A DNA stretch of 64,000 bases from Immundisolibacter cernigliae (lineage in GTDB: Bacteria; Pseudomonadota; Gammaproteobacteria; Immundisolibacterales; Immundisolibacteraceae), in assembly GCF_001697225.1 (NCBI RefSeq), contig NZ_CP014671.1, positions 2,418,001-2,482,000 on the forward strand. The letters are read 5' to 3'. Below, one piece after another: positions 1-64,000 of the stretch. The notes beneath the pieces were generated by a model, which had not been told where the DNA came from, did no database searches, and saw nothing but the letters and a program-made list of their open reading frames with translations. Positions within the stretch are counted from its first letter, which is position 1. Every line of letters starts with the position of its first letter. A program made the position numbers and the translations under genes.

Positions 1-1
1 C

Positions 2-1450
2 CGGCACGCGGCGGCGCAGGTTCTGGAGCGCGTGGACGATCGGCTGCGGCTGACGCTGACGGCCGCCGGACCGCTGGAGCGCCTCACCGGTGTGCTGGTG
101 CATGAGCGCGGCTGGGATGCCGCCGGTCAGGTGCGGGCGCTGGCGGTGGATGTGCCGATCCAGTCGCTGGCTGCCGCTGCGCCAGCCGGGCAGCCAGTGT
201 CGGTGCAGGCCGCGGACGGCGGCATGGGCCTTGCGCTTGCCGCCGGTCTGGCGGTGCTCGGCGGGCTGATCCTGAACCTCATGCCGTGCGTGTTTCCGGT
301 GCTGTCGGTCAAGGTGCTGAGCTTCATCCAGCTCGCGCACGGCGATCCGGGCCGGGTGCGGCGCCACGGGCTGGCGTTCCTGGGCGGCGTGCTGGTCAGT
401 TTCTGGTTGCTGGCCGGGTTGCTGCTGGCGCTGCGCGCGGCCGGCGGCGGCGTCGGCTGGGGATTTCAGTTGCAGTCACCCGGCTTCGTGGCGGCCATGG
501 CGCTGTTGCTGACGGCGGTGGGCCTTAACCTCATGGGTGTCTTCGAGGTCGGTCTTGGCCTGTCGCGCCTGGCCGGCAGCGCGCCGCAGCCGGCCGGCTA
601 TCCGGGCTCGTTCCTGACCGGCACGCTGGCGGTGCTGGTGGCCACGCCGTGCACCGCGCCGTTCATGGGTGCGGCACTCGGCTTTGCGCTGGCGCGCCCG
701 GCCTGGGAGGCGCTGACCATCTTCACGGCGCTCGGTCTTGGCATGGCCCTGCCGTATCTGCTGCTGGCGGAGTTGCCGGGACTGCTGGCGCGCCTGCCGC
801 GGCCGGGGCAGTGGATGGTTACGCTGCGGCAGGGGCTGGCGTTTCCGCTGTTCGCCACCGCCGTGTGGCTGGTGTGGGTGCTCGGGCGCCAGTCCGGGGT
901 GGATGCGGTCGGCTTGTTGCTGCTCGCGGCGCTGGGCGTCGGCTTCGCCGCCTGGGGGGTCGGGCATGCGCAGCGGGGCGCACGGCGCTGGCTGCCCGGC
1001 GGCGTGGTGGTGATCGGCCTGGGCGTGGCGGCGGTGCTGGGCTTTGCGGCGGCCATGCGCCCGGCGGCGGTCGCCGAAAATCAGGCGACTCTCTCGACGG
1101 CCACTGCGGCCGGCATCGACTGGCAGCCGTGGTCGCCGGCGGCGGTCGACGCACTGCGCGCCACCGGCCGGCCAGTGTTCGTCGATTTCACGGCCGCTTG
1201 GTGCATCAGCTGCCAGGTGAACAAGCAGGTGGCGCTGGATACGGCGGCGGTGGCGGCCCGCTTTGCCGAACTCGGCGTGGTCACGCTGCAGGCCGACTGG
1301 ACGCGCTATGACCCGGCGATCACGCAGGCGCTGGCCGGTTTCGGCCGCAGCGGTGTGCCGCTGTATGTGTACTACCCACCCGGCGCGCCGCCGCAGCTGC
1401 TGCCGGCGGTGCTCACGCCGGGGCTGGTGCTCGAGGCGCTGGCGGACTGA
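2..1450 (+). CDS. DsbD/ScsB-type thiol:disulfide interchange protein, 5'-truncated by the window edge
   Basis: Inner-membrane protein that passes electrons from cytoplasmic thioredoxin to periplasmic thiol proteins. The frame is open from base 2 with no stop, so the true start lies outside the window; a GTG at 32 is the first start codon inside it. What remains is the end of the periplasmic N-terminal region, a membrane core of about eight hydrophobic segments with the two paired cysteines of the DsbD core (in NLMPCVFPV near base 287 and ATPCTAPF near base 650), and a C-terminal thioredoxin-like domain with a WCISC active site near base 1200. All redox cysteines expected for the membrane and C-terminal domains are present. 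It is convergent with the methyltransferase gene. Whether it is DsbD proper or ScsB/CcdA-like depends on the missing N-terminus. Confidence 0.88.
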   Translation, partial: RHAAAQVLERVDDRLRLTLTAAGPLERLTGVLVHERGWDAAGQVRALAVDVPIQSLAAAAPAGQPVSVQAADGGMGLALAAGLAVLGGLILNLMPCVFPVLSVKVLSFIQLAHGDPGRVRRHGLAFLGGVLVSFWLLAGLLLALRAAGGGVGWGFQLQSPGFVAAMALLLTAVGLNLMGVFEVGLGLSRLAGSAPQPAGYPGSFLTGTLAVLVATPCTAPFMGAALGFALARPAWEALTIFTALGLGMALPYLLLAELPGLLARLPRPGQWMVTLRQGLAFPLFATAVWLVWVLGRQSGVDAVGLLLLAALGVGFAAWGVGHAQRGARRWLPGGVVVIGLGVAAVLGFAAAMRPAAVAENQATLSTATAAGIDWQPWSPAAVDALRATGRPVFVDFTAAWCISCQVNKQVALDTAAVAARFAELGVVTLQADWTRYDPAITQALAGFGRSGVPLYVYYPPGAPPQLLPAVLTPGLVLEALAD

Positions 1451-1514
1451 TCGCCGGTCGCGCTGCCGCAGGTGGGCCAGGCCAGTGGGCAGCCCGGGAC
1501 CGGCCGACCGTCGA

Positions 1515-2459
1515 TTACTGCGTGGCCTGCCCGGCCGGCTCGGCGAGCGGCTTGCGAAAGCGCAGCGTCATGCGGTCGGATTCGCCGATCGCCAGGTATT
1601 TCTCGCGATCCTTGTCGCCCAGGCGCAGCGACGGCGGCAGGCTCCACACGCCGGCTTCGTGGTCCTTGGTGTCGGCCGGGTTGGCGTTGATCTCGCTACT
1701 GGCCTCCAGTTCGAAGCCGGCCGCGCGGGCCAGCGCGATCACCTGATCCTGGCCGACATAGCCGGACTTGTCGCCGTCGGGCACGTCGCCGGCCGCGCGG
1801 TGTTCGACCACGCCCAGCACGCCGCCGGGTTTCAGCACCTCGTAAAAGCCCTTGAACATGGCCTCGGCCTGACCGGCCGCCAGCCAGTTATGGACGTTGC
1901 GGAAGGTCAGCACGGTGTCGATGGAGTCCGTCGCGCCGAAGTTCGGCCTGGCGGCGTCGATTTCGCGCAGTGTGGGCTGGCCGTAGATGTCCGGCCGGGC
2001 CGCCAGCTTGGCGCGCAGGTCGGCGTTCTGTTTTGTGAAGTACTCGCGCACGCGCTCGTCGGGCGCCGCGGCCGGGTCCGAGATGGCGCCGACGTAGTGG
2101 CCCTGCTGGCGCACGAATGGCACCAGTATTTCCGTGTACCAACCGCGGCCGGGCGCTATCTCGAGCACCCGCTGATCGGCGCTGACGCCGAAAAAATCCA
2201 GCGTTTCCTTCGGATGCCGCCAGATGTCGCGGGCCACGTTGGCCGGATCGCGCCAGTCGCCGGCGATCACGCTCTCCAGCGTCGTTGCGGGTGACGGAGC
2301 CTGCGGCGCCGGCGCTGCGACGGACGCGGTCGGTGCGTCGGCTTGCACAGCCGCGGTGGGTGCTGCCGGCGCGGACGCCGATTCGGGTTCGGCCTGTTCG
2401 CGGCCGCAGCCGGCAAGGCTCAGGGCAAACGCGACGGTAGCCAGTATGTGCAGCTTCAT
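1515..2459 (-). CDS. Class I SAM-dependent methyltransferase-like lipoprotein
   Basis: A 314-residue protein. Residues 1-18 look like a lipoprotein signal peptide with a lipobox LAGC (Cys18), followed by a long Ala/Pro/Glu-rich linker to about residue 75. The rest is a Rossmann-type methyltransferase fold: motif I LEIAPGRGWYTE, a later acidic segment, and a DTVLTFRNVHNW segment typical of the predicted methyltransferase family COG4798. SAM is cytoplasmic, so a secreted lipid-anchored version is odd; the substrate is unknown. An AGGAGG-type site precedes the ATG. It is monocistronic, convergent with the DsbD-like gene upstream in the window and co-directional with the SDR gene. Confidence 0.8.
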   Translation of the reverse strand: MKLHILATVAFALSLAGCGREQAEPESASAPAAPTAAVQADAPTASVAAPAPQAPSPATTLESVIAGDWRDPANVARDIWRHPKETLDFFGVSADQRVLEIAPGRGWYTEILVPFVRQQGHYVGAISDPAAAPDERVREYFTKQNADLRAKLAARPDIYGQPTLREIDAARPNFGATDSIDTVLTFRNVHNWLAAGQAEAMFKGFYEVLKPGGVLGVVEHRAAGDVPDGDKSGYVGQDQVIALARAAGFELEASSEINANPADTKDHEAGVWSLPPSLRLGDKDREKYLAIGESDRMTLRFRKPLAEPAGQATQ

Positions 2460-2566
2460 GGCGAACTCCTCCTGTGCGGGCGTTCCCCGAGCCTAACATC
2501 AGGAGCGCAGCTGCGCGGCGCGATTGATCGGCTGACCGCCCGCCGCAGCCGGGCTCCTGCAGTTCC

Positions 2567-3328
2567 CTAACGTGCCGTCCAGCCGCCGTCGACCACCATT
2601 TCCGAGCCGGTCATGAAGGACGATTCGTCCGAGGCCAGGAACAGCACCGCTGAGGACACCTCGTCCGGATCGGCGGCGCGGCGCTGTAGCTGCACGCCGA
2701 GCATGCGGTCGCGGACCTCGCCCTCGCGCGCCAGCAGGCCGTCCAGCATCGGTGTATCGATCAGGCCGGGATGGACCGAATTGACGCGGATGTTGAATGC
2801 CGTCAGGTCCGCCGCGGCGGCCTTGGTCAGCAGGCGCACGGCGCCCTTGCTGGCGCAATAGGCGGATGCCATCGCTCCGCCGACGATGCCGAACACGGAC
2901 GAGATGTTGATGATGCTGCCGCCGCGGCCCTGATCGCGCATTTTCCGGCCCACAGTACGCACGCCCAGGAACACGCCGCGGGCGTTGATGGCCATCACGC
3001 GATCCCACTCGTCGACGCCGATGTCGAGGACCGAAACGGTGCTGCTCGACACACCGGCGTTGTTTACCAGCACGTCGATGCGGCCAAAGCGCACGCAGGC
3101 GGCGTCAACCACGCCTTCCCAGGCGGCCTCGTCGGTTACGTCGTGCGGCCAGGCGGCCGCCTCGGCACCCCTGGCCTGAGCCGCCGCCAGCGTTTCGGCC
3201 AGGCCCGTCTGGTCGCGGTCGGTAATGGCCAGGCTGGCGCCCTCAGCGGCCAGGCGCAGTGCATGCGCGCGGCCCATGCCCGATGCCGCGCCGGTGATGA
3301 ACACGACCTTGCCGCTGACACGTCCCAT
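2567..3328 (-). CDS. Short-chain dehydrogenase/reductase (SDR, classical type)
   Basis: A 253-residue cytoplasmic NAD(P)-dependent oxidoreductase. The cofactor motif TGAASGMG lies at residues 12-19, the structural NNAG motif near residue 90, and the catalytic Ser and YxxxK (YCASK) near residues 140-160. Length is normal for classical SDRs. The C-terminus carries the usual SSFMTGSEMVVDGGW segment. A CAGGAGA site precedes the ATG. The kappa-GST/HCCA-isomerase gene lies 196 bp upstream on the same strand and the two could share a pathway, for example aromatic degradation, but that is inference. The substrate cannot be deduced. Confidence 0.9.
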   Translation of the reverse strand: MGRVSGKVVFITGAASGMGRAHALRLAAEGASLAITDRDQTGLAETLAAAQARGAEAAAWPHDVTDEAAWEGVVDAACVRFGRIDVLVNNAGVSSSTVSVLDIGVDEWDRVMAINARGVFLGVRTVGRKMRDQGRGGSIINISSVFGIVGGAMASAYCASKGAVRLLTKAAAADLTAFNIRVNSVHPGLIDTPMLDGLLAREGEVRDRMLGVQLQRRAADPDEVSSAVLFLASDESSFMTGSEMVVDGGWTAR

Positions 3329-3406
3329 GCTGTTTCTCCTGTCTTGTGTGTGTTGGAAAAAATACGCTCAGGTTTGAAGCCGGCTTGCCCCCGCGGGAGA
3401 CCTGCC

Positions 3407-3416
3407 GGGGGGGGGG
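3407..3416. repeat. Homopolymeric G10 tract between the HCCA-isomerase and SDR genes
   Basis: Ten consecutive G on the + strand (C10 on the coding strand), about 80 bp upstream of the SDR start and inside the 196-bp intergenic stretch 3329-3524. Such tracts are prone to slippage. No strong promoter was recognised in the rest of that stretch. Confidence 0.9.
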
Positions 3417-3524
3417 CGAAAGGGTGATCTGGAGATTCGCGGCGAGGGCGCCGTTCCCACATCGACGCCGGTCCCTAATCGGTAGCGCTCCGGCGCAGCA
3501 GCCGTGCCGTTGGCGGGGGCGCCT

Positions 3525-4118
3525 TCAGGCACGCGCCGCGCCAAGCTCGGTCAAATGCTCGGCCAGAAAATCCAGCCGGTCGTTGCCCCAGAACACCTCC
3601 TCGCCGACCACGAAGCTGGGCACGCCGAACACGCCGACCGCCTGTGCCTGCTGCATGTGCTCGGCCAGACGCCCCCGCAAGGCCGGGTCGTCCACGGCCG
3701 CGGCCAGCGCGGCCGGATCGAGTCCTGCCCGCCGGCCGGCGTCCCTGAGCACGTTGATGTCGCCGATGTCGCGGCCCTCGCCCCATTCGGCGTGCATCAG
3801 CTCCACCACGTACTCGCGCAGGCGCCCCTGCTGCTCGGCCAGCAGCGAGCCGGCGCCGGCGCGCGTGGGGTCGGTGGTCACCGGCGGCGGGTTGAACGGG
3901 ATGCCCAGGCGCCGGCACCAGCGGCGCACGTCCTGGCGGGCGATCGGCAGCTTGCCCTTGGCGCGCTCGGGCGACGAGCGGCCGTCCCAGCCGCCCAATG
4001 GCCGCCACTCGAAGTGGCAGTCGAAGCGGTCCAGGATGCCGAACATGGACTTCGACGCGAGGTAGCAGTACGGGCTGCGGAAGTTGAAGAACACCGTCAC
4101 CGGAACGTGCCTGCTCAT
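3525..4118 (-). CDS. 2-hydroxychromene-2-carboxylate isomerase / kappa-class GST (DsbA-like fold)
   Basis: A 197-residue thioredoxin-fold enzyme, probably glutathione-dependent. The N-terminus has the family signature FNFRSPYCYLA, in which the catalytic Ser of HCCA isomerases and kappa GSTs replaces the first Cys of a DsbA CxxC. The C-terminus has the GVFGVPSFVVGEEVFWGNDRL segment with the cis-Pro (VPSF). The frame is open for 44 codons further upstream, but the ATG at 4118 sits behind a clear AGGAGG and starts exactly where the fold begins, so it is preferred. Family members isomerise 2-hydroxychromene-2-carboxylate in naphthalene degradation or act on other aromatics. No other naphthalene genes are seen here. 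Confidence 0.87.
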   Translation of the reverse strand: MSRHVPVTVFFNFRSPYCYLASKSMFGILDRFDCHFEWRPLGGWDGRSSPERAKGKLPIARQDVRRWCRRLGIPFNPPPVTTDPTRAGAGSLLAEQQGRLREYVVELMHAEWGEGRDIGDINVLRDAGRRAGLDPAALAAAVDDPALRGRLAEHMQQAQAVGVFGVPSFVVGEEVFWGNDRLDFLAEHLTELGAARA

Positions 4119-4236
4119 GCGCTGCCTCCTCTTGATTGGCCGCAGATTATCAGTCCGCGCGGCCTGCCGGTGCTGCGGGTGATCGGCTATCCTGCCCAGC
4201 CATTTCCGCCGTCTTTCCGGTAGCCAGGACAGTCCC

Positions 4237-5235
4237 ATGAGCGAGCGCATTTCCCTGCTTCAGCACCTTACCCTGGCCGCCCGTGCCGGGCATCTGGATC
4301 CCGCCCTGGTTACTGTGGTGCAGCAGATCGGCGCCGCCAGCCGGGAGATTTCGGCGGCGCTGACGCGCGCTGCCCTGGCCGGGGTGCTGGGCGCGGTCGA
4401 AACCTCCAACGCCTCCGGCGAGACGCAGAAAAAGCTCGACGTGCTGGCCAACGACGCCTTCCTGCAGGCGCTGTCCTGGACCGGCGCGGTGGCGGGCATC
4501 GCATCCGAGGAACTCGACGGTCCGTACCCGGTGCCCGGCGCGACCGGCGACTATCTGGTGCTGCTGGACCCGCTGGATGGCTCGTCGAACATCGACGTCA
4601 ACATCTCGGTCGGGTCGATCTTCTCGATCCTGCGGGCGCGCAGCGGCGCCGCCGGGTTGACCGATGCGGATTTTCTGCAACCGGGCACGGCGCAGGTTTG
4701 CGCCGGATTTACCGTGTACGGCCCGGCCACGGTGATGGTGCTGTGCTTCGGCCACGGCGTGCAGGGCTTCACGCTGGACCCGGTCAGCGGCGAGTTCCTG
4801 CTCACGCAAGCCGACATCCGCATCCCGGAGCGCACCTCCGAGTACGCCATCAACGCCTCCAACCAGCGCTGGTGGCAGCCGCCGGTGCAGCGCTACATCG
4901 CCGAGTGCATGGCCGGCAAGGACGGCCCGCGCGGGCGGGACTTCAACATGCGCTGGGTGGGCTCGATGGTGGGCGACGTGTACCGCCTGCTGACCCGCGG
5001 CGGCATCTTCATGTATCCGCGTGACACCAAGGACGCCAGCAAGCCCGGCAAGCTGCGCCTGATGTACGAGGCCAACCCGATCGGCTACGTGGTGGAACAT
5101 GCCGGCGGCGCGGCCAGCACCGGCTACGAGCGCATTCTGGATATCCCGCCCGAGAAAGTGCACCAGCGCGTGGCGGTGATCCTGGGTTCCAAGGAAGAGG
5201 TCGACACCGTGGTCGCGTACCACCGGGCCGGCTGA
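4237..5235 (+). CDS. fbp: Fructose-1,6-bisphosphatase, class I
   Basis: Hydrolyses fructose-1,6-bisphosphate to fructose-6-phosphate in gluconeogenesis (or the Calvin cycle). The 332-residue length is normal for the class. The metal- and substrate-binding core is intact: SEELDGPYPV, LLDPLDGSSNIDVNISVGSIFSI around residues 90-130, and the later RWVGSMVGDVYRLL and GGIFMYPRD segments. The start at MSERISLLQHL matches the usual N-terminus. It is divergent from the HCCA-isomerase gene (118 bp apart) and convergent with macB, so it is transcribed alone. No Calvin-cycle genes are adjacent. Confidence 0.96.
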   Translation: MSERISLLQHLTLAARAGHLDPALVTVVQQIGAASREISAALTRAALAGVLGAVETSNASGETQKKLDVLANDAFLQALSWTGAVAGIASEELDGPYPVPGATGDYLVLLDPLDGSSNIDVNISVGSIFSILRARSGAAGLTDADFLQPGTAQVCAGFTVYGPATVMVLCFGHGVQGFTLDPVSGEFLLTQADIRIPERTSEYAINASNQRWWQPPVQRYIAECMAGKDGPRGRDFNMRWVGSMVGDVYRLLTRGGIFMYPRDTKDASKPGKLRLMYEANPIGYVVEHAGGAASTGYERILDIPPEKVHQRVAVILGSKEEVDTVVAYHRAG

Positions 5236-5278
5236 GCGGCGTGCAGCGGTCCGACTGCCTGGCTTCTGGCGCCGCCGC

Positions 5279-7207
5279 TCACTCCGCCGCCAGCGCCACC
5301 ACCGGATCCAGCCGCGCCGCCTTGCGGGCCGGCAGATAGCCGAACACCAGCCCGGTGCCTACCGCGGACAGGAAGGCCATGACCGCCGGCGTGGCGGCGA
5401 AGATCACCTGCATGCCGGCCAGGCGCAGCGCCAGGCCGACGCCAAAGCCGAGTGCCAAACCAAACAGCCCGCCGACCGTGCACACCACGGCCGCCTCGGT
5501 GTTGAACTGCAGCAGGATGTCGCGCATGCGCGCGCCGGTGGCCATGCGGATGCCGATCTCGCGCGTGCGCTCGGTGACGCTGACCAGCATGATGTTCATC
5601 ACGCCGATGCCGCCGACCAGCAGCGAGATGGCGGCCACGGTGCCCAGCATCAGCGTGAGCGTGTTGTAGGCGGTGCTGGCGGCATCCAGGATCGACGCCA
5701 GGTTGCGTACGCTGAAGTCCTCGGTGCGGTGACGCGCGATCAGCAGCTGGCGGATGGCCTCCTGCGTGGCATCCATGGTGGCCAGGTCCGCCACCTTGAC
5801 GGTCAGTGCGTTCAGGTACGGCCGCCCGAACAGGCGCACGAAGCCGGTGGTGATCGGTACCAGCACCACGTCGTCCTGGTCGCCGCCCCAGTTGGAGGCG
5901 CCCTTCTCGCCCATCACACCGATGACCTCGAACGGCACGTTGCGCACCAGCAGGTAGCGCCCGACCGGATCGACGCCGCCCGGAAACAGCGTCTGCGCCA
6001 CGGTTTGCCCCAGCACTGCCACCGGCGCATAGCCGCGCAGGTCGCGTTCGCCGAAAAAGCTGCCGGCGGCCACCGGCCAGTCGCGCACGTCCGGCAGGCC
6101 GGTGTCGCTGCCCTGTACGGTGGTCTGGTAGTCGACGTTGCCGGCGCGCACGGTCAGGCGATTGCTGCGTTCCGGCAGTACCTGCAGCACGTTGGGCAGG
6201 GCGGCGATGGCGGTGGCGTCCTCGGGCACCAAGGTGACGACATCGCCGCCGCCGCGAATGCCGGGCGCGCCGGGCCGCACCATTATCAGGTTGGTGCCCA
6301 TGGCGGTGATCTGGGCCAGCACCTGCTGCTTGCCGCCTTCGCCGACCGCCAGCATGGCCACCACCGACGCCACGCCGATGACGATGCCCAGCAGCGTCAG
6401 CGCGGTGCGCAGGGCATTGGCGCGCAGCGAGCGCAGAGCCATGCGCGTGGCCTCGCCAAGTTCCGGCACCAGCACGGTGGCGGGCTCGGCCGGCGCCACG
6501 CCGGCGGGCGTGGGCGCTTGTGCCCGGTCGGCCGGCTGATCGTCCACGATGCGCCCGTCGGCGATGCGCACCACGCGCTGGGCGTGCGCGGCGACCTGGG
6601 CATCGTGCGTGATCAGCACCACCGTGCGCCCGGCCTGGTGCAGGCGCTCAAGCAGCGTCATCAATTCCGCGCTGCTCTTGCTGTCCAGCGCCCCGGTCGG
6701 TTCGTCGGCCAGGATCACCGGCGGGTCGTTGATCAGCGCACGGGCAATGGCGACCCGCTGCTGCTGGCCGCCGGACAGTTCGTTCGGGTGGTGCCCGGCG
6801 CGGTCGGCAAGACCCAGTTCGTCCAACAGGCGCCGCGCGCGGTCTGCCCGCTCGGTCTTGGGCAGGCCGGCGTAGATGGCCGGCATCTCCACGTTGGCCT
6901 GCGCGCTGGCGCCGCCGAGCAGGTTGTAGCGCTGGAACACGAAGCCGAAGGTCTGGCGGCGCAGCGCGGCCAGCTGGTCGGAATCGAGCGCCGCCACGTC
7001 CTGGCCGCGGACCCGGTAGCGGCCGCTGTCGGGCCGGTCCAGACAGCCGATGATGTGCATCAGCGTGCTCTTGCCGGAGCCGGACTGGCCCATGATGGCC
7101 ACGAACTCGCCGGCCTCGATGTTCAGCGACACGCCGTCGAGCGCCCGCACCTGCCCGGCACCGCTGCCGTAGTGGCGTGCGATGTCGGTCAGTTCCAGCA
7201 GCGGCAT
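5279..7207 (-). CDS. macB: MacB-type macrolide/lipoprotein ABC exporter, fused ATPase-permease
   Basis: The 642-residue inner-membrane component of a tripartite efflux system. The N-terminal ABC domain (about 1-230) has Walker A GQSGSGKST, signature LSGGQQQRVAIARAL and Walker B VILADEPTGALD. A membrane segment near residue 270, a large periplasmic domain and three C-terminal segments of the FtsX/MacB type follow, including the conserved VTERTREIGIRMATGAR loop. The frame is open 115 codons upstream, but MPLLELTDIARHYG at 7207 is the canonical MacB start. macA lies 91 bp upstream on the same strand. No TolC gene is present in the window, so the outer-membrane partner must be elsewhere. Confidence 0.95.
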   Translation of the reverse strand: MPLLELTDIARHYGSGAGQVRALDGVSLNIEAGEFVAIMGQSGSGKSTLMHIIGCLDRPDSGRYRVRGQDVAALDSDQLAALRRQTFGFVFQRYNLLGGASAQANVEMPAIYAGLPKTERADRARRLLDELGLADRAGHHPNELSGGQQQRVAIARALINDPPVILADEPTGALDSKSSAELMTLLERLHQAGRTVVLITHDAQVAAHAQRVVRIADGRIVDDQPADRAQAPTPAGVAPAEPATVLVPELGEATRMALRSLRANALRTALTLLGIVIGVASVVAMLAVGEGGKQQVLAQITAMGTNLIMVRPGAPGIRGGGDVVTLVPEDATAIAALPNVLQVLPERSNRLTVRAGNVDYQTTVQGSDTGLPDVRDWPVAAGSFFGERDLRGYAPVAVLGQTVAQTLFPGGVDPVGRYLLVRNVPFEVIGVMGEKGASNWGGDQDDVVLVPITTGFVRLFGRPYLNALTVKVADLATMDATQEAIRQLLIARHRTEDFSVRNLASILDAASTAYNTLTLMLGTVAAISLLVGGIGVMNIMLVSVTERTREIGIRMATGARMRDILLQFNTEAAVVCTVGGLFGLALGFGVGLALRLAGMQVIFAATPAVMAFLSAVGTGLVFGYLPARKAARLDPVVALAAE

Positions 7208-7298
7208 CAGGCCACCTCGGAACGCGTTTCGCGCCGGCCGTTGCGGGCAACCAGGCCGTCCCGCAAAAAACCCGGGGAGGGTTGCTTCGAGCTTCCCA

Positions 7299-8444
7299 TC
7301 AGAAAAAGCCCCGCCGCCGCGCCGCCTTGGTCTCGGCCGGGCGTGGAATGGCGATCTGCTCGCCCTCGACCAGGCCGCTGCGCACCTGCGCGAACTGGCG
7401 CGACAGCAGGCCCACCTGCACCACGCGGGTGGCCAGTGTTTCGCCCTCCCGCACGCGCAGCTCGTAGGCCTGCGTGCCGGGCTGGTCCTGGTCCGGCCGG
7501 CGCTGGCCAAGCGCCGACGTGGGCACGGCGAGTGTGTTCCTGGCCTCGCCAAGAATGAAGAACACCTGCGTGCTCATGCCGTTCATCAGCTGCCGATCGC
7601 GGTTGTCGACGTCCACCAGCACGTTGTAGAGCACCACTTCGTTGAGCACTTCCGGCGACGGCAGCACCTGGCGCACGGTGGCCTGCCAGCGCCGGTCCAG
7701 CGCGCCCAGCGTTGTGAACTCGGCGGCGGTGCCGGGGCGGATGCGCATCACGTCCGCTTCCGCCACCTGGGCGCGCACGGTCATGGTGTCCAGGTCCGCG
7801 ATCTGCACGATGACCGGTGCCATCTGGTTGGCGTTCAGGGTCTGGCCCTCGCGCGAGGTCTGCGTGACCACCGTGCCGGCCATCGGGGCGTAAATCTTCG
7901 TGTAGCCCAGATTGGTCTGGTCGCCGCTGAGGGTGGAGCGGGCCTCCTCGATCTGCGCGGCGATGGATTTGACCGCGGCCTCGGCCACGCGCAGGTCGGC
8001 CTCGCTTTGTTCGAGCTGCTCCTGGCTGGTGGCCTGCTCGGCGATCAGGCCGCGATTGCGCTCCAGTATGAGGCGGCTGTTTTGCAGCACGGCCTGCTGC
8101 TGGGCAAGCTGGGCAGTCAGCGAGGCGATGCGCGCCTGGCCGCTGGCGACGCGGGTGGCAAAAATGCGCGGGTCGATTTCGGCGATCAGCTGGCCTTTTT
8201 CGACCACGTCGCCGATTTCGACGTGCAGGCGGCTGAGCTGTCCGGACACCTGCGCGCCCACGTCGACGTAGGACTTGGGCTCGAGCTTGCCCTGGGCGGT
8301 GACCGTTTCGGTCAGGTCCCGGCGCGTCACCGGCTCGAAGGCAAGGCCGGCCGGCAGTGCGGCCGGCGTGTCGCGCTGCCACAGGGCCAATCCGGCGCCC
8401 GCCAGAGCCAGCAGGACGATGGCGGCTATCCAACGCTTGTTCAT
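7299..8444 (-). CDS. macA: MacA-type periplasmic adaptor (membrane fusion protein)
   Basis: A 381-residue adaptor linking MacB to an outer-membrane channel. It has an N-terminal membrane anchor (NKRWIAAIVLLALAGAGLAL), split biotinyl-lipoyl half-domains (VTAQGKLEPKSYVDVGAQVSGQL and IYAPMAGTVVTQTSREGQTL), a long coiled-coil hairpin rich in Ala, Gln and Glu between them (about residues 95-165), and a C-terminal beta domain. The start at 8444 is chosen because MNKRWIAA begins directly at the anchor; an ATG at 8468 would add eight residues, and neither has a strong ribosome-binding site. It forms an operon with macB and is divergent from the PP-loop gene. Confidence 0.93.
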   Translation of the reverse strand: MNKRWIAAIVLLALAGAGLALWQRDTPAALPAGLAFEPVTRRDLTETVTAQGKLEPKSYVDVGAQVSGQLSRLHVEIGDVVEKGQLIAEIDPRIFATRVASGQARIASLTAQLAQQQAVLQNSRLILERNRGLIAEQATSQEQLEQSEADLRVAEAAVKSIAAQIEEARSTLSGDQTNLGYTKIYAPMAGTVVTQTSREGQTLNANQMAPVIVQIADLDTMTVRAQVAEADVMRIRPGTAAEFTTLGALDRRWQATVRQVLPSPEVLNEVVLYNVLVDVDNRDRQLMNGMSTQVFFILGEARNTLAVPTSALGQRRPDQDQPGTQAYELRVREGETLATRVVQVGLLSRQFAQVRSGLVEGEQIAIPRPAETKAARRRGFF

Positions 8445-8524
8445 GTCTGCAAAACCCGTGTTTTCCATGTGATTGCGGCCGCACCGGTACCATAGTCGGC
8501 CCCCCGCACCGTGTTCCCACCGCC

Positions 8525-9568
8525 ATGAACTCCCCACGCAAGGCCGTTGCCCTGATCTCCGGCGGGCTCGATTCCATGCTGGCCGCCAAGGTCATGCTGG
8601 AGCAGGGCATCCATGTCGAAGGCATCAATTTCTTCACCGGCTTCTGCGTGGAAGGCCACACGCACGCCATCCGCCGCCAGGACCGCGCCAAGCCCAAGCG
8701 CAACAACGCCCTGTGGGTGGCCGAGCAGCTCGGTATCCGGTTGCACATCGTGGATGTGATCGAGCCGTACAAGGAGGTGGTCATCAACCCCAAGCACGGC
8801 TACGGGCAGAACCTTAACCCGTGCCTGGACTGCAAGGGTTTCATGGTCGGCCAGGCGCGGGCCTGGATGCAGGAAAACGGCTTCGATTTCATCATCACCG
8901 GCGAGGTGATCGGCCAGCGGCCGATGTCGCAGCGCAAGCAGACCATGCCGATCATCGCCCGCGAGTCCGGAGCCTTTGACCGCTTGCTGCGCCCTTTGTG
9001 CGCAAAGTTGCTGCCCGAGACGCTGCCGGAACGCGAAGGCTGGGTGGATCGCGAGCGTCTGTACGACTTCAACGGCCGCAGCCGCAAGCCGCAGATGGCG
9101 CTGGCCGAGACCTTCGGCTTCACCGAATGGGCGCAGCCGGCTGGCGGCTGCTGTTTCCTGACCGATCCGAACTACAGCCACAAGCTGGCCGACCTGTGGC
9201 AGGCGCGCGGCAGCAAGGAATACGAACTCGACGACATCATGCTGCTCAAGGTGGGCCGGCACCTGCGCCCGCGGCCGAATTTCAAGATGATCGTGGCGCG
9301 CGAGGACGGCGAGAACAACTTCCTGACCGGCTATCGGCGCCAGTTCGCGCACCTGGAGCCGATCAGCCACGGCGGTCCGCTGACCCTGGTGGACGGTGTG
9401 CTGGACGAGGCCGACCTCGAGCTGGCGGCGCGCATCGTCGGCCGCTACAGCCAGGGTCGCGAGGCGGCGGAGGTCACCGTGCGCTACACGCCGCTGGGTG
9501 CCCAGCCGCTGGAAATTACGGTTGCGCCGCTGCCGGTGGCGCAGTTGCCGGCGCACTGGCACCTGTAG
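8525..9568 (+). CDS. PP-loop ATPase of the MnmA/ThiI-like tRNA-thiolation superfamily
   Basis: A 347-residue cytoplasmic protein. The N-terminal PP-loop SGGLDSMLAA (residues 12-21) adenylates a substrate, as in tRNA uridine thiolases. Conserved cysteines follow: NPCLDCK (Cys100, Cys103) and the paired Cys209-Cys210 in PAGGCCFLTDP. This family is often annotated as a tRNA (5-methylaminomethyl-2-thiouridylate)-methyltransferase-like protein, but it is not canonical MnmA or ThiI: it lacks a THUMP domain. The cysteine arrangement would suit a [4Fe-4S] cluster; that is inference. The frame is open 56 codons upstream, but ATG 8525 begins exactly at the fold. Its 3' end overlaps the convergent secreted-protein gene by 53 bp. 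Confidence 0.82.
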   Translation: MNSPRKAVALISGGLDSMLAAKVMLEQGIHVEGINFFTGFCVEGHTHAIRRQDRAKPKRNNALWVAEQLGIRLHIVDVIEPYKEVVINPKHGYGQNLNPCLDCKGFMVGQARAWMQENGFDFIITGEVIGQRPMSQRKQTMPIIARESGAFDRLLRPLCAKLLPETLPEREGWVDRERLYDFNGRSRKPQMALAETFGFTEWAQPAGGCCFLTDPNYSHKLADLWQARGSKEYELDDIMLLKVGRHLRPRPNFKMIVAREDGENNFLTGYRRQFAHLEPISHGGPLTLVDGVLDEADLELAARIVGRYSQGREAAEVTVRYTPLGAQPLEITVAPLPVAQLPAHWHL

Positions 9569-10172
9569 CCGCCGCGCCGCTGAGCTGCCGCAGCCGCTCG
9601 CGCGCGGCCCGCTCGCGCGCGGCGTCGGCTTGCCGTTCGATGCCGACGGCGTGGATGGAAGGTGGGCTTCGCACCACTTGCAGCCGGCCCAGATAACTCA
9701 CCTCGCCGGCCCGCACCTCGATTTCCAGCTCCGGCGTGCGTCGCGGCTGGACCCGGTACAGCTGTGGCCCTTCGCGCCAGTCGTGCGGGTTCACGATGTG
9801 ATAGCCATCGCCGGGCATCGGATACAGGAAGCGCCGCGTCAGCGTGATGCTGCTGATGCGGCCTTCGAGGGACACCAGGCGGTAGCGTCCCGGCGCCAGG
9901 TCCGGAATGACCATGAACTCGGCGCACTGGTAGCTGCTGCGGTGCATGCCAAGCCCCTTGCCGATGCCGCTGAGAACGGCGACCCCATGGTCGACCGTCA
10001 TCTCGAGCGGCGTGTAGGCGCGCAGTGCGGCGTCGACGATCACGACGCCGGTCTGCGCCGTGGGTGCGATGAGCGGCGGCACGAATCGGCCGCAGCGGCT
10101 GTCGAAGTCGTCCCCGGCCGCGCCGGCGACGCCGATCAGGCCAGCCAGCAGGCATCCGATCAGGTGTTTCAT
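9516..10172 (-). CDS. Secreted protein of unknown function
   Basis: A 218-residue protein that I do not recognise. Residues 1-22 (MKHLIGCLLAGLIGVAGAAG) form a clear Sec signal peptide. The mature part is soluble-looking and beta-rich, with two cysteines (in SRCGRF and YQCAEF) that could pair. The last 40 residues are an Arg/Ala-rich helix followed by an Ala/Pro tail. GGAGGG precedes the ATG at 10172; the frame continues upstream without such a signal. Its 3' end overlaps the convergent PP-loop gene by 53 bp, and the overlapping part is the low-complexity tail. Confidence 0.7.
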   Translation of the reverse strand: MKHLIGCLLAGLIGVAGAAGDDFDSRCGRFVPPLIAPTAQTGVVIVDAALRAYTPLEMTVDHGVAVLSGIGKGLGMHRSSYQCAEFMVIPDLAPGRYRLVSLEGRISSITLTRRFLYPMPGDGYHIVNPHDWREGPQLYRVQPRRTPELEIEVRAGEVSYLGRLQVVRSPPSIHAVGIERQADAARERAARERLRQLSGAAATGASAPATAPPAAAQP

Positions 10173-10324
10173 TGCGGTACCCTCCGGCGCGCGATGACGC
10201 GCCTGTTCGCATTTTAGGGAAAGGCTGAGGTATTCAGCGCTTGCCCAGGCTCGCGCGCTCGCCGCTGACTCGATGACGGCCAGGGATGGCCTGTTCCGGC
10301 ATCCTGACCGAGGAGGAGATGTGC

Positions 10325-10441
10325 ATGATCCTGCCGCGTGATTTGCTGCGCCGCTGCGGCGCGGCATTGGCCGACCACAGCGGGTTCATCGACATGGACC
10401 GCCGCGCCGATCCGGCAAATCTGCCCGGACCGGCCGCGTGA
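10325..10441 (+). CDS. Small ORF (38 codons) translationally coupled to the MFS transporter
   Basis: A short reading frame beginning MILPRDLLRR with a very strong GAGGAGGAG ribosome-binding site six bases before ATG 10325 (a second in-frame ATG lies at 10319, too close to that site). Its TGA stop overlaps the GTG start of the MFS gene in a GTGA arrangement, the classic coupling geometry. The peptide is Arg- and Ala-rich with no membrane segment, and I recognise no homologue. It could be a real small protein or a leader peptide that controls translation of the transporter. Confidence 0.55.
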   Translation: MILPRDLLRRCGAALADHSGFIDMDRRADPANLPGPAA

Positions 10442-11661
10442 GCGCTGTCCAGCCAGCGGCCTGGCGCAACGCCTGGACCATGCTGGCGCTGCTGATCGTG
10501 GGCCAGATTGCGATGTCATCCGGTTCATATCTGTGGGGTCCGCTGGCGCCGTTCCTGGTGGCCGAGCTGTCGGTCAGCAAGGCCCAGTTCGGCGCCGTGC
10601 AGTCTGCCTTCTACGTGGTCGGCGCGCTGATGGCGGTGCCGGCCGGCGTGCTGGCCGATCGCTTCGACGGGCGCTGGTTGCTGCTGGCCTGTCTGCTGGC
10701 GATGGCAATTCCGCTGGCGCTGCTCAGTCGCGCCGGCAGCTTGCTGACGGTAACCGTGCTGGCCGGTTTGTGCGGCCTTGGCAACGGCGCCATCAACCAG
10801 GTGGGCGCCCGCGGCGTGCTGCACTGGTTTCCGCCGCAGCGGCGCGCCACGGCCATGGGCATGCGCCAGACCGGCAACATGCTGGGCGCGGCGCTGGCCG
10901 CGGCGGCGCTGCCGGGTCTGGCGTCATGGCTGGGCTGGCGCATGGCGGTACTGCTGGTGGCCGCCGGCGCAGGTCTCGCGGCGGTGCTCAGCGGCCTGTT
11001 GTATCGCGAGCGGCCGGTAGATCTGGCCGCCGGGCCGGGGGCCGCCAGACCCGGTCTGAAGGCCGTGGCCGGGCAGCTTTTTTCGAACCGGCCATTCGTG
11101 CGCCTGCTGCTGCTGGCGCCGTTCATCGCCTACGCGCAGATCGCGATGACCACATTTTTTGTCCTGTTCCTGACCGATCGCCAGGGCATTGCAGCCGCAG
11201 CCGCCGGCAGCTTGCTCAGCGGCGCCCTGCTCGCCGCGGCGCTGGGCCGGGTCGCCTGGGGCGTGATCGCGGACCGTTTCTTCACCCACGCCCGTGCTCG
11301 TTGCCTGGCGCTGGTAATGGCTCTCACCGCAGTCGCGGCGACCGCGCTTGCGCTGTTGCCGGCCAATGGCCCGCTGATCGTGCCGGCGGTGGTCGGCCTG
11401 CTGTACGGCTTTTGCGCCATGGGCTGGCAGGGCCTGCTGATGATCGTGATCGCCGAGTCGGTCGGCATCGCCGTGGCCGGAACCGCGGTCGGTCTGCTGA
11501 TCAACGTCGCCTGGGGCGGCTTCGTGCTGGGGCCGGTGGTGTTCGGCGCGCTGGCCGACGGTCCCGGTTTCGCTACGGCGTGGGCTTCCGTTGCCGGTGT
11601 GTCGGGGCTGTGCGCCTGCGCGCTGTGGCTGCCGGCGTCGGGCAGTCGAACGCTTGCCTGA
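10438..11661 (+). CDS. Major facilitator superfamily (MFS) transporter
   Basis: A 407-residue inner-membrane secondary transporter with about 12 hydrophobic segments. The A-like loop between segments 2 and 3 reads GVLADRFDGRWLL, and the equivalent loop of the second half reads GRVAWGVIADRFFTHAR. The MGMRQTGNMLGAAL segment resembles the NNP/organic-acid MFS subfamilies, but the substrate is unknown. The GTG start at 10438 overlaps the stop of the 38-codon ORF, which supplies the ribosome-binding context. It is convergent with the nitroreductase gene, 25 bp away. Confidence 0.88.
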   Translation: MSAVQPAAWRNAWTMLALLIVGQIAMSSGSYLWGPLAPFLVAELSVSKAQFGAVQSAFYVVGALMAVPAGVLADRFDGRWLLLACLLAMAIPLALLSRAGSLLTVTVLAGLCGLGNGAINQVGARGVLHWFPPQRRATAMGMRQTGNMLGAALAAAALPGLASWLGWRMAVLLVAAGAGLAAVLSGLLYRERPVDLAAGPGAARPGLKAVAGQLFSNRPFVRLLLLAPFIAYAQIAMTTFFVLFLTDRQGIAAAAAGSLLSGALLAAALGRVAWGVIADRFFTHARARCLALVMALTAVAATALALLPANGPLIVPAVVGLLYGFCAMGWQGLLMIVIAESVGIAVAGTAVGLLINVAWGGFVLGPVVFGALADGPGFATAWASVAGVSGLCACALWLPASGSRTLA

Positions 11662-11686
11662 GTCGACTGCGGCCGGTCGGCGGGCG

Positions 11687-12208
11687 CTACAGCCGCGTCA
11701 CCACCTCGTCCAGCCGGCGCCGTGGCGTGGGTGCAGGCAGCTCGGCCGGGTAGCCGACGCTGATGATGGCCACCGGGTCCAGGTGCTGCGCCAGTTCCAG
11801 TTGGGCGCACACCTGCTCGCGGTCGAAGCGGCCGACCCAGGCCGAGGCCAGGCCCGCGGCGACGGCAGCCAGCTGCGCGAAGGCGGCCGCGATGGTGGCG
11901 TCCTGGGTGGCGAACAGCTCGCAGCCGCGGGCGCCAAAACGCTCGCGCGGGCGTTCCCGATCGGCGCAGAACACCAGCGCCAGTGGCGCTTCGGCGAGGA
12001 AGGTCTGATCCGGGGCGGCTTCCTGCAGCCGCGCGCGGCTGGCCGACGAGGTCAGCACGTAGACGTGGTAGGACTGCAAGTCGCCGGCCGACGGGGCGGT
12101 CGATACCGCCTCCAGGATGGCGTGCAGTTTTTCCGCTTCCACCGGCATGTCCGGCTGGTAGCGACGCACCGAGTGGCGGTGGCGTACGGTCTGGAAGAAG
12201 TCCCACAT
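11687..12208 (-). CDS. Nitroreductase-family FMN oxidoreductase
   Basis: A 173-residue flavoprotein. The N-terminal RHRHSVRRYQPDMPV is the FMN-phosphate-binding signature (RxSxRxY type). The central segment FATQDATIAAAFAQLAAVAAGLASAWVGRFD and the C-terminal PVAIISVGYPAE complete the small nitroreductase fold. It is shorter than NfsB (about 217 residues) but normal for minimal members. The start at MWDFFQTV (12208) was chosen because the longer upstream frame runs through bamD. It lies 32 bp downstream of bamD on the same strand and could be co-transcribed. The physiological substrate is unknown. Confidence 0.87.
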   Translation of the reverse strand: MWDFFQTVRHRHSVRRYQPDMPVEAEKLHAILEAVSTAPSAGDLQSYHVYVLTSSASRARLQEAAPDQTFLAEAPLALVFCADRERPRERFGARGCELFATQDATIAAAFAQLAAVAAGLASAWVGRFDREQVCAQLELAQHLDPVAIISVGYPAELPAPTPRRRLDEVVTRL

Positions 12209-12240
12209 GGCGGCACGCTCCTCGCCGCGCCGGGCGGCGT

Positions 12241-13044
12241 TTACTGCACGGTGGCCAGTTTGCCGGCCCGCTCGGTGGCCGGATGGCTCGGGTAGTTCAG
12301 GTTCAGCACGCGCAGGGCGTCGCTGGCCTGCGCTTCCAGCCCAAGGATACGGTACGCGGTGACCATCAGTTCCAGCGCTTCGGGCGTGAACGCGCTGCGC
12401 GGGTAGGTTTCGACAACGTGGCGGGCGCGGGCGGCCACCGCCAGGTAGGCACCGCGCTTCATGTAGTAACGGGCCACCAGGATGTCCTGTTCGGCCATCT
12501 GGTTGCGCAGATAGACCATGCGCTGGCGGGCGTCCGGGGCGTAGCGGCTGTCCGGGAAGCTGCGCAGCAGCTGGCCGAAGTTGTCGAAGGCCTGGCGGGC
12601 GTTGTTCATGTCGCGCGCGGCGAGGTTCTGCGGCAGCCACTTTTCCAGGATCGACACTTCGCGCCTGAAGTGCACCAGGCCTTTCAGGTAGTAGGCGTAC
12701 TCGACATTCGGGTGCAGCGGATACAGGCGCACGAAGCGGTCGGCGGCCTCGATGGCCAGTTCCGCGTCGCCGTTCTTGTAGTAGGCGTAGGCGACGTCGA
12801 TCAGGGACTGCTGCGAGTAGACGCCATAGGGGTAGCGCGCTTCGAGCTTCTCGTACAGGTCGATGGCTTCCTGGTAGCCGCCGTCGAGCGTGGCCTTGCG
12901 GGCTTCCTGGTAGAGCTTTTCCACCGACCAGCCTTCGGTGCGATCTTCGGTTTTCTTGGTGCCCGGCTCGCCGCCGCAGGCAGCCAGCAGTGCAATCAGG
13001 GCCAGGCAGCACAGACGCAGGCCGACACGGGGCGACAGGGGCAC
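12241..13044 (-). CDS. bamD: Outer-membrane assembly lipoprotein BamD
   Basis: The essential lipoprotein of the BAM complex that inserts beta-barrel proteins into the outer membrane. It has 267 residues from the GTG at 13044, with a signal peptide ending at lipobox LAAC (Cys23). TPR-like repeats follow, with typical BamD segments: LYQEARKATLDGGYQEAIDLYEKL, YPYGVYSQQSLIDVAYAYYK, FVRLYPLHPNVEYAYYLKGL and FPDSRYAPDARQRMVYLRN. An upstream in-frame start at 13140 would overlap rluD; GTG 13044 gives the usual length and a proper lipoprotein signal. It is divergent from rluD, as in many gammaproteobacteria. Confidence 0.95.
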   Translation of the reverse strand: MPLSPRVGLRLCCLALIALLAACGGEPGTKKTEDRTEGWSVEKLYQEARKATLDGGYQEAIDLYEKLEARYPYGVYSQQSLIDVAYAYYKNGDAELAIEAADRFVRLYPLHPNVEYAYYLKGLVHFRREVSILEKWLPQNLAARDMNNARQAFDNFGQLLRSFPDSRYAPDARQRMVYLRNQMAEQDILVARYYMKRGAYLAVAARARHVVETYPRSAFTPEALELMVTAYRILGLEAQASDALRVLNLNYPSHPATERAGKLATVQ

Positions 13045-13080
13045 GGGCGATTCTCGGCAGGGCAGGGCCGCGGCGCGCCT

Positions 13081-13086
13081 TAGAAT
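13081..13086 (+). promoter_or_regulatory. Possible -10 element (TAGAAT) for rluD
   Basis: TAGAAT lies 27 bp upstream of the rluD ATG in the short bamD/rluD divergent region. No convincing -35 hexamer is seen at the right distance, so this is tentative. Confidence 0.35.
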
Positions 13087-13112
13087 GGCGCGCAATGCGG
13101 CAAGGGACACAC

Positions 13113-14069
13113 ATGGAAGCGCGCGAACTATATCAAACACCCCCCGAGCTGGCCGGTCAGCGGCTGGACCAGGTGCTGGCCCTGCTGTTGCCGGAATACT
13201 CGCGCAGCCGTCTGCAGGAGTGGATCCGCGCAGGCCGGGTGGCGGTGGACGGCGCGCAGCTGGCGGCCAGCGGCCGTCTGCGCGGGGGCGAGCAGATCTG
13301 CGTGCAGGTGCCGCGGCAGAACGCCGATGCAGTGCCGGCGGCCGAGGCCATTGCGCTCGACATCGTGCACGAGGACGCCGACCTGCTGGTGGTGAACAAG
13401 CCGGCGGGTCTGGTGGTGCATCCGGGCGCCGGCAATCCGGTCGGCACGCTGATGAACGCGCTGCTGCACTACGATCCGGGCCTGGCCGATGTGCCGCGGG
13501 CCGGCATTGTGCATCGTCTGGACAAGGACACCACCGGCCTGCTGCTGGTGGCTCGCACGCTGCCGGCGCACAAGCGTCTGGTGGATCAACTCGCCGCCCG
13601 TGAGGTACACCGCGAATACCTGGCGCTGGTGCAGGGCCAGATCATCGCCGGCGGCACCGTGGACGCGCCGATCGGCCGGCACCGCACGGATCGCACGCGC
13701 ATGGCGGTCAGCCAGGGCGGCCGCGAGGCGGTGACGCACTATCGCGTGGCGCAGCGTTTTCGCCAGCACACGCTGCTGCGGGTCATGCTGGAGACCGGCC
13801 GCACGCACCAGATTCGCGTGCACCTGGCGAGCATCGGTCATGCGGTGGTGGGGGACCCGACCTACAGTCGCCTGCGCTTGCCGCCTGGCGCCAGTGCCGA
13901 GTGCGTGGCCGCGCTGGGCGGATTCCACCGGCAGGCGCTGCACGCGGCGCGCCTGGAGCTGGCCCATCCGATCAGCGATGAGCCGCTGGAATTCGCGGCC
14001 CCGCTACCGGCCGACATGGCGGATTTGCTGGACGTGCTGGCGCGGGATACGGAGCAGGCCGGTGCCTGA
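13113..14069 (+). CDS. rluD: 23S rRNA pseudouridine(1911/1915/1917) synthase RluD
   Basis: Makes the three pseudouridines in helix 69 of 23S rRNA. It has 318 residues: an N-terminal S4-like RNA-binding domain (about 16-80, LDQVLALLLPEYSRSRLQEWIRAG), then the RsuA/RluD catalytic domain with GIVHRLDKDTTG, catalytic Asp137, and the C-terminal RTHQIRVHLASIGHAVVGDPTY motif. The ATG at 13113 is followed at once by the conserved N-terminus. It is divergent from bamD, and its stop overlaps the pgeF start by 8 bp, the usual rluD-pgeF pairing. Confidence 0.95.
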   Translation: MEARELYQTPPELAGQRLDQVLALLLPEYSRSRLQEWIRAGRVAVDGAQLAASGRLRGGEQICVQVPRQNADAVPAAEAIALDIVHEDADLLVVNKPAGLVVHPGAGNPVGTLMNALLHYDPGLADVPRAGIVHRLDKDTTGLLLVARTLPAHKRLVDQLAAREVHREYLALVQGQIIAGGTVDAPIGRHRTDRTRMAVSQGGREAVTHYRVAQRFRQHTLLRVMLETGRTHQIRVHLASIGHAVVGDPTYSRLRLPPGASAECVAALGGFHRQALHAARLELAHPISDEPLEFAAPLPADMADLLDVLARDTEQAGA

Positions 14070-14799
14070 GCTCGGGGTGTTCGCGCCCGACTGGCCCTTG
14101 CCGCCCGGCGTGCGCGCGGCGAGCACGACGCGCCTGGGCGGTGTCAGCCTCGGCGCTTACGGGGGCTTCAATCTGGGCGATCACGTCGGCGACGATCCGC
14201 GCGCCGTGGCCGCCAATCGCGCCGCCCTGATGCAGGCGCTCGGGTTGCCGGCGCCGCCGCTGTGGCTGTCGCAGGTGCACGGCGTCGCAGTTGCGGACGC
14301 CGACGATCCGCCGGGCATCGCGGCCGACGCCCGCTACGCGGATCGCCCGGGCGTGGTGTGCGCGGTGCTCACCGCCGACTGTCTGCCGCTGCTGCTGTGC
14401 AGCGACGATGGCCGTGAGGTCGCCGCCGTGCACTGTGGCTGGCGCGGTCTGGCGGCCGGCATCGTCGGCCGCGTCGTGGCGCGTTTTGCGGCGGCACCGG
14501 GCGCCGTCGGCGCCTGGCTGGGCCCGGCCATCGGTCCCGCCGCCTTCGAGGTCGGCACCGAGGTGCGGGAGCTTTTCGTGCGGCGCGATCCGGGCGCGGC
14601 GAGCTGTTTTAGCGCGGGCGCGGTCGGGCGCTGGCTGGCGGACCTGTATGGTCTGGCGCGGCGCGATCTGGCCGCTGCCGGCGTGCAGCGCGTCCACGGC
14701 GGCGACATGTGCACGGTGGCCGACCGCGAGCGGTTCTATTCCTACCGCCGCGACGGCGTCACCGGACGCATGGCCAGCCTGGTCTGGCGCGCGGCCTGA
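14062..14799 (+). CDS. pgeF: Multicopper-oxidase-like laccase domain protein (YfiH/PgeF, peptidoglycan editing factor)
   Basis: A 245-residue cytoplasmic enzyme of the DUF152/YfiH family. In E. coli the homologue hydrolyses misincorporated L-Ser from UDP-MurNAc precursors; others are purine nucleoside phosphorylase/laccase-like. The metal triad is visible: His73 in LSQVHG, Cys107 in LTADCLPLLL and His124 in VHCGWRG. The GTG at 14062 overlaps the end of rluD by 8 bp, giving translational coupling; the open frame further upstream runs inside rluD and is not used. Confidence 0.93.
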   Translation: MPELGVFAPDWPLPPGVRAASTTRLGGVSLGAYGGFNLGDHVGDDPRAVAANRAALMQALGLPAPPLWLSQVHGVAVADADDPPGIAADARYADRPGVVCAVLTADCLPLLLCSDDGREVAAVHCGWRGLAAGIVGRVVARFAAAPGAVGAWLGPAIGPAAFEVGTEVRELFVRRDPGAASCFSAGAVGRWLADLYGLARRDLAAAGVQRVHGGDMCTVADRERFYSYRRDGVTGRMASLVWRAA

Positions 14800-14816
14800 G
14801 CGGTTAGGCTGTACCC

Positions 14817-16952
14817 ATGAAGTGGATGCGTCGCCTGTTGTTCGCCGTCGCGCTGCTGGTGGCCGTGCTGGTCGCCGCCGGGCTGTTGCTGCCGCGCCTG
14901 GTGGACAGCGAAACCCTGCGCAGCATGCTGGTCATCGCGGCTCGCACGCACACCGGCCGCGAGCTTACGGTGGACGGTGAGGTGCGCTTCGCGCTGCTGC
15001 CGCGCCCGGCTGTGGTCCTGCCGCGCCTGCGGCTTGCCAATGCCGAAGGCTTTGGCGAGGAACCGTTTGCCAGCCTGGAAGAGGCCCGCGCCAACCTGCG
15101 TCTGTGGCCGCTGCTGCGGGGGCGCTTGCAGGTGGCCAGCGTCCACATCGACCGCCCGCAACTGCGCCTGATGGTGGACGCCCGCGGCCGCAGCAACTGG
15201 GCCGACCTGTTGCCGCAGCCGCAGCCGCAGCCCGCGCCGCCAGCCCGCGGTCCGTCAACCTCCGGCAGTGTCATGTCAGGTCTTGCCGGGCGGGTCGGCA
15301 TCGGCCAGCTGACGCTGCGCGAGGCCGATATCCTGTGGACCGATCAGGCGAGCGGGCGCTGGGCGCGGCTGCACGATCTGGACATTGCGCTGGGTGCGCT
15401 TGACCCGGGCGGCCCGTTGCCGCTGAGCGCCAGCGGCGTGATCGATACCGGCGACCCCCAGCGCAGCGCGCAGCTGGAACTGGCCGCCACGGCGCAGCGC
15501 GCCGCGAATGGCAGCTGGCGCGCTGAGGATCTGCGGCTGGAAGCCGTCCTCGGCGGTGCCCCGCTGCGCGAGGCGCTGACGCTGCGCCTGACTGCGGATG
15601 CCGGCTTCGATCCGGCGCAGACCCGTCTGCGGCTGCGCCGCCTGATGCTCGAAGGCGATCCGGTGCAGCTGCGCGGCGAACTGACGCTGGCGCGAGGCGA
15701 CGATGCGGTACCGGTACTGGGCGCGCAACTGCACGTGGAGCGGCTCAACGCACGGGCGCTGGCGACGCTGTTGGGACAGACCGTGACGACGGCCGATCCG
15801 CAAGCCCTGACGCGCATCGAGGGCGACCTCGACATCGGCGCCAACGCGAGCGAAATCAACCTGGCGCGCGTCGATCTGGCGGTCGACGGCAGCCACTGGC
15901 GCGGCACGGCGCGTGTGAGCGATTTTTCCGATCCGGCCCTGCGTTTCGCTCTGGAGGTCGATCGGCTCGATCTGGATCGCTACCTGCCCGGCGAGCCGGC
16001 ACCGGCGCAGCACGCGCAGGCAGCCGGCACTGAACCCACGCCCGCGGCGCCGGCCGGCTCGCCGGCCGAAGCGCTGCGCCGCCTGTCGCGGCTGGACCTG
16101 GACGGTACGCTCAATGTGGCGGCCCTGACCGTGCGCGGGCTGAGCTTCGAGCGCGTCGCGCTGCGGGCTCGTTCAGGCGACGGACAGATGACGCTGCAAC
16201 CGGTAAGCGCCAGCCTGTACGGCGGCAGTGCCGAGGCCAGTGCGCAGGTCGACGTGCGGCGCAGCGAGCCCGCGCTTCGCCTGAAACTGGCTGCCACCGA
16301 CGTTGCGGCCGGTCCGCTGCTGGCGGCCCTGACCGGGAAGGACGCCTTGCAGGGACGCATTGCGCTGGGTGGCGAACTGACGGGCGCGGCCGCCACCGGC
16401 GATGCCCTGCTGCGCAGTCTGAACGGCACCGCGCGCCTGAGCAGCAGCGATGGCGTGCTCAAGGGCATCAACGCCGACCGCAGTATCTGCAAGGCGCGCG
16501 CGGTGATGGCCCGGACGCGCGACAAGGACGCCGAGGAATGTGATCCGAGTCCTGATACGCGGTTCTCGGCGCTGCGCATGAGCGGCCCGATCGCCGCCGG
16601 CGTATGGCGCAGCGACGATCTCATGCTCGAGCAGGTACGTTTTCGGCCCGGCCGCTTCTATCGCATCACCGGCGCCGGCACGCTCGATCTGGCCAGCAGC
16701 GAGATCGACTATCGGCTCAAGGCGTCGTCGGTACGTCGCGGCGCTGATCGCGCGGCCCAGGAGGATGCCCACGAGGCGCCGGTGCCGCTGCGGGTGCGCG
16801 GCCGACCCGGCGCCTTCAAGGTGCAGCCGGAATTGAAGGACGCCCTGCGCGACGAGGCCGTGCGGCGCCTGCAGGAGAAGCTTGGGCCGAAGTCAGACGG
16901 GGCGCGCGAGTCGTCGGGCAAGACCATGCTGCGCGGCCTGTTCGGGCGTTGA
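14817..16952 (+). CDS. AsmA-family protein (envelope lipid-homeostasis type)
   Basis: A 711-residue membrane-anchored periplasmic protein. Residues 6-28 form one N-terminal membrane segment, followed by the AsmA N-terminal domain (LRSMLVIAARTHTGRELTVDGEVRFALLPRPAVVLPRLRLANA). A long beta-rich periplasmic body carries an Ala/Pro-rich linker near residues 395-420, and the C-terminal AsmA_2-like region has LNGTARLSSSDGVLKGINADRSICKA near residues 540-560. Family members act in phospholipid transport to or remodelling of the outer membrane. It starts 17 bp after pgeF on the same strand and probably belongs to the same transcript. Confidence 0.88.
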   Translation: MKWMRRLLFAVALLVAVLVAAGLLLPRLVDSETLRSMLVIAARTHTGRELTVDGEVRFALLPRPAVVLPRLRLANAEGFGEEPFASLEEARANLRLWPLLRGRLQVASVHIDRPQLRLMVDARGRSNWADLLPQPQPQPAPPARGPSTSGSVMSGLAGRVGIGQLTLREADILWTDQASGRWARLHDLDIALGALDPGGPLPLSASGVIDTGDPQRSAQLELAATAQRAANGSWRAEDLRLEAVLGGAPLREALTLRLTADAGFDPAQTRLRLRRLMLEGDPVQLRGELTLARGDDAVPVLGAQLHVERLNARALATLLGQTVTTADPQALTRIEGDLDIGANASEINLARVDLAVDGSHWRGTARVSDFSDPALRFALEVDRLDLDRYLPGEPAPAQHAQAAGTEPTPAAPAGSPAEALRRLSRLDLDGTLNVAALTVRGLSFERVALRARSGDGQMTLQPVSASLYGGSAEASAQVDVRRSEPALRLKLAATDVAAGPLLAALTGKDALQGRIALGGELTGAAATGDALLRSLNGTARLSSSDGVLKGINADRSICKARAVMARTRDKDAEECDPSPDTRFSALRMSGPIAAGVWRSDDLMLEQVRFRPGRFYRITGAGTLDLASSEIDYRLKASSVRRGADRAAQEDAHEAPVPLRVRGRPGAFKVQPELKDALRDEAVRRLQEKLGPKSDGARESSGKTMLRGLFGR

Positions 16953-17002
16953 TCCCGGGCGCGGCTTGCTCCTGTTACGGGTGGGCGGTATGCGTCCGCT
17001 GC

Positions 17003-17032
17003 TTGCCGTTACGGAAAGCCGGTGGCTAGAAT
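17003..17032 (+). promoter_or_regulatory. Sigma70-type promoter of tRNA-Gly(CCC)
   Basis: TTGCCG (17003-17008), an 18-bp spacer, then TAGAAT (17027-17032), with a GC-rich discriminator (GCCGGTCCCC) directly before the tRNA. GC-rich discriminators are typical of stringently controlled stable-RNA promoters. Confidence 0.65.
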
Positions 17033-17042
17033 GCCGGTCCCC

Positions 17043-17116
17043 GCGGGTGTAGTTCAATGGTAGAACGGGAGCTTCCCAAGCTCTCAGCGAGGGTTCGATT
17101 CCCTTCACCCGCTCCA
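17043..17116 (+). tRNA. tRNA-Gly(CCC)
   Basis: A 74-nt cloverleaf with encoded CCA. Acceptor stem GCGGGTG pairs with CACCCGC; the anticodon loop TTCCCAA gives anticodon CCC, as in E. coli glyU. First of the tRNA group before tufB. Confidence 0.95.
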
Positions 17117-17170
17117 GATTCCCCGGTGGCGAGCAGTTTTGTGACCCGCGCGAGCGCCGACGGCCTTGAG

Positions 17171-17190
17171 CGGCTCCCTGCCGGGAGCCG
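17171..17190 (+). terminator. Strong hairpin downstream of tRNA-Gly(CCC)
   Basis: A perfect 8-bp stem CGGCTCCC/GGGAGCCG with a TGCC loop and no T-run after it. It may be the 3' boundary of the tRNA-Gly(CCC) transcript, because a new promoter starts 29 bp further on. Terminator function is uncertain. Confidence 0.4.
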
Positions 17191-17218
17191 GGGCGGTGCT
17201 GTGCGCGCTGGCCACCCG

Positions 17219-17247
17219 TTGACGTCGCTGCAGATGGCCCAGATAAT
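17219..17247 (+). promoter_or_regulatory. Strong sigma70-type promoter of the tRNA-Tyr/Gly/Thr-tufB unit
   Basis: TTGACG (17219-17224), a 17-bp spacer and GATAAT (17242-17247), followed by GCGCGGC. This is a near-consensus promoter placing the start about 10 bp before tRNA-Tyr; the GC-rich discriminator again suggests stringent control. Confidence 0.75.
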
Positions 17248-17263
17248 GCGCGGCTATTTCCCT

Positions 17264-17348
17264 GGAGGGGTTCCCGAGCGGTCAAAGGGATCAGACTGTA
17301 AATCTGACGGCTCAGCCTTCGGAGGTTCGAATCCTCCCCCCTCCACCA
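17264..17348 (+). tRNA. tRNA-Tyr(GTA)
   Basis: An 85-nt class II tRNA with long variable arm and encoded CCA. Acceptor GGAGGGG pairs with CCCCTCC; anticodon stem-loop CAGACTGTAAATCTG gives GTA. Confidence 0.96.
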
Positions 17349-17409
17349 TTTGGATCATCCCGTCAATCGCTGTCATGGCGGCGGTTTTCGGTGCCGGTAA
17401 GGTGCCGGC

Positions 17410-17483
17410 GCGGGTGTAGTTCAATGGTAGAACTTCAGCCTTCCAAGCTGATAGCGTGGGTTCGATTCCCATCACCCGCTCCA
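17410..17483 (+). tRNA. tRNA-Gly(TCC)
   Basis: A 74-nt cloverleaf with encoded CCA. Anticodon loop CTTCCAA gives TCC. It is nearly the same as tRNA-Gly(CCC) in the acceptor and D arms but differs in the anticodon stem, equivalent to E. coli glyT. Confidence 0.96.
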
Positions 17484-17506
17484 TTATTTGTACCGGGGAC
17501 GAACGC

Positions 17507-17582
<76 letters not shown>

Positions 17583-17642
17583 GTTGTGTTTCATTTCGGC
17601 GCCGCAGGGTCGGCATCCGTCAGTTTCAGCAGAGGTTAGGGC

Positions 17643-18833
17643 ATGTCCAAGGCCAAATTTGAGCGAACCAAGCCGCACGTGAACGTGGGCACGATCGGTC
17701 ACGTGGATCACGGTAAGACGACGCTGACGGCGGCGCTGACCAAGATCGGCGCGGAGCGTTTTGGCGGGGAATTCAAGGCCTACGACCAGATCGACAACGC
17801 ACCGGAAGAGCGTGCGCGGGGCATCACCATTGCGACCGCGCACGTCGAGTACGAGTCCCCGACCCGCCACTACGCACACGTGGACTGCCCCGGCCACGCC
17901 GACTACGTGAAGAACATGATCACCGGCGCGGCGCAGATGGACGGCGCCATCCTGGTGGTGTCGGCGGCCGACGGCCCGATGCCGCAGACCCGCGAGCACA
18001 TTTTGCTGGCGCGTCAGGTGGGCGTGCCGTACATCGTCGTGTTCCTGAACAAGGCCGACATGGTCGACGACCCCGAGCTGCTGGAACTGGTCGAGATGGA
18101 AGTGCGCGAGCTGCTGACCCAGTACGGCTTCCCGGGCGACGACACCCCGATCGTGACCGGCAGTGCGCTCAAGGCCCTCGAAGGCGACCAGAGCGAGATC
18201 GGCGTGCCGGCCATCCTGAAACTGGTCGACGCCATCGACAGCTACATCCCGCAGCCGGAGCGCGCCATCGACGGCGCCTACCTGATGCCGGTCGAGGACG
18301 TGTTCTCGATCTCCGGGCGCGGCACCGTGGTGACCGGCCGCATCGAGCGGGGCATCGTCAAGGTCGGCGACGAAATCGAGATCGTGGGCATGAAGGCCAC
18401 CATCAAGACCACCTGCACCGGCGTGGAAATGTTCCGCAAGCTGCTGGACCAGGGCCAGGCGGGCGACAACGTGGGCGTGCTGCTGCGCGGCACCAAGCGG
18501 GACGAAGTCGAGCGTGGGCAAGTGCTGTGCAAGCCCGGCTCGATCACACCGCACACCAAGTTCGAGGCCGAGGTGTACATCCTGTCCAAGGAAGAGGGCG
18601 GGCGTCACACGCCGTTCTTCAAGGGCTACCGGCCACAGTTCTACTTTCGGACCACCGACGTGACCGGCAGCTGTGAGCTGCCGGAGGGCACCGAGATGGT
18701 GATGCCCGGAGACAACGTGAACCTGCAGGTTTCGCTGATCACGCCGATCGCGATGGACGACGGCCTGCGGTTTGCGATTCGCGAGGGCGGCCGCACGGTC
18801 GGCGCCGGCGTGGTCGTCAAGGTGGTCGAGTAA
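17643..18833 (+). CDS. tufB: Elongation factor Tu, tRNA-linked copy
   Basis: GTPase that delivers aminoacyl-tRNA to the ribosome. At 396 residues, its G-domain has all motifs: GHVDHGKTT, switch [28 protein letters not shown] and SALK; domains 2 and 3 are complete. It differs from the copy at 34080 only at the penultimate residue (Val395 here, Ile there), and the DNA looks identical from the ATG to that codon while the flanks are unrelated. It follows the Tyr-Gly-Thr tRNAs with a 60-bp gap and is probably processed from the same transcript. Named tufB by its tRNA context. Confidence 0.98.
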
Positions 18834-18873
18834 GGTCCGGCTGGATGCCGGCGCGTCGGGTGTTGCAAGGCAC

Positions 18874-18949
18874 AGGCCAGTAGCTCAATCGGCAGAGCGG
18901 CGGTCTCCAAAACCGCAGGTTGGGGGTTCGATTCCCTCCTGGCCTGCCA
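18874..18949 (+). tRNA. tRNA-Trp(CCA)
   Basis: A 76-nt cloverleaf with encoded CCA. Acceptor AGGCCAG pairs with CTGGCCT; anticodon loop CTCCAAA gives CCA. It sits between tufB and secE, the position common in Proteobacteria. Confidence 0.96.
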
Positions 18950-18992
18950 TTCCTGGGCCGGTTTTCCTCGACAGTCTCGAAGGCTCAAGAAT

Positions 18993-19373
18993 ATGGCAGT
19001 GAACGTCTCGGTGGCGAAGCAGGGTTTCGCAGATCGTCTGAAACTGACCCTGACCGTCGCGGTGCTGGCGGGCGGTGTGGCGGGGTTCTATGTCCTGGCT
19101 GACCAGCCCCAGGTGGTGCGCGTGCTGCTGGTGCTGGCCAGTGTCGGACTGGCGCTGCTGATCGGCTTTAACAGTGGTCCGGGTGGCCGCCTGTGGGGGT
19201 TTTTGAAGGACTCGCGCACCGAGGTGCGGCGCGTGATCTGGCCGACGCGTCGCGAGACGCTCCAGACCACGGGGATCGTGTTCGTGGCGGCGGTGGTGGT
19301 CGGCATCATGCTGTGGCTGTTTGACTGGGTAATCAGCCTCGCGATCAGGGGCTTCATGGGCATGGGAGGCTGA
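18993..19373 (+). CDS. secE: Preprotein translocase subunit SecE
   Basis: Clamp subunit of the SecYEG channel. It has 126 residues with three membrane segments (about 14-33, 39-55 and 92-118), the long E. coli-like form rather than the single-span form. The conserved cytoplasmic helix EVRRVIWPTRRETLQTT precedes the last span. It is followed after 3 bp by nusG. Confidence 0.95.
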   Translation: MAVNVSVAKQGFADRLKLTLTVAVLAGGVAGFYVLADQPQVVRVLLVLASVGLALLIGFNSGPGGRLWGFLKDSRTEVRRVIWPTRRETLQTTGIVFVAAVVVGIMLWLFDWVISLAIRGFMGMGG

Positions 19374-19376
19374 TCG

Positions 19377-19910
19377 GTGGCGATGCGTTGGTATGTGGTG
19401 CACGCCTACTCCGGCTATGAGAAGACGGTGCAGCGCACACTCAAGGAGCGTGTCGCGCGGGCCGGCCTGGATGACCGATTCGGCGAGATCCTGGTCCCGA
19501 CCGAAGAAGTGGTCGAGATGAAGGACGGCCAGAAACGGTCCAGCGAGCGCAAGTTCTTTCCCGGCTACGTGCTGGTGCAGATGGAAATGGACGAGGAAAC
19601 CTGGCATCTGGTGCGCAGCGTGCCGCGGGTGCTCGGTTTCATCGGCGGCAGCGGTGACAAGCCGGCCCCGATCACCGAGCGCGAGGCGGACGAGATTCTC
19701 AGCCGCGTGCGCGAGGGTCAGGACAAGCCAAGGCCGAAAGTGTTGTTCGAGGTCGGTGAGATGGTGCGCGTGGCCGATGGTCCCTTCAACGACTTCAACG
19801 GCGTTGTCGAGCACGTCAATTACGAGAAGAACCGGCTGAACGTGTCGGTGATGATTTTCGGCCGGTCCACGCCGGTCGAGCTGGATTTCTCCCAGGTAGA
19901 GAAAGCCTAG
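19377..19910 (+). CDS. nusG: Transcription termination/antitermination factor NusG
   Basis: Binds RNA polymerase and couples it to Rho or to the ribosome through S10. It has 177 residues: an NGN domain ([22 protein letters not shown], then [13 protein letters not shown]) and a C-terminal KOW domain ([22 protein letters not shown]). The GTG start at 19377 is 3 bp after secE; an ATG two codons later is an alternative. Confidence 0.97.
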
Positions 19911-19927
19911 CCGCCCTCGTGGTGGCA

Positions 19928-19955
19928 ACGGGGAGCCGTGAGGCGCTGTACCCGT
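19928..19955 (+). promoter_or_regulatory. Possible L1 autoregulatory hairpin in the rplK leader
   Basis: An imperfect hairpin just before rplK: outer stem ACGGG/CCCGT, an internal loop, inner AGC/GCT and an apical loop containing GTGAGG. L1 is known to bind a similar structure before rplK and repress rplKA. The match here is by position and shape only. Confidence 0.35.
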
Positions 19956-19971
19956 CAACTGGAATTTTGAA

Positions 19972-20403
19972 ATGGCAAAAAAAGTCAGTGCGTACATCAA
20001 GCTGCAGGTGAAGGCCGGTCAGGCCAACCCCAGCCCGCCGGTCGGCCCGGCGCTGGGTCAGCGCGGCGTGAACATCATGGAGTTCGTCAAGGCCTTCAAT
20101 GCCGAGACCGCCAGCATGGAGCCGGGCCTGCCGGTGCCGGTGGTGATCACGGTTTACGAGGACCGCAGCTTCACCTTCATCAAGAAGACCACGCCCGCAT
20201 CGGTGCTGCTGCGCAAGGCTGCCGGTATCGCGAAGGGCAGCTCGAACCCGAATACCAACAAAGTCGGCTCGATTACCCGCGCGCAGCTGGAAGACATTGT
20301 CCGCGCCAAGGAGCCGGACCTGACAGCGGCCGATCTGGAAGCGGCCTTGCGCACCATTGCCGGTAGCGCGCGCAGCATGGGCCTGACGGTGGAGGGGGTC
20401 TGA
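19972..20403 (+). CDS. rplK: 50S ribosomal protein L11
   Basis: Part of the GTPase-associated centre; needed for RelA activation. It has 143 residues with the Pro-rich N-terminal domain ([23 protein letters not shown]) and the C-terminal rRNA-binding domain ([19 protein letters not shown]). First gene of the L11-L1 pair, 1 bp before rplA. Confidence 0.98.
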
Positions 20404-20404
20404 C

Positions 20405-21097
20405 ATGGCAAACAGCAAACGACGTCGCGCGATCGACGACAAGCTGGCCGGCCGCCGCCAGCTGCCGCTGGCCGATGCACTCGGCCTGTTGCAGGAAGTG
20501 GCGAACGCCAAATTCGACGAGTCGATGGACGTGGCCCTGAACCTGGGTGTCGACCCGCGCAAGTCCGATCAGGTCGTGCGTGGTGCCACCGTGCTGCCGC
20601 ACGGCACCGGCAAGAAAGCCCGCGTGGCCGTGTTCGCGCAGGGCCAGGCGGCCGAGGCGGCCACCGCTGCCGGTGCCGACGCCGTCGGCATGGAAGACCT
20701 TGCCGAGCGCATTCGCGGTGGCGATCTGGATTTCAGCGTGGTGATTGCCGCCCCGGACGCCATGCGCGTGGTCGGTACTCTGGGTCAGGTGCTCGGTCCG
20801 CGGGGCCTGATGCCCAATCCCAAGGTCGGTACGGTGACCCCGGATGTGGCGACCGCCGTCAGCAACGCCAAGAAGGGCCAGGTGCGTTTTCGCACCGACA
20901 AGGCCGGCATCGTGCATTTCGTGATCGGCCGCGTGTCGTTCCCGATCGAGTCCCTGCAGGACAACCTGCAGGCAGTACTGGCGGATGTGCAAAGGCTCAA
21001 GCCGGCGACTTCCAAGGGCACTTACCTGCGCAAGGTGACGGTCTCGTCCACCATGGGTCCGGGCCTGTCGGTCGATCTGGCCAGTCTCGGCCAGTGA
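20405..21097 (+). CDS. rplA: 50S ribosomal protein L1
   Basis: Forms the L1 stalk at the E site and is the likely autoregulator of rplKA. It has 230 residues with typical segments [45 protein letters not shown] and [16 protein letters not shown]. Tightly spaced after rplK. Confidence 0.98.
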
Positions 21098-21133
21098 GCC
21101 GACGGTCTACATAGTCAATAAAGGAAACTGGCC

Positions 21134-21658
21134 GTGGCGAGCATTCTGGAAACAAAACAGGCAATCGTGAGCGAAGTGGCTGCCGTGGCCGCGACCGCGC
21201 CGGTGCTGGTGGGTCTGGATCTGAGCGGACTGACGGTCCGCCAGGTGACCGGCTTGCGGCGCGAGGCGCGCAAGGCCGATGTGTATCTGAAGGTGGTCAA
21301 GAACACCCTGTTGCGGCGGGCCGTGGAGGGCACGGGCTTCGAGTGTGTGCGCGAGGCTGCCCGCGGGCCGCTGATGGTTGCTTTCTCGCGCGGCGAGCCG
21401 GGCGCCGCGGCGCGCATGGTGCGCGATTTTCGCAAGGCCAACCCGAAGGCCGAGGTGCGCCTGGTTGCGGTGGCCGGGCGTCTGTTGCGCCCCGAAGATC
21501 TGGACGCGGTGGCCAAGCTGCCGACTCGGGACGAGGCCATCGCGCAGTTGATGGGCGTCATGAAGGCGCCGATCGCCAAGCTGGTACGCGTGCTGGCGGC
21601 GCCCAACAGCAAGCTGGTGCGCACACTGGCGGCGGTGCGGGACCAGAAGCAGGGTTGA
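21134..21658 (+). CDS. rplJ: 50S ribosomal protein L10
   Basis: Base of the L7/L12 stalk. It has 174 residues from a GTG start with AAAGGAAA upstream. The N-terminal rRNA-binding part includes [22 protein letters not shown] and [12 protein letters not shown], and the C-terminal helix that binds L7/L12 is present. Only 36 bp separate it from rplA, too little for the classical L10-binding leader. Confidence 0.98.
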
Positions 21659-21719
21659 GGCGGCAGGTTCGGGCCGCGGTATTTCAAATTTTTATTTTTC
21701 GTTCCCAGGAGTCAGGACC

Positions 21720-22100
21720 ATGGCGGTTAGCAAGGAAGAAATTCTCGACGCAATTTCCAACATGACGGTGATGGAAGTCGTTGATCTCATCAGCATGATG
21801 GAAGAGAAATTCGGTGTCAGCGCGGCTGCGTTTGCGGCGGCCCCGGTGGCCGTGGCCGGTGGTGATGCCGCCGCGCAGGTCGAGGAGCGCACCGAGTTCG
21901 ACGTGATCATGTCGAGCTTTGGCGAGAACAAGGTCAACGTCATCAAGACCGTGCGCGCCCTGACCGGCCTGGGCCTGAAGGAAGCCAAGGATCTGGTGGA
22001 GGCCGTTCCGGCCACCATCAAGACCGGCGTTCCGAAGGCCGAGGCCGAGGATGTGGTCAAGCAACTGGTCGAGGCGGGCGCGGCAGCCGAGGTCAAGTAA
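21720..22100 (+). CDS. rplL: 50S ribosomal protein L7/L12
   Basis: Flexible stalk protein that recruits translational GTPases. It has 126 residues: an N-terminal dimerisation domain ([29 protein letters not shown]), an Ala-rich hinge and the C-terminal domain with the factor-binding [20 protein letters not shown] precedes the ATG. Confidence 0.98.
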
Positions 22101-22152
22101 TCTTCGCCGAGCCGCGTCTGAGCCGATTGGCAGGACGCATCCACAGTTCGGT

Positions 22153-22173
22153 CCGGCCGCCCTCGGCGGCCGG
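22153..22173 (+). other. GC-rich hairpin in the rplL-rpoB intergenic region
   Basis: A perfect 9-bp stem CCGGCCGCC/GGCGGCCGG with a CTC loop, just upstream of the attenuator-like element. Possible RNA-processing or stability element; function not shown. Confidence 0.5.
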
Positions 22174-22189
22174 GTCGTGCTGTACCCAA

Positions 22190-22266
22190 GGGAAGGCCCA
22201 GGCGCTGCGTGCTGGTGTAAGCAACCGGCGCGTTCGCGTCAGGGCCTTCCTTTGTCTCGTTTTTGG
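22190..22266 (+). terminator. Attenuator-like terminator between rplL and rpoB
   Basis: Outer stem GGAAGGCCC (22191-22199) pairs with GGGCCTTCC (22242-22250); an inner stem forms from GCGTGCTGGT and ACCGGCGCGT with wobbles. It is followed by TTTGTCTCGTTTTT. This matches the position of the partial terminator that lowers rpoBC output relative to rplJL in enterobacteria; the sequence is not recognisably the same. Confidence 0.65.
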
Positions 22267-22356
22267 CCGCTCCGTATGTCGGCGTCGGGCAGCGCACCGC
22301 GTTGCACGGCCTGCTTGTGAGTGACATCTGAAGGTTTTGTCTGGGGGCTGCGATCC

Positions 22357-26427
<4,071 letters not shown>

Positions 26428-26475
26428 GGCAGTACCGAACTGCGGTTTTCGGTCACCTGAAGCGGGGATACGATC

Positions 26476-30705
<4,230 letters not shown>

Positions 30706-30721
30706 CACCGATTGCCCGACG

Positions 30722-30758
30722 TTGCCGGTCCGCCCCCCCGGCAGGGGCGGGCCGGCAA
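30722..30758 (+). terminator. Very stable hairpin after rpoC, without T-run
   Basis: TTGCCGGTCCGCCCC pairs with GGGGCGGGCCGGCAA over 15 bp (one G-U pair), loop CCCGGCA. There is no T-run, so it is either a weak or Rho-assisted terminator, or a 3' end that protects the rpoC mRNA. Confidence 0.5.
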
Positions 30759-30902
30759 TGGACGTGCCCGATGCGGGCCGGATGGTCATGATGTTGCCCC
30801 CCCGCGGCCGCTTGCCGGGCTCGGCTGATGGCCTTGGGGTTTTGATCGGGCGTGGCTTCGCCCGAATGCGTGTCTGAAGACCGGAACGGCGCGCATTTCG
30901 GG

Positions 30903-30931
30903 TTGACAGTGACCCGGCCGATCCCTAGAAT
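30903..30931 (+). promoter_or_regulatory. Consensus sigma70 promoter of the str operon (rpsL)
   Basis: TTGACA (30903-30908), exactly 17 bp, TAGAAT (30926-30931). Predicted start near 30938, about 65 bp before rpsL. The -35 is perfect and the -10 differs from consensus at one base. Confidence 0.85.
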
Positions 30932-30942
30932 TCCGCTCCCCT

Positions 30943-30986
30943 GACAGGTCGGGGCACCCGATGCCCCGGCCTGTCTATTTATTTTT
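30943..30986 (+). terminator. Terminator/attenuator-like hairpin at the 5' end of the rpsL transcript
   Basis: GACAGGTCGGGGCA (30943-30956) pairs with TGCCCCGGCCTGTC (30962-30975) over 14 bp with one G-U pair, loop CCCGA, then TATTTATTTTT. It begins about 5 nt after the predicted start point of the consensus promoter and ends before the rpsL ribosome-binding site, so it looks like a leader attenuator. Confidence 0.7.
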
Positions 30987-31003
30987 GTGACCAGGAATTT
31001 TCC

Positions 31004-31378
31004 ATGGCGACGATCAACCAGCTGGTCCGCAAGCCGCGCGTGCAGCCGCGAAAGAAGTCGCCGGTTCCGGCGCTCGAAGCCTGTCCGCAGAAGCGTGGCG
31101 TGTGCACCCGTGTCTACACCACCACGCCCAAGAAGCCGAACTCGGCGCTGCGCAAGGTGGCGCGCGTGCGCTTGACCAATGGTTTCGAAGTCACCACGTA
31201 TATCGGCGGTGAAGGCCACAACCTGCAGGAGCACTCGGTGGTGCTGATCCGCGGCGGCCGCGTCAAGGACTTGCCCGGCGTGCGTTACCACACGGTGCGC
31301 GGCACCCTCGACACAACGGGTGTCAAGGACCGTCGCCAGGGTCGTTCCAAGTACGGCGCCAAGCGGCCCAAGACCTGA
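31004..31378 (+). CDS. rpsL: 30S ribosomal protein S12
   Basis: Decoding-centre protein. It has 124 residues with the conserved [18 protein letters not shown] and [17 protein letters not shown] loops. The lysines and Pro at the usual streptomycin-resistance positions are wild type, so it should be streptomycin-sensitive. First gene of the str operon, behind its own promoter. Confidence 0.98.
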
Positions 31379-31392
31379 TCGATTCCAGGTAT

Positions 31393-31421
31393 GCCGGCCC
31401 GGAAAAGGCCGGGCGATTTTT
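31393..31421 (+). terminator. Terminator-like hairpin between rpsL and rpsG
   Basis: Two competing pairings, CCGGCC/GGCCGG or GCCCGG/CCGGGC, followed by GATTTTT. It lies in the intercistronic region where S7 is known to regulate in E. coli. It could attenuate or be remodelled by a protein; function not shown. Confidence 0.5.
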
Positions 31422-31444
31422 CCTGATTCCCTAGAGATCTGCCC

Positions 31445-31915
31445 ATGTCGAGACGACGAGTTCCAGCCAAGCGCGACATCCTTCCGGACCCCAAGTTCGG
31501 CGACAAGGTGTTGGCCAAGCTGATCAACGTGATCATGCATGACGGCAAGAAGTCGGTTGCCGAGGCCATCGTGTACGGTGCCCTGGACCGCCTGACCGAG
31601 AAATCGGCGTCCGATCCGGTGGAAAAGGTCCGCCAGGCGCTGACCAATATCGGCCCGCTGGTCGAGGTCAAGTCCCGTCGCGTCGGCGGTGCCAACTATC
31701 AGGTGCCGACCGAGGTGCGCCCGTCCCGTCAGCAGGCGCTGGCCATGCGCTGGCTGATCGATGCCGCCCGCAAGCGTGGCGAGAAGTCGATGGCGCTGCG
31801 TCTGGCCGGTGAAATCGGCGACGCGTCCGAGAACCGCGGCGCGGCCGTGAAAAAGCGCGAAGACACCCACCGCATGGCGGAGGCCAACAAGGCCTTCTCC
31901 CATTACCGCTGGTAA
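31445..31915 (+). CDS. rpsG: 30S ribosomal protein S7
   Basis: Primary assembly protein of the 30S head. It has 156 residues with [47 protein letters not shown] and the C-terminal [14 protein letters not shown]. Between rpsL and fusA as usual. Confidence 0.98.
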
Positions 31916-31955
31916 GCAGCGGTTTCTGAATCCGGATTCGACCGAGTAAACAGTC

Positions 31956-34040
<2,085 letters not shown>

Positions 34041-34079
34041 CGTCCGCCGGACGGGTCAGTCAAGCGAAGGGTGTGAGTC

Positions 34080-35270
34080 ATGTCCAAGGCCAAATTTGAG
34101 CGAACCAAGCCGCACGTGAACGTGGGCACGATCGGTCACGTGGATCACGGTAAGACGACGCTGACGGCGGCGCTGACCAAGATCGGCGCGGAGCGTTTTG
34201 GCGGGGAATTCAAGGCCTACGACCAGATCGACAACGCACCGGAAGAGCGTGCGCGGGGCATCACCATTGCGACCGCGCACGTCGAGTACGAGTCCCCGAC
34301 CCGCCACTACGCACACGTGGACTGCCCCGGCCACGCCGACTACGTGAAGAACATGATCACCGGCGCGGCGCAGATGGACGGCGCCATCCTGGTGGTGTCG
34401 GCGGCCGACGGCCCGATGCCGCAGACCCGCGAGCACATTTTGCTGGCGCGTCAGGTGGGCGTGCCGTACATCGTCGTGTTCCTGAACAAGGCCGACATGG
34501 TCGACGACCCCGAGCTGCTGGAACTGGTCGAGATGGAAGTGCGCGAGCTGCTGACCCAGTACGGCTTCCCGGGCGACGACACCCCGATCGTGACCGGCAG
34601 TGCGCTCAAGGCCCTCGAAGGCGACCAGAGCGAGATCGGCGTGCCGGCCATCCTGAAACTGGTCGACGCCATCGACAGCTACATCCCGCAGCCGGAGCGC
34701 GCCATCGACGGCGCCTACCTGATGCCGGTCGAGGACGTGTTCTCGATCTCCGGGCGCGGCACCGTGGTGACCGGCCGCATCGAGCGGGGCATCGTCAAGG
34801 TCGGCGACGAAATCGAGATCGTGGGCATGAAGGCCACCATCAAGACCACCTGCACCGGCGTGGAAATGTTCCGCAAGCTGCTGGACCAGGGCCAGGCGGG
34901 CGACAACGTGGGCGTGCTGCTGCGCGGCACCAAGCGGGACGAAGTCGAGCGTGGGCAAGTGCTGTGCAAGCCCGGCTCGATCACACCGCACACCAAGTTC
35001 GAGGCCGAGGTGTACATCCTGTCCAAGGAAGAGGGCGGGCGTCACACGCCGTTCTTCAAGGGCTACCGGCCACAGTTCTACTTTCGGACCACCGACGTGA
35101 CCGGCAGCTGTGAGCTGCCGGAGGGCACCGAGATGGTGATGCCCGGAGACAACGTGAACCTGCAGGTTTCGCTGATCACGCCGATCGCGATGGACGACGG
35201 CCTGCGGTTTGCGATTCGCGAGGGCGGCCGCACGGTCGGCGCCGGCGTGGTCGTCAAGGTGATCGAGTAA
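34080..35270 (+). CDS. tufA: Elongation factor Tu, str-operon copy
   Basis: Same 396-residue protein as the copy at 17643 except Ile395 for Val395. The single base difference (GTGATC versus GTGGTC) lies 15 bp before the stop, so the converted tract effectively ends there. It changes AAGGTGGT to AAGGTGAT about 12 bp upstream of the rpsJ ATG, where it may contribute to the rpsJ ribosome-binding region. It is the last gene of the classical str operon, here followed after only 5 bp by rpsJ. Confidence 0.98.
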
Positions 35271-35275
35271 GCACC

Positions 35276-35587
35276 ATGGCCGGCCAGAAGATTCGCATTC
35301 GTTTGAAATCCTTCTCGCATCAGCTGATCGACAAATCGGCGCGCGAGATCGTTGACACCGCCAAGCGCACCGGCTCTCGCGTGCACGGGCCGATCCCGCT
35401 GCCGGTGAAGATTGAACGCTTTACCCTGCTGCGCTCGCCGCACAAGGACAAGGATTCGCGCGATCAGTTCGAGATTCGCACCCACAAGCGGTTGATGGAC
35501 ATCATCGACCCGACCGAGAAAACGGTGGATGCGCTGATGAATCTGGATCTGGCCGCTGGCGTGGACGTGCATATCAAGCTCACCTGA
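35276..35587 (+). CDS. rpsJ: 30S ribosomal protein S10
   Basis: Ribosomal protein S10, also NusE of the antitermination complex. It has 103 residues with [40 protein letters not shown] and [15 protein letters not shown]. The start is only 5 bp after the tufA stop, so there is no S10 leader here; its ribosome-binding site must lie inside the tufA 3' end. Confidence 0.98.
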
Positions 35588-35593
35588 CGGCTT

Positions 35594-35627
35594 CGGGCAT
35601 GCCCCGCCGTCGGTGGGGCTGCACCCG
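35594..35627 (+). other. Hairpin between rpsJ and rplC
   Basis: Outer CGGG/CCCG and inner GCCCC/GGGGC pairs form an extended hairpin in the 73-bp rpsJ-rplC gap, the largest gap of the S10 block. No T-run. Possible mRNA-processing or regulatory element. Confidence 0.4.
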
Positions 35628-35660
35628 GGCAGATTCGGATAACAGGCAAGGAAACCAGGC

Positions 35661-36314
35661 ATGGCCATTGGTTTGGTAGGCCGCAAATGCGGCATGACAC
35701 GAATTTTTACGCCGGAAGGCGCCGGTGTGCCGGTGACGGTGATCGACGTGTCCAACAATCGCGTGGTGCAGGTGCGCACCGCCGAGGTGGACGGCTATCG
35801 GGCCGTGCAGGTGTCCCGCGGCAGCAAGCGCGCGGCGCTGGTCGACAAGGCGCTGGCCGGACATTACGCCAAGGCCGGGGTTGAGCCCGGGCGCAGCCTG
35901 ACCGAGTTCCGCCTGCCCGAAGGCGCTGGTGACGAACTGTCGGTCGGCGACACCCTGGCTCCCGATCAGTTCGAGGCAGGTCAGATGGTCAGCGTGACCG
36001 GCGTGACGCGCGGCCGCGGCTTCACCGGCACCGTGGCGCGCTGGGGTTTTCGTGGCGGTGACGCCACGCACGGCAACTCGCTGTCGCACCGCGCGCCGGG
36101 CTCCATCGGTCAGAACCAGACGCCCGGCCGCGTGTTTCCGGGCAAGAAGATGGCTGGCCATGCCGGCGATGTGCAGCGGACACAGCGCAACCTGGAAGTG
36201 GTCAAGGTGGATGTCGAGCGCGGTTTGTTGCTGGTAAAGGGTGCGGTGCCCGGACCGACGGGTGGCGAGCTGATCGTGCGGCTGATCGTGAGCGGCAAGA
36301 AGGCAGGGGCGTGA
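35661..36314 (+). CDS. rplC: 50S ribosomal protein L3
   Basis: Early assembly protein near the peptidyl-transferase centre. It has 217 residues with [37 protein letters not shown] and the loop [28 protein letters not shown] precedes the ATG; rplD starts 1 bp after. Confidence 0.98.
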
Positions 36315-36315
36315 C

Positions 36316-36936
36316 ATGGAAATGCCAGTAACCGCGATCGAAGGCGCCGGCGGCAGCGTAGTGCTTGCCGATGCCGTGTTCGATCGGCCCTTCAACGAAG
36401 GTCTGGTGCACCAGCTGGTGGTGGCCTTCATGGCCAATGCGCGCCAGGCCGATGCCAAGCAGAAAACCCGCACCGAAGTGCGCGGCGGTGGCCGCAAGCC
36501 GTGGAAGCAGAAGGGCAGCGGTCGGGCCCGCGCCGGCAGCATCCGCAGCCCGCTGTGGCGCGGCGGTGGCAAGGTGTTCCCGGCCGGCGGCGAGAACTAC
36601 AGCCAGAAGCTGAACAAGAAGATGTACCGCGCGGGTATGCGCAGCATCTTCTCGGAGCTGGCTCGTATCGGCCGCCTGCAGCTGGTCGATGGCTTCCCGC
36701 TGGAAGCGCCCAAGACCCGTGCGTTGGTCGATCGCCTGGAACAACTGCAAATCCCGACCGGTCATTTGCTGCTGGTGGTTGACGAACTGACGGCCGAGCT
36801 GGCGCTGGCCTCGCGCAACCTGGTCGGCGTTGAGGCGTGCGAGGTACAGGATTTGAATCCGCTGGCGCTGATCTGGGCCGAGCGGATCGTGATGACCGCC
36901 GATGCGGCGCGCGCCGTCGAGGAGTGGCTGCAGTGA
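36316..36936 (+). CDS. rplD: 50S ribosomal protein L4
   Basis: Tunnel protein; in E. coli it also represses the S10 operon through the S10 leader, which is absent here. It has 206 residues with the extended loop KTRTEVRGGGRKPWKQKGSGRARAGS broken by usual contacts. Its stop overlaps the rplW GTG start (GTGA). Confidence 0.98.
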   Translation: MEMPVTAIEGAGGSVVLADAVFDRPFNEGLVHQLVVAFMANARQADAKQKTRTEVRGGGRKPWKQKGSGRARAGSIRSPLWRGGGKVFPAGGENYSQKLNKKMYRAGMRSIFSELARIGRLQLVDGFPLEAPKTRALVDRLEQLQIPTGHLLLVVDELTAELALASRNLVGVEACEVQDLNPLALIWAERIVMTADAARAVEEWLQ

Positions 36937-37217
36937 ACGAAGCGAAACTGTTCGAGATCATCCGTGCCCCGCACATTTCCGAGAAGGGAACGCGGGTTGC
37001 TGAAAAACACCGCCAGATCGTGTTCAAGGTGGCGCTGGACGCCAGCAAGGACGAAATCCGCGCAGCGGTCGAGCACGCCTTCTCGGTGAAGGTGCAGGCC
37101 GTGCGCACTCTGCGCGTGAAAGGCAAGCCCAAGCGCCAGGGACATCGCAAGGACTGGAAGAAGAGCTATGTGACGCTCGCTCCCGGGCACGACATCGACT
37201 TCACCGGGGTTGCCTGA
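36933..37217 (+). CDS. rplW: 50S ribosomal protein L23
   Basis: Docking site for SRP and trigger factor at the tunnel exit. It has 94 residues from the GTG at 36933, which overlaps the rplD stop by 4 bp; the start matches the normal N-terminus (NEAKLFEIIRAPHISEKGT). The longer upstream frame lies inside rplD. Confidence 0.97.
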   Translation: MNEAKLFEIIRAPHISEKGTRVAEKHRQIVFKVALDASKDEIRAAVEHAFSVKVQAVRTLRVKGKPKRQGHRKDWKKSYVTLAPGHDIDFTGVA

Positions 37218-37247
37218 TAGGCGCCCAAGGAACGCCGGAACAGCATC

Positions 37248-38075
37248 ATGGCAGTAGTCAAGAGAAAACCAACCTCACCGGGCCGTCGCTTCGTCGTGAG
37301 CGTGGTCACGCCGGAGTTGCACAAGGGCGCGCCCTATGCGCCGCTGGTGGTTGCCAAGCAGCGCACCGGTGGCCGCAACAGCGACGGCCGCATCACCACC
37401 CGGCATCAGGGCGGCGGCCACAAGCAGCGTTATCGCATTGTCGATTTCCGCCGCGACAAGGATGGCATTCCGGCCCGTGTCGAGCGCCTGGAGTACGATC
37501 CCAATCGCACGGCGCACCTGGCGCTGCTGCTGTATGCCGATGGCGAGCGTCGCTACATCATCGCCCCCAAGGGCGTGAGCGCCGGCAGCAAGCTGATGTC
37601 GGGCGTGCAGGCGCCGATCGAGGCGGGCAACACGTTGCCGCTGCGAAACGTGCCGGTCGGCAGCACGGTCCACTGTGTGGAGCTGAAAGTCGGCAAGGGT
37701 GCCCAACTGGCGCGAAGCGCCGGCACTTCGGTGCAGCTGCTGGCCCGCGAGGGCGATTCGGTGACGCTGCGCCTGAAGTCCGGCGAGATTCGGCGCGTGC
37801 CCGCCGACTGCCGGGCGACCCTCGGCGAGGTAGGCAATGGCGAGCATTCGCTGCGCTCGCTCGGCAAGGCCGGCGCCACCCGCTGGCGCGGCATCCGCCC
37901 GACGGTGCGCGGTGTGGCCATGAATCCGGTCGACCATCCGCACGGCGGTGGTGAGGGGCGCACCTCCGGTGGTCGCCATCCGGTTTCGCCCTGGGGCGTG
38001 CCGACCAAGGGTTACAAGACCCGCAAGAACAAGCGTACCAGCGGCCAGATCGTGCGCCGGCGCAGCGTCAAGTAA
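37248..38075 (+). CDS. rplB: 50S ribosomal protein L2
   Basis: Peptidyl-transferase-centre protein. It has 275 residues, with [20 protein letters not shown] and the invariant [20 protein letters not shown] segment carrying the essential His. Confidence 0.98.
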
Positions 38076-38096
38076 GGACAGGACGGAGCCAGACTC

Positions 38097-38372
38097 GTGC
38101 CAAGATCCGTAAAGAAGGGACCGTTCGTCGATCTGCATCTGATGCAGAAGGTCGAACAGATAGTCGCCAGCGGCGGCAGCCGCAAGCCGATCAAGACCTG
38201 GTCGCGGCGTTCCACCGTGCTGCCGGACATGGTCGGGCTGACCTTTGCCGTGCACAACGGTCGCCAGCACGTGCCGGTCGTGGTCAACGAAAACATGGTC
38301 GGCCACAAGCTGGGCGAGTTCGTGCCCACGCGCACCTACCGCGGCCACGTGGCCGACCGCAAGACGCGCTGA
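38097..38372 (+). CDS. rpsS: 30S ribosomal protein S19
   Basis: 30S head protein. It has 91 residues from a GTG start, with [38 protein letters not shown] and [19 protein letters not shown]. Confidence 0.98.
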
Positions 38373-38379
38373 GGCAGTC

Positions 38380-38727
38380 ATGGAAACCTTTGCTTTGATG
38401 CGCAATGCGCACATTTCCGCCCAGAAGGGACGGTTGGTGGCCGACCAGGTGCGTGGCATGCCGGTCGACAAGGCGCTGCAGCTGCTGCTGCACAGCACCA
38501 AGAAGGCGGCCCACCTGGTCAAGAAAGTGGTCGAGTCGGCGATCGCCAACGCCGAGCACAACAATGGCGCCGACGTGGACGAGCTGCGGATCGCAGCCGT
38601 GTGCGTGGACGAGGGACCGTCGATGAAGCGCTTCCATGCCCGCGCGCGCGGTCGCGGCAACCGGATCACGAAGCGTACCTGTCACATCAAGGTCGTCGTC
38701 AGCGACCAGAAAAAGGCCAAGGGCTAA
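38380..38727 (+). CDS. rplV: 50S ribosomal protein L22
   Basis: Tunnel-lining protein. It has 115 residues from [19 protein letters not shown], the expected N-terminus, 7 bp after rpsS; the upstream open frame overlaps rpsS and is not used. The beta-hairpin [19 protein letters not shown] is intact. Confidence 0.97.
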
Positions 38728-38732
38728 CCCAC

Positions 38733-39392
38733 ATGGGACAGAAAGTTCACCCGACCGGCATCCGACTGGGCGTCGTCAAGGACCATAATTCGCGCTGGTA
38801 CGCGCAGGGCCGCGCCTTCGCGCAGAACCTGAACGCCGACATCGCCGTGCGGGCCCTGTTGCGCAAGCACCTGGCGCACGCGTCGGTGAGCCGCATCGAG
38901 ATCGAGCGCCCGGCACAGAACGCGCGCGTGATCATTCACACCGCGCGTCCGGGCATCGTCATCGGCAAGAAAGGCGATGACATCGAGAAGCTGCGTCGGC
39001 TGGTTGGCGAGCGGATGGGCATCCCGGTGCACATCAGTGTCGAGGAAATCCGCCGCCCGGAGCTGGACGCCTACCTGGTGGCCGAGAGCGTGGCCCAGCA
39101 GCTGGAGCGGCGCATCATGTTCCGCCGCGCCATGCGCCGGGCGGTGACCAATGCCATGCGCCTGCACGCGCAGGGCATCCGCATCAACGTCGGCGGCCGT
39201 CTGAACGGCGCCGAGATCGCGCGCAGCGAGTGGTATCGCGAGGGTCGGGTGCCGCTGCACACCTTCCGGGCCAACATCGATTACGGCACCGCCGAGGCCA
39301 AGACCACCTACGGGATCATTGGCGTCAAGGTCTGGATTTATAAGGGCGACGGTCCCGAGGGCGCCGACGGCGCTCACGCACCGGGCGCCTGA
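38733..39392 (+). CDS. rpsC: 30S ribosomal protein S3
   Basis: mRNA entry-site protein with helicase role. It has 219 residues from [19 protein letters not shown]. The KH domain has [18 protein letters not shown] (GxxG loop), and the C-terminal domain has [20 protein letters not shown]. Starts 5 bp after rplV. Confidence 0.98.
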
Positions 39393-39409
39393 GATAACAG
39401 GAAAGCACC

Positions 39410-39822
<413 letters not shown>

Positions 39823-39826
<4 letters not shown>

Positions 39827-40023
39827 AGCTCGCTGAACTGCGCGGCAAGTCGGCCGCCGAACTGAACAAGAAGCTGATCGAGCTGCACCGCGAGCACCTG
39901 AATCTGCGGGTACAGCGTGCGACCGGTCAGCTGGCGCAGCCGTCACGTTTCCGTGCCTTGCGGCGCGAAGTGGCGCAAATCAAGACCCTTCTGAAAGAAC
40001 AGGCTTCGCAGGCAAGCGCATGA
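39823..40023 (+). CDS. rpmC: 50S ribosomal protein L29
   Basis: Tunnel-exit protein near L23. It has 66 residues, two helices, beginning [18 protein letters not shown]. It overlaps both rplP and rpsQ by 4 bp, so all three are translationally coupled. Confidence 0.97.
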
Positions 40024-40283
40024 CGGAAGAAACAGTAAGTGGCCGCACGGTGGTCGGCCGGGTGGTGAGCGACAAGATGGAGAAGTCCATCAGCGTGCTG
40101 GTGGAAACCCGCGAGCAACACCCGATCTACAAGAAATACCTGCGTCGTTCGACCAAGTTCCACGCCCACGATGCCGGCAACGAGTGCCGCATCGGTGATC
40201 TGGTGCGGATCGAGGAATGCCGGCCGCTGTCCAAGACCAAGACCTGGCGTCTGGTCGAGGTCATCGAGCGGGTCGGCGGTTGA
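40020..40283 (+). CDS. rpsQ: 30S ribosomal protein S17
   Basis: Early 30S assembly protein. It has 87 residues with an OB fold: [35 protein letters not shown] and [22 protein letters not shown] overlap with rpmC. Confidence 0.98.
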
Positions 40284-40308
40284 GCGCGCCAGCCAAGCGG
40301 AGACGGTC

Positions 40309-40677
40309 ATGATTCAGATGCAAAGCCACCTCGATGTGGCCGACAACAGTGGCGCGCGGCGCGTGATGTGCATCAAGGTGCTGGGTGGGTCCAAGCGGCG
40401 TTATGCCGGCGTCGGTGACGTGATCCGCGTGAGCATCAAGGACGCCATTCCGCGCGGCAAGGTCAAGAAGGGCGAGGTCTACCGCGCCGTGGTGGTGCGC
40501 ACCGTGCATGGTGTGCGGCGCGCGGACGGTTCCAAGATCCGCTTCGACAGCAACGCCGTGGTGTTGCTCAACAATCAGGGTGCGCCGATCGGTACGCGCA
40601 TCTTCGGGCCGGTGACGCGCGAGTTGCGTACCGAGCAGTTCATGCGTCTGGTGTCGCTGGCACCGGAAGTGCTCTGA
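40309..40677 (+). CDS. rplN: 50S ribosomal protein L14
   Basis: Subunit-interface protein. It has 122 residues from [19 protein letters not shown] with the conserved [18 protein letters not shown] and [13 protein letters not shown] segments. First gene of the classical spc operon, which here continues directly from the S10 block. Confidence 0.98.
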
Positions 40678-40687
40678 GGGATCACGC

Positions 40688-41002
40688 ATGCGCAAGATCA
40701 AGCGAGGCGACGAGGTCATCGTCATCACCGGGCGGGACAAGGGCAAGCGCGGCCAGGTGGTGCGCATGGTGGCGGCCGACAAGGTGGTCGTCGAAGGCGT
40801 GAACGTGGTCAAGAAGCACGTCAAGCCGAACCCGATGAGCGGGCAGCAGGGCGGCATCCTGGACAAGGAAATGCCGCTGCAGGTGTCCAATGTCGCCTAT
40901 TTCAACAAGGCCACCCAGCGCGCCGACCGAATCGGCTTTCGGGTGCTCGAAGACGGGCGCAAGGTGCGCTTTACCAAATCCAACGGCGAGGTGGTCGACT
41001 AA
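40688..41002 (+). CDS. rplX: 50S ribosomal protein L24
   Basis: Assembly initiator of the 50S. It has 104 residues with a KOW motif ([20 protein letters not shown]) and the [19 protein letters not shown] segment. Confidence 0.98.
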
Positions 41003-41017
41003 GGTCGGCCGGTGCAC

Positions 41018-41557
41018 ATGACAAGGCTGGAACAATATTACAAGGACGTGGTCGTGGCACGACTGCGAGAGGAACTGGGTATCGCCAACGTGATGGCGGT
41101 GCCCAAGCTTCTGAAGGTCACGCTGAACATGGGTGTCGGCGAGGCCGCGGCCGACAAGAAGGCGCTCGACGCCGCCGTCGCCGACATGACCCTGATCAGC
41201 GGCCAGAAGCCGCAGGTCACCAAGGCACGCAAGGCGGTGGCGAGCTTCAAGATTCGCGAGGGCTGGCCAATCGGCTGCAAGGTGACCCTGCGCCGGGCGC
41301 GCATGTACGAGTTCCTGGATCGCTTCATCACCGTGGCGGCGCCGCGCATCCGCGATTTTCGCGGCCTGTCGCCGCGTGGCTTCGACGGCCGTGGGAACTA
41401 CAACATGGGCCTGACCGAACAGATCATTTTTCCTGAGATCGATTTCGACAAGGTCGACAAGATTCGCGGCATGGATGTGTCGATCAGCACCACGGCGATC
41501 AATGACGAGCACGGTCGGGCGCTGCTGACCGCATTCAACTTTCCCTTCCGGGGCTGA
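41018..41557 (+). CDS. rplE: 50S ribosomal protein L5
   Basis: Binds 5S rRNA. It has 179 residues from the ATG at 41018 ([13 protein letters not shown]), the length of the E. coli protein; a GTG two codons upstream (41012) is closer to the AAGG and is possible. Conserved [17 protein letters not shown] and [21 protein letters not shown] are present. Confidence 0.97.
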
Positions 41558-41567
41558 GGACACAGCT

Positions 41568-41873
41568 GTGGCCAAGACATCCGTAATCAATCGCAACGAA
41601 AAGCGCGCCGCGCTGGTGCGCAAGTACGCTGCGCGCCGCGCCGAGCTGAAGGCCGCGGCGGTGAACGTGAACCTGTCCGACGAGCAGCGTTACGCCGCGC
41701 AGCTGGCGCTGCAAAAGTTGCCGCGTGACGCCAGTCCGGTGCGGCTGGTCAGCCGCTGCCAGGCCACTGGCCGGGCGCATGGCGTGTACAAGAAATTCGG
41801 CCTCGGGCGCAACAAGCTGCGCGAAGCATCCATGCGCGGCGATGTGCCGGGCATGGTCAAGGCCAGCTGGTAA
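41568..41873 (+). CDS. rpsN: 30S ribosomal protein S14 (zinc-independent form)
   Basis: 30S head protein. It has 101 residues from a GTG start. It is the long form without the CxxC pairs, so it does not bind zinc. C-terminal [20 protein letters not shown] and [17 protein letters not shown] are typical. Confidence 0.98.
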
Positions 41874-41887
41874 GGCGGAAAAAGCAT

Positions 41888-42283
41888 ATGACCATCATGG
41901 ATCCGATCGCCGACATGCTCACGCGGGTGCGTAATGCACTGGCGCGGCGTTACGCGGAAGTCGTCATGCCGTCTTCGAAAATGAAGATCGCCGTGGCCGA
42001 AGTGCTCAAGAGCGAGGGTTTCATCAGCGGCTTTTCGGTTGCCGAGAGCGACGGCAGGCTGGTTCTGACCGTGAGCCTCAAGTACGCCGAAGGCAAGCCG
42101 GCCATCCGCAGCCTGCGACGGGCCAGCCGACCCGGGCTGCGCATGTACCGCGGCAAGGACGAACTGCCGCGCGTGCTCGGCGGCTTCGGTGTTGCCATTG
42201 TGTCCACGCCGCAGGGCGTGATGTCCGACCGGGCGGCGCGTCGCGCAGGTGTCGGCGGCGAAGTGTTGTGCCTGGTTTCCTGA
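41888..42283 (+). CDS. rpsH: 30S ribosomal protein S8
   Basis: 30S body protein and, in E. coli, the translational repressor of the spc operon. It has 131 residues with MDPIADMLTRVRNALARRY and the C-terminal GVMSDRAARRAGVGGEVLCLV. Confidence 0.98.
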   Translation: MTIMDPIADMLTRVRNALARRYAEVVMPSSKMKIAVAEVLKSEGFISGFSVAESDGRLVLTVSLKYAEGKPAIRSLRRASRPGLRMYRGKDELPRVLGGFGVAIVSTPQGVMSDRAARRAGVGGEVLCLVS

Positions 42284-42295
42284 CGGAAAGCTCCC

Positions 42296-42832
42296 ATGTC
42301 TAGAGTTGCCAAAAATCCCATCCCCCTGCCCAAGGGCGTCGAGGTGGTGGTGTCCGCCGATCATGTGCAGGTGAAGGGCGCCAAGGGCAGCCTCTCGCAG
42401 GCCTTGCACCGCGATGTCGAAGTTTCAAACGACGCCGGCACGCTGCGCATCGGCGTGCGTGAGGAAACGACCGCGGCCTGGGCGCAGGCCGGCACTGCGC
42501 GGGCCCTGATCAGCAACATGGTCAAGGGCTGCAGTGAAGGTTTTGCGCGCACGCTGGACCTGGTCGGCGTCGGCTATCGCGTGCAGATGAAGGGGCCAGT
42601 GCTGAGCATCGCCGTGGGCTACTCGCACCCGGTTGAGATGGCGGTGCCGGAAGGTTTGCAGGTGGAAACGCCGACCCAGACGCAGGTCGTGGTGCGCGGC
42701 GCCGATCGTCAGCGCGTCGGCCAGCTGGCGGCCAATATTCGCGCCGTGCGTCCGCCGGAGCCGTACAAGGGCAAGGGAATTCGATACTCCGACGAAGTCG
42801 TGGTCCGTAAAGAGACCAAGAAGAAAAAGTAG
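42296..42832 (+). CDS. rplF: 50S ribosomal protein L6
   Basis: Factor-binding-site protein. It has 178 residues, duplicated fold, SRVAKNPIPLPKGVEV at the start and the C-terminal PEPYKGKGIRYSDEVVVRKE. Confidence 0.98.
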   Translation: MSRVAKNPIPLPKGVEVVVSADHVQVKGAKGSLSQALHRDVEVSNDAGTLRIGVREETTAAWAQAGTARALISNMVKGCSEGFARTLDLVGVGYRVQMKGPVLSIAVGYSHPVEMAVPEGLQVETPTQTQVVVRGADRQRVGQLAANIRAVRPPEPYKGKGIRYSDEVVVRKETKKKK

Positions 42833-42857
42833 TCGGTAACAGCAGGTAAATCGGGCA

Positions 42858-43211
42858 ATGGAAAAGAAGGTCAAGCGTCTGCGGCGCGGACGCGCCACAC
42901 GGGCGCAGATTCGGAAGCTGGGCGTGACGCGGCTGTGCATTCACCGCACGCCGCAGCACACCTACGCGCAGGTTATCGACGCCAGCGGCGGTCGTGTGCT
43001 GGCGGCGGCGAGCACGCTCGAGAAGGCGCTGGCCGAGCAGCTTGGTCACACCGGCAACGTCGAGGCGGCGCGCCTGATCGGCCGGGTGGTGGCCGAGCGT
43101 GCCCAGCAGGCGGGCGTGCTAAAGGTTGCGTTCGACCGCAGCGGGTTCATGTATCACGGCCGCGTGAAGGCTCTGGCGGATGCCGCCCGCGAAGCCGGTC
43201 TGCAATTCTAG
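42858..43211 (+). CDS. rplR: 50S ribosomal protein L18
   Basis: Binds 5S rRNA with L5. It has 117 residues with a basic N-terminus, [20 protein letters not shown] and the C-terminal [20 protein letters not shown]. Confidence 0.98.
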
Positions 43212-43220
43212 GAGCTGGTC

Positions 43221-43724
43221 ATGGCCCGAGCTGAACAAACATACGAAACCAACGACATCCAGAAGCTGATCAACGTCCGCCGCGTGGCCAAGGTGGTCAA
43301 GGGCGGGCGCCAATTCGGCTTTGCTGCGCTGACCGTGGTCGGCGACGGGGATGGGCGGGTCGGCTTCGGGCAGGGCAAGGCCCGCGAAGTGCCGGTCGCC
43401 ATCCAGAAAGCCATGGACGCCGCGCGGCGGGACATGGTGCGGGTGCCACTCAATGGCGGCACCCTGTATTACCCGATCACCGCCCGTCACGGCGCGGCCA
43501 AGGTGTACATGCAGCCGGCTTCCGAGGGCACGGGCATCATCGCCGGCGGCGCCATGCGCGCCGTGTTCGAGGCGCTGGGCGTGCGCGACGTGCTGGCCAA
43601 GTGCATCGGCAGCAGCAACCCAGTGAACGTCGTGATGGCCACCATCGCCGGTTTGGTCGGCATGGAATCGCCAGACGCCATCGCCATGCGCCGCGGCCTC
43701 AACGTGGAAGACCTGCGGGCATGA
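43221..43724 (+). CDS. rpsE: 30S ribosomal protein S5
   Basis: Accuracy and mRNA helicase protein. It has 167 residues with [39 protein letters not shown] and [19 protein letters not shown]. Overlaps rpmD by 4 bp (ATGA). Confidence 0.98.
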
Positions 43725-43915
43725 ACAGCAACACAACCAAGAAAGTGCGCGTCACCCTGGTGCGCAGCCGCTCCGGCCGTGGCCGGGTGCACGATGCCTG
43801 TGTTACCGGCCTTGGCCTGCGCCGGATCGGCAGCCAGCGCGAGCTGGAAGACACCCCGGCCGTGCGCGGCATGATTCGCAAGGTCAGCTACCTGCTCAAG
43901 GTGGAGGAAGTCTGA
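43721..43915 (+). CDS. rpmD: 50S ribosomal protein L30
   Basis: Small 50S protein. It has 64 residues starting [19 protein letters not shown] at the ATGA overlap with rpsE; its stop shares one base with the rplO start (TGATG). The C-terminus ends in [11 protein letters not shown]. Confidence 0.97.
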
Positions 43916-44352
43916 TGCGTCTTGACACCCTCAAAGCAGCCGAAGGTTCGCGCACGGCGCGTCGGCGTGTGGGGCGCGGTATCGGCTCCGGGCTTGGCAA
44001 GACCGCCGGTCGCGGTCACAAGGGCCAGCACGCGCGTGCCGGCGGCTATCACAAGGTCGGCTTCGAAGGCGGCCAGATGCCGCTGCAGCGTCGCCTGCCA
44101 AAGCGCGGTTTCAATTCGCGCACCCTGGGCGACAGCGCCGAGGTGCGGTTGTCCGAGCTGCATCTGGTCAAGGCCGAGGTCATCGACCTGGACGCGCTCA
44201 AGGTGGCCGGCATCGTGCCCAAGGGCGCCAAGCGGGCCAAGGTCATCGTGTCCGGTGAGCTGGCCGGGCCGGTGCGCCTCAAGGGCGTGGCAGCTACCGC
44301 CGGTGCCCGGGCCGTCATCGAGCAGGCCGGCGGGAGCATAGAAGAAGCCTGA
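43915..44352 (+). CDS. rplO: 50S ribosomal protein L15
   Basis: Late assembly protein. It has 145 residues with a Gly/Arg-rich extension ([20 protein letters not shown]) and [20 protein letters not shown]. It shares single bases with both neighbours, giving tight coupling to rpmD and secY. Confidence 0.98.
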
Positions 44353-45713
44353 TGGCTACGCGCGCCGCCAATCCGGCCATGCTCGGCGGGCTCGGCAAGT
44401 TCGCCGAGCTGCGGCGGCGGATGCTGTTCGTCATCGGCGCGCTGCTGGTGTTTCGCCTGGGGGCGCACGTGCCGGTGCCGGGCATCAACCCGCAGGCGCT
44501 GGCCGCCATGTTCGAGGCCCAGCGCGGAACGGTGCTGGACATGTTCAACATGTTCTCGGGCGGCGCGCTGGAGCGGCTATCGATTTTCGCGCTCGGCGTG
44601 ATGCCCTACATTTCGGCGTCGATCATCGTGCAGCTGCTCAGCAGTGTGCTGCCGAAGCTCGAAGAGTTGAAGAAGGAGGGCGCCGCAGGGCGCCGCAAGC
44701 TGACGCAGTACACGCGTTATGGAACGGTGGTATTGGCAACGTTCCAGGCGCTCGGCATAGCGATTGCGCTGGAGAGCCAGACCGCGGGCGGGATGTCGGT
44801 GGTCATCGATCCGGGCTTCGGTTTTCGGTTGATCGCCATATCGACCCTGGTGGCGGGCAGCATGTTTCTGCTGTGGCTGGGCGAGCAGGTAACGGAACGG
44901 GGTATCGGCAACGGCATCTCGCTGCTGATTTTCGCCGGTATCGTGGCCGGATTGCCGGGCGCCTTCGGTGGCACGCTCGAGCTGGTCAGCACCGGCGAGA
45001 TCGGCGGTGCGGTGGTGCTGTTGCTGTTGCTGGTGATTCTGGGCGTGACGGCGTTCGTGGTGTTCGTCGAGCGCGGCCAGCGACGCATAACGGTCAATTA
45101 CGCGCAGCGTCAGCAGGGGCAGCGCATGTACGCGGCGCAGACCAGCCACCTGCCGCTGAAACTGAACATGGCGGGCGTGATTCCGGCGATTTTTGCGTCC
45201 AGCATTCTGCTGTTTCCGTCGACGCTGGCCAGCTGGGCCGGCAGTGGCGACAACGCTCTGTCCTGGTTGCGGCATGTGACCACAGCCCTGTCGCCGGGTC
45301 AGCCACTGTACGTGCTGCTGTATGCCGCCGGTATCGTGTTCTTTTGCTTTTTCTATACCGCCGTGGTCTTCAATCCGAAGGACACGGCGGACAACCTGAA
45401 GCGTTCCGGCGCATTTTTGCCCGGCGTGCGGCCCGGTGAGCAGACGGCCCGCTACATCGATGGCGTGGTGACGCGCCTGACGGTTGCGGGCGCGGCGTAC
45501 ATCGCGCTGGTGTGCCTGCTGCCGGAGTTCATGATCGTTTACTGGAATGTACCGTTCTATTTCGGTGGGACGTCACTGCTGATCGTGGTCATTACGATCA
45601 TGGATTTCATGGCGCAGGTGCAGACCCACGTCATGAGCCATCAGTACGAGGGCCTTATGAAGAAGGCCAACCTGAAGGGTCGCGGCACCGGCGGTTTGTT
45701 CGGCGCCCGTTAG
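44352..45713 (+). CDS. secY: Preprotein translocase subunit SecY
   Basis: Pore of the Sec channel. It has 453 residues with ten membrane segments. Plug region [22 protein letters not shown] appears in broken form, the cytoplasmic loop includes [17 protein letters not shown], and [20 protein letters not shown] and the last-loop [17 protein letters not shown] are present. It partners with secE, present at 18993, in the same locus. Confidence 0.98.
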
Positions 45714-45729
45714 TTTTGGAGTCACGACA

Positions 45730-45843
45730 GTGAAAGTTCGCGCATCGGTCAAGAAGCTTTGCCGCAATTGCAAGATCATTCGGCGCAAGGGCGTTGTACG
45801 CGTCATTTGTGTCGAAGCCCGGCACAAGCAGCGGCAGGGTTGA
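45730..45843 (+). CDS. rpmJ: 50S ribosomal protein L36 (zinc-ribbon form)
   Basis: A 37-residue basic protein from the GTG at 45730, read directly from the sequence: [20 protein letters not shown], then a second Cys and His in [10 protein letters not shown]. The C-C-C-H zinc ligands are present, so this is the zinc-containing form. It lies between secY and rpsM, its usual place. Confidence 0.95.
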
Positions 45844-45884
45844 GTCGGCCGCGTCGGCCGCAAAGGAATTCTGGAGTTCGGTAA

Positions 45885-46241
45885 ATGGCTCGTATTGCTG
45901 GTATCAACATTCCCGACAACAAGCACGCACGCGTTGCCCTGACGTCGATTTATGGCGTGGGCGCGACCCGTGCGCTGGAGATTTGCGCCGCGGCGCAGAT
46001 CGAGCCGGCACGGCGTATCCGGGATCTGAACGAGGCGGAAGTCGAGGCGCTGCGCCGCGAAGTCGGCAAGCTGACGGTCGAGGGCGACCTGCGGCGTGAG
46101 CTTCAGATCAACATCAAGCGCCTGATGGACCTGGGCACGTATCGCGGGCTACGTCACCGCCGGGGTCTGCCGGTGCGCGGTCAGCGCACCCGTACCAACG
46201 CCCGCACCCGCAAGGGTCCGCGCAAGCCCATTCGCAAGTAA
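45885..46241 (+). CDS. rpsM: 30S ribosomal protein S13
   Basis: 30S head protein contacting the P-site tRNA. It has 118 residues with [40 protein letters not shown] and a basic tail. Opens the alpha cluster; the 41-bp gap before it has no obvious S4-type pseudoknot that I can identify. Confidence 0.98.
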
Positions 46242-46260
46242 TCGCTAACAGGATCGCCTC

Positions 46261-46653
46261 ATGGCCAAGCCCAACACCAGCAAGACGCGCAAGCGCGTCA
46301 AGAAGAACGTTTCGGAAGGCGTGGCGCACGTGCACGCCTCGTTCAACAACACCATCATCACCATCACCGACCGCCAGGGCAACGCCCTGTCGTGGGCCAC
46401 GGCCGGCTCCTGTGGCTTCAAGGGTTCGCGCAAGAGCACGCCGTTCGCGGCCCAGGTGGCCGCCGACAAGGCCGGCACCAAGGCGCAGGAATTCGGCGTC
46501 AAGACGCTGGACGTGGTGGTCAACGGTCCCGGGCCGGGTCGCGATTCGGCGGTGCGGTCCCTGAACAACGGCGGGTTCAAGATCCTGAGCATCACCGACG
46601 TGACGCCGATCCCGCACAACGGCTGTCGGCCGCCCAAGAAGCGTCGCGTCTGA
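46261..46653 (+). CDS. rpsK: 30S ribosomal protein S11
   Basis: 30S platform protein. It has 130 residues with [34 protein letters not shown] and the C-terminal [18 protein letters not shown]. Downstream, rpsD is not found before rpoA. Confidence 0.98.
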
Positions 46654-46740
46654 GTAGCAGACCGCGGCGGCCGTGCGAAGCGCGGTCAGCCAGTCGCCAG
46701 TCCGTCATCGGCAATAGCCAACGCAGCGAGCGTGTCCACC

Positions 46741-47742
46741 ATGCAGTCATCCGTGTACGAGTTTCTGAAGCCCAAGCTGGTCAAGGTCGAGCGCCTCTCG
46801 CCGGTGCATTCCAAGGTCACCCTGGAACCGCTGGAGCGCGGCTTCGGCCACACGCTGGGCAATGCCCTGCGGCGGGTCATGCTGTCCTCGCTGCCCGGCG
46901 CGGCCATCACCGAGGTGCAGATCGAAGGCGCCCTGCACGAGTTCACTACCCTGGAGGGCATGCAGGAAGACGTCATCGAGCTGTTGCTGAATCTCAAGGG
47001 CGTCGCCGTGCGACTGAGTGGTCGGGATGAGGCTACGGTCCGCCTGACTAAGAAGGGCCCCGGCGTGGTCACGGCGGCCGACATCGAGGTCAGCCACGAC
47101 GTCGAGGTGGTCAACAAGGACGTGTATCTGGCCACCTTGATGGCGGCCGGCAAGCTCGACATGACGCTCACTGTGCGGGTCGGGCGTGGCTATCAGCCGG
47201 CAGCGGTTGCCGACGAGGGCGAGGAAGTCCCGTCCATCGGCACGCTGCGTCTGGACGCCCTGTACAGCCCGGTGCGCCAGGTCAGCTACAGCGTCGAGGC
47301 GGCGCGTGTCGAGCAGCGCACGGACCTGGACAAGCTGATCATCGACATCGAGTCGAACGGCACCATTGATCCGGAAGAAGCCATCCGGCGCGCGGCCTCG
47401 ATTCTGTACGAGCAGTTCGCCGTGTTTGTCGAGTTGCGTGGCGGCTCCGCGCCCGGCCAGGGCCGAGAGATGGTGGGCGACATCGACCCGATTCTGGTGC
47501 AGCCGGTGGAAGAACTCGAACTGACCGTGCGCTCCGCGAATTGCCTCAAGGCCGAGAACATCCATTTCATCGGCGACCTGATCCAGCGTACCGAGGCGGA
47601 CTTGCTGCGCACGCCGAATCTTGGCAAGAAATCACTGAACGAAATCAAGGAAATCCTGGCCCGCCACGGCCTGTCGCTGGGGATGCGCCTGGAGGATTGG
47701 CCGCCGGCCAATCTGCCGCGGCCGACCGAGATGATTTCCTGA
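46741..47742 (+). CDS. rpoA: DNA-directed RNA polymerase subunit alpha
   Basis: Assembly platform of RNA polymerase and target of activators and UP elements. It has 333 residues from the ATG at 46741 ([14 protein letters not shown], the usual start); a GTG three codons earlier is less likely. The N-terminal domain ([22 protein letters not shown] type) and the C-terminal domain with the DNA-binding determinant [19 protein letters not shown] and [17 protein letters not shown] are intact. Confidence 0.99.
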
Positions 47743-47775
47743 CGCCGGCGTTGAACGCGACGAGGTTTTACAGAC

Positions 47776-48162
47776 ATGCGACACAGAAAGATCGGCCGAA
47801 AGCTGGGCCGTAACAGCAGCCACCGGGTGGCGATGTTCAAGAACATGACCGCTGCCCTGGTGCAGGAAGAATTGATCCGTACCACCTTGCCCAAGGCCAA
47901 GGAGCTGCGGCGGGTGATCGAGCCCCTGATCACGCGCGCCAAGGTCGACTCGGTGGCCAATCGCCGCCTGGTGTTCGCCCGCCTGCGTGACAAGGAGGCT
48001 GTCAGCAAACTGTTCGGCGAGCTTGGCCCGCGCTACGCGGCACGTCCGGGCGGTTATCTGCGGATTCTCAAGTGTGGCTTCCGTCCCGGTGATGCGGCGC
48101 CCATGGCGTACGTTGAACTGGTCGACCGACCGGCCGGCGAGGCGAATGCCGCGGCCGACTGA
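47776..48162 (+). CDS. rplQ: 50S ribosomal protein L17
   Basis: Tunnel-exit protein. It has 128 residues with [20 protein letters not shown] and [20 protein letters not shown]. Last gene of the ribosomal superlocus, followed 19 bp later by a strong terminator. Confidence 0.98.
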
Positions 48163-48181
48163 GCGCGGGGCGAAGGTTGCA

Positions 48182-48214
48182 GTAAAAAAGCCGGGCCTGT
48201 CCCGGCTTTTTTAC
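48182..48214. terminator. Bidirectional intrinsic terminator after rplQ
   Basis: GTAAAAAAGCCGGG pairs with CCCGGCTTTTTTAC (14 bp), loop CCTGT. The T-run within the right arm and the A-run in the left make it work in both directions, ending the ribosomal transcript and the convergent ada transcript. Confidence 0.92.
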
Positions 48215-48340
48215 TTATTGCCCGCGCGAGTTGGGGGCAGGCAGAAATTCGTCCGGTACCGGCCACAGATGCGCTGCCACCAAGGTGCGCCAGGGGGAGA
48301 ACTGACCCCGACGATTGTCCATGTCGTGGCCCGGCATTCG

Positions 48341-49444
48341 TCATCGCCGATTGTCGGGTAACTCGGATTGCCGCGCCTCCTGGTCGAGCAGCGCGCGCTT
48401 GCGTGCCACGCCCCAGCGATAGCCGGCCAGGCCGCCATCGATGCGCACGAGGCGGTGGCAGGGAATCGCCACTGCCAGCACGTTGGCGGCGCAGGCCCCG
48501 GCCACTGCCCGGACCGCCCGTGGCGCGCCGATGCGTTGAGCAAGGTCGGTATAAGTGATCGAACTGCCGGGCGGGATTGCCAGCAATGCCTGCCAGACGC
48601 GCTGCTGAAACGCCGTGCCGCGGATGTCCAGCGGCAGGTCGAGGCCCAGGCGCGGCGCCTCCACGAAGCCCACCACCCGGGCCACGAGTTGCTCGAAATC
48701 CGCATCGCCGCCGACCAATGAGGCGCGCGGGAAACAGTCCTGCAGGTCGCGCGCCAGCGCATCCGGATCGTCGCCCATGAAAATGGCGCACACGCCGCGC
48801 GCACTGGCTGCCACCAGAATCGCCCCCAGCGCGCACTGGCCGATGGCGAAACGTATTTGCGTATTCGCGCCGCCGCCGCGGTAGTCGGTGGGCGTCATCC
48901 CCAGGAGCCGGTTCGATTGCTCGTAGAAGCGCCCGCTGGAGTTGTAGCCGGCGCCGTAGATGGCCTCGGTGACCGTGCTGCTGCGGTTCAGCGCGCCGCG
49001 CACGCGGCCAGGTCGATGCGCCGCCGCGTAAACCCTCGGCGTCACGCCGGTGACGGCCTTGAAAATGCGATGCAGATGGTAGTTGCTGAGCCCGGCATGT
49101 TTCGCCAGCTGGTGCAGGCTTGGCGCCTGTTCCGCTTGCTCAATGAAGCGGCACAGCTCGGTCACCAGGGCCGCGTGCCGCACCGCCAAGGGCGCCTGGT
49201 CCGGCTTGCAGCGCTTGCAGGGGCGAAAACCCGCGCGCAGCGCGTCCGTCGCCGTGAGGTGGAACTGCACATTCTCGGGTCGCGCCAACCGAGCGGCGCA
49301 GGAGGGCCGGCAGAAAACACCGGTGGTTTTGACCGAGTAGAAAAAGCTGCCATCGGCGGCTGGATCGCGAGCGATGACCGCAGGCCAGCGCGGATCGCTC
49401 CGGATGGCGGCGGCGCGGTCTGCCGTGGCGATGGCCCTGTTCAT
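48341..49444 (-). CDS. ada: Ada: methylphosphotriester/O6-methylguanine-DNA methyltransferase and regulator
   Basis: Repairs alkylated DNA by suicidal methyl transfer and activates the adaptive response. The 367-residue protein has all three parts: the N-terminal zinc domain with Cys45 and Cys49 (FCRPSC) and Cys76/Cys79 (CKRC), an AraC-type helix-turn-helix region (about 100-195: LAKHAGLSNYHLHRIFKAVTG), and the C-terminal methyltransferase domain with IPCHRLVR (active Cys329). All key residues are present. It is monocistronic and convergent with the ribosomal locus; no alkB or alkA is adjacent. An imperfect inverted repeat lies 14 bp upstream of the start. Confidence 0.95.
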   Translation of the reverse strand: MNRAIATADRAAAIRSDPRWPAVIARDPAADGSFFYSVKTTGVFCRPSCAARLARPENVQFHLTATDALRAGFRPCKRCKPDQAPLAVRHAALVTELCRFIEQAEQAPSLHQLAKHAGLSNYHLHRIFKAVTGVTPRVYAAAHRPGRVRGALNRSSTVTEAIYGAGYNSSGRFYEQSNRLLGMTPTDYRGGGANTQIRFAIGQCALGAILVAASARGVCAIFMGDDPDALARDLQDCFPRASLVGGDADFEQLVARVVGFVEAPRLGLDLPLDIRGTAFQQRVWQALLAIPPGSSITYTDLAQRIGAPRAVRAVAGACAANVLAVAIPCHRLVRIDGGLAGYRWGVARKRALLDQEARQSELPDNRR

Positions 49445-49777
49445 GGTGGATTACTGTGGTTTCAGGGCGGGCACTAGGACGGTAGCCGTTGCCTGAAAAC
49501 CGGGCACTCCGAATGTTGCTTTTGAATCGATGCTCGGCGATTGCGCCTTCGACGCCGACTCCAGTTGCCAGGGGAGCGCGCGGGATATCCGGGCGCTGAA
49601 CCGTGGGGTGGCCTGCAAATGGCGCGCCGGTGACCGCAAGCGGCCGGAGGATATCTGACCTGAAGGACCGAGGCGGGCCGACACCGTGGGCGAACAACCC
49701 GGAGATTCGAATGCCGGTGCGCGAACCGCAAGCGGCCGCCGGATGGTTCGATCCGCGGCCTGCAAGGTGCCGAAGAA
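49445..49777. other. Gene-free 333-bp region between ada and tRNA-Thr(CGT)
   Basis: No convincing coding sequence. A 104-codon minus-strand frame exists but has no ribosome-binding site or recognisable domain. The region holds an imperfect inverted repeat near ada (GGTTTCAGGGC at 49458-49468 and GCCTGAAAACC at 49491-49501) and a 14-bp direct repeat ACCGCAAGCGGCCG at 49633-49646 and 49725-49738. Confidence 0.7.
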
Positions 49778-49853
<76 letters not shown>

Positions 49854-49890
49854 GTGGGTACATGCCCGGTCTGCGTGGTCCGGGGACGCG

Positions 49891-49921
49891 ATTATAGGCG
49901 GGCGCTTCCGGCACCGTCTAA
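49891..49921 (-). promoter_or_regulatory. Promoter of tRNA-Thr(CGT)
   Basis: On the minus strand, TTAGAC (49916-49921), a 19-bp spacer and a perfect TATAAT (49891-49896), with GC-rich sequence after it. Predicted start near 49884, about 30 nt before the tRNA. The -35 is weak and the spacer long. Confidence 0.55.
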
Positions 49922-49946
49922 CCTGCGCCGGCACCGGAGGCGACAA

Positions 49947-50978
49947 ATGGCTAGAATGCTGACCACTTCGCCACCTGGCCTGTTCGTGCCCGTTTCTGCA
50001 GCCTCTGATCCCCGTCTTGCCGCGCTCAGTGCCTGGCTGGCCCAAAGACTGGCCGGATTCACGCTGGAGCCGGCCTCGGCGGACGCCAGCTTTCGGCGCT
50101 ATTTCCGCGTGTTTCATTCTGGCGGGACGCTGATTGCCATGGACGCGCCGCCGCCGCAGGAGGACTGCCGGCCGTTCGTCCACGTGGCCGGTCTGCTGCA
50201 CGCGGCGGGCCTGAACGCGCCGCAGGTTCTGGCAGCGGATGTCGAGCGCGGCTTCCTGCTGCTGAGCGACCTTGGCCGGCATACGTACCTGGAAGTCATC
50301 GGCGAACGAAACGCCAATGCGCTGATGGCGGACGCGATCGGCGCCCTGGTGCGTTGGCAGGCGTCCAGCCGACCGGACGTGCTGCCGCCCTACGATGCGG
50401 TCTTGCTTGGCCGCGAACTGGACCTGTTCCCGGACTGGTACGTGGCCCGGCATCTGGGTCTGGAGTTCACGCCCGCGCAGACCGCCACCTGGCAGGCGCT
50501 GCGCGAGCTGCTGATCGAGCGCGCCTTGGCGCAAAGCCAGGTATTCGTGCACCGCGACTACATGCCCCGCAACCTGATGCCGGGCACCGATGGCCCCGGC
50601 GTGCTGGATTTTCAGGATGCCGTCTACGGCCCCGTCAGTTACGACGTGAGCAGCCTGCTGCGCGATGCCTTCCTGTCATGGCCATACCGGCTGGAGGAGC
50701 AGTGGCTGTTCGAATACTGGCAGCAGGCGCGCGCTGCCGACGTCGGTGTGCCGGCCAGCTTCGAGCGGTTCCAAACCGATTGCGATTTCATGGGCACGCA
50801 GCGGCACCTGAAGGTGCTCGGTATCTTCGCGCGCCTTAACTACCGCGACGGCAAGCCGCGCTACCTGACCGAAGCGCCGCGCTTCGTCGGCTATATCGAG
50901 GCCGCGGCCTCGCGCACGCCCGCGTTGGCGCCGGTGGCGCGACTGCTGGTCGATCTGCACGCGCGGGCTGGGGCGTGA
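49947..50978 (+). CDS. amgK: N-acetylmuramate/N-acetylglucosamine kinase (AmgK-type aminoglycoside-phosphotransferase fold)
   Basis: In pseudomonads AmgK phosphorylates MurNAc and GlcNAc at C1 in the peptidoglycan recycling bypass that avoids fosfomycin-inhibited MurA. This 343-residue protein has the APH fold: the N-lobe ASFRRYFRVFHSGGTLIAMDAP, catalytic HRDYMPRNLM and the metal-binding DFQDAVYGPVSYD. GGAGG precedes the ATG at 49947; the frame upstream runs through the tRNA and is not used. It overlaps the uridylyltransferase gene by 4 bp (GTGA). The assignment rests on the fold plus the MurU neighbour. Confidence 0.9.
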   Translation: MARMLTTSPPGLFVPVSAASDPRLAALSAWLAQRLAGFTLEPASADASFRRYFRVFHSGGTLIAMDAPPPQEDCRPFVHVAGLLHAAGLNAPQVLAADVERGFLLLSDLGRHTYLEVIGERNANALMADAIGALVRWQASSRPDVLPPYDAVLLGRELDLFPDWYVARHLGLEFTPAQTATWQALRELLIERALAQSQVFVHRDYMPRNLMPGTDGPGVLDFQDAVYGPVSYDVSSLLRDAFLSWPYRLEEQWLFEYWQQARAADVGVPASFERFQTDCDFMGTQRHLKVLGIFARLNYRDGKPRYLTEAPRFVGYIEAAASRTPALAPVARLLVDLHARAGA

Positions 50979-51637
50979 AGGCGATGCTTCTGGCCGCCGG
51001 TCTTGGCACGCGCATGGGCGAGCTGACGCGCGACCTGCCCAAGCCGCTGCTGGACGTGGACGGCAAGCCTTTGATCGTGCACCTGGTGGAGTCGCTGGTC
51101 ACAGCGGGCTTTGCCGACCTGGTCGTGAACGTGGCGTACCTTGGCGAGCTGATCGAGGCGGCGCTGGGTGATGGCAGCCGGTTTGGCGCGCGGATCGCCT
51201 ACTCGCGCGAGCCGGATGGCCCACTCGGCACCGGAGGCGGCGTCAAGCGCGCGTTGCCGCTGCTGGGCACGGCGCCGTTTTTGCTTGTCAATGCCGATGT
51301 GCGCAGTGATTACCCGTTTGCACGGTTGCGCCGCCCGCTTGTCGGACAGGCACACCTGGTGCTGGTAGACAACCCGGCCCACAACCCGGCCGGCGACTTC
51401 GCCCTGTGCTCCGATGGCCGGCTGGCCAACCAGGGTGAGCCGATGCTGACCTTTGCCGGGCTGAGCGTGCTTGATCCGCGCCTGCTGGAGGGCGCCGGCG
51501 AGGGTGCATTCAGTCTGACTCCGCTGCTGCGCGCCGCGGCCGACGCCGGGCAGCTGCGTGGCGAACGCTATGCCGGTACGTGGCTGGACGTCGGCACGCC
51601 GGCGCGGCTGGCGCAGGCCCGGACGCCGCATTCATGA
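50975..51637 (+). CDS. murU: N-acetylmuramate alpha-1-phosphate uridylyltransferase (MurU-type)
   Basis: Nucleotidyltransferase that makes UDP-MurNAc from MurNAc-1-phosphate, the partner step of AmgK. It has 220 residues from a GTG that overlaps the amgK stop. Signature AAGLGTRMGELTRDLPKPLL (nucleotide loop and Lys) at residues 6-25, then NVAYLGELIEAALGDG, GTGGGVKRALPLLG and LLVNADV. The C-terminal RYAGTWLDVGTPARLAQA is typical. It lacks the left-handed helix domain of GlmU, as expected. Confidence 0.92.
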   Translation: MKAMLLAAGLGTRMGELTRDLPKPLLDVDGKPLIVHLVESLVTAGFADLVVNVAYLGELIEAALGDGSRFGARIAYSREPDGPLGTGGGVKRALPLLGTAPFLLVNADVRSDYPFARLRRPLVGQAHLVLVDNPAHNPAGDFALCSDGRLANQGEPMLTFAGLSVLDPRLLEGAGEGAFSLTPLLRAAADAGQLRGERYAGTWLDVGTPARLAQARTPHS

Positions 51638-52074
51638 TCGACGCCATCCAGAGCCTGGTCACCCGGCTGCTCGGGCTGTTTGGTGTCGATCCGCGCTGGC
51701 TGGCATGGGCGACGCCAGTGTCGCTGTTGACGCTGCTGGCCACGGCGGCGCTGTTGCCACTGTTGGTAGCCCGCCTGCCGCAGGATTACTTCTACCGTGA
51801 GCGCCGCCCGCCGCGGGCGCACAGCGGTCACTGGCTCATGCGCTACGCCCTGCTGATCTTCAAGAACCTGCTGGGCGCCGTGCTGCTGGTGGCTGGGCTG
51901 GCCATGATGGTGCTGCCCGGCCCCGGGGTAGTCACGGTGCTGGCGGCATTCGCGTTGCTGAACCTGCCGGGCAAATACCGCCTGGAGCGTTGGCTGGTAT
52001 CGCGCCCGAAGGTGCGCGCTGCCATCAGCATGATGCGCGAGCGCGCCGGCCAACCGCCGCTGCACCTGCCCTGA
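51634..52074 (+). CDS. PGPGW-type transmembrane protein
   Basis: A 146-residue inner-membrane protein of unknown function. It has two hydrophobic blocks (about 27-46 and 74-108) and the motif MMVLPGPGVVTVLAAFALLNLPGKYRLE, the hallmark of the PGPGW family. The ATG overlaps the murU stop by 4 bp (ATGA), so it is translated as part of the amgK-murU operon. A link to sugar recycling is inference from position only. Confidence 0.82.
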   Translation: MIDAIQSLVTRLLGLFGVDPRWLAWATPVSLLTLLATAALLPLLVARLPQDYFYRERRPPRAHSGHWLMRYALLIFKNLLGAVLLVAGLAMMVLPGPGVVTVLAAFALLNLPGKYRLERWLVSRPKVRAAISMMRERAGQPPLHLP

Positions 52075-52112
52075 CGCGCGACCTTTGCTGCGCTTTTCTC
52101 GTAAGCTTGCCG

Positions 52113-52134
52113 TTGACCGGCGCGAGCCGGTCAA
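52113..52134 (+). other. Perfect hairpin with GNRA-type tetraloop before the BtuM-like gene
   Basis: TTGACCGGC and GCCGGTCAA form a 9-bp stem closed by a GCGA tetraloop, 23 bp upstream of the next ATG. No T-run follows. It could be a transcription boundary or a regulatory RNA structure; it is too small to be a cobalamin riboswitch. Confidence 0.6.
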
Positions 52135-52157
52135 CCTTATCCACGGAGACCGTTCGA

Positions 52158-52748
52158 ATGATCCGCATTGCCCCGTCCGGCCTGATTGCCATTGCCCTGC
52201 TGGCCGTCATGGCCGCCACACGCAGCCACCATTTCACCTCCCTGCTGGGACCGGGTGATGCCACCCTGGCGGCGTTTTTCCTGGGCGGCCTGTTCCTGCG
52301 CCGGGCCGGATGGCTGGCGCTGTTTCTTGCAACGGCGGGGTTGGTGGATTTTCTGGCTGTGCAGGCCGGCACCAGCGCCTGGTGCATCACGCCAGGCTAC
52401 GCCTTGCTGGCCCCGGCCTATGGTGCCCTGTGGCTGGCCGGTCGCCGGTCCACCGGCGCCCTGCAGTCGACCGCCGGGCTGCTGCGCAGCGCGGGCTTGC
52501 TGGCCAGTGGCGTCGTGGTCTTTTTCGTGATCTCGAACGTCGGTTTCTATGCCTTCTCCGAAGCCGTCGCAGACCTCAGCGCGATCGACTTCGCCCTGCG
52601 CGTGGCTACCTACCTGCCGGGCTATCTGGCGCAGGCGTTCCTCTACAGCAGCGCCGGACTGGCGCTTGGCGCATGGACTGATCCGCGGCGGCCGCACCCA
52701 GGCCGCCGCCTGACCGCTCCGGGCAAGGTCGCATGGGCAAGCGCCTGA
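52158..52748 (+). CDS. BtuM-like membrane protein, putative solitary cobalamin transporter
   Basis: A 196-residue inner-membrane protein with five or six hydrophobic segments. The single cysteine, Cys76 in GTSAWCITPGYALL, lies in the loop after the third segment. Known BtuM proteins are S-component-like cobalamin transporters of this size with one conserved Cys that binds cobalt and decyanates the vitamin, and their genes are often next to cobalamin adenosyltransferase genes. This gene overlaps the PduO-type adenosyltransferase by 16 bp. Family membership is inferred from size, topology, Cys position and neighbour, not from a database match. Confidence 0.65.
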   Translation: MIRIAPSGLIAIALLAVMAATRSHHFTSLLGPGDATLAAFFLGGLFLRRAGWLALFLATAGLVDFLAVQAGTSAWCITPGYALLAPAYGALWLAGRRSTGALQSTAGLLRSAGLLASGVVVFFVISNVGFYAFSEAVADLSAIDFALRVATYLPGYLAQAFLYSSAGLALGAWTDPRRPHPGRRLTAPGKVAWASA

Positions 52749-53281
52749 CCCGCATCTACACGCGTACCGGCGACCAGGGCAGCACCGGCCTCGGTGACGG
52801 CTCGCGGGTGGCCAAGGATGCCGCCCGGGTCGAGGCCTACGGCACGGTCGACGAGCTCAACAGCGTGGTCGGCATGCTGCGCACGCATGCGCTGCCCGGG
52901 CCGATGGACAGCTGGCTGAGCGAAATCCAGCACCGGCTGTTTGACCTGGGCGGTGAGCTGTGCATTCCCGGTCACACCATCATCAGCGACGCTCATGTCA
53001 CGTCGCTGGAGCAGTGGCTGGACCGGCTCAACGACGACCTGGAACCGCTGGCCGATTTCATCCTGCCGGGCGGCAGTCCGGCCGCCGCGGTGTGCCACCT
53101 GGCACGCACGGTGTGCCGCCGCGCCGAACGGCGGGTGGTGACGCTGCAGGCGCAGGAGCCGGTCAACGGTCCGGCGCTGCGTTACCTCAACCGCCTCTCG
53201 GACCTGCTGTTCGTGATGTCGCGCAGCCTGAACCGCGCCGTCGGGGTGCCGGACGTGCTCTGGCAGCGTCCGGCTTCGTGA
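52733..53281 (+). CDS. Cob(I)alamin adenosyltransferase, PduO type
   Basis: Attaches the 5'-deoxyadenosyl group to cob(I)alamin. It has 182 residues, with the ATP-binding N-terminus RIYTRTGDQGSTGLGDGSRV, EAYGTVDELNSVVGML and the conserved FILPGGSPAAAVCHLARTVC segment leading to RRAERRV. All typical residues are present. The start overlaps the BtuM-like gene by 16 bp, which points to import and adenosylation of cobalamin as one unit. Confidence 0.95.
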   Translation: MGKRLTRIYTRTGDQGSTGLGDGSRVAKDAARVEAYGTVDELNSVVGMLRTHALPGPMDSWLSEIQHRLFDLGGELCIPGHTIISDAHVTSLEQWLDRLNDDLEPLADFILPGGSPAAAVCHLARTVCRRAERRVVTLQAQEPVNGPALRYLNRLSDLLFVMSRSLNRAVGVPDVLWQRPAS

Positions 53282-53291
53282 GAGCCGGCAG

Positions 53292-54188
53292 CTAGGGAAA
53301 CAGTGCCCGGCGCGGGTCGAGCGGCAATTCGCTCGCCAGGCGTTGGTACAGCTCGCGCGCGGCGTCGGTCAATGCCGGCGGGGTCACCATCTTGAGCACC
53401 ACGTATTGATCGCCCGGCGTTGGCGTCGTCGGCAGGCCGCGGCCGCGCAGGCGCAGCTTGTCGCCGCTTTGCGAGCCGGCCGGTATGTTCAGCTCGACCG
53501 TGCCGCCCAGCGTCGGCACCTTGACCGTGGCGCCCAGCGCCGCTTCCCAGGGCGTGATCGGCAGGTCCAGGTACAGGTCAGCGCCCTCCAGGCGATACAG
53601 CCGGTGCGGCGCGAACTCGATTTCCAGATACAGATCACCGCCGTTGCTGCCCTGACCGGCGAGGCGAATACGCTGACCGGCGCGCACGCCCTTGGGGATT
53701 CGCACTTCGAGCGCGCGGCTGCGCCCGCCGGGCTGGCTCAGGTTAACCGCCCGACTGCTGCCGTGAAAGGCGTCCTCGAGCGTGATCTGTACCCGCGCCT
53801 GTTGGTCCTCGCCGCGTGCTGGCCGGTGCTGCGGGCCGTGTCCGCCGGCAAAGCCACGCCCGAACAGGCTGTCGAAAAAATCGCTGAAGCCGGCGCCACC
53901 GCCGCTACTGCGAAACTCGAAACCCTCGCCGCCACGCCAGCCCGGCGGGGGCGAGAAGCCCTGGCCGGCCTGCCAGTTGCTGCCCAGCTGGTCGTAGGCG
54001 GCGCGCTTGTTGGCGTCCTTGAGTACCTCGTAGGCTTCGGCCACGTCCTTGAAGCGGTTCTCGGCGTTCGCCTCCTTGCTGACGTCCGGGTGATATTTGC
54101 GCGCCAGCTTGCGGTAGGCGCGCTTGATGTCCTCGGTGCTGGCGTCGCGCGCCACGCCCAGGGTCTTGTAGTAATCCTTGTATTCCAT
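53292..54188 (-). CDS. cbpA: CbpA-type DnaJ-class co-chaperone
   Basis: J-domain co-chaperone of DnaK, also a curved-DNA-binding protein in E. coli. It has 298 residues: J domain (about 3-68) with HPD in [17 protein letters not shown], a Gly/Phe-rich linker (about 75-115), then two beta-sandwich client-binding domains. There is no zinc-finger domain, which distinguishes it from DnaJ. ATG 54188 ([12 protein letters not shown]) is preferred over the GTG two codons earlier. No cbpM modulator gene follows. It lies 81 bp downstream of the Hsp20 gene on the same strand. Confidence 0.93.
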
Positions 54189-54269
54189 CGCCACTCGGGA
54201 ATGGGGAAAGCCTGCCCGCCGAGAGCCGGTCGGGCGCCGTCGTCGGCGGGTAGGCCAGTGTAGTCGGGC

Positions 54270-54713
54270 TCAGGCGCTGACCGGGATGCGGCGTGCCATG
54301 ACCTTGGCGAGCTTGGGGATCGACACCTGCAGCACGCCGTCCTGGGCATGCGCGGCGACCTGCTCCACGTCGACCGACTCGGGCACGCTGAAGCGGCGCA
54401 CGAAGCGCCCGCGTGGCCGCTCCGCACGCCGGTAACCGGCGGCCTCGTCGGGCGCAATCGCCGGCCGCTCGCCGGTGATGGTCAGCACACCCTGTTCGAG
54501 GTTGATGTCGACCGCATCGGGCGGCACGCCCGGCAGATCGACACACACCAGGTAGCGGTCGGCTTCCTCGCGCACGTCCACGGCCGGCGACCAGTCGCTG
54601 CCGGACAGGCTCGCGGCGCCGTCCTCGCGCAGCGGGCTGGCGCTGAACAGGCGCTCCATTTCGCGCTGCAGCTCGCCCAGCAGTCCGTGAGGCTGATGTC
54701 TGACAATACTCAT
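54270..54713 (-). CDS. Small heat-shock protein, Hsp20/alpha-crystallin family
   Basis: ATP-independent holdase. It has 147 residues: an N-terminal variable arm, then the alpha-crystallin domain (about 42-135) with AVDVREEADRYLVCVDLPGV and the GVLQVSIPK signature; a C-terminal Ile-Pro-Val motif (RIPVSA) is present for oligomer assembly. AGGAGG precedes the ATG. It is followed by cbpA; a sigma32-like promoter is seen upstream. Confidence 0.93.
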   Translation of the reverse strand: MSIVRHQPHGLLGELQREMERLFSASPLREDGAASLSGSDWSPAVDVREEADRYLVCVDLPGVPPDAVDINLEQGVLTITGERPAIAPDEAAGYRRAERPRGRFVRRFSVPESVDVEQVAAHAQDGVLQVSIPKLAKVMARRIPVSA

Positions 54714-54766
54714 GGAAAACCTCCTGTCCGTTGGAGCGGGCGTACCGGTGCCCGCTACGATGCAGA

Positions 54767-54794
54767 AGGTGTGGGTTGGCCGGAGCTTTTCAAG
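54767..54794 (-). promoter_or_regulatory. Possible sigma32 (heat-shock) promoter of the Hsp20-CbpA unit
   Basis: On the minus strand, an exact sigma32 -35 CTTGAAA (54788-54794), a 13-bp spacer and CCACACCT (54767-54774), a partial match to the sigma32 -10 CCCCATNT. The leader contains a GCGGGC/GCCCGC hairpin (54736-54754). Confidence 0.45.
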
Positions 54795-54826
54795 CGCCCC
54801 GGCCGGCTATCTGCGGCAGGCGTCGG

Positions 54827-55885
54827 TCAGATCCCGAACATCACGCCAAGGCCCAGGTACGAGATGCGGTCGTCATAGAACTGCCCGTGCGGCGAATACC
54901 CGCGGTAGCCATCGATCGACAGGCGCAGGAAGTGATCCGAGTGTGGGGCGTCGAACTGCATGCCGACCTTCAGGCTGCGATCGATGGACCAGTCGTGTTC
55001 GGCGTAGGACTTCAGGTCGAGGCCCGCGAACGGACGCCCGCGCAGCCCCGGCACCAGCGTGGTGGCCGTTGCGCTGAAGTACTCGATGCCGGCGTGCGCC
55101 ATCAGCCGGTCAAGGTCGGCCGGCTCCCGGTGCAGCAGCACTTCGCCCCCGCCGTAGATGCGAAACGGCGTCAGGTCGTAGGCGATCAGGCCCTCCAGCG
55201 CCTCGAAGCTCAGGTTGACGCGTTCCGGCGCGGCGTTGAGCAGGAACTCGTCGCCCAGGTGCGAACTCTGGTGATACAGGCGCAGCCGGCCGCTGGTGTT
55301 GCCCTGGCGCCAAGTCAGTGGCATGCCCACCGTGTAGTCGGCGTTGATCAGGTCGAACGAGTCGGCTTCCAGGTTGAACAGGCCGAACAGTCCACCGGAG
55401 ATGCCCACGTTCCAGCCGTTGCCGGCCTCATCGATGCGGCCATAGACCGGGAAATTGGCGCCATAGCCGACCTCGGCCAGCCATAGCGTGTCGGTGCTCG
55501 TGTCGTAATGCCGCGAGGACACGAAAAAGCGCGGCTCCTTGGGGTCGGCCAGGGACGGTCGAAACAGTTCGGTGGTCGGGAACCAGCGGCCCGGTGTCGA
55601 TCCCGCCGGCTCGCTCGCGCTGGCCACCCGCACCTTGCGCACGCCGCCGATGGCGGCCAGTGCCTCCTGCGCGGCCGCTGCGTCGTCGTGTTCCCGGGCA
55701 TCCAGTCGCATGCGGCCCTCGGATACGTCAAGGGTGTAACTGCCCGGCTGCCAGCCGAGGCGTTGCTCGAGCACTGCCGCCGCGTAGCCGGCAAGGTAGG
55801 CATCGTTGGGCGCGGCTGGGGCGGCCACGGCGGCCGTGCCGGCAAGCAAGGCCAGTCCGGCCAGGATCGGATTGTGAATACGCAT
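54827..55885 (-). CDS. DUF1207-like outer-membrane or periplasmic beta protein with N-terminal BON-like segment
   Basis: A 352-residue exported protein. Residues 1-24 form a signal peptide ending in AVAAPA. Residues 35-90 (AVLEQRLGWQPGSYTLDVSE, then a turn and GGVRKVRVAS) resemble a BON domain. The rest matches the DUF1207 pattern (LFRPSLADPKEPRFFVSSRHY) and alternates polar and aromatic residues like a beta-barrel, ending in Ile after GVMFG. AAGGAG precedes ATG 55885; the longer frame upstream has no such support. Likely at the outer membrane; function unknown. Confidence 0.78.
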   Translation of the reverse strand: MRIHNPILAGLALLAGTAAVAAPAAPNDAYLAGYAAAVLEQRLGWQPGSYTLDVSEGRMRLDAREHDDAAAAQEALAAIGGVRKVRVASASEPAGSTPGRWFPTTELFRPSLADPKEPRFFVSSRHYDTSTDTLWLAEVGYGANFPVYGRIDEAGNGWNVGISGGLFGLFNLEADSFDLINADYTVGMPLTWRQGNTSGRLRLYHQSSHLGDEFLLNAAPERVNLSFEALEGLIAYDLTPFRIYGGGEVLLHREPADLDRLMAHAGIEYFSATATTLVPGLRGRPFAGLDLKSYAEHDWSIDRSLKVGMQFDAPHSDHFLRLSIDGYRGYSPHGQFYDDRISYLGLGVMFGI

Positions 55886-56105
55886 GAAGGCTCCTTCGAA
55901 ATAGGGGGCGTCGGAGGCGGCGACGGGATGTCGGCGCACGATCCACGATGCCTGGTGACAGCGTCCTGCCGGAGAAAGACCACAGTGGCGGCACGTCAGT
56001 TCCCCGGCGGGCGACCGCCGGATCGCGCGCCTGGCCACGTCATTGGCAGTGGACACGGCATGCACCTTACTCCGTGCGCGGACGCACGAGTGTGCGCCAG
56101 CCGGT

Positions 56106-57161
56106 TCAGCGGTTCAGCAATCCCTGTCCGCTTGCCAGCGCGATGGCAGCCCGGGTCGGCTGATTCAGGTCCATGTCCGCGACCTGCGCCGGGCTGAACC
56201 AGCCGATCTGCGCGGATTCGTAGTTCTTGCGTGGCTCGGGCCGGCCGGCCAGGCGCGACACGTAGTTGATCAGCAGGAAGTGCCGCGGCTGGGTGAATTC
56301 CGGGCTCTCGATGCAGTCCTGGATGCACAGCCAGGCGGCGTGTTCGACCTCGATGCCGGTTTCCTCGCGCATCTCGCGCCGGTAGGCGTCCAGCATCGTC
56401 TCGCCGTAGTCGATCTTGCCGCCCGGCAGGCCCCAGCGGCCAGACCATTTGGCGGTGCGGATCAATAGCAGCTCGCCGGTGTCGGCCACCAGCAGGCCGC
56501 CGACGGTGGCGATGACGCGCCGCTCGTGGGCCAACAGGTGTTCGCGGTCGATCAGGTCGATGATGTCGCGCACGCTCTGGAACGCGTGGTCCGGCCGTGC
56601 GGCGCGCAGGCGCTCTTCGGTGGCGTAGCCGTACAGCGCCGCGCCGGCGATGACCTGCGCCGCGTGGGCGGCGTCGATGTCGTGCGGGGTGTCACCCACG
56701 TACAGGGTTTCGTCCGGCCGAAACGGTGCGCTGGCCACGATCTGTTGCAGCACCGGAATCTTGTCCGCCGCACCGCCGCCGATGTGGCGGAAGAACTCGC
56801 GCAGGCCAAGCCGGGTCAGCAGGCCGTCCAGGATGTCGGTCGGCACGCTGGAGCAGATGCTCAGCGCCACCCCGCGCAGGCGGCAGATGTGCAGCAGCGC
56901 CGGCACCTCGGCGAACAGCTCCGATTGCGCCATGCGCTGCGCAAAATGGCCAAAGAACACCGCGTCGATCTGCTCGCGCGGCAGGTCGCCGATGAAGCGC
57001 CGGTAGAAGCGCTCCACCGGCAGCGTGAACTCGCGCCGGTAGGTGGCCTCGTCCACCGGCGCGGCGCCGAAGTGGGCCAGCGTGTCGTTGGTGGCGGCCA
57101 GGGTCAGGGCGCGGTCGTCGGCCAGCGTGCCGGCCCAGTCGAGGATCAGGTGGCGAATCAT
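56106..57161 (-). CDS. HAD-family phosphatase fused to a NUDIX hydrolase
   Basis: A 351-residue two-domain cytoplasmic protein. The N-terminal HAD domain (1-205) has nucleophile Asp8 in LDWAGTLADD, a motif typical of phosphonoacetaldehyde hydrolase, motif III DK near 133 and GDTPHD at 156-161. The C-terminal NUDIX domain (about 213-345) has a complete box from Gly248 to Ile270 (GKIDYGETMLDAYRREMREE region). Both catalytic sets are intact in one uninterrupted frame. The NUDIX part resembles GDP-mannose or ADP-sugar hydrolases (preceded by SGRWGLPGG). The substrate is unknown; a two-step dephosphorylation of one nucleotide-derived metabolite is plausible. Divergent from no close gene; 37 bp downstream of the AEC carrier. 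Confidence 0.85.
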   Translation of the reverse strand: MIRHLILDWAGTLADDRALTLAATNDTLAHFGAAPVDEATYRREFTLPVERFYRRFIGDLPREQIDAVFFGHFAQRMAQSELFAEVPALLHICRLRGVALSICSSVPTDILDGLLTRLGLREFFRHIGGGAADKIPVLQQIVASAPFRPDETLYVGDTPHDIDAAHAAQVIAGAALYGYATEERLRAARPDHAFQSVRDIIDLIDREHLLAHERRVIATVGGLLVADTGELLLIRTAKWSGRWGLPGGKIDYGETMLDAYRREMREETGIEVEHAAWLCIQDCIESPEFTQPRHFLLINYVSRLAGRPEPRKNYESAQIGWFSPAQVADMDLNQPTRAAIALASGQGLLNR

Positions 57162-57198
57162 GGCAACAGGCTCCGGGTGGACGCGCGGCGCGGCCGGC

Positions 57199-58119
57199 TC
57201 AGCCCATCAGCAGGCTGCGGTACAGCGGCGCCAGCACCAGATAGATCAGTATCGACGCGGTCAGCGCGGCGCCGTACAGCTCCGTGTCCAGGCGGTAGCG
57301 GTGGCACAGGATCACGCCCACCGCCGGGCAGGCCGAGGCCATGGCCACGCCCAGCACCGCCAGCGTCTCGCCCCGCAGGCCGAAGGCATAGGCAAACGCC
57401 AGCCCCAGCGCCGGCCCGGCCACCTGGCGTATCAACAGCGCCGGCACCGCCGCGCCGAGGCGGCGCAGGGCGCCCAGGCGCAGCGACAGGCCGACCACGA
57501 ACACCATCAGCGGGATGCCGGCATCGCCGACATAGCGCAGCGTCGTGACGACCCGATCCGGCACCGGCAGGCCGAGCAGGTTGACCGCCAGCGCCGCGAA
57601 CACTGCCCAGGCCGGCGGCAGGCGCAGGATCTCGCGGCCCAGCGAGACCCGGTTCGCGCCCTCGGCATGGCGCGCCGCGACCGCCACGCCGACGGTCCAG
57701 ATCAGCAGCGTGGTGGCGATCAGGTCGTAGGCGAACACCACCGGCATGCCCGGGTGCCCGAACAGGCTGACCACCACCGGCAGGGCAATCGAGCCGTTGG
57801 CAAAGCCGGCCGCCAGCAGCATGGCGCCGCGCCCCTGCACCGATAGGCCGAGGCGCTGGCCGGCCAAGCGGTAGGCAGTCCACGCCAGCAGCAGCCCGCC
57901 CAGGCTGCACACGTAGCCCGCGGCCGGGATCACCATCAATTCGAGGTTCAGCGAGGCGCGCGACATGATGGCGAAGATCAGCGCCGGGCCGGTGAGGTAG
58001 ATCATCAGCATGTTCAGCGCCTGCGCCATGTGGGCGGCGTCGACGCCGCCGGGCGCGTGCCGACGCCACAGCCAGCCGGCGGCCAGGGCAACGAAAACCG
58101 GCATCAGGTCGAGGTACAC
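57199..58119 (-). CDS. AEC-family (auxin efflux carrier) permease
   Basis: A 306-residue inner-membrane carrier with about ten hydrophobic segments and the family's inverted repeat. Typical segments are NMLMIYLTGPALIFAIMSRA, LAAGFANGSIALPVVVSLFG and MASACPAVGVILCHRYRLD. Bacterial members export organic acids such as malate or malonate; the substrate here is unknown. It probably shares a transcript with the downstream HAD-NUDIX gene. A longer frame at 57158-58162 on the same strand is a shadow in another phase. Confidence 0.85.
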   Translation of the reverse strand: MYLDLMPVFVALAAGWLWRRHAPGGVDAAHMAQALNMLMIYLTGPALIFAIMSRASLNLELMVIPAAGYVCSLGGLLLAWTAYRLAGQRLGLSVQGRGAMLLAAGFANGSIALPVVVSLFGHPGMPVVFAYDLIATTLLIWTVGVAVAARHAEGANRVSLGREILRLPPAWAVFAALAVNLLGLPVPDRVVTTLRYVGDAGIPLMVFVVGLSLRLGALRRLGAAVPALLIRQVAGPALGLAFAYAFGLRGETLAVLGVAMASACPAVGVILCHRYRLDTELYGAALTASILIYLVLAPLYRSLLMG

Positions 58120-58207
58120 GAGCGGGCATTCCGAGAAGGAAACACCGCCGGCCGCGGGTCACGCCGCCGGCGGTGTCTGGGTGAAAAAGCGATTCAGATG
58201 CCGTCGA

Positions 58208-58810
58208 TCAGGACGGCGGCGGTGCGGTGGCCAGCATGGACGGGCGCTGGCTGAAGTCCCCCAGCCACGCAGCCAGCGCCGGGTGGCCGGCGCGCCAGGC
58301 CAGATCCGGCAGGCGAAAGTCCAGATACTCCAGCGTGACCGCGAACTCGATGTGCGCCAGCGTCGGCGCCGGCCCGAGCGTGGCCACGTCCTGTTCCATC
58401 ACCGCCAGGCCGCGCTCGATGGCGCGCCGCTGACGGTCGGTCCACGGCGCCCAGCGGATGGCCTCCGGGCGCAGCAGTTCCAGGCGCGCGGTGACCGCCG
58501 CATCCAGCACGCCGTCGGCCAGCGCCGCCCGGCGCAGCACGGCAAAGCGCTCCGCCCCGTCCGGAATCAGCCGCGGTGCGGGCGCCAGGCTGTCGAGGTA
58601 TTCGCAGATCACCCAGCTGTCGTACAGGCACTGGCCGTCGTCGAGGCGCAGCGCCGGCACCTTGCCCAGCGGGTTGGCTGCCAGCAGCACGGCGGGGTCT
58701 TCCATGGGGCTGGCGAGGATTTCCTGCACCTGGCCCGCCAGACCTTTCTCCAACAGGGTGACGCGCACCTTGCGCGAGTAGGGGGATGGCTTGGCATAGA
58801 TCAGTTGCAT
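58208..58810 (-). CDS. Glutathione S-transferase family protein
   Basis: A 200-residue protein from ATG 58810 (MQLIYAKPSPYSRKVRVTLLEKG), with a GAGGAG-type site before it. The N-terminal thioredoxin-like domain has the PSPYSRKVR active-site loop, NPLGKVPALRLDDG with cis-Pro and the glutathione-binding LYDSWVICEYLD; the C-terminal half is helical with TLAHIEFAVTLEYLDFR. It lies 19 bp downstream of the class II aldolase gene on the same strand. Confidence 0.9.
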   Translation of the reverse strand: MQLIYAKPSPYSRKVRVTLLEKGLAGQVQEILASPMEDPAVLLAANPLGKVPALRLDDGQCLYDSWVICEYLDSLAPAPRLIPDGAERFAVLRRAALADGVLDAAVTARLELLRPEAIRWAPWTDRQRRAIERGLAVMEQDVATLGPAPTLAHIEFAVTLEYLDFRLPDLAWRAGHPALAAWLGDFSQRPSMLATAPPPS

Positions 58811-58829
58811 GACGGCTCCTCGGGTCGGC

Positions 58830-59477
58830 TCAGGGATTGTCCTGCTTGCCGTAACTTTCGAACCGCGCCACCACGCGCGCCATCTCGGCCGCATCCAGCA
58901 ATACCGGCGTGCCGGTGGCCAGCGCCGCGCAGTACTGGCCGGACAGGGACTCGATTTCCTCGGCCAGCGCCAGGGCGCTCGTCAGGTTCGCGCCGGTCGC
59001 AATCACGCCATGGTTGGCCAGCAGGCAGGCGTGGCGATCTTCCAGTGCGACCAGAGCATTGGCCGACAGCTCAGGGGTGCCAAAGGTCGCGTAGTCGGCG
59101 CAGCGCACGCTGTCGCCACCGGCCGCCGCCACCATGTAATGGAAGGCCGGCAGCTCGCGCCGCTGGCAGGCCAGCGCGCTGGCGTAGCGCGAATGGGTGT
59201 GCACGATGGCGCCGACCTCGGGCCGCACGGCATAGATGTCGCAGTGGAAACGCCACTCGGACGAGGGCTTGCGCTGCCCCGGCGCCGCCACGCCACGGGC
59301 GTCCAGATGCACCAGGTCGGCGGCGCTCAGATCATCGTAGGGAATACCGGTCGGCGTGATCAGGAAGCCGCCGGGCAGGCGCACGCTGAGGTTGCCGGAG
59401 GTGCCGCGATTCAGACCCCGGCGCACGCTCTGGCGGGCGGTGTCGATCAGCAACTGGCGAAGGGCGCTCTCGTCCAA
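58830..59477 (-). CDS. Class II aldolase/adducin-family protein (fuculose-phosphate-aldolase-like)
   Basis: Zinc-dependent aldolase or epimerase fold. The core is complete: LNRGTSGNLSVRLPGGFLIT, PTGIPYDDL, catalytic Glu in KPSSEWRFH, zinc ligands in VHTHSRYA and ANHGVIA. The start is uncertain. A TTG at 59477 gives the same N-terminal length as FucA; a GTG at 59546 or the ATG at 59585 would add 23 or 36 residues of Pro/Arg-rich sequence, and none has a clear ribosome-binding site. The shorter form leaves room for a divergent promoter with the GST gene at 59600. The substrate is unknown. Confidence 0.85.
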   Translation of the reverse strand: MDESALRQLLIDTARQSVRRGLNRGTSGNLSVRLPGGFLITPTGIPYDDLSAADLVHLDARGVAAPGQRKPSSEWRFHCDIYAVRPEVGAIVHTHSRYASALACQRRELPAFHYMVAAAGGDSVRCADYATFGTPELSANALVALEDRHACLLANHGVIATGANLTSALALAEEIESLSGQYCAALATGTPVLLDAAEMARVVARFESYGKQDNP

Positions 59478-59599
59478 GGGCGGACCGTGCGGGAATAGCG
59501 GAAGGGGGCGCCCGGCGGCCTGCCGGGGAGCGCCGGTATGGTACACGCGCCGCCGCGCCCTAATAATGACCAAACGCTCGCTCACTCCCGGAGAAGCCG

Positions 59600-60298
59600 A
59601 TGATCGACCTGTACATGTGGCCGACGCCCAACGCGCACAAGGTGACGCTGTTTCTGGAGGAAACCGGCCTGCCGTATCGGACCGTGGAGGTCAACATCGG
59701 CGCCGGCGACCAGTTCAAGCCACAGTTTCTGGCCATCAGCCCGAACAACAAGATGCCGGCCATCGTCGACCCGGACGGTCCGGACGGCCAGCCGATCAGC
59801 GTGTTCGAGAGCGGCGCGATCCTGATCTATCTGGCCGAAAAGACCGGCCGCTTCCTGCCCGCCGCGCCGCGTGCCCGCTACGAGGTCTTGCAGTGGCTGA
59901 TGTTCCAGATGGCCAGCGTCGGGCCGATGCTCGGCCAGGCGCACCACTTTCGCGACTACGCGACGGAAAAACTGCCTTACGCCATCGACCGCTACAGCAA
60001 CGAGTCGCGGCGCATCTACAACGTGGTCGAGAAACGCCTGGCGGACCGCGACTATGTGGCCGGGGAGTACTCCATCGCCGACATGGCGATCTTCCCGTGG
60101 TTCCTGCACCACGAGCGCCAGGGCGTGGAGCTGGGCGAACTGCCCCGGGTCAAGCGCTGGATGGATGCCATCAATGCCCGCCCGGCCACCGTGCGTGCCC
60201 TGGCCGTGATGGCCGACCGGCGCCCGCCCAAACCCGGTCCGCAAAACGAGCAGCAGCGGGAAATTCTGTTCGGCAGCAAGCAGTTCGAGAAGCGCTGA
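59600..60298 (+). CDS. Glutathione S-transferase, YfcG/Ure2p-like (disulfide-bond oxidoreductase type)
   Basis: A 232-residue glutathione enzyme. The N-terminus IDLYMWPTPNAHKVTLFLEE, the NPxxKMPAIVDPDGP-type loop (SPNNKMPAIVD) and FESGAILIYLAEKTG are characteristic of the Nu/YfcG subgroup, which uses two glutathiones to reduce disulfides or peroxides. The C-terminal YSIADMAIFPWF is conserved. GGAGAAG precedes the ATG. It is followed 2 bp later by the VOC gene and is divergent from the aldolase-GST pair. Confidence 0.92.
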   Translation: MIDLYMWPTPNAHKVTLFLEETGLPYRTVEVNIGAGDQFKPQFLAISPNNKMPAIVDPDGPDGQPISVFESGAILIYLAEKTGRFLPAAPRARYEVLQWLMFQMASVGPMLGQAHHFRDYATEKLPYAIDRYSNESRRIYNVVEKRLADRDYVAGEYSIADMAIFPWFLHHERQGVELGELPRVKRWMDAINARPATVRALAVMADRRPPKPGPQNEQQREILFGSKQFEKR

Positions 60299-60300
60299 TC

Positions 60301-60885
60301 GTGGCGGCCCGCGTTCTCGCTGCTGCGTTTTTTGTCCTCGTCTGCGCCGCCGTACGGGCCGAACTGACCGGCCTGCGTGGCGCCGATCACATCAGAATGA
60401 CCGTGCCGGACCTGGCCCAGGCGGAGGCCTTCTTCAGCCGCGTGCTGGGCTGCGAAACGCTGGCCCGAAACGGCCCGCTCAGTTCAAGCGACGACTGGCT
60501 GGAGAAACACGTCGGCGTCGATGCACGCTCCCAGATTCGCGCCATGGCCATGCTGCGCTGCGGCGCTGGCGCCAACCTCGAGCTGTTCGAATGGTCGGCG
60601 CCGGACCAGGACCGCCGCCAGCCGCGCAACAGCGACTACGCCGGCCATCACCTGTCGTTTTATGTCGACGACATTCAGGCTGCGGCCGACTGGCTGCGCA
60701 AAAACGGCGTGGACACCTACGACGGGCCGTTCACTACCCAGGACGGTGACTACGGCGGGCAGTGGGTGCTGTATTTCCGCACGCCCTGGGGCGCGCACCT
60801 GGAGCTGGTGTCGTACCCGAATGGCTTGGGCTACGAGCGCAAGGGCCCGCAACGGCTGTGGGATCCGCGCACGGCCAGGCCCTAG
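60301..60885 (+). CDS. VOC-superfamily (glyoxalase/dioxygenase-fold) protein with signal peptide
   Basis: A 194-residue protein from the GTG at 60301, 2 bp after the GST gene. Residues 1-20 (AARVLAAAFFVLVCAAVRA) look like a Sec signal, so it is probably periplasmic. One VOC domain follows (about 25-180) with GADHIRMTVPDLAQAEAFFS, YAGHHLSFYVDDIQAAADWL and WGAHLELVSYPNG, containing the metal ligands expected (His, His, Glu). A longer frame upstream overlaps the GST gene and is a shadow. The substrate is unknown. Convergent with the cupin gene, overlapping 4 bp. Confidence 0.85.
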   Translation: MAARVLAAAFFVLVCAAVRAELTGLRGADHIRMTVPDLAQAEAFFSRVLGCETLARNGPLSSSDDWLEKHVGVDARSQIRAMAMLRCGAGANLELFEWSAPDQDRRQPRNSDYAGHHLSFYVDDIQAAADWLRKNGVDTYDGPFTTQDGDYGGQWVLYFRTPWGAHLELVSYPNGLGYERKGPQRLWDPRTARP

Positions 60886-61418
60886 CCGCTCAGGCGTGCG
60901 GTGTATTCCAGCACCCGCTCGAAGGCGTAGTCCTGCTCGGCGCCGCTGTCCGGATCCCACAGGCTGCGCCCGGGGCGAGCCATCAGGTCGCCGCCGTAGA
61001 CATGCAGGCCCCCGTTGAGGGTGGCCAGCGGATTGGCCACGGCGTGGATCAGCTCCGGGTCCATGATGAACACGTCGCCGGGGCGCAGGCTGCGCAGGCC
61101 GTCATCGATCAGGCCGTGCGCGCCGCGCCGGTACAGGTGGTTGTCCTCCTGCCCGGCGTAGATGCCGATCACGCCCCACATGCGGTGGTTGTGGACCGGG
61201 CTGCGGCTGCCCGGCGCGCTGATGACGTGCGCCACGGTCAGGCTGTCGGAGCGAAACAGCGGCACCACGCCGGGCTTGTCTGCGCCGCGTGCGAAGGCGT
61301 CCACCAGCGCCTGCGGGTCGCGCAGGGCATCTGCCAGCAGCGCGGCGATGGCGGCGGCCGGATCGGCACTGTGCAGGGCAGTCCGGCAATCGGCGACGAA
61401 ACGGTTCGGTTCGAACAT
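60882..61418 (-). CDS. Cysteine-dioxygenase-like cupin metalloprotein
   Basis: A 178-residue cupin of the cysteine dioxygenase-like group (predicted metal-dependent enzyme of the double-stranded beta-helix fold). The first cupin motif is SPVHNHRMWGVIGIYAGQED (His-x-His and Glu), and the second is GDVFIMDPELIHAVANP. The ATG at 61418 sits behind GGAGGA; an ATG 21 codons further upstream lies within the MITE-like element and is not preferred. It may oxidise a thiol compound. Its promoter region contains the repeat element at 61436-61588. Confidence 0.85.
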   Translation of the reverse strand: MFEPNRFVADCRTALHSADPAAAIAALLADALRDPQALVDAFARGADKPGVVPLFRSDSLTVAHVISAPGSRSPVHNHRMWGVIGIYAGQEDNHLYRRGAHGLIDDGLRSLRPGDVFIMDPELIHAVANPLATLNGGLHVYGGDLMARPGRSLWDPDSGAEQDYAFERVLEYTARLSG

Positions 61419-61435
61419 GGCTTCCTCCTCGTTTT

Positions 61436-61588
61436 GGGAAACGCTGAATAAATCCATCCTGGATTTCTCAGCGTCCGCCATCGGAAAAGCGTGGTTTTCC
61501 GATGGCTCACAAAATCAGCGGCTTAACGCTGCTGATTTTGGCAGCGCGTCCCTGCGCTGCGGGAAACGCTGGATAAATCAGCGTTTCC
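61436..61588. mobile_element. MITE-like/REP-like 153-bp element with terminal inverted repeats and five hairpins
   Basis: Ends are inverted copies: GGAAACGCTGAATAAATC at the left and, reading the other strand, GGAAACGCTGATTTATCC at the right. The left-end 19-mer (61436-61454) also recurs directly at 61561-61579 with one mismatch. Inside are five consecutive hairpins: 61441-61474, 61477-61506 (12-bp perfect), 61510-61540, 61541-61560 (7-bp) and 61562-61588 (10-bp perfect). It has no coding capacity and is AT-rich compared with its surroundings. It lies in the divergent region between the cupin and PBP1b genes. Confidence 0.7.
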
Positions 61589-61678
61589 TTTGCAAGCCGC
61601 GGTCGGTGGGCGGCGCGGTCGGGCCGGGGCGGCACGCTAGACTAGTACGTTAAACCTGCCGCCGATACTGCACTGCCC

Positions 61679-63979
61679 ATGCCCAAACCGCGCCCACGTC
61701 CTGCCATCCGCCGCCGCTGGCTCGGATGGCTGCTGCCGCTTGCGTTGGCGGGTCTGGCGGGTTTGGCGCTGTACGCGGTGCATCTGGACCGGGTCATTCG
61801 CGAGAAATTCGAGGGCCAGCGCTGGGCGCTGCCGGCGCGCGTGTTCGCCCGGCCGCTGGAGCTGTATGCCGGCGTGCCGCTCGACCCGCCGCGGGTGGTC
61901 GAGGCGCTCGATCGCCTGGGCTATCAGCGCGGTGAACCGACCGGTGTCGGCAGCTATGCCGTGCGCGGCAATCAACTGATCGTCTACACGCGCGGCTTTC
62001 AGTTCTGGGACGGCCCGGAGCCGCCGCGCAAGGTGGAAATCCGCTTCGATGGCCGGCAGATCGCCGGCCTGTATGGCGATGAGGGTGAGCTGCCGCTGCT
62101 GCGCCTGGAGCCGGAATTCATCGGCGGTTTCTATCCGGCCAGCAACGAGGACCGGCTGCTGGTGCGCCTGCCGGAGGTGCCGCCGGCACTGATGCAGGCC
62201 CTGCTGACGCTGGAGGATCGGGACTTCTACAGCCACCGCGGTGTGTCGGCGCGTGCCATCGCGCGCGCCCTGTGGGCGGATGTGCGGGCCGGGGCGGTGG
62301 TGCAGGGCGGCAGCACGCTGACCCAGCAACTGGTCAAGAACTACTTCCTGACCGCCGACCGCACCGTGTGGCGCAAGCTCACCGAGGCCATCATGGCGGT
62401 GCTGCTGGAAACCCACTACAGCAAGGACGACATTCTGGAGTCCTACCTGAACGAGGTGTTCCTGGGTCAGGTCGGCGGGCGCGGCGTGCACGGCGTGGCG
62501 CAGGGCGCGATGCTCTACTTCGGCCGCCCGCTGGGCGAACTGGATACCGGCCAGCTGGCGCTGCTGGCCGGCATGGTGCAGGCGCCGTCCCACTACGACC
62601 CGCGCCGTCACCCCGAGCGCGCCACGGCGCGGCGCAACCTTGCCCTGCGCCTGCTGGGCGAGCAGGGTCAGTTGACGCCCGAGCAGGTCGCCGCCGAGCA
62701 GGCCAAGCCGCTGCGGGTGGTCAAGCGCAGTTCCCTCACGATGGCCCGCTATCCGGCCTTCCTGGACCTGGTGCGGCGCCAGTTGCAACGCGACTACCCG
62801 GAACAGGTGCTGCGCAACGACGGCCTGCGCATCTTCGCCACCATGGATCCGGCGGTGCAGGTGGCGGCCGAGGCGGCAGTCACCGAACAGGGTGGCGCGC
62901 TCGCCAAGCAGCGCAAGCTGCCCGATCTGCAGATGGCCGCCGTGGCGGCGGACATCGCCACCGGCGAGGTGCTGGCGCTGGTCGGCGACCGCGACCCGCG
63001 GTTCGACGGCTACAACCGGGCGTTGGACGCCCAGCGCCAGATCGGCTCACTGGCCAAGCCGGCGGTGTACCTGACCGCGCTGGGGCAGCCGGAGCGCTTC
63101 AATCTGGCCACGCGCCTGGACGACCGGCGCATGTCGGTGCGTCTGCCGAGCGGCCAGAGCTGGCAACCACGCAATTCCGGTGACGACTATGCGGGCGACG
63201 TGTCCCTGCTGCGTGGACTCGCCGAGTCGCGCAACAGCGCCACGGTGGCGCTCGGCCTGCAGGTCGGTCTGCCAAGCGTGCTCAAGACCCTGCGGTCGCT
63301 GGGCGTGACGCGCGACTTGCCCGAAGTGCCGGCCGTGATGCTGGGCGCAGTCGAGCTGACTCCGTTCGAAGTCACGCGCATGTACCTGACGCTCGCCGCC
63401 GGCGGTTTTCGGCTGCATCTGCGCGGCATCCACGCCGTGACCGACAAGGACGGCAAGCCGCTTGCCAGCTACCCGCTGTCGGTGGAGCAGAAACTCGATC
63501 CGGCGGCGGTGTTTCTGGTCAACACGGCTCTGCAGGAAGTGGCCCGCAATGGCACCGCGCGGGCGTTGGGGCGCGTGCTGCCGGGCCTGAACGTGGCCGG
63601 CAAGACCGGCACCACCAACGACAGCCGCGACTCCTGGTTTGCCGGCTTCACCGGCAACACCGTGGCCGCCGTGTGGGTAGGCCTGGACGACAATGGCCAG
63701 ACCGGCCTGTACGGCGCCAGCGGCGCCATGCGCATCTGGACCGACCTGATCGGTCGCCTGCCGGCGGTGCCACTGACTCTGGCCGAGCCGCCCGGCATTC
63801 GCTGGGTGCAGGCACCCAATGGCCCCTGGCTGCCGGCGGCGCAGTGTCCGGGCGGCTTTGGCATGCCGGTGCTGGACGGCGGTGCGCCGTCCGGGTCCGC
63901 GCCCTGCGACGGCGCCGCCATTTCACCTCCGCAAGACAAGGACGACGACTCATGGCGCTGGCTGCGCAAGCTGTTCTGA
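61679..63979 (+). CDS. mrcB: Penicillin-binding protein 1B, bifunctional transglycosylase/transpeptidase
   Basis: Polymerises and crosslinks peptidoglycan. The 766-residue protein has a basic cytoplasmic tail, a membrane anchor (about 17-37), a UB2H-like region (about 60-140, PBP1b-specific), a GT51 transglycosylase domain with EDRDFYSHRGV (near 179) and QGGSTLTQQLVKNYF, and a transpeptidase domain with SxxK at Ser457 (GSLAK), SRN at 517 and KTGT at 642. All catalytic motifs are intact. It ends 21 bp before the window edge. Its upstream region contains the MITE-like element. Confidence 0.96.
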   Translation: MPKPRPRPAIRRRWLGWLLPLALAGLAGLALYAVHLDRVIREKFEGQRWALPARVFARPLELYAGVPLDPPRVVEALDRLGYQRGEPTGVGSYAVRGNQLIVYTRGFQFWDGPEPPRKVEIRFDGRQIAGLYGDEGELPLLRLEPEFIGGFYPASNEDRLLVRLPEVPPALMQALLTLEDRDFYSHRGVSARAIARALWADVRAGAVVQGGSTLTQQLVKNYFLTADRTVWRKLTEAIMAVLLETHYSKDDILESYLNEVFLGQVGGRGVHGVAQGAMLYFGRPLGELDTGQLALLAGMVQAPSHYDPRRHPERATARRNLALRLLGEQGQLTPEQVAAEQAKPLRVVKRSSLTMARYPAFLDLVRRQLQRDYPEQVLRNDGLRIFATMDPAVQVAAEAAVTEQGGALAKQRKLPDLQMAAVAADIATGEVLALVGDRDPRFDGYNRALDAQRQIGSLAKPAVYLTALGQPERFNLATRLDDRRMSVRLPSGQSWQPRNSGDDYAGDVSLLRGLAESRNSATVALGLQVGLPSVLKTLRSLGVTRDLPEVPAVMLGAVELTPFEVTRMYLTLAAGGFRLHLRGIHAVTDKDGKPLASYPLSVEQKLDPAAVFLVNTALQEVARNGTARALGRVLPGLNVAGKTGTTNDSRDSWFAGFTGNTVAAVWVGLDDNGQTGLYGASGAMRIWTDLIGRLPAVPLTLAEPPGIRWVQAPNGPWLPAAQCPGGFGMPVLDGGAPSGSAPCDGAAISPPQDKDDDSWRWLRKLF

Positions 63980-64000
63980 ACCGCCGCTCGAAGCCGTGGT

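Follow-up and report, generated by a model that had tools for sequence, protein, structure and literature searches.

The window, a 64,000-nt stretch of the Immundisolibacter cernigliae chromosome, contains a divergent spacer between a minus-strand cupin-like gene and a plus-strand PBP1b gene, and this spacer holds a short, hairpin-rich element. The first-pass annotation had placed a 153-bp element at 61436-61588, between cupin and PBP1b genes. The element is real, but its limits are 61437-61588 (152 bp), one base shorter than first noted. Of its neighbors, PBP1b matched TIGR02071 (840.6 bits), while the cupin-like gene matched nothing in Pfam or NCBIfam and carries only the name first given to it. 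The features of the locus, with the evidence for each, are:

60882-61418, minus strand: cupin-like gene, start codon 18 bp from the element
61433-61436, no strand: left target-site duplication TTTG (single TTTG in the empty site of congener G001)
61437-61588, plus strand: probable five-hairpin MITE, 152 bp (repeats, genomic copies, empty site, covariance model)
61437-61447, plus strand: left terminal inverted repeat GGAAACGCTGA (11/11 with the IS ends)
61442-61473, plus strand: hairpin 1, CATCC-TG loop (fold, covariation, loop conservation)
61477-61506, plus strand: hairpin 2, 12-bp stem, GCGTGG loop (inverted repeat, covariation)
61510-61540, plus strand: hairpin 3 (covariation)
61541-61560, plus strand: hairpin 4, loop motif as in hairpin 1 (covariation, loop conservation)
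61562-61588, plus strand: hairpin 5, including the right terminal repeat (inverted and direct repeats, covariation)
61578-61588, minus strand: right terminal inverted repeat (inverted-repeat match, comparison with IS ends)
61589-61592, no strand: right target-site duplication TTTG (single TTTG in the G001 empty site)
61679-63979, plus strand: PBP1b gene, start codon 90 bp from the element

The left boundary was fixed by comparison with a congener, G001, in which the same cupin/PBP1b spacer lacks the element and carries a single TTTG. The G001 spacer reads CCTCCTCGCTTTGCAAGCCGC, whereas the window reads CCTCCTCGTTTTG, then 152 bp, then TTTGCAAGCCGC, and the flanks are 92-96% identical. This comparison identifies the congener's spacer as an empty site and the window copy as an insertion with a 4-bp TTTG duplication; it also assigns the G at 61436 to the duplication rather than to the element, which therefore begins at 61437. 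The copy in the window would thus have entered a TTTG between the two genes after divergence from this congener. The element has GGAA..TTCC ends and a terminal inverted repeat, GGAAACGCTGA/TCAGCGTTTCC, that matches at 11/11 positions (61437-61447 versus 61578-61588). Its left end is also repeated directly, at 18/19 positions (61436-61454 versus 61561-61579), in hairpin 5. With a GC content of ~53%, it stands well below the surrounding region (~70%), and it has no coding capacity, the listed ORFs across it being frame overlaps from the neighboring genes. The inverted ends, direct repeat, low GC and absence of coding sequence all agree with the initial description.

The I. cernigliae genome (one contig, 3.24 Mb) contains ~13 near-full copies of the element at 87-95% identity, plus many fragments, bearing out the earlier suggestion that it is a multicopy sequence. 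Once joined across the insertion, the flanks of seven of the 11 other near-full copies align continuously with G001. An eighth site is occupied in both genomes (L013 in I. cernigliae; L155 in G001, at G001:C6:101670-101815) but continuous in G002, indicating that this insertion predates the split of the two congeners. Precise excision in G001 is formally possible as the cause of one empty site, though less so at eight sites. Across many genomes, perfect 4-bp duplications bordered 73 of 117 copies with flanks, compared with 3/351 shifted controls; the target was YTAR in 52 of those 73, although the TTTG of the window copy is not. The position of the element in a divergent spacer would also suit a conserved regulatory region local to the cupin and PBP1b genes. 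However, the sequence is neither single-copy nor kept in place among relatives: it is missing here in G001 although the flanks are 92-96% identical, and many copies lie elsewhere in the genome. We consider this explanation refuted for this site, with a negligible chance of being correct.

A search of the host genome with the end sequence recovered both ends of a 1220-bp unit present in 12 copies. These copies are at least 99.9% identical, and each is bordered by a perfect 4-bp duplication (CTAA, CTAG, TTAG, TTAA or ATAA), of YTAR form in 11/12 and ATAA in one. A 4-bp, YTAR-type target duplication characterizes the IS5 subgroup. The encoded transposase is of the DDE type: it matches the IS5 family model NF033581 of NCBIfam (325.7 bits, cut-off 140) and contains the Pfam domains DDE_Tnp_1 (PF01609) and DUF772 (PF05598). 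The outer 16 bp of the right end of the MITE (61573-61588) are identical to the left end of the IS (16/16), and 11/11 bp match at the left end of the MITE, while the two interiors have no similarity. The common ends and the 4-bp, mostly YTAR, duplications make this IS the likely source of transposase for the MITE in the I. cernigliae genome, and the MITE is presumably mobilized in trans by an IS5-family transposase. Within this genome, the IS copies appear to be more recent than those of the MITE. Two head-to-tail tandem IS dimers, with one 4-bp target between, occur at G000:C1:1083308-1085750 and 3108546-3110989.

The proposal that the element is MITE-like, with a related transposase gene and target-site duplications to be sought, is upheld by these data. 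The element is short, non-coding and multicopy, has terminal inverted repeats, a target-site duplication and an empty site, and resembles an autonomous element only at its ends. The type II MITEs of a review (PMC10969869) are likewise short, non-coding and intergenic, with terminal inverted repeats, short target duplications and IS similarity at the ends only. We regard it as very probably a non-autonomous type II MITE, inserted at 4-bp targets by an IS5-family DDE transposase that recognizes the shared ends. Such an enzyme would bind the common terminal repeats and insert the MITE at 4-bp, mostly YTAR, targets, duplicating the target in the process. In this reading, the body of the MITE is no deletion derivative of the IS; it is an old five-hairpin module with an inheritance of its own, retaining its shape while its sequence changes. 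In other MITE-bearing genomes, IS elements carry a local version of the ends (for example GGAACCTCTGATTAAT in G308), and the two tend to occur together, 15 of 36 genomes with the IS also having the MITE (Fisher p = 0.0012, uncorrected for relatedness). Searched with the I. cernigliae IS at E <= 1e-40, 58 of the 73 genomes that carry the MITE gave no IS5 match, suggesting either that other transposases serve there or that the copies are relics. No MITE lay beside the IS5 copies of named relatives (0/80 loci).

Comparison with described systems sets the element apart from each. It shares ends and 4-bp targets with IS5-family insertion sequences but carries no gene, and nothing in its interior resembles theirs. 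ERIC (RU-1) elements are similar in size, highly base-paired and found in several genera (PMC2229807), but they have TA at their ends, a 7-bp terminal repeat and one long stem-loop, whereas the present element has GGAA at its ends, duplicates 4 bp of its target and forms five hairpins in a row; identity with ERIC was rejected on the basis of the ends. QMITE2 of Coxiella burnetii is also gammaproteobacterial, 150-190 bp long and strongly folded (PMC5896051). Its 7-11-nt duplications, 23-29-bp terminal repeats and GTAG REP core differ, and the 4-bp duplications of our element rejected this identity. The REP/REPIN palindromes moved by RAYT transposases (PMC2817692, PMC3116915) are likewise intergenic and present in many copies. 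The alternative first raised, a REP-type element, is not supported: the element lacks a GTAG-type REP end, and has terminal inverted repeats, DDE-type target duplications and an empty site, with REP-like palindromes present only as separate sequences nested in some copies. No Rfam entry corresponds to the element (best 21.6 bits against a threshold of 50), and searches by terms or end sequence found no published description in the openly licensed literature.

The nested sequences are a REP-like inverted pair, TGTGGGAGCGCAGC...GGGCTCCCACA, situated exactly in the hairpin 2 loop of at least five copies in the I. cernigliae genome (L010, L014, L018, L021, L024). A REP-like pair also lies in or up to hairpin 3 in L025, L028, L029 and, in G001, L165. 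Such composite MITE and REP elements may spread as a unit. The I. cernigliae genome contains four Y1_Tnp (RAYT-like) genes (L224-L227), three of them above the Pfam cut-off, whose products might mobilize the nested REP sequences.

Folding of the window copy gives five adjacent hairpins with a free energy of -89.8 kcal/mol, compared with -46.6 +/- 3.9 kcal/mol for dinucleotide shuffles (z = -11), in agreement with the five stacked hairpins first proposed, and the opposite strand is equally stable (z = -10.7). In 22 of 369 gammaproteobacterial genomes, BLAST recovered full-length relatives at 68-75% identity, which form the same five hairpins from stems that differ in sequence. Seventeen of these relatives served to build a covariance model, and this matched 73 of the 369 sampled gammaproteobacterial genomes (species), in 53 of 272 genera. 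In a phylum sample, it matched 46/398 genomes, mostly from one family of another class, and these matches were confirmed to be full-length. BLAST found no copy in the sister genus (0/4 genomes), and plasmids and phages gave no blastn match. Two copies (L237 in G025 and L249 in G218) are fused to a following copy in tandem and share an end with it, the left end of the second copy standing in place of the right end of the first.

The paired bases co-vary across this range. In a set of 56 copies, one per locus with one exception, 54 of 55 base pairs showed compensatory double changes, 95% of cells could pair, and covariation was 0.589, compared with 0.151 in shuffled alignments; this alignment was fitted to the covariance model and leans toward its own structure. 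A BLAST-found set aligned with MAFFT is free of that tendency: 32 of the 55 pairs had double changes, covariation was 0.431 versus 0.155, and 95.9% of cells paired, far above shuffles and slid partners. Related sequences are not independent, and the counts of double changes are not numbers of events. Within the genus alone, covariation was weak (4 pairs) and became decisive only in the cross-family set. The order, number and total length of the hairpins were kept across two classes, down to 33% pairwise identity. So were short motifs in the loops: hairpins 1 and 4 share CATCC, and hairpin 2 has GTG.

The usual view of bacterial MITEs is that they arise by deletion from a local IS and do not last long. 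The architecture described here appears in about one-fifth of the sampled gammaproteobacterial species and in another class, with compensatory change in the DNA apparently preserving its pairs, and such wide spread with co-changing paired bases is unusual among such elements. The MITE families in the review are mostly named after a genus or family, and a five-hairpin architecture with compensatory change in 53/272 gammaproteobacterial genera and another class is unlike them (PMC10969869). The covariance model provides a means to annotate these elements.

The types of mismatch suggest the level at which pairing is maintained. G.T and A.C mismatches were about equally rare (80 versus 102; 58 versus 71, p = 0.29), also in the unfitted alignment (30 versus 28), while individual helices departed from balance in both directions. 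Eleven tRNAs contained 14 G.U and no A.C, a weak control since the tRNA finder permits only G.U. Based on this equal rarity, pairing seems to be maintained as DNA rather than as a one-strand RNA. An RNA role for the hairpins, as a small RNA, mRNA stabilizer, RNase III or E target, or terminator, would be consistent with the very stable fold on both strands and with the RNA-level action reported for Correia and ERIC elements in Neisseria and Yersinia (PMC10969869, PMC2229807). However, RNA tolerates G.U but not A.C, and the element has no orientation bias relative to flanking genes, no Rfam family at threshold and no promoter-like site found in or near it. RNA-level function is thus disfavored by the mismatch counts, and we consider it improbable. 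The hairpins may instead function at the DNA level, as cruciforms or within single-stranded intermediates of replication.

Alternatively, the pairing may have no function. Template switching between hairpin arms during replication, a process described for hairpins (PMC8794818), repairs imperfect palindromes and makes double changes in one step; the rarity of unpaired intermediates and the equal G.T and A.C counts both fit such repair. This explanation is a credible one that falls short of probable: pure template switching would be expected to invert or scramble the loops and not to preserve hairpin number, while both classes keep the CATCC and GTG loops, the order and number of hairpins, and the total length. 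The conserved loops and architecture favor at least some selection on the DNA hairpins and hint that the five hairpins themselves matter. We tentatively propose that the element belongs to a distinct mobile lineage, in which DNA hairpins with fixed loops are recognized by a transposase, replication or nucleoid protein, the architecture is inherited across classes of Pseudomonadota, and the element borrows whichever IS5-family enzyme fits its ends. The family makes it testable whether hairpin DNA is functional in the life cycle of a DDE transposon or is maintained by template switching.

At the locus itself, insertion may have displaced a cupin promoter in the old spacer ~156 bp upstream and added the hairpins to the cupin leader, and could affect expression of both the cupin-like and PBP1b genes; a search in and near the element found no promoter-like site. 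On the minus strand (61419-61481), an upstream ATG within the MITE is in frame with the cupin-like ORF and extends it by 21 codons, and automatic annotation may place the start of this gene inside the element.
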